DNA from: Lachnospiraceae bacterium
GTDB taxonomy: Bacteria; Bacillota; Clostridia; Lachnospirales; Lachnospiraceae
DNA length: 32,173 nucleotides
Assembly (NCBI GenBank): GCA_014804355.1
Contig: JAAUZY010000094.1
Coordinates: 1-32,173, forward strand
Direction of reading: 5' to 3'
Shown: positions 1 to 32,173 of the stretch, one piece after another
Numbering within the stretch: the first letter of the stretch is position 1
How the letters are laid out: every line of letters starts with the position of its first letter
Notes under the pieces: model-generated
What the model was told of the DNA's origin: nothing
Databases searched by the model: none
Seen by the model: only the letters and a program-made list of their open reading frames with translations
Made by a program: the position numbers and the translations under genes

Positions 1-1
1 C

Positions 2-193
2 GCTCCGGTTGGTAAGACCGTCCCCGCCGGATTCTATCCCGCAGCCATCGACACCTACATCTCATCAGCCTATAGCGGAAGTGGAATAAACGAAATCTCA
101 CGCATAGACCGCGGCTATGAAGTAGAACTCCTCAACGGCACTGACCTCTACTTCTCTGCCGACGGCACCTACATCGGCATAGACCGCGACTAA
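2..193 (+). CDS. PepSY-like (BLIP-like, PF11396-type) protein, 3' end only
   Basis: Partial gene entering from the left edge; 63 codons are visible before TAA. The C-terminal stretch with GYEVELLNG, DLYFSADG and YIGID has the beta-strand pattern of PepSY-like/putative beta-lactamase-inhibitor-like domains, which are small, secreted or periplasmic and best known from Bacteroidota. The gene converges on tRNA-Pro, with a terminator between them. Third codon positions are strongly C-rich. Its role cannot be deduced; PepSY-type domains are thought to act in protease inhibition or ligand binding. The family call rests only on the repeat pattern of the last ~50 residues. Confidence 0.55.
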   Translation, partial: APVGKTVPAGFYPAAIDTYISSAYSGSGINEISRIDRGYEVELLNGTDLYFSADGTYIGIDRD

Positions 194-208
194 TCCCGCT
201 CCATTGAC

Positions 209-259
209 AAAAAAACACACTCGAATCAAACCGTCATTCGGTTTATTTCGAGTGTGTTT
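209..259 (-). terminator. Intrinsic terminator of tRNA-Pro
   Basis: A 13-bp inverted repeat (AAACACACTCGAA at 213-225 with its complement at 247-259) encloses a further AAACCG/CGGTTT pair. On the minus strand it is followed by seven T residues (209-215). It ends the tRNA transcript and may also stop the convergent PepSY-like gene. Confidence 0.85.
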
Positions 260-267
260 CGTTTGCG

Positions 268-342
268 TCGGGGTGACAGGATTCGAACCTGCGACCTCCT
301 GGTCCCAAACCAGGCGCTCTAGCCAAGCTGAGCCACACCCCG
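268..342 (-). tRNA. tRNA-Pro (UGG)
   Basis: Read on the minus strand, the acceptor stem CGGGGTG pairs with CACCCCG and the discriminator is A. The anticodon stem-loop carries TGG in the loop TTTGGGA, and the T-loop is GGTTCGAATCC. CCA is not encoded. It has a consensus promoter at 384-412 and a terminator at 209-259, so it is a monocistronic tRNA gene. Confidence 0.95.
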
Positions 343-383
343 AAAAAGGAACCTGTGAGCATCCTATCTGCAACGCAAGATAA

Positions 384-412
384 ATTATATAATATGCGTT
401 TTTCTCTGTCAA
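384..412 (-). promoter_or_regulatory. Sigma-A promoter of tRNA-Pro
   Basis: On the minus strand a perfect TTGACA (407-412), a 17-nt spacer and a perfect TATAAT (384-389) lie about 40 nt upstream of the tRNA 5' end. Confidence 0.9.
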
Positions 413-435
413 CTAATTTTTTTATTTTTTTGAGT

Positions 436-915
436 TTACAGATAATTAATCGTGTAGTGTGCCTCCCCGGCACCGTCTATTTCCATAATAATATAGCTGG
501 GTTTTCTGTTCTCCTGTCGGGGATAACTGATACTGCCGGGATTAATCAGGGTAATACCGCTTCCGATATCCACTACCGGCTTATGCGTATGTCCGCACAT
601 CACGATATCTACTTCCCTCAGTTTCGCCTCCTGTTTGATCACTTCACTGTTCATGGCTATGTAATAATTGTGGCCGTGTGTCAGCCATACCTTGTACCGC
701 CCTATCATAAATTCCTTTTCCTTCGGCAGTTCCGAGAAAAAGTCGTTATTCCCCTGCACCATCTCCACGGGACATCCCGCCGCCTGTTCAATCACAAGCT
801 CGCTTCCCTCCACGTCCCCGCAATGCACCACCATATCAAGGGGACCCGTCTTATCCACCACTTTCAGGAAATTGGCGTTATGCCGGTGCGTATCACTTAC
901 AATCAATATTTTCAT
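436..915 (-). CDS. YfcE/MJ0936-type metallophosphoesterase
   Basis: A 159-residue calcineurin-like phosphodiesterase, the usual length for the YfcE family. Metal-binding motifs are in order: SDTHRH near the N-terminus, HCGDVEG, QGNND, LTHGH and CGHTHKP. Such enzymes bind two divalent metals and hydrolyse phosphodiesters in the cytoplasm; the natural substrate is usually unknown. The start MKILIVSDTH is preceded by GTGAGGAG. A longer reading to 1050 would overlap the preceding rdgB-type gene and lacks family similarity. It is the last gene of the five-gene operon, 35 nt behind the NTP pyrophosphatase, a pairing common in Firmicutes. Confidence 0.9.
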   Translation of the reverse strand: MKILIVSDTHRHNANFLKVVDKTGPLDMVVHCGDVEGSELVIEQAAGCPVEMVQGNNDFFSELPKEKEFMIGRYKVWLTHGHNYYIAMNSEVIKQEAKLREVDIVMCGHTHKPVVDIGSGITLINPGSISYPRQENRKPSYIIMEIDGAGEAHYTINYL

Positions 916-950
916 GAATCTCCTCACTTCCGTGTGCGTATATAAGATTA

Positions 951-1574
951 CTATAATTTCTTCTTCAGTTCGGCCTCCATGGCCTCTAACGCTCTGCCTC
1001 TGTGACTGATTCGGTTCTTCTCCTCCTCGGTCAACTGCGCAGTAGTGCATCCGAACTCCGGCACATAGAAGATCGGGTCATAACCGAATCCGTTCTCCCC
1101 CTCCGCCTGATCGCCGATTCTTCCCTCTATCGTACCCAGTGTGGTGATCATCTCGCCGTCCGGCATAGCCGCCGCGATGGCACATACGAACCTGGCGCTG
1201 CGCTTCTCTGCCGGTACGCCCGCAAGCCGCTCAAGCAGATTTTGATTTTTAACACTATAGGGCGTATGTTCTCCCATATATCTTGCTGAATAAATTCCGG
1301 GCTCTTTATTCAGATAATCAATCTCCAGACCGGAATCATCCGCCAACACAATGGCATCTTGGTACTTGCCGCCCTCATACTCCGTTAGAAGCTCTGCCAC
1401 CGCCTTAGCTTTAATAACCGCATTCTCCTCGAAGGTCGTGCCGTTCTCCACAATATCCTTCTCGATCCCCGCCTCTTTCATGGACAGAATATCGGCATCT
1501 ATATTCCGCAAAATATCCCTAATCTCCCGCATTTTTCCCATGTTGCCTGTGGCAAATATGATCTGTCGCCTCAT
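951..1574 (-). CDS. rdgB: XTP/dITP diphosphatase (RdgB/HAM1 family)
   Basis: A 207-residue non-canonical purine NTP pyrophosphatase that cleaves dITP and XTP to the monophosphates, keeping deaminated purines out of nucleic acids. Family signatures are the N-terminal FATGNMGKMREI loop, LADDSGLEIDYL, PGIYSARY, GENGFGYDPIFYVPE and the C-terminal SHRGRALEAM. The ATG is preceded by GAGGAG at good spacing. It lies 36 nt after the amidase-like gene and before the YfcE-type gene, so it is probably cotranscribed with both. Confidence 0.96.
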   Translation of the reverse strand: MRRQIIFATGNMGKMREIRDILRNIDADILSMKEAGIEKDIVENGTTFEENAVIKAKAVAELLTEYEGGKYQDAIVLADDSGLEIDYLNKEPGIYSARYMGEHTPYSVKNQNLLERLAGVPAEKRSARFVCAIAAAMPDGEMITTLGTIEGRIGDQAEGENGFGYDPIFYVPEFGCTTAQLTEEEKNRISHRGRALEAMEAELKKKL

Positions 1575-1610
1575 CGTCTTATCTCCTCAAATGCTTCTCA
1601 CGCTATTACG

Positions 1611-2711
1611 CTACTCTTCATACGCCTTCATGACTGTCTGGTAGATTCCCTCTGCGATACGCTGAATATAATCTTCCCGCTGCAACAGGATAAACTCCTG
1701 CCCGTTCGTCAGATATCCTACCTTGATCGCCGCCGCCGGCACTGTGGCATTACAGATCACCGCATCTTCCTCTCCTGCCTCCAGAAGCCCGTTAGCTTTA
1801 CCGCTGATTGCTGTGACCACTTCACGCTCTAACAGATCCGCCAGCTCCACACTGCCGAATCCAGGAATGAAAAATCTGCTGTTATAAACCGCTTCCGTAC
1901 CGTACAGCTTCGTATTCGCATCACCGCTCACCTCTATCCGGATCAGCAGATCCGCCTTCGTTGCTGCCGCCAGCTCCACACGGTTCTCCGCCGTCGGATT
2001 GCTGTCATCCATCCTTGTATAATATACCTTGATATCCGTATCGTCCAGTTTCGCCTTTACCGCCTTGGCAACCTCCAGCGTAATATCCTTAGCGCTGACT
2101 CCGTTTGACAGAACACCGTCCTCCTGAAGCCCGTACGCCGGATCGATCACGATGATCTTGTCGTAGACCTCCTTTGGCGTCATAAATTCCACGTACAGCG
2201 TATTGTCCTCAAAGATACTGTGGTACTCATACACTCCCGTCAGATCAAACCGAAGGCACATCCTTTCCTTCTCCACATCGAAATGCCCTTCCGTCACACT
2301 CTCACAATTACCGTACACGCCGTTAGTCTCATAAAACATTTCATGTTCGTGGGGATTCTTATGCGTAATATTTACCCACAGTTCCCTGTCCATATAGTGG
2401 TTCTCAATGATCACTTCCTCCGCCTTCACGTCCTCCGGCAGTGGAATACAAAAAAATTTCGTATTCTGACTATCTCGGTCAATCAGAATATGATTCTTAT
2501 CCGCCACGATGGTATTTTCCGCGCTACCCTCACCGCCCGTGCCGTCCCCGCTTCCCGCAGACTCCTGCACGACCTCGTCCTGTGCCACATCCGCCACCAC
2601 AATAATCTTATTGGCGGAGTAATACAGTATGGCGCTCATCGCTGTTGCCACAAACACGAGACAATATACCGCCATTCTTTTCATCAGATTGTTCTGTCTT
2701 TCCTGCTGCAT
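1611..2711 (-). CDS. Membrane-anchored Amidase_3-fold protein with degenerate active site
   Basis: A 366-residue protein with one N-terminal membrane segment (about residues 12-30), a Gly/Ser/Glu-rich linker (48-66), a beta-rich middle region (about 75-180) and a C-terminal domain (about 184-364) with the order and spacing of N-acetylmuramoyl-L-alanine amidases (Amidase_3). The hallmark residues are replaced: the zinc His of DPGHG is Tyr193 (DPAYG), the zinc Glu of EKDI is Ala207 (SAKDI), the zinc His of SIHAN is Glu260 (RIEVS), and the catalytic Glu of VEVGFLSN is Lys330 (IKVGYLTN). It should not cleave peptidoglycan and may bind it or regulate an active amidase. It starts 3 nt after the methyltransferase gene. 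Confidence 0.8.
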   Translation of the reverse strand: MQQERQNNLMKRMAVYCLVFVATAMSAILYYSANKIIVVADVAQDEVVQESAGSGDGTGGEGSAENTIVADKNHILIDRDSQNTKFFCIPLPEDVKAEEVIIENHYMDRELWVNITHKNPHEHEMFYETNGVYGNCESVTEGHFDVEKERMCLRFDLTGVYEYHSIFEDNTLYVEFMTPKEVYDKIIVIDPAYGLQEDGVLSNGVSAKDITLEVAKAVKAKLDDTDIKVYYTRMDDSNPTAENRVELAAATKADLLIRIEVSGDANTKLYGTEAVYNSRFFIPGFGSVELADLLEREVVTAISGKANGLLEAGEEDAVICNATVPAAAIKVGYLTNGQEFILLQREDYIQRIAEGIYQTVMKAYEE

Positions 2712-2714
2712 AAT

Positions 2715-3863
2715 TTATCTTCTGCCTCCACCCGGCTTCGGTCCCATATATTGATAGAAGTAGGTCTTCATCATACCGTTATATATCTTCCGGTTCTTGT
2801 CCGCTTTCCTGCCGATCGCCTGTTCCGCATCTTCATAGGCGGTAATCAGATACATGGACCAGCTGTCCAGTGCCTTATACCGCTCTCCGATCGTATCATA
2901 GAGCCCCGGCAGATTCTTCTTATCTTCAATTCTTTCCCCGTAGGGCGGGTTCGTGATGATAAACCCGTATTTCTTCGGATGGCTCAAATGCCCCACATCC
3001 CTGCGCTGGAAATGAATCAGTTTCTCCACTCCTGCCAGCTTCGCATTAGCCCTCGCCGCCGCAATGATTTCTTCATCGATATCATACCCCTGAATGTCGG
3101 TCTCCACATCCATGTCAATCATTGATTCCGCCTCGTCCACGGCGCGATACCAGCTCTTCCTGTCTACGATGTGTGTCCATTCTTCCGCAGTAAAATTGCG
3201 ATTCATTCCCGGCGCAATATGAGCCGCCATCATAGCCGCCTCAATCGGGATCGTTCCGCTGCCGCAGAACGGATCAACCAGAATGCGGTCTCCCTTCCAC
3301 GGTGTCAGCATAATAAGCGCTGCGGCCAAATTCTCCGCAATCGGCGCCTTCGCCGTAAGCTTCCTGTATCCGCGCTTATGAAGCGACTCCCCGGTAGTAT
3401 CCAATCCCACCGTCACCTCGTCCTTCATCAGGAAAACCCTTATAGGATAAGAGTCACCGCTCTCCGAAAACCAGTCTGCGGGATAAGCCTTCTTCATGCT
3501 CTCCACCATAGCCTTCTTCATAATCGACTGAATGTCGGAAGGACTAAACAACTTGCTCTTCACGCTCGCCGCTTTCGTCACCCAGAACTTTCCGTTCTTC
3601 GGTATATAGTCCGCCCATGGCAGGGCCTTCGTACCCTGAAACAGTTCCTCAAATGTCTCCGCGTGAAAGCTGCCTACTTTAATCAGAACACGCTCTGCAC
3701 TGCGCAGAAAAATATTGGCGCGGCAGACTGCCTGCGCATCCCCGGCGAAAGTAATCCGCCCATCCTCCACCGAGACGATCTCATATCCCAAATCCGTAAT
3801 CTCTCTTTTTAAAACTGCCTCCAGCCCGAAATGGCAGGGTGCGATATACTCTAATCTCTCCAT
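2715..3863 (-). CDS. THUMP-containing 23S rRNA guanine-N2 methyltransferase (RlmL/YpsC type)
   Basis: A 382-residue SAM-dependent RNA methyltransferase. An N-terminal ferredoxin-like/THUMP region (to about residue 165) precedes the UPF0020 Rossmann domain with DPFCGSGTIPIEAA (SAM loop) and TNPPYGERI (catalytic NPPY for N2-guanine methylation). Length and layout match Gram-positive YpsC and the N-terminal half of E. coli RlmL, so the likely product is m2G in 23S rRNA. The RBS GGAG overlaps the end of the upstream lipoprotein gene, indicating one transcript. Confidence 0.92.
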   Translation of the reverse strand: MERLEYIAPCHFGLEAVLKREITDLGYEIVSVEDGRITFAGDAQAVCRANIFLRSAERVLIKVGSFHAETFEELFQGTKALPWADYIPKNGKFWVTKAASVKSKLFSPSDIQSIMKKAMVESMKKAYPADWFSESGDSYPIRVFLMKDEVTVGLDTTGESLHKRGYRKLTAKAPIAENLAAALIMLTPWKGDRILVDPFCGSGTIPIEAAMMAAHIAPGMNRNFTAEEWTHIVDRKSWYRAVDEAESMIDMDVETDIQGYDIDEEIIAAARANAKLAGVEKLIHFQRRDVGHLSHPKKYGFIITNPPYGERIEDKKNLPGLYDTIGERYKALDSWSMYLITAYEDAEQAIGRKADKNRKIYNGMMKTYFYQYMGPKPGGGRR

Positions 3864-3866
3864 ATT

Positions 3867-4790
3867 CTACTCCTGTTTCAGCATAGAGTACAACGCAAAA
3901 GTAGTCGGGTTGAGCATCTGATAGGTTCCGTCACTCTGTTTGATCATGGAAACGGCATAATCATACTTCGCTGCAGAGGTTTTCCCCTCATTACCATCCA
4001 CATATAACACTTCCGGAAAGAGAACAAAATAGATTCCCTCTCCCTCCTCAAAGCCCACCGCATCATTCGTCACATCGCCGTGATAGACTCCTTTATGCAT
4101 GTTTTTCTCATCTTTGCTACTGTCCATATACCAGAAATACGTGCCATCCTCATTCATGACCAGAAAACCCCGATCGCCGAGATCCCATTCTCCCACCAGG
4201 AATTCCTTCGCTTTCTCCTCAGCCTCATCGTTGTCCGGCACGCTCATTACCGCAGAGTTCATTACTTTAAGCGCTTCGCCCTTATTCGCTTCATAGGACC
4301 GTTCCTCAGCGATATAAGACATCGTATATGCATAATAATTCTTACCGTAGAAACGCTGTAACGCCACTGTCACCACACCGTTCTCTTCATATTTATATAT
4401 CCACTCGTACCATTCCTCACCTTGAACAGATATTGCCGTAGGTTCTTCCATCTCCTCATATCCGGCATAACCGGCATAGATCTGTCTTGAAATATTCAAC
4501 ATATCAAGCGGATGCTGATAAAAAGATTCTCTGGAGCAGGAAATACCAAGTAAAGAACCGTCTTTCGCCGTAAAAGCAAGTCCCGTATCGCCGCCCTGTG
4601 TCTCATCATAGGTCCAGGCAGAATCGTCGTAGAGAAGCGCCAAAGCGCCCAATCCCGCCTGTTTTATATTTTCTGCAGCGGTGTCGGCATATTCCGTTGC
4701 ACCATCCGTCTTCGCACCATCCGCATTTCCGCAGCCGGCAAGCATGATCACTGCCGTTATACATGTAATCCATCTCAATACCTTTTTCAT
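3867..4790 (-). CDS. Lipoprotein of unknown function
   Basis: The start MKKVLRWITC is preceded by GGAGGAG; the reading frame is open further upstream but without an RBS. A lipoprotein signal peptide ends in VIMLAGC, so the mature protein begins at Cys and sits on the outer face of the membrane. The 307-residue product has an aromatic and acidic mature region (for example NEDGTYFWYMD), and the stretch around GEWDLGDRGFLVMNEDGTYF resembles beta-rich lipocalin-like lipoproteins. I do not recognise a family. It is the first gene of the operon, with a promoter at 4926-4954, and ends 3 nt before the methyltransferase gene. Confidence 0.75.
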   Translation of the reverse strand: MKKVLRWITCITAVIMLAGCGNADGAKTDGATEYADTAAENIKQAGLGALALLYDDSAWTYDETQGGDTGLAFTAKDGSLLGISCSRESFYQHPLDMLNISRQIYAGYAGYEEMEEPTAISVQGEEWYEWIYKYEENGVVTVALQRFYGKNYYAYTMSYIAEERSYEANKGEALKVMNSAVMSVPDNDEAEEKAKEFLVGEWDLGDRGFLVMNEDGTYFWYMDSSKDEKNMHKGVYHGDVTNDAVGFEEGEGIYFVLFPEVLYVDGNEGKTSAAKYDYAVSMIKQSDGTYQMLNPTTFALYSMLKQE

Positions 4791-4925
4791 AATCTCCTCC
4801 AGAGCGTACCCCAACCCAACTGCCTTCCGTGGCAATGAACTGTCAGATCAGCCATAGTTTTTTCAGTACCATGCAGCAAACACATGGCACATTCTGAGTC
4901 ATAACTTCATTTCTTCACCATAGAC

Positions 4926-4954
4926 ATTGTATACTAAAGTTTATAAAATAACAA
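4926..4954 (-). promoter_or_regulatory. Putative sigma-A promoter of the lipoprotein-rlmL-amidase-rdgB-yfcE operon
   Basis: On the minus strand TTGTTA (4949-4954), a 17-nt spacer and TACAAT (4926-4931), about 135 nt upstream of the lipoprotein start. Confidence 0.55.
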
Positions 4955-4990
4955 TGTTCCCCAATATGTTTTACAATTTTTTCACAAAAT

Positions 4991-5022
4991 ACAACAAAAC
5001 GGTATGGCCCTCGACCATACCG
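4991..5022 (-). terminator. Intrinsic terminator of the Asn/Gln-rich small protein gene
   Basis: CGGTATGG (5000-5007) pairs with CCATACCG (5015-5022) around a 7-nt loop, followed on the minus strand by GTTTTGTTGT. It lies 33 nt after the small gene. Confidence 0.8.
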
Positions 5023-5055
5023 CTTTGCGTCTCACAAACATCTGTTACCTGTTGC

Positions 5056-5214
5056 TTAATAGTTGTTCTTCTGATTGTCCTGTGCGTTGCTGCCGGAACT
5101 GTTCTTAGAATTGTTCTTCTGGCTGTTATTCTGGTTGTTCTGGCTGGTAGAGTTGTTAGCCTTGTCCTGCTGCTTGTCATTCTGTGAATTCTGGTTATAG
5201 TCATTCTTAGACAT
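5056..5214 (-). CDS. Asn/Gln-rich small protein (52 residues)
   Basis: A short ORF with ATG preceded by GGAGG at 12-nt spacing and followed by its own terminator, so it is very likely expressed. It begins MSKNDYNQNSQ and ends AQDNQKNNY. About half of the residues are Asn or Gln, with Ser and Lys making up most of the rest; there is no Cys, His, Trp, Phe, Leu, Val, Ile, Met (after the start) or Pro. It is fully hydrophilic and predicted disordered. I know of similar Asn-rich small proteins in Lachnospiraceae without assigned function; spore-coat, stress or condensate roles are possible but not shown. Confidence 0.75.
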   Translation of the reverse strand: MSKNDYNQNSQNDKQQDKANNSTSQNNQNNSQKNNSKNSSGSNAQDNQKNNY

Positions 5215-5280
5215 CTCAAATACCTCCTGGTTGATTTAATAGTTAACGGCATTAGAAATTTCGCTTTCAGCCTTGCAAAA

Positions 5281-5314
5281 GCTTCCGTATATGGCTCCTA
5301 CAAGAACCGGAAGC
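5281..5314 (-). promoter_or_regulatory. Leader hairpin upstream of the small Asn/Gln-rich gene
   Basis: GCTTCCG (5281-5287) pairs with CGGAAGC (5308-5314). On the minus strand the stem is followed by TTTTGC, about 65 nt before the small gene start. It may be a weak attenuator or the end of another transcript. Confidence 0.35.
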
Positions 5315-5394
5315 AGAATTTGTTATGTCGTTTACTATAGTTACAGAAATAGTATTTCAAGATTTTTATCAGAATATACAATTCACTTCTAGTT

Positions 5395-5452
5395 CTTTAG
5401 TACTAGATTTTTATATAAAATCACCAAATATTTGCATAGGACTTTAGTACTA
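5395..5452. repeat. Two direct copies of CTTTAGTACTA containing the palindrome TAGTACTA
   Basis: Identical 11-mers at 5395-5405 and 5442-5452, 47 bp apart (roughly 4.5 helical turns), just upstream of the plus-strand promoter at 5456-5487. They look like binding sites for a dimeric regulator. Confidence 0.5.
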
Positions 5453-5455
5453 TTT

Positions 5456-5487
5456 TTGATTGCATTTTCTCATATAAAGTATATAAT
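5456..5487 (+). promoter_or_regulatory. Putative plus-strand promoter of a small RNA
   Basis: TTGCAT (5460-5465), 16-nt spacer, TATAAT (5482-5487); alternatively TTGATT (5456-5461), 18-nt spacer, TATATA (5480-5485). No plus-strand gene follows, only a terminator at 5563. Confidence 0.45.
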
Positions 5488-5493
5488 AATAAT

Positions 5494-5595
5494 TGTAGAT
5501 GGAAACACCCCTTCAGTTTCTATTTACAGACCCTTATATATAATTATTTATATACTCCCCTCAACAGACCATTTACCCAAATGGTCTGTTTTGTT
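5494..5595 (+). ncRNA. Candidate small RNA, about 100 nt
   Basis: The interval runs from a sigma-A-like promoter to a strong intrinsic terminator on the plus strand. It holds no ORF with an RBS (the only ATG gives 14 codons) and is AU-rich apart from the 3' hairpin. The minus strand here is an untranslated gap between the DUF1700 gene and the small-protein gene. The boundaries are inferred from promoter and terminator only. Confidence 0.35.
5563..5595 (+). terminator. Strong intrinsic terminator, mainly plus-strand
   Basis: A perfect 12-bp stem (AACAGACCATTT at 5563-5574, complement at 5579-5590) with a 4-nt loop ACCC, then TTTTGTT on the plus strand. On the minus strand it follows the DUF1700 gene but lacks a good T-run. 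Confidence 0.75.
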
Positions 5596-5606
5596 ATGAA
5601 AAAGAT

Positions 5607-6065
5607 TCAACGTGAGCGCCCTTGAAATGCCTTCACGATCAGCACTACCACCAACACCCCTATAATCACCGGCGCAAAATAGAACAGCGTGTAAGTCACC
5701 ACCCCAATAATCAACAATACTATCACCGTAACGATCAACATGACCAGCCATCCCGGAAGCACAATGCTCCTGCCCTTCGGCGTGCCCCGATCAGGCTCCC
5801 ACTCCTGCGTATCTTCCGCCACTTCCTCATCATACGCCTGATTCGAACCGTAACTTACTCCGGCGTGCTTATTCGCCTCAATAATACTCTTGGCAAGCAG
5901 TCTCGGATCACCCAGACTTTCCATCACTTCCTTCTCACTTCTGCCCTTACGGATCTCTGCGTCGATATAATCCTGATAATACCTCACATTCTCCGCCACC
6001 TGACTACTGGAAATCCCTGCGGCAAGCGCGCGCTGTAGTCTTTCAATAAATTCCGTTTTTTCCAT
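5607..6065 (-). CDS. DUF1700/HAAS-domain membrane protein
   Basis: A 152-residue protein. Residues 1-65 (MEKTEFIERLQRAL, YYQDYIDAEI, SEKEVMESLGDPRLLAKSII) form the HAAS/DUF1700 helical domain. After a charged linker, two closely spaced hydrophobic segments span about residues 105-148 and a basic tail follows. HAAS domains are commonly encoded beside PadR-type regulators and are thought to sense envelope state; no PadR gene is adjacent here. A palindromic repeat lies just upstream. Confidence 0.85.
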   Translation of the reverse strand: MEKTEFIERLQRALAAGISSSQVAENVRYYQDYIDAEIRKGRSEKEVMESLGDPRLLAKSIIEANKHAGVSYGSNQAYDEEVAEDTQEWEPDRGTPKGRSIVLPGWLVMLIVTVIVLLIIGVVTYTLFYFAPVIIGVLVVVLIVKAFQGRSR

Positions 6066-6101
6066 ATTCTTTCTCTATACTTTCTTCGATTATCTATCTT
6101 T

Positions 6102-6156
6102 GTAACTGTTCAGACCCCTGTTCTTCACAGTTACTAAGTACCCTCTGAACAGTTAC
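6102..6156. repeat. Palindromic interspersed repeat, copy 1
   Basis: The outer inverted repeat GTAACTGTTCAGA (6102-6114) / TCTGAACAGTTAC (6144-6156) abuts the stop codon of the unknown gene at 6157. The 33-bp core at 6102-6134 recurs with three differences at 18265-18297. Both copies sit in the gap upstream of a minus-strand gene. It behaves like a REP or MITE-type element and would fold into a strong hairpin in RNA. Confidence 0.7.
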
Positions 6157-6543
6157 TTATATTTTATCCATTCCTGCGCCTTGATCCAGCCTGCCCAGAT
6201 AGCTGTCGGGGTTCTTCTTCATCTCGGCCAACATCCAAAAAGCCTGCAGTACCATCTCTTCCTTATTGCAACAGGCCGTGTTCTTCCCCGAATCCCCATG
6301 CAGATTATACTGCTCTATCTGCCACACATACAGATCCGTCAGCGAATATCCCCGAACCTTCATCAAATCACCGGGCACATGGTGTTCCAGATAATAGACA
6401 AACTCATCATATACTTCCCTGTCACTTAACATCTCCTGCCAAAGTTTATCGCACCACTCCACACTCTTACCGGCATAATCGCATAACCGTACAAGACCGT
6501 CATATACCCTCATCGTGGCGTTTTTGTATACTATGTTTGACAT
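6157..6543 (-). CDS. Unknown protein, about 128 residues
   Basis: The reading frame is open from 6591. The preferred start is MSNIVYKNATMRVYDG at 6543 (GAGGATT upstream, weak); MRVYDGL ten codons later is possible. The sequence is helical and rich in Tyr/Trp/Glu (WCDKLWQEML, DEFVYYLEHHVPGDL, YVWQIEQYNL), with no membrane segment or signal peptide, and has adjacent Cys residues (TACCNKEE). I do not recognise a family. It is cotranscribed with the DUF1700 gene unless the intervening palindrome terminates transcription. Confidence 0.65.
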   Translation of the reverse strand: MSNIVYKNATMRVYDGLVRLCDYAGKSVEWCDKLWQEMLSDREVYDEFVYYLEHHVPGDLMKVRGYSLTDLYVWQIEQYNLHGDSGKNTACCNKEEMVLQAFWMLAEMKKNPDSYLGRLDQGAGMDKI

Positions 6544-6596
6544 TATACTTATAATCCTCAATTCTATCTGTGAAGTGTTAATTAGCCACATTCCGC

Positions 6597-6621
6597 AGTA
6601 ATAATCCCAGTGCTTATTACT
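6597..6621. promoter_or_regulatory. AT-rich dyad upstream of the unknown gene
   Basis: AGTAATAA (6597-6604) and TTATTACT (6614-6621) form a perfect 8-bp inverted repeat with a 9-nt gap, 54 nt upstream of the preferred start at 6543. It is a possible operator or short hairpin. Confidence 0.35.
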
Positions 6622-6731
6622 ATCGCGTATATCTTAACACAATATTTTCCAATTTACCATGTAATATATCTTAAATTTTTATATATAAAGGGTTCGCAAA
6701 TAATGTTCGTCCTCAATCAATACCCAGCCCG

Positions 6732-6858
6732 GATGGAAGTTAATATCTTAAGGAGTCCCTCAAAAAGCGTCGGCACTTAACGAGGTTTCTCACGAGTTTA
6801 GTGTCCGCTACGCTTTTTGCGGAGCGGGAGCGCGACTCCGTAGATATTAACTTCCATC
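6732..6858. repeat. 127-bp nested inverted repeat (long hairpin element)
   Basis: Three layers pair in register: GATGGAAGTTAATATCT (6732-6748) with 6842-6858, GGAGT (6752-6756) with ACTCC (6835-6839), and CAAAAAGCGT (6761-6770) with ACGCTTTTTG (6810-6819). The loop side carries CGTCGGCAC. The 418-bp gap 6544-6961 otherwise has no gene. It lies downstream of the sugar permease operon and may be an RNA-stabilising or terminator element or a MITE remnant. Confidence 0.6.
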
Positions 6859-6891
6859 AGGGCGTCCGTCTTATTTAACCCACTTACAGCA

Positions 6892-6920
6892 AGAGAGCGC
6901 ACCTAATCGGCACGCTCTCT
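6892..6920 (-). terminator. Hairpin downstream of the sugar ABC operon
   Basis: AGAGAGCG (6892-6899) pairs with CGCTCTCT (6913-6920), about 40 nt after the permease stop. There is no good T-run, so its terminator role is uncertain. Confidence 0.4.
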
Positions 6921-6961
6921 CCATAAGCTATCTCCCCAATACAATATAGCCTATTATCAGA

Positions 6962-7828
6962 TTACTCCTTCACACCACCGAGTGCAACACCCGCGATGAT
7001 ATACTTGGACAGAAGGAAATATACAACGAAGATCGGCATGATCGTTACCACCAGACCTACATAAATGATACCGTGGTCGGAACGGAAACGCTCACCTCTC
7101 ATCTGCTGCACGAACATCGGCAGAGTAAACTTCGCCTGACTCGTAAGCAGCATGGAAGGCGTATAGAAGTTATTCCATGATCCGATGAATGCGAAGATAC
7201 ACTGTGTCGCTACTGCCGGTTTCATCAGCGGCATTGCAATCGTATTAAATGTTCTGAACTCTCCCGATCCGTCAATTCTTGCGGAATCCAGAATCTCAAG
7301 CGGTAGTGCACTGATCATATACTGTCTCATAAAGAATACTGTAGAGGGCGCTGCAATCGCCGGAATGATCAACGGCATATAATTGTTACCCCAGCCGATC
7401 TGGTATATAAACCGGAAGAAACCGATGGAAGAAACCTGCACCGGAATCATCATGATCGCCATGATGAACGCCCATGCAAAATTAGCTCCTCTGAATTTAT
7501 AAGCGGTAACTCCGTATGCCGTCATCGTCGAGAAGTATACAGCCAAAACTGTGGAGCCTCCTGCGATAATCAGACTGTTGGTCATATATCTCCACAGAGG
7601 TACACTCTGGCTCGCCTGATAGAGCAGCTTCTGCCAGTTCTCCATCAGATAGTGGGACGGGATCAGAGTAAAACTGGACTGAATATCCACACTGGTTCTG
7701 GTCGCATTCACGATCATGATCCAGAACGGGATCAAACTCAAAATACACAGGAAGACACAGACCGCATTACGAATGATCTGCTGTATCATAATACTGGCAT
7801 GTAAGCCGCCGTCTTTTTCTTTATTCAT
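6962..7828 (-). CDS. Carbohydrate ABC transporter permease (MalG family)
   Basis: A 288-residue inner-membrane permease with about six membrane segments. The EAA loop that contacts the ATPase is visible as LEILDSARIDGSGEFRTF followed by MPLMKP. The N-terminal periplasmic-loop pattern (LIPFWIMIVNATRTS) is typical of MalG-like subunits of CUT1 importers. It starts 2 nt after the MalF-type gene, so it is translationally coupled. No ATPase gene is in the module; CUT1 systems of Firmicutes often share a MsiK/MsmK-type ATPase encoded elsewhere. Substrate by context: cello-oligosaccharides. Confidence 0.93.
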   Translation of the reverse strand: MNKEKDGGLHASIMIQQIIRNAVCVFLCILSLIPFWIMIVNATRTSVDIQSSFTLIPSHYLMENWQKLLYQASQSVPLWRYMTNSLIIAGGSTVLAVYFSTMTAYGVTAYKFRGANFAWAFIMAIMMIPVQVSSIGFFRFIYQIGWGNNYMPLIIPAIAAPSTVFFMRQYMISALPLEILDSARIDGSGEFRTFNTIAMPLMKPAVATQCIFAFIGSWNNFYTPSMLLTSQAKFTLPMFVQQMRGERFRSDHGIIYVGLVVTIMPIFVVYFLLSKYIIAGVALGGVKE

Positions 7829-7830
7829 GA

Positions 7831-8841
7831 TCAGTTTGCCCCCTTTCTTGCTTTCTGTGCCGCTTTAATGGCTTTCTTCTCCCTGATCTCATCCTTATCC
7901 CTCATGATATAGAACAGTGCAAGGGAGAAGAACAGGGTTACAACGAACAGTACCAGAGAGACCGCCGAAGCCTTACCCATCTGTCTCGCCCCAGTGAAGG
8001 CAAGTTCTCTTATGTACATCGTCATAGTTCTGGTGGTATAATCCGGATCACCATATCCGCTAGTCGTCAACAGCTTCGGGATATCATACATCTGCAGACC
8101 GCCGATTGCGGAGTTTACCAGTGAGAACAGCATGATCGGACGAAGCAGAGGCAGGGTTACACTCTTAAATATCTGCCAGCTTGACGCGCCGTCCACTCTG
8201 GCTGCCTCAAACAGCGACGGGCTGATACCCAGCACACCCGCTGTCAGAACGATCATCGTATTGCCGTACCACATCCAGAAATTGATAAAGGAGATAATAC
8301 TCCTTGTTGCCCATTTCGTAGCCAGAAATTGATAGGGTACATCCCAGATACCGCTGTTTACAAAGAACTGGTTGATCGGTCCGTTCGGGTAATCGAACAG
8401 TTTGTAGAACAGTACGGAGATCGTAGCCGCCGTGATGATGTTAGGCATAAATACAAGGATCTTATATGCACCCTGCGCTTTGATCTTTACTCTCGTATCC
8501 GTAAACCATACTGCCAGAAGCAACGCCAACAGAATCTGCGGCAAGAAGTTCATCAGCCACATGACCAAGGTAGCGCCCAGTGCACGGAAAGTATAGGTAT
8601 CGAACAGCGATCCGTCGCTACCCACGAAGATCGTCGAAAAGTTCTGAAGACCGTTAAAGGTAGGACCCACTTCCACGTTCCACATCGTATCCGTATAATT
8701 TTCACAAAAAGCCAGACCCAGTGTATAGATCAAGGGCCATAACTGGAATATTGCGAATACAATAAAAAACGGAGCAATGAAGTAATATCCATAGCGGCCG
8801 TATTCCACTGTCTTATGCTTATTGCTCTTACTCTTTGCCAT
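7831..8841 (-). CDS. Carbohydrate ABC transporter permease (MalF family)
   Basis: A 336-residue permease with a basic N-terminus (SKSNKHK), a first membrane segment around residues 17-40 and the EAA loop SLFEAARVDGASSWQIFKSVTLPLLRP. The C-terminus is strongly basic (EKKAIKAAQKARKG). Partner of the MalG-type subunit immediately downstream and of the solute-binding lipoprotein upstream. The RBS is AAGGA nine nt before ATG. Confidence 0.93.
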   Translation of the reverse strand: MAKSKSNKHKTVEYGRYGYYFIAPFFIVFAIFQLWPLIYTLGLAFCENYTDTMWNVEVGPTFNGLQNFSTIFVGSDGSLFDTYTFRALGATLVMWLMNFLPQILLALLLAVWFTDTRVKIKAQGAYKILVFMPNIITAATISVLFYKLFDYPNGPINQFFVNSGIWDVPYQFLATKWATRSIISFINFWMWYGNTMIVLTAGVLGISPSLFEAARVDGASSWQIFKSVTLPLLRPIMLFSLVNSAIGGLQMYDIPKLLTTSGYGDPDYTTRTMTMYIRELAFTGARQMGKASAVSLVLFVVTLFFSLALFYIMRDKDEIREKKAIKAAQKARKGAN

Positions 8842-8980
8842 TTCTCCACATCCTTCTTTTTAAATTTTCCTGCCTCTGACCACGCCACAGGCATTTGACA
8901 ATTCTCTGTCAGCCGGAGCACTCTCAAACATCTGTGCCGCGGTCTTCTCTTCTTTTAGTTGTTAAAACTGCTTTTAAATA

Positions 8981-9008
8981 TCTGTACCGGCCGAAAAGCC
9001 GGTACAGA
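8981..9008 (-). promoter_or_regulatory. Intercistronic hairpin between binding-protein and permease genes
   Basis: A perfect 11-bp stem TCTGTACCGGC (8981-8991) / GCCGGTACAGA (8998-9008) with a 6-nt loop and no long T-run. At this position such hairpins usually protect the 3' end of the binding-protein mRNA and reduce read-through, giving more binding protein than permease. Confidence 0.65.
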
Positions 9009-9047
9009 CTTTATTATATTACTTATTCTGTTTTTGACCTTCAATGC

Positions 9048-10472
9048 TTATTCAAATGTCAATGAAGGGAAAGCTTCTGCTACTGCTGACTTGAAGTCTG
9101 CAATAGCTGTCTCTTTATCCTTGTTGCCAAGAGAGTACTCTGTGATCTGTGTACCAAGGAGATCGTTAACCTTCTGGTCATATGCGCTCATGAAGGATAC
9201 ATCTACATTGTCCGCCAGCGGGGAGAATACTGCGATGAAGTCCTGACCGCCTAAGAAGTCGTATGCGCCTGCACCCTGATCAGACAGAGTCTGCATAGCC
9301 GTCTTGTTGTTTACATAGTCCAGAGTCTCGGAAGACATCGTTGTCATGATCTCTGTATCACAGCACAGGCTCTTCATGATCTGTCCAGCCAGCTCTTTAT
9401 CGGAACATCCTGCTGTTGCGCCTAACCATGTACCACCCCAGTAGTAAGGCATCGGACCCTGGCACATATTCCAAAGACCATAAGTACCTTCGCCTACAGC
9501 AGAGCCGCCGCAGTTAGCCTTGATCGTCCAGTGTAAGAACCATGTACATCCGAAGTAACCAAATACAGCGTCTGTGGAAGGACCGGCATTCCACTCGTCA
9601 GTCCACGTGGTTGTCTTCTGTGTAAGGTCTTCCTCTTCCAGAGTCTTACACATATCCATGTACTGCTCCATGATCGGATCCATACGGAATACGCCGCTGT
9701 CGTCTACCCAAGGATTCTCCATGTTGGATCTAAATACTTCTGCGATATCGCCGTTAGAAGAAAGGATTCTTGTAGCATCGCCGGATTTGTCTTTGATCTC
9801 ATGAGCTGTAGCTACGAAATCATCCCATGTGCTGATCTTAGCCTGCATCTCCTCAGGGCTTGTTACACCGAGAAGGCTCTCAGCAAGGTCAGTTCTGTAC
9901 ATAAATGCACCGGGACATGCCTGCCATGAAAGACCCTTTATGCTGCCGTTTCTCTTATCAGTAGCAACCGTGATTGTGTAAGGATACATCTCGCCAAGGT
10001 CGCTCTCAGAAAGACCAAGATCAGTAATCGGTAATGTCTGATCGGAATTGGTATACTTCATGATGTAAGCTGCCTCGAAAGCGATGATGTCAGGATAGTC
10101 CTCTGCATCGGGAGCCTGTAACAGCTGGTCGATTCTCTCCTGATAGATACCGGAGTCACCAACGTTTACATACTCTACTCTGTCTTCCATACCCGGATTA
10201 GCTGCGAATACATACGCAAGTCTCTCCTGTAACTCTGTGTTCCAAGAATAGATATAGAACTTGTCGCCAGAAGATGCGCTGTCTGCTGCATCATCAGCCG
10301 GAGCTGCATCGTCAGCCGGAGCTGCGTCATCAGCCGGAGCTGCATCATCAGTCGATGCTACGTTGTCAGTTGCAGGTGTGGAAGCTGATCCTCCGTCATT
10401 TCCACCACAGCCTGAAAGCACACTTGCGATCATGGCTGTTGAAAGAATTACACTAAGTAACTTTTTCTTCAT
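9048..10472 (-). CDS. Sugar-binding lipoprotein of the ABC importer
   Basis: A 474-residue extracellular solute-binding protein (SBP_bac type). The signal peptide MKKKLLSVILSTAMIASVLSGC gives a lipobox at Cys22. It is followed by an Asp/Ala/Pro linker with tandem APADDA units (about residues 44-62). The mature domain is rich in Trp and Tyr (WNTEL, TTTWTDEWN, GYFGCTWFLHWT, YYWGGTWLGA), as expected for carbohydrate stacking. RBS GGGAGG. It is the first gene of the transporter operon; LacI lies 92 nt upstream in the same direction and the GH94 phosphorylase is divergent, so cellobiose or cellodextrin is the likely ligand. Confidence 0.93.
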   Translation of the reverse strand: MKKKLLSVILSTAMIASVLSGCGGNDGGSASTPATDNVASTDDAAPADDAAPADDAAPADDAADSASSGDKFYIYSWNTELQERLAYVFAANPGMEDRVEYVNVGDSGIYQERIDQLLQAPDAEDYPDIIAFEAAYIMKYTNSDQTLPITDLGLSESDLGEMYPYTITVATDKRNGSIKGLSWQACPGAFMYRTDLAESLLGVTSPEEMQAKISTWDDFVATAHEIKDKSGDATRILSSNGDIAEVFRSNMENPWVDDSGVFRMDPIMEQYMDMCKTLEEEDLTQKTTTWTDEWNAGPSTDAVFGYFGCTWFLHWTIKANCGGSAVGEGTYGLWNMCQGPMPYYWGGTWLGATAGCSDKELAGQIMKSLCCDTEIMTTMSSETLDYVNNKTAMQTLSDQGAGAYDFLGGQDFIAVFSPLADNVDVSFMSAYDQKVNDLLGTQITEYSLGNKDKETAIADFKSAVAEAFPSLTFE

Positions 10473-10500
10473 AAATAATTTCCTCCCTTTGAGAATATTT

Positions 10501-10556
10501 TGATATTGCTATCAAGTTACTTCTGCATTTATTTTTATTATCAGTAGAAACTGATA
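10501..10556. promoter_or_regulatory. Two TGATA/TATCA dyads upstream of the binding-protein gene
   Basis: TGATA-TTGC-TATCA (10501-10514) and TATCAGT-AGAA-ACTGATA (10539-10556) lie in the 92-bp gap between the LacI stop and the binding-protein start. Either could be an operator; the second could also be the LacI mRNA 3' hairpin, although no T-run follows. A minus-strand -10-like GATAAT overlaps the second dyad. Confidence 0.4.
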
Positions 10557-10564
10557 TAAATGCC

Positions 10565-11584
10565 TCATCTTAGCCTAGCTACCGAATTACCTTCATACAC
10601 TTCTCCCTCCACGACGATCTGTTCAATCAACGTCGTTTTCGGATGCTCGATCAGGCTGATGACTTTCTCGGCTGCTCTCCTGCCGAGCTGTGTCGTGTCC
10701 TGTTTCAGTGTTGTCAGCTTCGGTTCTATATGTCTTGCGATCCTGATTCCATCGAATCCCACTACTGAAATATCATCCGGAATGCGCAATCCCCGTTCCT
10801 TAATCACATTAATGCCGCCATAGCAGGCAAAATCATCGGGGTAAAATATACATGTGGGAGGCTCCTTCAGATCCAGAAGTTCTGCCGTCGCCACACCGGA
10901 TGTCTTAGTGTCTCTGTACGCAGAGGCCTTTATGTACTCATCTGGAATCTTTAATCCCAGATCTTCCGCCGTCTTGTAGAAGGAAGCCAGCCTTCTCTGA
11001 GTAATCGCAGATGTGGAATTAGCGCCATGGATATAAGCGATTCTGCGGTGTCCTTTATCGTATACATACTGTACAAGTTCCCGCATTCCCTTCACGTTAT
11101 CTGACACCACCGCACACACATTATTAAATATGTGGTCAATCGTAACAGTGGGAATACTGCTGTTCACCAGTTCAAGCACTTCCGGATCATAGAAGTTGAC
11201 GCATACGAGAACCACGCCATCAAAACCTCTGTACCTGCAATGTTCCAGATAGGACATTCTATTGGGTCTTGTTCTGCACCCGTTGACAAAAGTAATGTCA
11301 TATCCTTTCTCCTCTGCCGCGCTTTTCAGACTATCCAGAACGCCCGCAAAAAAATCATGTGTCAGACCGCTGTGGTCATCCTCCTCGAATAGCACTCCCA
11401 GATTGTGCGTACGGTTCGTCTTAAGCGCCTTCGCCGCCGAGTTGGGAAAGTACCCCATCTGTTTTGCTACCTGCCTGACGCGGTTCTTAGTCTCCGCGCC
11501 GATGTCAGCGTGATCGTTCAGTGCCTTGCTTACAGTTGCCACGGAAACTCCACACGCGACCGAAATATCTTTCATCGATACCAT
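10565..11584 (-). CDS. LacI-family transcriptional regulator of the cellobiose module
   Basis: A 339-residue repressor. The N-terminal HTH is canonical: MKDISVACGVSVATVSKALN, then the hinge region (GYFPNSAAKALK) and a periplasmic-binding-like sensor domain (from NLGVLFEED to the C-terminus) with GHRRIAYIHG and the DDISVVGFDG motif. It probably represses the transporter and phosphorylase genes and is released by a cello-sugar. RBS AGGAG precedes ATG. Three operator-like sites lie in the divergent gap, one close to its own promoter, suggesting autoregulation. Confidence 0.94.
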   Translation of the reverse strand: MVSMKDISVACGVSVATVSKALNDHADIGAETKNRVRQVAKQMGYFPNSAAKALKTNRTHNLGVLFEEDDHSGLTHDFFAGVLDSLKSAAEEKGYDITFVNGCRTRPNRMSYLEHCRYRGFDGVVLVCVNFYDPEVLELVNSSIPTVTIDHIFNNVCAVVSDNVKGMRELVQYVYDKGHRRIAYIHGANSTSAITQRRLASFYKTAEDLGLKIPDEYIKASAYRDTKTSGVATAELLDLKEPPTCIFYPDDFACYGGINVIKERGLRIPDDISVVGFDGIRIARHIEPKLTTLKQDTTQLGRRAAEKVISLIEHPKTTLIEQIVVEGEVYEGNSVARLR

Positions 11585-11717
11585 AACTGTAAGCTCCTGT
11601 CTTCTCTTACATCTACGGCTCCTTCACGGTTCTCATCTTAATATCCTGTATCTACTGCTCTACTCTTATGCCCTAGACTTTGATTTCGATAATTCCATGA
11701 AACAAGCCTTTTATATC

Positions 11718-11729
11718 TTAATCGTTTTC
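11718..11729. promoter_or_regulatory. LacI-type operator candidate A
   Basis: TTAATCGTTTTC, identical to the copy at 12077-12088. It lies just downstream of a possible minus-strand LacI promoter (TTGCAA at 11761-11766, AT-rich -10 around 11738-11745), fitting autorepression. Confidence 0.55.
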
Positions 11730-11891
11730 GTAATTACAGTCTATATCACTTTTGACAGTTTTGCAAGAGAAACTTTAATTTTTTTGTTCAGTTTTTATAT
11801 TTTTGTATAATTTACACAGTTTCGAAACCTGTTTTTTAACACCTTCTTACAAATTTATTCACATTCTGTTTACATTTGCCCCGAAAGCCTA

Positions 11892-11903
11892 TTAAACGTT
11901 TTC
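11892..11903. promoter_or_regulatory. LacI-type operator candidate B
   Basis: TTAAACGTTTTC, one base different from copies A and C and the most symmetric (AAACGTTT core with central CG as in LacI-family operators). It lies about 50 bp upstream of the -35 box of the phosphorylase promoter. Confidence 0.55.
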
Positions 11904-11955
11904 GTCGATTACGCTGAATACTTCCTTTTTCTTCCTTCCGATGGTACGATTATGA

Positions 11956-11984
11956 TTGCAATTCCTTTCTGTATTATGTATAAT
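11956..11984 (+). promoter_or_regulatory. Promoter of the cellobiose phosphorylase gene
   Basis: TTGCAA (11956-11961), a 17-nt spacer and TATAAT (11979-11984). It predicts a 5' untranslated region of about 160 nt that contains operator C. Confidence 0.7.
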
Positions 11985-12076
11985 TGCATCATCATTATAT
12001 TTTGTATATTTTCCGTGCACTTCATTTTTTTATCTTTTAACGGTGCACGGGCACAATATACAGCTTCACATTTATC

Positions 12077-12088
12077 TTAATCGTTTTC
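12077..12088. promoter_or_regulatory. LacI-type operator candidate C
   Basis: TTAATCGTTTTC, within the shared 16-mer ATCTTAATCGTTTTC-type context of site A. Located about 85 bp downstream of the predicted transcription start, where binding would form a roadblock or a loop with site B (185 bp away). Confidence 0.55.
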
Positions 12089-12150
12089 TGTATTTCGCTT
12101 CACATGTTTCATATATCAACAAAACATCAACAGAAAAGGAGAAAATCACT

Positions 12151-14586
12151 ATGAAATTTGGCTATTTCGATGACGCCAACCGCGAATACGTCATCACAAC
12201 CCCTAAGACCCCTTTACCGTGGATCAACTATTTAGGATGCAATGAATTCTTCAGTCTGATCTCCAACACCTGCGGCGGCTATACCTTCTATAAAGATGCC
12301 AAGCTGCTGCGCATGACCCGTTACCGTTACAATGATGTACCGAATGACATCAACGGTAAATACTTCTATATTAAAGACGGCAATACCGTATGGAATCCGG
12401 GCTGGAAACCTACCCAGACAGAACTTGACAGTTACGAGTGCCGCCACGGCATCGGATACAGTCGTTTTACCGGTAAGAAGAATGATGTGGAAGCCTCCGT
12501 GCTCACATTCGTTCCCATGGACGACAACTGCGAGATCAGTCAGGTAAAGCTGGCGAATACTGGCAGCGCTTCCAAGTCAGTATCCCTTTTCTCATATGTA
12601 GAGTGGTGTCTGTGGAACGCGGATGATGATTCCCGGAATTTCCAGCGCAACTTAAGCACCGGCGAGGTAGAGGTGATCGGCTCCACCATTTATCATAAGA
12701 CAGAATACAGAGAGCGCAGAAATCATTATGCGGTATATTCCGTCAACACAACTGTAGACGGATTTGATACAAGCCGTGACGCTTTCCTCGGTGCATACCG
12801 CGGCGTTGCCAATCCGGAAGTTGTGGAGAACGGCAAAGCAACGAATTCTATCGCGCGGGGCTGGTCTCCTATCGCGTCACACCAGATTAACGTGACGCTC
12901 GCTCCCGGCGAATCCAAGTCCTATGTCTTTGTCTTAGGATATATAGAGAATCCGGAAGATGATAAGTGGGAGTCCCACAATGTTATTAATAAGAAGCCTG
13001 CCAATGCCATGCTGGCAAAATACCAGACCGACGCCGACGTGGACAAGGCTTTTGCCGCTCTGAACGCGTACTGGGGCGATCTTTTATCCAAATACAGCGT
13101 GAAATCTTCAAATGACAAAGTTGACCGTATGGTCAATATCTGGAATCAGTATCAATGTATGGTAACCTTCAACATGTCCCGTTCCGCTTCCTATTATGAA
13201 TCCGGTATCGGACGCGGCATGGGCTTTAGGGATTCCTGTCAGGATCTCTTAGGTTTCGTACATCTGATCCCTGACCGTGCAAGACAGAGAATCATCGATA
13301 TCGCTTCCACACAGTTCGAAGACGGCAGCGCATATCACCAGTACCAGCCTTTGACGAAGAAAGGTAACTCCGACATCGGCAGCGGCTTCAATGATGATCC
13401 CTTATGGCTGATCGCCGGCACATCCGCCTATGTTCGTGAGAGCGGTGATACGTCCATCCTTACTGAGATGGTTCCGTTTGACAACGACATGAACGCGGCA
13501 AAACCGCTGATGAATCACTTGAAACGCTCCTTTGATTACATTGTAAATCACAAGGGTCCTCATAACTTACCGCTGATCGGGCGTGCAGACTGGAACGACT
13601 GTCTGAACTTAAACTGCTTCTCCGAGCATCCCGGCGAGTCCTTCCAGACTTTCGGACCTTCCGAGGGACCTGTTGCGGAATCCGTATTTATTGCCGGCAT
13701 GTTTGTAAAATACGGCGAAGAATATGCACAGTTATGTGAGCTGATGGGCGACCAGGCGGAAGCTGATTATGCCCGCGCGGAAGTAAAGAAAATGTATGAT
13801 GCCGTGTTAAAAGACGGCTGGGACGGCGACTGGTTCGTACGCGCATACGATGCTTACGGCAAGAAGATCGGTTCCAAAGAATGTGACGAAGGACAGATCT
13901 ACATTGAGTCAAACGGTTTCTGTCCGCTTGCCGGCATCGGCGTCGAAGAAGGACTTGCCGAGAAAGCGCTTGATTCCGTAAAGGAAAAACTGGATACCGA
14001 ATACGGCGTTATGATCTTACAGCCCGCATACACCAGATATCATCTGGAGCTGGGTGAGATTTCTTCCTATCCGCCGGGATATAAAGAGAATGCCGGTATC
14101 TTCTGCCACAACAATCCCTGGGTTTCCATCGCGGAGACAGTGATCGGACGTGGCGACAGAGCTTTCGAGATCTACCGCAAGACCTGTCCCGCTTATGTGG
14201 AGGAGTTCAGCGAAATCCACAAGACAGAACCTTATGTATATTCCCAGATGGTAGCCGGCGCAGACGCTCAGATTCCGGGCGAGGCGAAGAACAGCTGGCT
14301 CACCGGTACGGCGGCATGGACTTTCGTCAATGTATCACAGCACATTCTGGGCGTATATCCCACGCACAAGGGACTCAGCATCAATCCCTGCGTACCGAAG
14401 GGCTTCGGCGATTTCGAGCTGACCAGAAAATTCCGCGAAGGCACTTACAACATTAAGGTCGTAAATCCTGACAACGTGGAGAAGGGTGTGAAGTCTATCA
14501 CTGTGGACGGACAGACTCTGGAAGGCTGTGTTGTTCCTTATGAAAAAGGAAAGACGAGTTATGATGTTGTTGTAACTATGGGTTAA
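12151..14586 (+). CDS. cbp: Cellobiose phosphorylase (GH94)
   Basis: An 811-residue cytoplasmic enzyme that converts cellobiose and phosphate to glucose 1-phosphate and glucose. The sequence matches the clostridial cellobiose phosphorylase pattern throughout: [80 protein letters not shown] (catalytic Asp in the ADWND motif, residues 480-483), [18 protein letters not shown] and [13 protein letters not shown]; length and C-terminus also agree. The frame is open upstream, but GGAG precedes this ATG and family similarity starts here. It is divergent from lacI and the importer. Confidence 0.97.
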
Positions 14587-14595
14587 AAAAGGAAC

Positions 14596-14663
14596 GCCTT
14601 TACAGATAGAAAATTCTCCGTCGGCACGCTTTCGCTCCTTGAGAATTTTCTATTTGTAAAGGC
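14596..14663 (+). repeat. 23-bp-stem hairpin after the phosphorylase gene
   Basis: 14596-14618 pairs with 14641-14663 with a single G-T wobble. The 22-nt loop contains CGTCGGCACGCT. There is no T-run after it, so it is more likely an mRNA 3'-end stabiliser or mobile repeat than a terminator. The loop motif also occurs in the 6732-6858 element, and a close relative (TCGGCACGCTCTC) at 6908-6919. Confidence 0.65.
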
Positions 14664-14683
14664 TGGTTATTGACTAGAATACC

Positions 14684-14719
14684 AAATCCGCATACATGAT
14701 ATTGTATGCGGATTTTTTT
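14684..14719 (+). terminator. Intrinsic terminator of the phosphorylase gene
   Basis: AAATCCGCATACA (14684-14696) pairs with TGTATGCGGATTT (14703-14715), with a 6-nt loop and a run of seven T (14713-14719). Confidence 0.9.
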
Positions 14720-14782
14720 GTTGGCACAAGTTTTGCAAAAGGACTTGTTTTTGTGTTTGAGATGTGACAAAATATGATTTGC

Positions 14783-14807
14783 AAACTCTAACCACAGGTT
14801 ATAGTTT
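14783..14807 (+). promoter_or_regulatory. MerR-type operator dyad upstream of the merR gene
   Basis: AAACTCTAACC (14783-14793) and GGTTATAGTTT (14797-14807) form an inverted repeat with one mismatch and a 3-nt centre. TTGCAA at 14780-14785 could be the -35 box. Placement between -35 and -10 elements is typical of MerR autoregulation. Confidence 0.6.
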
Positions 14808-14839
14808 TATATCTTTTATATAGCAGGAGCACTACAGCA

Positions 14840-15661
14840 ATGAGTCAGTACATGTCCATCGGAAAAGTTTCAAAGCAGAAAAATGTCAGCATCAAATCCC
14901 TTCGATACTATGATCAGATCGGCATCCTGAAACCGGCCTTTGTCAACACGGAGACCAACTACCGGTATTATACGCAGGAGCAGCTCTATCTGCTGGATGC
15001 CATCACAGTCTGTATCAAGCTGGGAATTCCGTTAAAAGATCTGAATCATTATGTGGACCACAACTCCATCAATCTGCAGAAACTCCTGTATGACGGCAAG
15101 ATTCTCGCAGAACAGAAGATTATGGACATACATAACTGTCTGGGCACCTTGCAGGCGACACTCCAGAATATGGGCAGTTCCGTCACCGGTATGGCTAAGA
15201 TTCCCGAAAGCAAAAGCGGCATCCTGCTGCCGGACGGATTCTACCACAGCAGTGTGGAACAACGCACGCTGCTCACGGTTCCTCTCGATGAGATGGACAC
15301 CCCCAAGTACTACGGCCAGCATATTCTGCGGCTGTTTGTCACTGCACAACAGCAGGGTCTCGCAGCTTCTTATCCGTCCGGTGTCCTGCACGAATATACG
15401 AACGGCAGCTATCGCCGCCACATGTTCCTGACACTCTCCGGTGCTGCGGAAGGACAGAACGGAATCCGCACATTGTCCGCCGGCAGCTATGCCTGCCGCA
15501 GAATCTCTACTCATATGTCAGACTTTGATTCTGTAAAAGCGGAAATGAAGGAAGTGCTAAAAGGCACTGATTTCTGTATCATAGAGACCGATACCTTGTC
15601 CGAAGAGAATAAGAAAGACGGATATCCTTTTGAACTGGAATATTACATTGCCAGGGGTTAA
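14840..15661 (+). CDS. MerR-family transcriptional regulator with effector domain
   Basis: A 273-residue activator-type regulator. The winged HTH is at residues 1-72 (MSIGKVSKQKNVSIKSLRYYDQIGILKP, NYRYYTQEQL, LGIPLKDL). A dimerisation helix (about 80-120) and a C-terminal ligand domain (about 135-270, ending FELEYYIARG) resemble BmrR/GyrI-like drug-binding regulators. RBS AGGAG. Its stop shares TTAA with the stop of the convergent pyridoxal kinase gene (4-bp overlap). The target is not evident nearby; its operator lies in its own promoter. Confidence 0.88.
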   Translation: MSQYMSIGKVSKQKNVSIKSLRYYDQIGILKPAFVNTETNYRYYTQEQLYLLDAITVCIKLGIPLKDLNHYVDHNSINLQKLLYDGKILAEQKIMDIHNCLGTLQATLQNMGSSVTGMAKIPESKSGILLPDGFYHSSVEQRTLLTVPLDEMDTPKYYGQHILRLFVTAQQQGLAASYPSGVLHEYTNGSYRRHMFLTLSGAAEGQNGIRTLSAGSYACRRISTHMSDFDSVKAEMKEVLKGTDFCIIETDTLSEENKKDGYPFELEYYIARG

Positions 15662-16482
15662 TCCCGTTTCAACTGATACAATATCTCTTCAAAGCATACG
15701 CCGTCGGGTTTCGGAACTGCCTGTTCCTCCGTGCGCAGTATGCATTTCTTGACGAATCCCGATGCCTTGCGGACAGATTTGTGGAAAGGCACACCGTTCA
15801 CACCATCCGCCGCGATAACGGAAGAGAACACATCTCCTGTGCCGGAACGCTCCGTGCCCACCTTATGGGTACGAATGATCTGCGGTTCCGCTCCCTGCTC
15901 ATATACATAATTGGCAATAAATCCGCCCTGTGGGATTCCCGTAATCACCACTCTCTCCGGCCCCATAGCCGCGATCTGCTCCGCCATGGCGTGTAACTCT
16001 TTCTTGCGCCACACACCATCCCGATACGGCATATCCGCCAATCTGCATGCCTCTGTCAGATTCGGCGTCGTAATATGTGCCTGTCCGATCAATTCCCGCA
16101 TCTGAATGCATAACTCTTCTGTATAGGTAGAGTATAGCCTTCCGTGATCGCCCATAACAGGGTCCACGATCACCATAGTCCCCTCCTTCGAGAAATCACG
16201 GATAAATCTCTTCACCACCGCGATCTGTTCCACGGAACCTAAGAATCCGGTCGTGATCCCGTCAAACCGAAGTCCCAGCTTCCTCCAGTTCCCGATATAC
16301 TCTTCCATCCGATCTGTGTAATTGTCCATATAATAATTGGGGTATCCCATATGATTCGACAGAATCGCCGTAGGAACCGGGCAGCACTGCACGCCCATAT
16401 ATGATATGATCGGGAGTGCCACCGTAACGGCGCATCTCCCGAATCCTGATATATCGTTTATTACCGCTATTTTTTTCTGCAC
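15658..16482 (-). CDS. Pyridoxal/pyridoxine/pyridoxamine kinase (PdxY-type, PfkB/ribokinase-like)
   Basis: A 274-residue kinase of vitamin B6 salvage that phosphorylates pyridoxal-type vitamers with ATP. Visible motifs: the N-terminal VINDISGFGRCAVTVALPI (substrate loop), TGFLGS, VDPVMGDHGRLY (PdxY/PdxK signature), TPNLTEAC, and the anion-hole/catalytic GTERSGTGDVFSS with catalytic Asp. The start codon is GTG with GGGG upstream. It converges on merR and shares stop-codon bases with it; neither has a separate terminator. Confidence 0.92.
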   Translation of the reverse strand: MQKKIAVINDISGFGRCAVTVALPIISYMGVQCCPVPTAILSNHMGYPNYYMDNYTDRMEEYIGNWRKLGLRFDGITTGFLGSVEQIAVVKRFIRDFSKEGTMVIVDPVMGDHGRLYSTYTEELCIQMRELIGQAHITTPNLTEACRLADMPYRDGVWRKKELHAMAEQIAAMGPERVVITGIPQGGFIANYVYEQGAEPQIIRTHKVGTERSGTGDVFSSVIAADGVNGVPFHKSVRKASGFVKKCILRTEEQAVPKPDGVCFEEILYQLKRD

Positions 16483-16558
16483 TTGATTCGTTCCCCTGTC
16501 ATGTGTTTATTGCACTCTATTTTACCACAAACACTTTATAAGGGCAACGCGATACTTA

Positions 16559-17143
16559 CTAAGCTTCCTCCTCATCCTCTTTCTTCTCCGCCTGTTGAAC
16601 CGGCGTATTCTTCGCATTGTCGATCTCCTGCAGTGCGTCACGAGACTGCCTTACTTCCGTAATCTTGCGCAGAATGGCATTGATATCCTCCGGAGAAAAC
16701 ATATCAAGACATTTCATAAGACTGTCCAAATCGTTTAAATCGATCTTGACCGCACCCACAGAAGTAGACACCTGAATCCAGTCAGGATTGGAGCTGCCGC
16801 CGATGGTAATCGTATTGCCGAACATCGCATCTTTCGTCACCTGCACTCTGACGCCCTTGTGAATCACCTCCATCGTGACCGGTTCCCCCGCTGTCGGTTC
16901 ACCCATCCGCTTTAGGATGATCGCCACCGAATCCGTAGCGCCGCACGACTCTCCGGAAGCCTTAAGCTCCTCCGCCTGCCTTAACCGCGCCGCAAAACAA
17001 GTATCTCCCGCACCGTCGCCTTCCAGCCCCATCTTCTGCCGTCTCGCCACCGCCTCAGTGTATTTCTTGATCTCCTGCGCAGTGTTCGCGTTTGTTGCTA
17101 TAGTTGGCGCATAAAATGTGTTGAATGGATTATTATTGATCAT
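16559..17143 (-). CDS. Unknown protein of the ECF sigma operon (194 residues)
   Basis: Soluble, with no signal peptide or membrane segment. The N-terminus MINNNPFNTFYAPTIATN is polar. A central beta-rich segment (EPVTMEVIHKGVRVQVT, NTITIGGSSNPDWIQVST, VGAVKIDLND) is followed by an acidic helix (LDSLMKCLDMFSPEDINAIL) and a Glu-rich tail ending EEEA. RBS GGGGAGAAG. It is the third gene behind the sigma factor, 39 nt after the second. I do not recognise a family; the stranded middle and helical end would suit a binding or scaffold role. Confidence 0.7.
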   Translation of the reverse strand: MINNNPFNTFYAPTIATNANTAQEIKKYTEAVARRQKMGLEGDGAGDTCFAARLRQAEELKASGESCGATDSVAIILKRMGEPTAGEPVTMEVIHKGVRVQVTKDAMFGNTITIGGSSNPDWIQVSTSVGAVKIDLNDLDSLMKCLDMFSPEDINAILRKITEVRQSRDALQEIDNAKNTPVQQAEKKEDEEEA

Positions 17144-17182
17144 ATTCTTCTCCCCTTTTCCAAGCTAAAATAATATGTTCCG

Positions 17183-17728
17183 TCATGCCTTCATACTGTC
17201 CGCCGTTTCCAATGCAAACTGCTCGATCCTGTGCTGCGTATGTTCCTGCACCTTGTCTGTATCCACATGATAGGCTTCCAGTCTGCCGTCCTCGTACTTC
17301 GCCTCCACATAGACCTGCCGGCCCTCCATTTTGCCCTTCAGCGTATAGCCTTCTGTAACCGCAATCTCTATGTTATCGCTCTCTTCATAGCTCATATGTC
17401 TTACCTCCGCAGTCTGCACAGCCTCCCGGTTCATCAGCTCGTTGACGCGGATCCTCGCCGCCTTTCCGGCCGCACCGACATTCGCCCTATCCTCATTTCC
17501 GTTTGTCCTTAACCCTACCGCGGATTCCCTGACACTTTTTCCCGCCGCATCGGATTCAACGACCTCTTTTACGGGTCTTTCAAGTTCTGAAGATACATTT
17601 TCCTGCTCCTGACACTTGAGGTTCTGCATCAGGCTCTCCTGAAATCCTTTTGCCCCTTTCCGCTTCCCCTTATGCGAATAGCCCTGTATGCCTTCTTTGC
17701 CGTTTGTTCCAATCTCCTGTATGCTCAT
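17183..17728 (-). CDS. Unknown protein of the ECF sigma operon (181 residues)
   Basis: A charged, soluble protein. The N-terminal half is low complexity and Lys/Glu/Gly-rich (KGKRKGAKGFQESLMQNLK). The C-terminal half (about residues 105-178) is a compact beta-alpha region (SDNIEIAVTEGYTLKGKMEGRQVYVEAKYEDGR and TQHRIEQFALETA). It starts 5 nt after the sigma factor stop, so the two are tightly coupled, in the place where anti-sigma factors usually sit; but it has no membrane segment and no zinc-binding anti-sigma (HxxxCxxC) motif. Function unknown. Confidence 0.7.
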   Translation of the reverse strand: MSIQEIGTNGKEGIQGYSHKGKRKGAKGFQESLMQNLKCQEQENVSSELERPVKEVVESDAAGKSVRESAVGLRTNGNEDRANVGAAGKAARIRVNELMNREAVQTAEVRHMSYEESDNIEIAVTEGYTLKGKMEGRQVYVEAKYEDGRLEAYHVDTDKVQEHTQHRIEQFALETADSMKA

Positions 17729-17733
17729 AAGCT

Positions 17734-18240
17734 CTACGGCCTCCCTTCCGTAAGAATCTTCTTCACTTCTTCCCTGCCGCGCCTCAGCCTTGTCTTGATG
17801 GTTCCTTCCTTCTCGTTCAAGACCCCCGCGATCTCCTGTATGGAATAGTCCTCATAATAGAAAAGATAGATCGGATTCCGATAATGTACCGGTAACTGCA
17901 GCACTGCTTCCAGCGTCCTGTCATCCTTGATCTGATAGGGCAGCCAGACACTCCTCGTCTCCGCAGTCAGCGACTCGTCAAGCGCCACCGTCCTGCGGTG
18001 CCAACTGCTCTTTAAGATATCCATACAGATATGAATAGTGGTCCGTATCAGCCACGCTTTCTCATGTTCCCTGTTCAGGATCGGCTTCTCATCCTTCATG
18101 TAGCGCAGGAACGCTTCCTGTACCACATCCTCGGCGTCCGCCCGATTCTTCATATTGGAAAAAGCGATCCGATACAGCATTGTCTGATATTCCTCTACCA
18201 GATCGTCCCATCTTAGCTCTTTCTCAAACTTATGCTCCAT
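17734..18240 (-). CDS. ECF-type sigma-70 family RNA polymerase sigma factor
   Basis: A 168-residue alternative sigma factor. Region 2 spans about residues 16-80 (YRIAFSNMKNRADAEDVVQEAFLRYM, then EHEKAWLIRTTIHICMDILKS) and region 4 about 105-162 (LEAVLQLPVHYRNPIYLFYYEDYSIQEIAGVLNEKEGTIKTRLRRGREEVKK). The frame is open to 18291 with a GTG, but those codons lie in a dispersed repeat; MEHKFEKEL at 18240, behind AGGA, is the better start. It heads an operon with two unknown proteins and no recognisable anti-sigma factor. Confidence 0.9.
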   Translation of the reverse strand: MEHKFEKELRWDDLVEEYQTMLYRIAFSNMKNRADAEDVVQEAFLRYMKDEKPILNREHEKAWLIRTTIHICMDILKSSWHRRTVALDESLTAETRSVWLPYQIKDDRTLEAVLQLPVHYRNPIYLFYYEDYSIQEIAGVLNEKEGTIKTRLRRGREEVKKILTEGRP

Positions 18241-18264
18241 CACGTCATAATTCCTTATTGATTC

Positions 18265-18297
18265 GTAACTGTTCGGAACCCTGTTCTTCACAGTTAC
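18265..18297. repeat. Palindromic interspersed repeat, copy 2
   Basis: A 33-bp near-copy of 6102-6134 (three differences), with ends GTAACTGT/ACAGTTAC inverted. It lies 25 bp upstream of the preferred sigma factor start and supplies an in-frame GTG upstream extension of that gene. Confidence 0.7.
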
Positions 18298-18376
18298 ATT
18301 AATTCCGTGTATTCTTCTGTCTCTTTCATTTCATTATGGACATCTTATCACATCTCTATCAGTAATACGAATAAAG

Positions 18377-18413
18377 GGCGGAAAAAGTTTCACTTTCTGA
18401 AAATTTTTCCGCC
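18377..18413 (-). terminator. Terminator-like hairpin after the ABC-2 permease gene
   Basis: GGCGGAAAAA (18377-18386) pairs with TTTTTCCGCC (18404-18413); on the minus strand CTTTATT follows. It separates the ABC operon from the sigma operon. Confidence 0.6.
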
Positions 18414-18470
18414 GCTATAAAATACCGCACCACTATTTAATTGTCGGTTACCATTTCTTATCAAAATGAA

Positions 18471-19151
18471 TTATCCGAAGTCTCTCTTCTTAGTCACCGC
18501 CGTACACAGCATAGCGGCCGCCGCAAACAGCACAAAAGCTGCCATCAAGCTGCACCAGCCGATTAACATCAGATGACCGCCTATATACTCCATAAGAGCT
18601 GCTGTCACTTCCGGATCATCCTGTGCTCCTTCGATCAGCCCTATCGATCCGAAGAAGAACACGAATCCCGGTATCATTCTGATCAGACTCAGAATATTCG
18701 GACTCTGCTGCTCCCCGAACAGATAGAGAATCACATATTCCAAAGCCATAAATACCATGCTCACCGCAAAAGCAATCATGCAAAAAGGTATTTCCGCCTC
18801 TATCACGGCGCCGCTTATCATTTTGTCAAAATACATTCCCACACAGCCAACCAGCGCAGCCACCATCATGTAAGAAAGCCCGTATAAGAATCTGCCTGAT
18901 ATCCGATCCCGCGTCGTGGCCGGGAGCAGTAGCAGGAACCCCGTCTCCTGCCGCTGACACGAGCCAAACGGTATCGTGCTGAATATAAGCGCCATAAACA
19001 GCGTATAACAGAAAAAAATAACCAACGGCATCGGACTGTCCGAACTCTGCCGCAGCATAAACAGAAGGACCACCGGTATCACCAGCAGTATCCATAAAAT
19101 CTGCTGCTTCGTCTTGATGAAATCTATCTTCGCAAACTGTATTGCCCTCAT
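18471..19151 (-). CDS. ABC-2 type transporter permease
   Basis: A 226-residue integral membrane protein with about six hydrophobic segments (ILWILLVIPVVLLFML, LVIFFCYTLFMALIFSTIPF, FLYGLSYMMVAALVGCVGMYF, MIAFAVSMVFMALEYVILYLF, MIPGFVFFFGSIGLI, LMLIGWCSLMAAFVLFAAAAML). The start MRAIQFAKIDFIKTKQQ is preceded by AAGGAG; an upstream in-frame ATG at 19241 would overlap the ATPase gene. It lies 22 nt behind the ATPase gene and forms with it an export or sensing ABC transporter of the YtrB/YhcGH type. Confidence 0.85.
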   Translation of the reverse strand: MRAIQFAKIDFIKTKQQILWILLVIPVVLLFMLRQSSDSPMPLVIFFCYTLFMALIFSTIPFGSCQRQETGFLLLLPATTRDRISGRFLYGLSYMMVAALVGCVGMYFDKMISGAVIEAEIPFCMIAFAVSMVFMALEYVILYLFGEQQSPNILSLIRMIPGFVFFFGSIGLIEGAQDDPEVTAALMEYIGGHLMLIGWCSLMAAFVLFAAAAMLCTAVTKKRDFG

Positions 19152-19173
19152 TTCTTTACGCTCCTTTCTTCCC

Positions 19174-20025
19174 TCACTCCATATTCTTGATATAGTGCAC
19201 CACGATCTCATCGATTGTCGGCTTCTCAAAATGAAATTCACTCGTCAGAAGGTCGGCTCTCTCGCTCGGCAGAATCGCCTCAAATCCGTATGCGTTGTCG
19301 ATGATCCCGATCAGCTCTTTCTGAAGCTGCGTCGATACCGCACGTCTCTCTCCTTTAACCAGCAGATAATTTTCCAGCAGCTCGTCTTTTGCATCATATA
19401 ATACCTTCCTTCCGTCGTGGATAAAAAATATATAGTCCGCAATCTGCTCTAAGTCGCTTAAGATATGGGTGGAAAAAATTACGCTTCGCTCACCATCTGC
19501 GATATACTCCTGCAGCAGCTTCAGCACATCCACCCGCACGACCGGATCAAGCCCGTTCGTTGCCTCATCCAACACCAGAAGCTTCGTGTCCCTTGCCAGC
19601 ACCGACGCGAACATCAGCTTCACTTTCATGCCCCGTGAAAAATCCTTGACCTTCATCTTCTCCGACAGCTTCCATTCGTGCAGCAGTTCATCAAATTTAC
19701 TTACCGAAAAAGTCGGATATAAATTCTTCAGGATGCCTCTGATATTGCGCACCGTAAAATTAGCCGGATAATAGAACTCATCACCGATATAGCCGATGCT
19801 CTCCTTATAGCGGACCGCATCGCTTATGCATGTGATGCCATCCACATAGATCTCCCCTTCCGAACATTTACACAGGTTCGTAATCAGATTTAACGTCGTA
19901 CTCTTCCCCGCGCCGTTCTGTCCCACATAACCCATGATATAGCCTTTCGGCAGGACGAAATCTATATTTTCCAAACTGAAATTCTTGTAATGCTTCGATA
20001 CGTTATGCACCTCTAACAGTTCCAT
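19174..20025 (-). CDS. ABC transporter ATP-binding protein (YtrB/BcrA type)
   Basis: A 283-residue cytoplasmic ATPase. Walker A GQNGAGKSTT, signature DFSRGMKVKLMFASVLA (degenerate LSGGQ), Walker B LLVLDEATNGLDP and the H-loop STHILSDLEQIAD are in order. The start MELLEVHNVSKHYK has GAGGAAG upstream; longer in-frame starts lack an RBS. It is located between a GntR/YtrA-type regulator and a six-segment permease, the arrangement of envelope-stress or antibiotic-responsive ABC systems. Confidence 0.94.
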   Translation of the reverse strand: MELLEVHNVSKHYKNFSLENIDFVLPKGYIMGYVGQNGAGKSTTLNLITNLCKCSEGEIYVDGITCISDAVRYKESIGYIGDEFYYPANFTVRNIRGILKNLYPTFSVSKFDELLHEWKLSEKMKVKDFSRGMKVKLMFASVLARDTKLLVLDEATNGLDPVVRVDVLKLLQEYIADGERSVIFSTHILSDLEQIADYIFFIHDGRKVLYDAKDELLENYLLVKGERRAVSTQLQKELIGIIDNAYGFEAILPSERADLLTSEFHFEKPTIDEIVVHYIKNME

Positions 20026-20099
20026 ATTCTTCCTCATTCCCTTCCGTATGCTGTATGTGCCTGATATACCTCTTCCCACGGCTGCCGATTGGTTGGCTG

Positions 20100-20486
20100 T
20101 TACCGCTTATCCTGCATCTCATGCAGCAGATTCTGAAATATTTTCTCCAGTTCTTCCTCCGGCATCCCCATCACCCGTGCCGTCTCAATGGCAGTCGTCA
20201 ACCCATCCTCGATCCGCAGCAGATACTGTTCCTGTAACATACTGTTATCTTTGGAGAGTACCACACTTCCCTTGCCCTGCATGGTGGCAATGAACCCCTC
20301 CGCCTCCAGATCACTGTAGGCTCTGGTCGTGGTGATTACGCTGACTCCGATCTCCTTCGCAAGCTGCCTGATGGACGGCAGTGTGCTTCCCTCCGGAATC
20401 TGCCCGTTTAATATCTGTTCCTTCAACTGCTCCCTGATCTGCGCATAAATGGGCAGTTCGGACTGATTAGATATAATGATCCTCAT
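20100..20486 (-). CDS. GntR-family regulator, YtrA subfamily
   Basis: A 128-residue regulator. The N-terminal winged HTH (PIYAQIREQLKEQILNGQIPEGSTLPSIRQLAKEIGVSVITTTRAYSDLEAEGFI, ending MQGKGSVV) is followed by a short helical dimerisation tail of about 50 residues, as in YtrA-like GntR proteins. It is the first gene of the operon with the ATPase and permease. An inverted repeat overlapping its promoter (20541-20570) is the expected operator, so it likely represses its own operon until a signal is sensed. Confidence 0.93.
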   Translation of the reverse strand: MRIIISNQSELPIYAQIREQLKEQILNGQIPEGSTLPSIRQLAKEIGVSVITTTRAYSDLEAEGFIATMQGKGSVVLSKDNSMLQEQYLLRIEDGLTTAIETARVMGMPEEELEKIFQNLLHEMQDKR

Positions 20487-20540
20487 TGGTTAACCTCCTC
20501 GCAGCGCGCTGTCGTCACACCCCGCCACGGTTTAAAGTAT

Positions 20541-20584
20541 ATACTGTTTATATATCATTATATACAGTATAAGCAATTTGTCAA
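20541..20584 (-). promoter_or_regulatory. Promoter with overlapping GntR/YtrA operator
   Basis: Minus-strand TTGACA (20579-20584), 16-nt spacer, TATAAT (20557-20562). The inverted repeat ATACTGT (20541-20547) / ACAGTAT (20564-20570) puts one arm in the spacer and the other near the start site. Confidence 0.8.
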
Positions 20585-20640
20585 CACCTAAACAACATTT
20601 ATTTCGGCCATTTATTTCAGCCAGACCCAAAAAGCATAAA

Positions 20641-20675
20641 AAAACGGAAACGCTACTTATAAGCATTCCCGTTTT
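20641..20675 (-). terminator. Intrinsic terminator of tRNA-Arg
   Basis: AAAACGG (20641-20647) pairs with CCGTTTT (20669-20675), with extra internal pairs; on the minus strand a T-run follows. Confidence 0.75.
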
Positions 20676-20685
20676 TTGAATCTAC

Positions 20686-20759
20686 CGTGCGTTAGAGGAT
20701 TCGAACCCCCGACCTTTTGGTCCGTAGCCAAACGCTCTATCCAGCTGAGCTAAACGCAC
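20686..20759 (-). tRNA. tRNA-Arg (ACG)
   Basis: On the minus strand GTGCGTT pairs with AACGCAC, discriminator G. D-arm TAGCTCAGCTGGATAGAGC, anticodon stem TTTGG/CCAAA with loop CTACGGA (anticodon ACG, read as ICG), T-loop GGTTCGAATCC. CCA is not encoded. Confidence 0.95.
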
Positions 20760-20854
20760 ATTTGTTGCTCTCTGATGTACTTCCGCAACAAAAGAAATTA
20801 TATATAGTTTTAGAGAAAATGTCAAGGGGTTACGCTGATTTTTGTAACAACGGG

Positions 20855-21781
20855 TTATCTCAGTGTAACAACAAGCGTCAAGATCAAAAACAACAGGCAG
20901 TAAACGATCATCCCCGCATTGCCGATCACAGTCTTAAATCTGCTTCCTTTTTCAATAGTAATGTCTCCTGCTTCGAGCTTCATCTTCGGACGGTTTACGA
21001 GGAAGAGAACGCCGCCCGCCAAGGCAATTCCGTAAACGCACAATGCATAAAGCGCAAAAATAATCAGTCCCATCGGTGTCTGCATATCGACATTCTGCAA
21101 CAGAAGGCCGCCCAGCACGCTTCCGATAAAGTTTATGACCATATGCAGCCCGATCGTATATTTGAGCTGCCCCGTCTTCAAATAAATAAATGCAAAGAAG
21201 CTTCCGAGAAAAAAGGCATAGAAAAACTGATTAAAATTGCCATGGAACAGTCCGAACATCAGTCCCGATACCACAACAGCCGTTCCCTGCCCGTATTTCG
21301 CTACTCTGTCGCAGATCAGCTTCCGGAACATGAACTCCTCGCAAACCGGCGCCAGCAGCACAATATAGATGGCCGTGATCCAGATATTACCGCCGTTTAC
21401 TACGGACATTAACGGATTAACCACTTCATCTCCTTTCAGTATACCGATTCCCAGCGTAATGAAAACGCCGATCAGATTACCCAGAATCATAAGCCCGTAC
21501 GACATCATAAATGCCAGAATAAACTGTCCAAGTGTCATCTTATGCTTCTCAATCGTCCGTTTCTCCTTGCTTCTCAGAATCAGGAACGCCAGCGGATAGC
21601 CCATCACATACAGCGGAACCATCGTGGCTGCAAGCATAATATCCATATTTTCTGCCCAATCCGGATTGATCTCCACCGCGATATACTGTCCGGCGGTCTG
21701 AATCGCCAAAATCAGCACAGCGCTGCACGCCATGCGAAATCCCAATCCGGAAAAATCTCTTCTATACATTTTCGTATCCAT
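20855..21781 (-). CDS. CPBP family intramembrane metalloprotease
   Basis: A 308-residue membrane protein with about eight hydrophobic segments. The three CPBP (CAAX protease and bacteriocin-processing) motifs are intact: EEFMFR after LLAPVC, FGLFHGNFNQF, and HMVINF near the C-terminus, giving the Glu and His residues of the active site. Family members cleave membrane or prenylated proteins or give bacteriocin self-immunity; the substrate here is unknown. GGAG lies 11 nt before the ATG. It may be cotranscribed with the C39-like gene 92 nt upstream. Confidence 0.92.
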   Translation of the reverse strand: MDTKMYRRDFSGLGFRMACSAVLILAIQTAGQYIAVEINPDWAENMDIMLAATMVPLYVMGYPLAFLILRSKEKRTIEKHKMTLGQFILAFMMSYGLMILGNLIGVFITLGIGILKGDEVVNPLMSVVNGGNIWITAIYIVLLAPVCEEFMFRKLICDRVAKYGQGTAVVVSGLMFGLFHGNFNQFFYAFFLGSFFAFIYLKTGQLKYTIGLHMVINFIGSVLGGLLLQNVDMQTPMGLIIFALYALCVYGIALAGGVLFLVNRPKMKLEAGDITIEKGSRFKTVIGNAGMIVYCLLFLILTLVVTLR

Positions 21782-21873
21782 ACTTTATCTTACTCCAATC
21801 TTATTTTATCTGTTGCTATATTGCCTGTTTATTATATGACACATTCCTGTTCCGTACAAGCTGAGAATTCCGC

Positions 21874-22482
21874 TTATCCGTCTGACTGCACCATCCGCAC
21901 CGCATAGACTCGGCCTAAGTATTGTGATAATTCAGTCAACTCGCTTTTCAGCGGGTCCATGCAGACATAATCCTTATTTTCCGTGCCTACGATCAGTACA
22001 TAATGGAAATTGCCGACTCCGTTTACTCGCACACGCACGATCGGGTAGTGGCCCGCAGCGAGACATTGATCGATCTCCTGCTGCGACACACCCTGATAGA
22101 CATGTGTGGAATAACCATCGATCCTATCAATCGCCGCCCACTGAATATTTCCCTCGCCGTCATACACACTATGTTCTGTAAATATCCGATTTAATTTCCC
22201 CGGTGTCACATCATCCCGGCTCTCCATACTGATCGCCGACGCGATACAGGACACCAGACATCCGGAGGACTTCATGGTGTATGACGAGTCCCCCAGCGCG
22301 TCGCCTGCCCACCGTTCATCGTCCTGCCTATAGGTGACCACATCCTGAGGCACCCGCACTGTCTGATCTGCCCGTATCACCACACTGCCACGACGCCGAA
22401 ATCCCAGCAGCGCAATTACCACTGCTAATATCCCCGCCGCAGATATAAGTAATCTGATTACAATTTTTTTCTTCTTTTTCAT
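21874..22482 (-). CDS. Membrane-anchored C39-like (Peptidase_C39_2) cysteine peptidase domain protein
   Basis: A 202-residue protein with a basic N-terminus (MKKKKK) and one membrane segment (about residues 8-28), so the domain lies outside the cell. The C39-like pattern is clear: YRQDDERWAGDALG, then TMKSSGCLVSCIASAIS with the candidate catalytic Cys in SSGC, GNFHYVLIVG with the His, and CMDPL with the Asp. These domains resemble bacteriocin-leader peptidases and papain-like amidases. Substrate unknown. Confidence 0.82.
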   Translation of the reverse strand: MKKKKKIVIRLLISAAGILAVVIALLGFRRRGSVVIRADQTVRVPQDVVTYRQDDERWAGDALGDSSYTMKSSGCLVSCIASAISMESRDDVTPGKLNRIFTEHSVYDGEGNIQWAAIDRIDGYSTHVYQGVSQQEIDQCLAAGHYPIVRVRVNGVGNFHYVLIVGTENKDYVCMDPLKSELTELSQYLGRVYAVRMVQSDG

Positions 22483-22586
22483 TCGTTCTCTTTACGCTCC
22501 TGCAACCAGTTTACTACATATATGCAGCCGGAGAAACACAAATCAGTATCTTTTGTCAATTTGTAAGCACCTTCTGAACAGGCACG

Positions 22587-23105
22587 TCAGTTTTTCATAT
22601 TACGCCCTGACACTCTCATCTTGAAATCACGAATCTTCGCGGCATATTTACCGGTCATAATCGCTCCGACCGAAACCATTGCAAAAGGGATTCCCAGTGT
22701 TACACCTTGTGCATATCCGTAAATAAACGTAGGTTCCTCCGGTTCATTAAACAATAGAATGAAGAAAAATATAAATGATACGACGCCGGCTATGAACAGC
22801 CAATGCATTATTTTTGTCATTTTCCGTTTTTCTTCATTGCTGTAGTCTGCTACTTTTAATACAGTTTCTTCTAATTCATGATTCATTTTCCCGCTCTTCC
22901 TTTCTCCATCGATCAGCTCCCGCAAGTCAACATCATAATAGTCCGCCATTTCAATCAGAATATCCAGATCCGGCATATTGCTGCCCGTCTCCCAACGGGA
23001 AACCGTTCTGCGAGAAACGCCAAACTTTTCAGCCAACTGCTCTTGCGTAATGTTTTTTTCATTCCGAAGTTCTTTAAAGAATGCTCCAATTTTTTGCTGG
23101 TTCAT
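22587..23105 (-). CDS. XRE-type HTH regulator with C-terminal membrane segments
   Basis: A 172-residue protein. Residues 1-65 are an HTH_3 domain (MNQQKIGAFFKELRNEKNITQEQLAEKFGVSRRTVSRWETGSNMPDLDIL) and the rest holds two membrane segments (about 104-124 and 133-152). This HTH-plus-membrane layout is common in clostridia; the domain may sense the membrane. The start is chosen because of AAAGGAG upstream and because HTH similarity begins there; the frame extends upstream without similarity. Confidence 0.88.
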   Translation of the reverse strand: MNQQKIGAFFKELRNEKNITQEQLAEKFGVSRRTVSRWETGSNMPDLDILIEMADYYDVDLRELIDGERKSGKMNHELEETVLKVADYSNEEKRKMTKIMHWLFIAGVVSFIFFFILLFNEPEEPTFIYGYAQGVTLGIPFAMVSVGAIMTGKYAAKIRDFKMRVSGRNMKN

Positions 23106-23280
23106 TGTTCTGTGTTCTCCTTTCGCTATGAGCTTATCATTGGACTGCTTACAAAAACAGGACACAGAGCGAGCAATGCCCTGTTTTTTTGGAAATAGAC
23201 ATGAGGTGTCTACCGAAATTTTGCCGACGAATGGAAGAGAAAAAGTCTCAAGCAGAAAAAATAGTAAAACAAAAGTTTTC

Positions 23281-24363
23281 TCATAATATTTCCCGCAGAG
23301 CAATCTGTATCATGCCGGCTTCAAAATCCTCTTTCAAATCCTTCTTTATCTCCATCTCCGGAATCAGCAGTTTCTCAATACGGTTTTCGCACATTTGTTC
23401 CAACTTCCAGAACAGACTCTCATCTACGATTTCGCTGTACAGCACCAGCCTATCCGGATTATAAAAGCAAAAGAATGCCTTCATCGTTTGTAAAAGATAT
23501 TCTTCTATAGCTTCTTTTTCATATGAAAAGTGTTCCCAGTCAATAGAGGATGGTAAGAGCCTGATCTCTCCCGCCAAACCGTTTCTGCCACGCTGCACTT
23601 TTCCATCCAGACAGATTCCTGCCCCCGGCGGATACTTAGACGGCATATAAATTCCAGCGATACACCCCGTATGCCCGTTATTCACACGTTCACTTTCCGC
23701 CGGTTCTTCATCCGCATGCTCCTGCTCCATGCACTCCTTATCCGCACATTCCCAGTCCGCATACTGCTGGTCTGTCCGCTTCTTTTCCTCCTGCATCGCA
23801 TAACCGAAAACCGCCGCATTCACATCATTTTCTATCAAAACCCTCCTATGAAACTTTTCTTCCAGATAGTCTGCCAAATTCGCATTCAACAGCCGTGGAT
23901 AGTCACTCGCAAGAATCATGCCGCCTCTCTCCACAACCGGAAGCCCCAATGCGATTATCATGATCTCAGGATATTTTCCCAGCATCTCTTCAATCATGTC
24001 GTCATAGCTTTCTCCGGAAACATCCTTTAACCTCTTTTCCATCCGTTCAATGCTGACGCCATACAAATCACATACTTCACAGACTGCCGTATCCTTTCCG
24101 TTTTTTTCATACATAAAGATAATCAATGCCAGTCTGGCACGCTCATGAAAGCGATAGGTTATTGCCGGTCTTCCCAGTCTGGGCTGCACCATTTCACCCT
24201 CCAGTACTTCACCGCTTTCAAGTAATGTTTTTATTAACGACTGTATTGTTACGACACTGAGACCTGTTTTCTCTGCAAGCTGCGGTTTCGTCGCTTCCCT
24301 TTCCTTACGCAGAACGCGCCTTAACACCTTTAGATTTTCATCTTTAATCAGATTCCCTGCCAC
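23281..24363 (-). CDS. ROK-family transcriptional regulator with a low-complexity insertion
   Basis: A 360-residue protein. An N-terminal winged HTH (about residues 8-62, TKPQLAEKTGLSVVTIQSLIKTLLESGEV) precedes a ROK sugar-kinase-like domain (ALGLPVVERGG, NDVNAAVFGY, PPGAGICLDGKVQRGRNGLAGEI). The Cys-rich zinc motif of ROK kinases is absent, so a regulatory role is likely. An acidic insertion of about 35 residues (from about 195) made of AD/QE/EC-type units interrupts the ROK fold. The end of the HAD gene overlaps its start by 20 nt, so they are coupled. Confidence 0.85.
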   Translation of the reverse strand: MAGNLIKDENLKVLRRVLRKEREATKPQLAEKTGLSVVTIQSLIKTLLESGEVLEGEMVQPRLGRPAITYRFHERARLALIIFMYEKNGKDTAVCEVCDLYGVSIERMEKRLKDVSGESYDDMIEEMLGKYPEIMIIALGLPVVERGGMILASDYPRLLNANLADYLEEKFHRRVLIENDVNAAVFGYAMQEEKKRTDQQYADWECADKECMEQEHADEEPAESERVNNGHTGCIAGIYMPSKYPPGAGICLDGKVQRGRNGLAGEIRLLPSSIDWEHFSYEKEAIEEYLLQTMKAFFCFYNPDRLVLYSEIVDESLFWKLEQMCENRIEKLLIPEMEIKKDLKEDFEAGMIQIALREIL

Positions 24364-25030
24364 CCGGACACCCCTCTTCCTGAAAATACTGCTTCACCTT
24401 CAGCAGATCCTGCAATACGGCAACACTCTTCTCTTTCATCTCATCATCCGCCGGTAAAATATCCGGTACCATGATCGGCATCATGCCGGCACTGTAAGCC
24501 GAACGGATACCATTATAGGAATCTTCAATCGCATATGCACACTCCGGTACAATCCCCATCTTTTCGCAGGTCAGGAGATAAATATCTGGTTCCGGCTTGC
24601 TTCTTTTCAGTTGGTCACCGCCCATAACGACCTGAAAATAGTCATATAATCCTGTCATACGCAATTCCTCCTCCACAATAGCCAATCTCGTAGACGAGGC
24701 AAGTCCGATGGGTATCTTCTCCGCCTGCAGATATTGCAGAAGTTCCCTGACACCTATTTTTACCGGCATCCCCTTCGTTCGGACATATTCTCTGAACAAC
24801 TCGTCAGCTTCTTTTCTGTATTTATCATACGCAAAATCTTCTCCATAATAGGAGCAAATAATTTCTCTGGTCTTTACACTATTCGTCCCGGTGCAGTCGA
24901 TGCAGACCTCTCTGATATTGGCAATCTGATACTTTTCCCCCACCTTCTCCCAGCAATCCAGAATCAGCCGTTCGCTGTCAAAAATAATTCCATCCATATC
25001 AAAAATAACCGCTTTGTTCTTCATATCCAT
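24344..25030 (-). CDS. HAD-superfamily phosphatase/phosphomutase (beta-PGM-like)
   Basis: A 228-residue subclass IA HAD enzyme. Motif I is IFDMDGIIFDSE (nucleophile Asp and acid/base Asp), motif II is GLASST, motif III is KRSKPEPDIY and motif IV is IEDSYNGIRSAYSAGM. The cap-domain type fits sugar-phosphate phosphatases and beta-phosphoglucomutase-like proteins. The start MDMKNKAVIF has AAAGGAG upstream. Coupling to a ROK regulator suggests a sugar-phosphate substrate. Confidence 0.9.
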   Translation of the reverse strand: MDMKNKAVIFDMDGIIFDSERLILDCWEKVGEKYQIANIREVCIDCTGTNSVKTREIICSYYGEDFAYDKYRKEADELFREYVRTKGMPVKIGVRELLQYLQAEKIPIGLASSTRLAIVEEELRMTGLYDYFQVVMGGDQLKRSKPEPDIYLLTCEKMGIVPECAYAIEDSYNGIRSAYSAGMMPIMVPDILPADDEMKEKSVAVLQDLLKVKQYFQEEGCPGGRESD

Positions 25031-25137
25031 GGTATTATCTCTCCTTTCGTATGACCCGATCCATGTCTTAAAATAATACTTCAAATGTATGCACCGGCTC
25101 TTTCTTTCAAATCCAATTGTTAAGTTTATTGTATTAA

Positions 25138-25195
25138 GTATTAATTTTAATACGCCCCACTTAATAAATGATATTTATTAAATACTCTTTATTAA
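25138..25195. promoter_or_regulatory. AT-rich operator cluster upstream of the HAD-ROK operon
   Basis: Inverted repeats GTATTAA-TT-TTAATAC (25138-25153) and TTAATAAA-TGATA-TTTATTAA (25161-25181), with a further TTTATTAA at 25188-25195. They lie 108-165 bp upstream of the HAD start and are candidate ROK-regulator binding sites. Confidence 0.45.
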
Positions 25196-25242
25196 ATATA
25201 TCAAAAAAATTCCAACCCGTCAATATGGAAGGTTGGATATAA

Positions 25243-25371
25243 TCATATTATAACGTTCCACAATTCATCATAGTAATAGGCAGCAATCGAGTAGGGAAGA
25301 TTTTCTCCCTGCTCGCCGCGCGATCCGTGCGCCAGTTTTGTGCCATACTTCCGTCGCACGGGTCTGTGCAC
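25243..25371 (-). pseudogene. 3' remnant of a truncated gene (about 42 codons)
   Basis: The minus-strand frame ending TGA at 25243 reads HRPVRRKYGTKLAHGSRGEQ and continues with GENLPYSIAAYYYDELW, which has the composition of a genuine conserved protein end. There is no RBS or plausible start, and a stop lies just upstream next to the GTTAACCC repeats. It is most simply the C-terminus of a gene cut off by insertion or deletion at about 25375. The parent family is not recognised. Confidence 0.5.
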
Positions 25372-25380
25372 AAAAATAGA

Positions 25381-25566
25381 TTAACCCCAGTTAACCCTTA
25401 ACAACCTATAAAAGAAAAACAGCTCAATCCCAGTGTTTACAAGGAATTGAGCTACCTAAAAAATTATGCCGGCGACCGGAATCGAATAAGTCACAAGCAG
25501 AAAAAACACAATAAAACAGGAGGTTTGAGAGCGTCTTATCGCAGGGTTAACCCCAAAGTTAACCCT
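25381..25566. other. Attachment-site-like region: tRNA 3'-end-like core with flanking GTTAACCC repeats
   Basis: On the minus strand 25467-25486 reads TTCGATTCCGGTCGCCGGCA, which has the form of a tRNA T-loop plus acceptor 3' strand (compatible with tRNA-Leu starting GCCGGCG), yet no tRNA body is attached. TTAACCC-type repeats flank it: 25381-25388, 25390-25397, and an inverted pair AGGGTTAAC (25543-25551) / GTTAACCCT (25558-25566). This is the layout of a tyrosine-integrase att site (core plus arm sites). No integrase gene is in the window. Confidence 0.5.
25420..25457 (-). terminator. Intrinsic terminator downstream of the toxin-like gene
   Basis: AGCTCAAT and ATTGAGCT form an 8-bp stem; on the minus strand GTTTTTCTTTT follows. 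Confidence 0.65.
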
Positions 25567-25595
25567 GATTTCTTATCATAAAATCCAGAAAAACG

Positions 25596-25679
25596 CTACT
25601 GACTTATCAAAATGATTAAGGTCAGCAATGCGAGAATGAACATTCCGAAAGACATTAGATCTTTGAAATCATATTTCAT
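25596..25679 (-). CDS. Holin-like toxin peptide (27 residues)
   Basis: A very short ORF with GGGAGGTGG before ATG. It begins MKYDFKDLMSFGMFILAL and ends in TLIILISQ, with one hydrophobic helix from about residue 9 on. The charged-aromatic head followed by FGMFILALLT is the pattern of putative holin-like toxins (type I toxin-antitoxin systems of Firmicutes). These insert in the membrane and are silenced by an antisense RNA; an antisense promoter is not clearly visible here. Placement in an accessory region beside an att-like site fits a plasmid or phage maintenance module. Confidence 0.6.
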   Translation of the reverse strand: MKYDFKDLMSFGMFILALLTLIILISQ

Positions 25680-25887
25680 CCGCACCACCTCCCATCTTTT
25701 GTAATGAGAGGTCAACACCTTGCAGTGACACGATTGTTCCCGTACTCCAATTTTACCATATACCTCACAATTCAGCAATTACCTTATCGGAATTTCATCA
25801 CACATTCTCTTATGCCTTAGTGAGTTTTTAAAAATACTACACCTGATATTATATCGTTTGTGACCGACAGCCAAAAATAGACATCTT

Positions 25888-25908
25888 TTCTATTATCAAA
25901 TAATAGAA
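25888..25908. promoter_or_regulatory. AT-rich dyad in the gap before the toxin gene
   Basis: TTCTATTA (25888-25895) and TAATAGAA (25901-25908), a perfect 8-bp inverted repeat with a 5-nt centre. The rest of the 343-bp gap 25680-26022 has no gene; it ends in the terminator at 25963. Confidence 0.35.
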
Positions 25909-25962
25909 ATAAATTGATTGTATTTCGTTCTGTACAATCTGTTTAGCAATCCGCATATAACA

Positions 25963-26004
25963 AAACAGGCTCGGCAGTGTAACTACCCCTGACCGAGCCT
26001 GTTT
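25963..26004 (-). terminator. Intrinsic terminator of the lipoprotein gene
   Basis: AAACAGGCTCGG (25963-25974) pairs over 12 bp with CCGAGCCTGTTT (25993-26004); TTTTGTTATA follows on the minus strand. It lies 19 nt after the lipoprotein stop. Confidence 0.9.
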
Positions 26005-26022
26005 CCTTTAAACCAATCTGAG

Positions 26023-26856
26023 CTAAGATAATCCAATTACCACCCATGATGGTACATCGTTTTCGAAAGCTACGTCAAAGACGAATTTTTGTCCATTTTC
26101 ATCATTCCAGCTTAATATAATCCTAGCACTAAAACCACGACTACCACCATCATGCCAGTACATACGACAATAACTATTTTCGCTAAACTGCGACTCAAAT
26201 TCAAATTTCTCCCCTTCTTCAAAAGAAGGATCCTGTATTCTCATCGCTTCAAGCAAATCCCGAATTCCCAATGCTTCTATTGCTTCGGTAAAAGTGGTTT
26301 TGCCCGGAATAATCGGACTTTGAATAAAATCTGCATCAGCTATGGTAAATCCATCATAATGTAAAATTTGTATCTCCGTACCACTCTCATCAGTTATATA
26401 ATATACAAAATTCCTTGCCCCTTCTGGTGTGTGCAGATAAAAAGCAAGCGTATCAGAGTTCGTCTTTCCCTTAGACCATCCATCATCGACACTGTTTCCT
26501 ACATCATCAAACTCTGGCAGATTAATTGCATCATACATCTCATCCATCGTCATGCCACAGTAAACGTTAAAGCCATCGATTGTGAAATCCTCGGGGGAGA
26601 AGCCCAGCTCGTAATAAGGAAGTCCCGACTCCCCGATACTGCCCTGCGCAGGTTTGCCATCAGCTGCCACATCCTCGGAAGATTCAGCCATAGTGTGCGA
26701 ATCCTCCTGACTGCTGACATATGGCACAGTACCCGCCGTAGATTTATCATTTACTATACTGCTACTGTTTGCAGGCTCTGCGGCATTGCCGCATCCTGCA
26801 ATCGCAGATACAGACACAGACACCGCAAGTATAATTGTTAAAAATTTCTTCTTCAT
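26023..26856 (-). CDS. Lipoprotein of unknown function, accessory region
   Basis: A 277-residue protein; the start MKKKFLTIILAVSVSVS is preceded by GAGGAG. The lipoprotein signal peptide ends SAIAGC. A Ser/Ala/Asp-rich linker runs to about residue 75. The mature domain begins GLPYYELGFSPEDFTIDGFNVYCGM and is acidic and aromatic. A short repeat-like unit (MTMDEMYDAINL, later FTEAIEALGI) is seen in several Firmicutes lipoproteins, but I cannot name the family. It follows the acidic protein gene by 26 nt and ends at a strong terminator, so the two form one operon. Confidence 0.75.
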   Translation of the reverse strand: MKKKFLTIILAVSVSVSAIAGCGNAAEPANSSSIVNDKSTAGTVPYVSSQEDSHTMAESSEDVAADGKPAQGSIGESGLPYYELGFSPEDFTIDGFNVYCGMTMDEMYDAINLPEFDDVGNSVDDGWSKGKTNSDTLAFYLHTPEGARNFVYYITDESGTEIQILHYDGFTIADADFIQSPIIPGKTTFTEAIEALGIRDLLEAMRIQDPSFEEGEKFEFESQFSENSYCRMYWHDGGSRGFSARIILSWNDENGQKFVFDVAFENDVPSWVVIGLS

Positions 26857-26882
26857 CGAAACAGTCTCCTCTTTCATTTTCA

Positions 26883-27458
26883 TCATATGTCGTGGCTCAC
26901 TTCATGCCCCGATGCAACAAAATAATCGAATGCATCACAGCCTATAAGCCTGTTAAGAGCCTGCTTTAGCTGGCAGAGGACTTCTTCATCATAGGGATAT
27001 TCATCATACTCCGTAAAATTCAGGCTGACATAATCATCACCTATGGAATAATCCTCATCTTCAGAGATCATGCCACCCATATAGTCCTCAATAAAGCCGC
27101 TGATGATCCCTGTCTCTTCATCCTCTTCACCCTCAAAGACATCTGCCAGCATACCCCGCTGGGCATCCGATAAGGTATACCCCGATTTACAGCGGAATAT
27201 TACGCAGTCCATAAAGGTCGGCGGTTTCACCTGTGCCGCTTCTTTTTTGACGGTATCATCAAATGCCGATTTGATCTGCCCATATTCTTCAGCAGATATT
27301 TTCTGGTTATGATAATCATCAATCCCTTGCCTGAACGCGGCTAAAGCACCGCCCAATACTTTTCCATATACAGGCAGTGGCTCGATTATCTCAGGAAGTT
27401 TTCTGGCAGTGGCTTTTCCAACGCATGCCAGAAGTTTAAAGATATCATTGCTGTTCAC
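26883..27458 (-). CDS. Acidic protein of unknown function (191 residues)
   Basis: The preferred start is GTG at 27458 because AAGGAGGAG lies 7 nt before it; the in-frame ATG at 27494 has no RBS and would begin inside the leader terminator region. The N-terminal part (LPVYGKVLGGALAAFRQGIDDYHN) is helical, followed by a charged helix, a motif MDCVIFRCKSGYTLSDAQRGML and a strongly acidic C-terminal half (EGEEDEETG, SEDEDYSIGDD, DEYPYDEE). No signal peptide. It is paired with a lipoprotein and preceded by a structured RNA leader. The acidic surface might mimic DNA or bind a basic partner, which is speculation. Confidence 0.65.
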   Translation of the reverse strand: MNSNDIFKLLACVGKATARKLPEIIEPLPVYGKVLGGALAAFRQGIDDYHNQKISAEEYGQIKSAFDDTVKKEAAQVKPPTFMDCVIFRCKSGYTLSDAQRGMLADVFEGEEDEETGIISGFIEDYMGGMISEDEDYSIGDDYVSLNFTEYDEYPYDEEVLCQLKQALNRLIGCDAFDYFVASGHEVSHDI

Positions 27459-27496
27459 ATTGCTCCTCCTTCTCCTTAGTATTCTCCGAAGCACAT

Positions 27497-27661
27497 AAAA
27501 AAGGACTCGACGAATAATCGCAGTCCTCTTTCAAAAACTCCGACTCTCACGCAAGCTACCCCTCAATGGCGGAACAGACCGCCATCGGGCAGGGATAACT
27601 CAGTGAGAACCAAAGACGGGGTGAGTTGGTTTGTGCGTCCACAATCACAACATCACCCCGT
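27497..27661 (-). ncRNA. Structured leader RNA ending in an intrinsic terminator
   Basis: Read on the minus strand: (1) TCACCCC-type stem 27653-27661 with 27616-27624 (9 bp); (2) a three-tier hairpin, TCTCAC (27603-27608 strand) with GTGAGA (27545-27550), then TATCCCT with AGGGGTA (27591-27597 with 27557-27563, one G-U pair that would be a C-A mismatch on the other strand), then ATGGCGG with CCGCCAT (27579-27585 with 27566-27572); (3) terminator AGGACT/AGTCCT (27522-27527 with 27502-27507) followed by six T. It ends 39 nt before the GTG start of the next gene, the place of a riboswitch or attenuator. I do not recognise a known class; the 5' end is not located. Confidence 0.6.
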
Positions 27662-27711
27662 ATTTATACTAAGGTCAGGCATGATCTGCGCAACTGACAC
27701 ATAAAAAGCAA

Positions 27712-27740
27712 TTGTTTTTTTCATTGCAACTTTATATAAT
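27712..27740 (+). promoter_or_regulatory. Putative plus-strand promoter of a small RNA
   Basis: TTGTTT (27712-27717), 17-nt spacer, TATAAT (27735-27740). No plus-strand gene follows. Overlapping on the minus strand is a small GCAAT/ATTGC hairpin (27708-27727) followed by TTTTTAT, a possible weak terminator. Confidence 0.5.
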
Positions 27741-27746
27741 ACTTAT

Positions 27747-27928
27747 GTGTGTATCGCAGACCTTGTGTCTGTATTGTGTGTGGTAGCGTGGATACCATCC
27801 TTTGCTCGGCACTGTTGGTAGCAGTGCCGAGTGGTACACCTTTACGTCCTTGAATTCTCAAAAACATTGTAGCATACGCGGCAAAACCTGACAAGCGAAA
27901 AGTAAAGCGGCATCTGCCGCTTTATTTT
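27747..27928 (+). ncRNA. Candidate small RNA, about 180 nt, ending under the recombinase gene 3' end
   Basis: The interval runs from a good promoter to a terminator. It contains a perfect 10-bp hairpin CTCGGCACTG (27805-27814) / CAGTGCCGAG (27822-27831) with a 7-nt loop and ends with the TAAAGCGGC/GCCGCTTTA hairpin plus TTTTCT. There is no ORF with an RBS. The 3' end overlaps the last codons of the recombinase gene in antisense. The hairpin could instead be a recombination or transfer-origin site. Confidence 0.4.
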
Positions 27929-27929
27929 C
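27903..27929 (+). terminator. Bidirectional terminator at the recombinase 3' end
   Basis: TAAAGCGGC (27903-27911) pairs with GCCGCTTTA (27916-27924) around ATCT. T-rich sequence follows on both strands (TTTTCT on plus; CTTTTC on minus). It includes the recombinase stop codon. Confidence 0.7.
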
Positions 27930-28536
27930 TATCTGCATACCGAACTAACATCTCCGTATTATTGGAAATTACTCTGGCTTCATAATCCCTCACTCGCCGA
28001 TAAAACGTCGAGGGCTTCAACCCCAGCTCCCGCATCGCCGCTACCCCCTGAATCTCTCCAGACTTCCATCTGGCATACACCTCTGCAAATTTTTCCCCGT
28101 CAATGGCTATCGGCTTACGCCCTAGATACTTTCCATTCTGTCTGGCGATTTCTATGCCTTCTCGCTGGCGGTCTAAGGTGTACTCACGCTCCAGCTGTGC
28201 TATTGCGCCGAATACTGTCAGCATGAATTTCCCCGATGGTGTGTTTGTGTCGATATCTTCTTTACGGGACGTGAAATCTACCCCCTTTTCATTCAGCCGA
28301 TCCACGATACCAAGCAGATCTTTTGTATTACGGGCAATACGGGAAATTGACTCAACCACCACAACATCACCCTCACGGACATACTGGAGCATTTTCTCTA
28401 ACTCCTCTCTGCCGCGCTGTGTTTTGCCCGACACCTTTTCGATAAAGACCTTTTCAACGCCCAACTCCTGCATAATAACTTCCTGTCTGGCTGTGTTCTG
28501 TTCTTCTGTGCTGACTCTGACATATCCAACCTTCAC
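27922..28536 (-). CDS. Serine recombinase (resolvase/invertase family)
   Basis: A 204-residue small serine recombinase. The catalytic domain begins VGYVRVSTEEQ with Ser9 as nucleophile and Arg7; the SRIAR motif supplies Arg66 and Arg69 (equivalents of gamma-delta resolvase Arg68 and Arg71). The E-helix segment is about residues 102-135 and the C-terminal HTH is about 150-188 (AAMRELGLKPSTFYRRV). The start is GTG with AGGAGG five nt upstream; the longer frame (to 28746) has no similarity. Members of this size resolve plasmid or transposon cointegrates or invert DNA. It is followed by a bidirectional terminator. Confidence 0.93.
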   Translation of the reverse strand: MKVGYVRVSTEEQNTARQEVIMQELGVEKVFIEKVSGKTQRGREELEKMLQYVREGDVVVVESISRIARNTKDLLGIVDRLNEKGVDFTSRKEDIDTNTPSGKFMLTVFGAIAQLEREYTLDRQREGIEIARQNGKYLGRKPIAIDGEKFAEVYARWKSGEIQGVAAMRELGLKPSTFYRRVRDYEARVISNNTEMLVRYADRK

Positions 28537-28861
28537 GGTAACCTCCTGACTCTGCGGATGCCGATCCGCAGGAATAGATCTAATGCTTGCGACAATTGAT
28601 TTAGAACGGCATCCAGACTGTGCCAATAGACCTACCCAAAATGATGATACATCCCAAAATCGGGAAAATGACTCCAGTGACACGGAAAACGGCGGCAGGA
28701 AACCATGCCGATAGGGGATACCCCAAAGAACCAGAAACGCAGACACACGTCAGCCCCAAATACACGCAAGAGCATAAAAAAGCACCCGTACTACCCCAGC
28801 GGCATAAAAGCGGCGTGTGAGGGCGGTACGGGTGCACAGGGGCAACCCGTGCAGTACACGG
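28537..28861. other. Gap between the two recombinase-type genes
   Basis: 325 bp without a supported gene. It holds the terminator at 28782-28835 and a GC-rich stretch (28830-28861). A minus-strand frame (28601-28765) could encode a 54-residue hydrophobic peptide starting at GTG but has no RBS. A serine-recombinase crossover site would be expected near here, but I could not define one. Confidence 0.4.
28782..28835 (-). terminator. Intrinsic terminator of the degenerate recombinase gene
   Basis: GCACCCGTAC (28782-28791) pairs over 10 bp with GTACGGGTGC (28826-28835); TTTTTTATG follows on the minus strand. Confidence 0.75.
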
Positions 28862-29371
28862 TCAGTTCCCCTTCTTCTTGATCCCGTTGTTCTTGAAAAC
28901 CAACATGATATCAGCCAGCGACTCAGACCGAATCCGATTGATTAACGGAATTTTTGCGGTATCAGGCAGTTTGCTGCAGTTTATCCACTTTACAAATTCA
29001 ACCTCCCGCGCCGCAAACTCCTTCAATGTCTCAACCGTAACTGCAGACAGGGGATGGATGGAAGAAAAGTTTAAATAATGCTCATTACCCGACTGGAATT
29101 CGATCCCGCGCCCTGACAGAAAAAGCATCTTGCAAAAAAGGTCGTATGCCCCGCCCGCAAACGAGGACAGGGTCGGGACGCACAGCGTATCGCCCGCCGC
29201 CATATGCTCCAGAAGCGCATTCAGTTCACTGGCACCAACGATATTTTCGTCGGCTACCCCCATCTTGCGCACGACGTGAGCCTCGGTTTGCTGGAAGATC
29301 ACACCGTATTTCCTGCTGTCGTTTTTACTACCGCTCTTCTTACTGCTGTCTTTACTGTTTCCTCTCTGCAT
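28862..29371 (-). CDS. Catalytically degenerate serine-recombinase-domain protein
   Basis: A 169-residue protein; the start MQRGNSKDSSKK has GGAGAGGAG upstream. After a basic, Ser/Lys-rich N-terminus (residues 1-20), residues 21-92 align with the neighbouring recombinase: GDTLCVPTLSSFAGGAYDLF matches GDVVVVESISRIARNTKDLL without gaps, through GIEF versus GVDF. Key residues are lost: the catalytic Ser becomes Gln28, Arg7 becomes Phe26, Arg66 becomes Ser70 and Arg69 becomes Gly73. The C-terminal part (110-169) is helical without the recombinase HTH. It cannot recombine DNA and may bind or regulate the active partner. It has its own terminator. Confidence 0.7.
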   Translation of the reverse strand: MQRGNSKDSSKKSGSKNDSRKYGVIFQQTEAHVVRKMGVADENIVGASELNALLEHMAAGDTLCVPTLSSFAGGAYDLFCKMLFLSGRGIEFQSGNEHYLNFSSIHPLSAVTVETLKEFAAREVEFVKWINCSKLPDTAKIPLINRIRSESLADIMLVFKNNGIKKKGN

Positions 29372-29837
29372 AGCTCTTTTCTCCTCTCCCGACAATATAT
29401 TTTTCACCACAAAAAATAGAAACTTGTCGTACTGCCCAGAAAGATGTCAATCCTGAATCTCTTCAGGTTATGGCAGGAAAGTGTGTATCGGAACGGGCAA
29501 GTGTGTTTTAAAACATGAAAGTCAGACTATGTTCATTCCCTATCTATGCCTTATCTGCGCACACTCAGCACCACGGGTGCATACCCCAGACACCGCCAAA
29601 TTCAATCAACGCAGATACAACAGATTTATCCAAGCACCGAGCAAAGCCGCATAAAACCGCACTTTTGGAAGCAGGTTATGGGCTGTTGTTTACTTTTGCA
29701 CCCAAAAAGTAATCCCATTTTTAATCAGCCAAAACGGGGGAATCCAAAAAGTAATCAACCTTGCGGTGTGTTTCACGCCGTCTCAATTAAACGTATCGTG
29801 GAGCATCTGCCATATCTATACAACGTCATGTTGTAAG
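29372..29837. other. Gap upstream of the degenerate recombinase gene
   Basis: 466 bp with no gene I can support. It holds the dyad CCTGAA-TCTC-TTCAGG (29452-29467, with one extra C), about 80-96 bp upstream of the degenerate recombinase start (possible operator), and two identical 13-mers CCAAAAAGTAATC (29702-29714 and 29744-29756, 42 bp apart), the first also pairing with TTACTTTT just upstream. Frames on both strands are short and lack ribosome binding sites. Confidence 0.4.
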
Positions 29838-29884
29838 GAAAAGCACCATCTTGTCACCTTATGCGTGACAAAACAGTGCTTTTC
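29838..29884 (-). terminator. Terminator of the amidoligase-cyclotransferase operon
   Basis: A nested hairpin: GAAAAGCAC (29838-29846) with GTGCTTTTC (29876-29884), and inner TTGTCAC (29851-29857) with GTGACAA (29865-29871). It lies 26 nt after the cyclotransferase-like stop. Confidence 0.75.
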
Positions 29885-29910
29885 ATATCTGGCAAATTTA
29901 TGAGAATGGC

Positions 29911-30561
29911 TCAATTCCCCGACAGAAGATAGGGCGATACCTCCAGCACCCCAGCCAGCCTCAGTACTGTGTCGGTACGTGCCCTCTGGATGCTCCGCTC
30001 GCCGCTTTCATATTTTTGGAGCGTCTTGAGGGAAACCTCCGCAGCCTCTGCAAGCTGTGCCTGTGTTAAACCTTTCACCTGTCTGTAGTGCTTCAGGGCA
30101 TTACCGTAGGGAATACCCCCATACTCCACACCGCGCCAAGCGTCATAGAGCTTTTGTTCGTCTAAGCCGAAACTGCGGTATCCTGACAGGACTGCCTCAA
30201 AATACCCCTGAGACGGCAGACGCGGTACTGCGCGGGTATTCATCACATATACCAGACCATTGATGCACTCACCATCATCCATCAGGACATCCATCTGCTC
30301 CCGCGTATAGTGGGTCGGATACCCCTCATAGCGGTCAAGTGCCCCCTCGTCCCTCCTGCTGATCTGCCAGACCGCCACGGGGACGGATTCTCCCTCACAG
30401 GGCTCAATGGTTGCAAAAGCACTCGACCCTAACGCTTTAAACGTGAGCCGATAGTCTGGGATAACCCCTGTGCCGACCGCCTCTGCATCGGGACAACGGA
30501 ATGCCATCTGTCTGATATTTAAATTACTTCCATACGAGATATAAAGTGTGCTTTGTGCCAT
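29911..30561 (-). CDS. Gamma-glutamylcyclotransferase-like (AIG2) domain fused to an XRE-type HTH
   Basis: A 216-residue two-domain protein. Residues 5-115 are a GGCT/AIG2-like domain with the YGSN substrate loop (YISYGSNLN, residues 7-15) and the catalytic Glu in DRYEGYP (Glu79); such enzymes cyclise gamma-glutamyl groups to 5-oxoproline and release the amine. Residues 152-212 are an HTH_3 domain (NALKHYRQVKGLTQAQLAEAAEVSLKTLQKYESGERS). The start is chosen for AAGGAGGAG upstream. It is the second gene of a two-gene operon, 63 nt behind the amidoligase. The fusion suggests a regulator that reads or edits a gamma-glutamyl product. Enzymatic activity is not proven. Confidence 0.88.
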   Translation of the reverse strand: MAQSTLYISYGSNLNIRQMAFRCPDAEAVGTGVIPDYRLTFKALGSSAFATIEPCEGESVPVAVWQISRRDEGALDRYEGYPTHYTREQMDVLMDDGECINGLVYVMNTRAVPRLPSQGYFEAVLSGYRSFGLDEQKLYDAWRGVEYGGIPYGNALKHYRQVKGLTQAQLAEAAEVSLKTLQKYESGERSIQRARTDTVLRLAGVLEVSPYLLSGN

Positions 30562-30624
30562 AACTGATCTCCTCCTTCTTATTATATCAATGTGTTCGTG
30601 AAAATACCCCAACAGGGGATGCGC

Positions 30625-31524
30625 TCACGCGCACCTCCCATGCCGCCATGCGGAATCTCCTGTCAGGTTCTTGGTCATATGGTGACGGCATGTCTTGAAC
30701 TCATCGCCGTTCAAACCGAGCCTGAGAAGCCAACAGCGCATACAATATTTTTCATTATCCGTCACGCTCCTGCGGCAACTGGCTTTTTTCTGCGTCAGTG
30801 CCTGATGGCTGAGTGCCAGACAGAACTGGATATAGGATTTGATCTCCCCTGCATGAGTGGTGGAATTGAAGAGACGGAACTCCACTGTGCCTTTCGTGAA
30901 TGTCGCATGAAGATTGAGTCCACGGTACCGGCTCGGATTATAATGGGCAGTTCTGTATACATCTGCGTCCCCATACCACATGTCCGCCAGTTCAGCCAGC
31001 GTCTGCGGTTTGCGCTGATTAATTACCCCCAGAAGAGCCTCATTCACCTTCTGGCAGTACTGCAACCTCTCAGGCGCGATCTGCAGTGCCCGATACAGGA
31101 TATCTTCTTTTTGTGCCATCAGGTTCACCAGATTCTTCAAGGTCTGCGGTGTGTGGCGGCTGGCATCCACGTGGACATGGATGCCGCAGGACTTGTTCAC
31201 GAATGCCCCAGCATGTCTAAGCTGTCTGACCACTTCCTGCAGATCTGCGATGTCCGCATAAGTGAGGATCGGGCTGACAATCTCAGTCGAGTAGTCGCGC
31301 CCCGCCATGCTCTTCCCGCCTGCCTCCGTCTTCTTTTGGCAGGTGATGGAAGAATCGGACATAGCCTTCCAGATACGTCCCTGACGGTCAGTCGCACGAT
31401 AGGTACTGTAGCTACCCCCTACATAAGAAGATGTAGTGCCAAAATACTTTGCAATCACCTGTGCTGCCCGCTCTCTCGTGATCCCCGTCATTTCAATCTC
31501 GATACCAAATTTTTGTGTCCTCAT
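30625..31524 (-). CDS. Amidoligase-family protein (COOH-NH2 ligase, glutamine-synthetase-like fold)
   Basis: A 299-residue protein of the amidoligase_2 type (PF12224-like). Motifs in order: KFGIEIEMT (residues 5-13, metal-binding Glu residues), SDSSI (56-60), YSTEIVSPIL (78-87), CGIHVHVDAS (113-122), RGLNLH (201-206) and TVEFRLFNST (213-222). These are the conserved acidic, His and Arg residues of ATP-dependent ligases that join carboxyl and amino groups in peptides. The start MRTQKFGIEI has AAGGAGG upstream. It is the first gene of an operon with a promoter at 31573 and a cyclotransferase-HTH partner. Substrate unknown; the His/Cys-rich C-terminus (CMRCW, CRHH) is unusual. Confidence 0.9.
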   Translation of the reverse strand: MRTQKFGIEIEMTGITRERAAQVIAKYFGTTSSYVGGSYSTYRATDRQGRIWKAMSDSSITCQKKTEAGGKSMAGRDYSTEIVSPILTYADIADLQEVVRQLRHAGAFVNKSCGIHVHVDASRHTPQTLKNLVNLMAQKEDILYRALQIAPERLQYCQKVNEALLGVINQRKPQTLAELADMWYGDADVYRTAHYNPSRYRGLNLHATFTKGTVEFRLFNSTTHAGEIKSYIQFCLALSHQALTQKKASCRRSVTDNEKYCMRCWLLRLGLNGDEFKTCRHHMTKNLTGDSAWRHGRCA

Positions 31525-31572
31525 AACCTTTTTCCTCCTTCGTCCGTACATTTGTTCTCTTTCGGTGTGTCT

Positions 31573-31601
31573 ACTATACCTCTGGCGGGGGAGTTATTCA
31601 A
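31573..31601 (-). promoter_or_regulatory. Promoter of the amidoligase operon
   Basis: Minus-strand TTGAAT (31596-31601), 17-nt spacer, TATAGT (31573-31578), about 48 nt before the amidoligase start. Confidence 0.7.
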
Positions 31602-32173
31602 CTTGTTTATACACTCTAAAGTACACAAAAATATATGATAAAGTGAGAAGTGTGTTTGTCGGTTATGCTGCATATGAAATGAAATGCGCGGACTACGCAG
31701 AGTGGCAACTCCACTAATTAATAGATGGCAGGGCAGAATACCCCCTAGACGGGAAACGGAATCTACAAAAATCGTGAAAAAACTGACGGGCAGAACTGAA
31801 GAAAAATCTGGAGATGCCAGTGCAATGCATGGCACGATTGGAAGCGGCTCGCAAGACAGACTGAGCAATTTTTAAAGAAAAAGTAGGAAATAAGTAAAGA
31901 TAGGAACAGAACTTGGATGATGGAGAAATAGCTGACGGTTTGAGTGATACATAAGGAAACGATAATATACTGACGGTTTCGGAGCTATCGATGATGGACT
32001 GCCTCCCGCCCTCCACCCCAAAGGAATATCTATAAAATATATAATTATTAATTAAATGCCCTCTCCCCACCCACCACCCTGTCTAAGTACCTCATGAATC
32101 TATATAGCAATTGTTATCAGAAGGTAACTAACATCATCCATCTGACCAGATAGAGCGGCTGTCTCAGTTTCAC
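31602..32173. other. Right-edge region without a supported gene
   Basis: 572 bp. Frames on both strands are short, have no ribosome binding sites and do not look like proteins. A repeated CTGACGGTTT (31932-31941 and 31970-31979) is the only short repeat noticed. It may be decayed DNA or the upstream region of a gene beyond the window. Confidence 0.4.

Follow-up and report, generated by a model that had tools for sequence, protein, structure and literature searches.

The window analyzed, a 32,173-nucleotide stretch of DNA from a gut bacterium of the Lachnospiraceae, carries two minus-strand genes separated by 63 bp. The first (30625..31524) encodes an amidoligase of 299 amino acids with a glutamine-synthetase-like fold, and the second (29911..30561) a protein of 216 amino acids, GGCT-XRE, in which a gamma-glutamylcyclotransferase (GGCT) domain (residues ~1-146) is fused to an XRE helix-turn-helix (HTH) domain (~153-214). 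An amidoligase followed by a GGCT fused to an HTH was what the initial annotation had placed here, and this was confirmed with corrected gene limits.

The amidoligase gene starts at an ATG at 31524 with an AAGGAGG ribosome-binding site in front, and its product matched Pfam Amidoligase_2 (PF12224) with an E value of 4.5e-73 and 246.6 bits against a curated cut-off of 22. The predicted fold, of the YbdK/glutamate-cysteine ligase type, together with a conserved cluster of acidic and histidine residues identifies it as a putative GS/GCS-like carboxylate-amine ligase. Fourteen checked positions were invariant in all 69 aligned amidoligases and, judged from sequence and model, the enzyme looks intact. 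It had no match among PDB sequences up to E 1, no specific family in NCBIfam and no match in PADLOC-DB 2.0.0, which covers known anti-phage defence. A second, distant amidoligase-like stretch (~30-37% identity) was seen at a contig edge of the window's own genome (G000:C45; loci L002 and L039).

GGCT-XRE starts at an ATG at 30561, preceded by the ribosome-binding site AGGAGGAG. Pfam matches were obtained to GGACT (PF06094; residues 9-113, E 1.7e-14) and HTH_31 (residues 153-210, E 3.1e-10). The fold, which resembles that of human GGCT, the YGSN motif and the catalytic Glu assign the first domain to the gamma-glutamylcyclotransferases (AIG2/GGACT), and profile and fold alike assign the second to the XRE/Cro-C1 HTH family. 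Since Glu79 is also conserved in 77 of 77 fused proteins, the GGCT enzyme, like its partner, appears intact in sequence and model. This part of the initial annotation, a ligase and a cyclotransferase with an XRE domain on the latter, is supported. Against PADLOC-DB 2.0.0 GGCT-XRE matched generic HTH models only, with no specific defence-system match.

A sigma-70-like promoter, TTGAAT-17-TATAGT (31573..31601, minus strand), precedes the pair. The pattern itself occurs at chance level (7 sites found, 5.7 expected); the promoter with ~130 bp around it is alignable in all six elements compared. Downstream of the pair lies an intrinsic-terminator-like stem-loop of 20 pairs (29838..29884, minus strand; -29.1 kcal/mol, z -7.4), matched by none of 200 shuffles and missing from the output of a simple terminator scan. 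The pair is not the self-contained unit of the earlier description and belongs to a larger integrated element. A search of the six upstream regions for operators found a palindrome of at least 8 per arm in only one, away from the promoter. The -35 box is overlapped by a 6+6 palindrome in one element (L031) and by partial palindromes only in the others, the window included, so that no clear operator was found in the regions compared. The XRE domain on the eraser suggests a putative autorepression, for which the evidence of an operator is limited to the partial palindrome over the -35 box.

The element that carries the pair extends from an att site at 25466 to beyond position 32173, where the contig stops. 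Besides the pair, the window copy encodes, all on the minus strand, a degenerate serine-recombinase-like protein (28862..29410; Pfam Resolvase 16.3 bits, under the cut-off of 23.3), a serine recombinase (27922..28746) with a Resolvase domain at residues 73-207 and a true start probably further in, a hypothetical protein of 203 amino acids (26883..27494) and a lipoprotein-like cargo protein of 287 amino acids (26023..26886), the last two without Pfam match. The cargo gene lies in a region of 92% DNA identity common to locus L030, on which its lipoprotein nature was judged by eye. The fused gene was also found in G042, G018, G021 and G032, all of the window's genus, and in the Lachnospiraceae locus L050. 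Each of these five other elements has a tyrosine integrase together with an adenine methylase of the D12 type on the opposite strand, the Pfam match of the methylase being over the cut-off in G042 and just under it in G018. By eye, the element methylase has a ribbon-helix-helix-like N-terminus; in PADLOC-DB 2.0.0 it matches generic methyltransferase models only. Degenerate and intact serine recombinases occur together in four of the five, and by eye one protein of L050 is possibly a diverged form of the degenerate recombinase. Neither the methylase nor the degenerate recombinase was detected at any of 75 unfused genome loci or at any of 80 viral loci. The cargo varies: lipoprotein-like genes are present in G042, G018, G021 and the window, and a PIN-type toxin-antitoxin pair, recognized by eye, in G032.

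Pfam scanning of a subset of the element ORFs revealed no relaxase, type IV secretion or other conjugation gene, and the conjugation-control role considered in the initial annotation is not supported. No packaging or structural gene match was obtained among the ORFs scanned either. Within the window's genus the methylase was present in 4 of 77 genomes and the integrase in 6 of 77 (strong matches in G042, G032 and G021, a decayed copy in G013 and more distant ones in G003 and G046). The methylase was found in 0 of 397 family genomes, a set that does not list the known carriers, so that this indicates at most rarity elsewhere. A single search of the window's own genome with the G018 integrase found none; the window contig stops short of the place of the integrase, which may lie in an assembly gap.

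Tyrosine integrases beside tRNA genes, direct repeats that copy the 3' end of the tRNA, variable cargo and unoccupied sites in relatives are characteristic of tRNA-integrated islands. The element resembles them in its repeats, its cargo and its unoccupied sites and, in the five other elements, in its integrase. It differs from tRNA islands in general by a constant core, which consists of the adenine methylase, the amidoligase and GGCT-XRE, and by having no recognized transfer or structural gene among the ORFs scanned. In four relatives the element is flanked by direct repeats that match the 3' end of a tRNA and are ~9.3-10.3 kb apart. The repeats derive from tRNA-Met in G042 and G021 and from tRNA-Cys in G018; in G032 tRNA-Met repeats flank the element, with no tRNA found within the stretch fetched. 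The integrase of L050 has tRNA-Arg as its neighbour. The att repeat at the outer end of the window copy (25466..25486, minus strand) consists of the last ~21 nt of tRNA-Leu(UAA). The flank of the window copy recurs in G042 behind an intact tRNA-Leu, with 96.6% identity over 88 columns and then 91.6% over 1.9 kb. Reciprocally, the tRNA-Met site that carries the element in G042 lacks it in the window's genome and contains 2.9 kb of other sequence there, including a toxin-antitoxin-like pair. The reciprocal comparison of the two sites therefore demonstrates a discrete insertion and bears out the location on a mobile element proposed earlier.

The tRNA-Met site is the target of three elements and is possibly a defence hotspot. 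A related integrase piece lies at this site in G046 (L209, 10350-15251), with DUF262-like and DUF4062-like genes recognized by eye. Two further observations concern the element flanks. Some 95-115 bp of the window (25286-25399) have no counterpart in the G042 flank, which matches elsewhere. They recur widely in related genomes and probably represent a small dispersed repeat. In the G042 element the outer end occurs as a tandem duplication (L030, 16298-16397 and 16462-16560; 90% identity over 100 bp), perhaps as a trace of an earlier insertion.

The distribution of the pair was surveyed by scanning genome and viral collections with an alignment of five fused proteins. An amidoligase gene was located upstream of the GGCT relative, on the same strand and within 3 kb, at 77 of 80 genome loci (80 kept of 130) and at 75 of 80 viral loci (80 kept of 278 found); four of the five viral loci without it were near a contig end. 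The conserved pairing that the initial annotation had asked for was therefore observed. Linkage in the reverse direction was weaker, a GGCT being near 19 of 23 amidoligase-centred loci in the genome search, and one of the other four (L023) is cut by a contig end. Likewise, 99 records of the phage collection matched the amidoligase and only 46 the GGCT, none of these 46 reaching 80% coverage of the fused protein; FP_Taranis (L005) has an amidoligase and no detected GGCT. Among plasmids, relatives were found in 5 of 72,556 records, every one below 60% identity. The protein distances of the two enzymes co-vary (r 0.71 for 64 dereplicated pairs, with 0 of 2000 permutations as high), a result that shared ancestry alone could yield. 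In four annotated phages, genes for a methylase, terminase or portal lie in the vicinity of the pair, which in its unfused form is mostly a module of phages.

In both gene trees the element forms a single clade (SH-aLRT 99 and 95). Its sister in the amidoligase tree is a phage clade that includes a Blautia Heliusvirales phage, whose amidoligase is 69.5% identical to that of the window, and its sister in the GGCT tree is the viral contig L130, both placements being obtained by a quick method. The different sisters suggest that the GGCT part may have been exchanged. The affinity to phage amidoligases would also be expected if the block were a decayed prophage, which we consider highly improbable. 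Gene order is the same in five elements (the window being cut by the contig end), several tRNA genes are targeted and the genes are under purifying selection, although the ratios are rough, with dS above 1 behind most of them. Furthermore, eight queries for phage packaging and head genes matched none of 10 element loci (six elements, four of them present twice), compared with 56 of 75 unfused genome loci and 62 of 80 viral loci.

Characterized enzymes related to the amidoligase by fold act on the gamma-carboxyl of glutamate. GGCT cleaves off a terminal gamma-glutamyl group in the form of 5-oxoproline and requires a free alpha-amine on the glutamate. Given these activities, the simplest reading is that the ligase forms a gamma-glutamyl amide and its partner takes the gamma-glutamyl group off again, and such tag-and-remove chemistry fits the predicted folds and invariant residues. 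Because of the need for a free alpha-amine, GGCT could undo a terminal cap and not a bond of the peptidoglycan stem glutamate. We tentatively favour, with somewhat less than even confidence, a reversible gamma-glutamylation cycle of phage type as the core of a small tRNA-integrating island, in which the eraser represses the operon. The amidoligase would activate the glutamate gamma-carboxyl with ATP and couple it to an amine. The resulting terminal cap would sit on a small amine or on a side-chain amine within a cell-wall precursor, and the GGCT domain would remove it as 5-oxoproline. Through its XRE domain the eraser would bind the conserved promoter and repress the operon, an autorepression by which the level of writer would depend on the eraser's state. 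We infer donor, acceptor, direction and substrate from these relationships, as well as the autoregulation and the role of the cycle, which would likely lie in conflict with competing phages or in keeping the element in its host.

Retention in the host would also result if the pair were a modifier/eraser toxin-antitoxin system, the amidoligase capping an essential amine and GGCT-XRE uncapping it and repressing the operon, so that the module stabilizes the island. In DarTG-type systems one enzyme modifies and its partner reverses the modification, and the pair may follow the same logic with a partner that is perhaps also the regulator, although the folds are unrelated. The two-gene operon, its location on an island, the HTH of the second protein, a feature shared with many antitoxins, the NCBIfam match of this HTH to an antitoxin-like family (below cut-off) and the PIN-type toxin-antitoxin cargo of the sibling element in G032 are in agreement with such a system. 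We nevertheless think it unlikely, since the unfused phage pair adjoins packaging genes and requires no addiction.

A change in the cell wall would be another way of acting on competing phages: peptidoglycan peptides would be altered and other phages kept out. This explanation overlaps with the cycle favoured above and differs from it in the substrate, and it seems rather improbable to us, because bonds of the stem glutamate would be out of reach of GGCT. Superinfection exclusion has been proposed in passages on phage amidoligase/GGCT cassettes (PMC5498523, PMC11253131, PMC11318856, PMC11945000). The peptidoglycan-modification cassettes of LUZ24-like and phiEco32-like podoviruses, as described in the parts consulted of PMC5498523 and PMC11945000, likewise combine a GGCT with amidoligase genes, but add ATP-grasp and amidotransferase-type genes; none of these was found among the element ORFs scanned, and the element has two enzymes only, with an HTH on one. 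An auxiliary role in nitrogen or glutathione-type metabolism has been suggested for a Planctomycetes phage, speculatively in the text seen of PMC10945688. The predicted folds are indeed those of glutathione-cycle enzymes, but neither the narrow mobile distribution nor the HTH fusion calls for such a role, which we regard as very unlikely.

Linkage of amidoligase and GGCT has been noted in print (PMC5513430, PMC3485107, PMC11318856, PMC11253131, PMC10945688, PMC5498523, PMC11945000), and the pair is annotated in many phages, so that the novelty supposed at first applies less to the pair than to the XRE fusion and the carrying element. Within the open-licence PMC literature we found no experiment on the pair and no established substrate, and among the matches listed there no GGCT-HTH fusion or element of this kind. 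Among the closest known systems is the module of gut phages, 'Ca. Heliusvirales' being an example (PHROG 2443 amidoligase and PHROG 2520 GGCT), which also has the amidoligase directly upstream on the same strand but was found without the XRE fusion and amid phage genes. Upstream of the amidoligase, the four phages compared encode a shorter amidoligase-like protein that lacks the catalytic positions (L003 5107-5871, L004 3957-4634, L006 4560-5288 and L007 4091-4807) and is perhaps a non-catalytic subunit. The pair is a known phage module; the fused eraser and presumed regulator and its tRNA-targeting island, whose anatomy is well supported, look new. A broader proposal, in which new minimal tRNA-targeting islands have turned a phage gene pair into an anti-phage or addiction device with reversible gamma-glutamylation and an eraser that is the repressor, is doubtful as a whole.

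Gut phages commonly carry the pair. In the island the system is pared down to two enzymes under a single promoter, and the eraser has a DNA-binding domain attached; in this form its chemistry, control and selective value can be tested together. Should the tag be real, phages and islands would have a reversible modification in common. A possible source of the fusion is seen in the viral contigs L132, L137 and L145, where a standalone XRE gene comes after an unfused GGCT, both on one strand. Unfused GGCTs at eight further loci (L074, L088, L098, L121, L151, L177, L054 and L056) have other C-terminal extensions, none of them XRE, of ~50-90 amino acids, some acidic and others of unknown kind.
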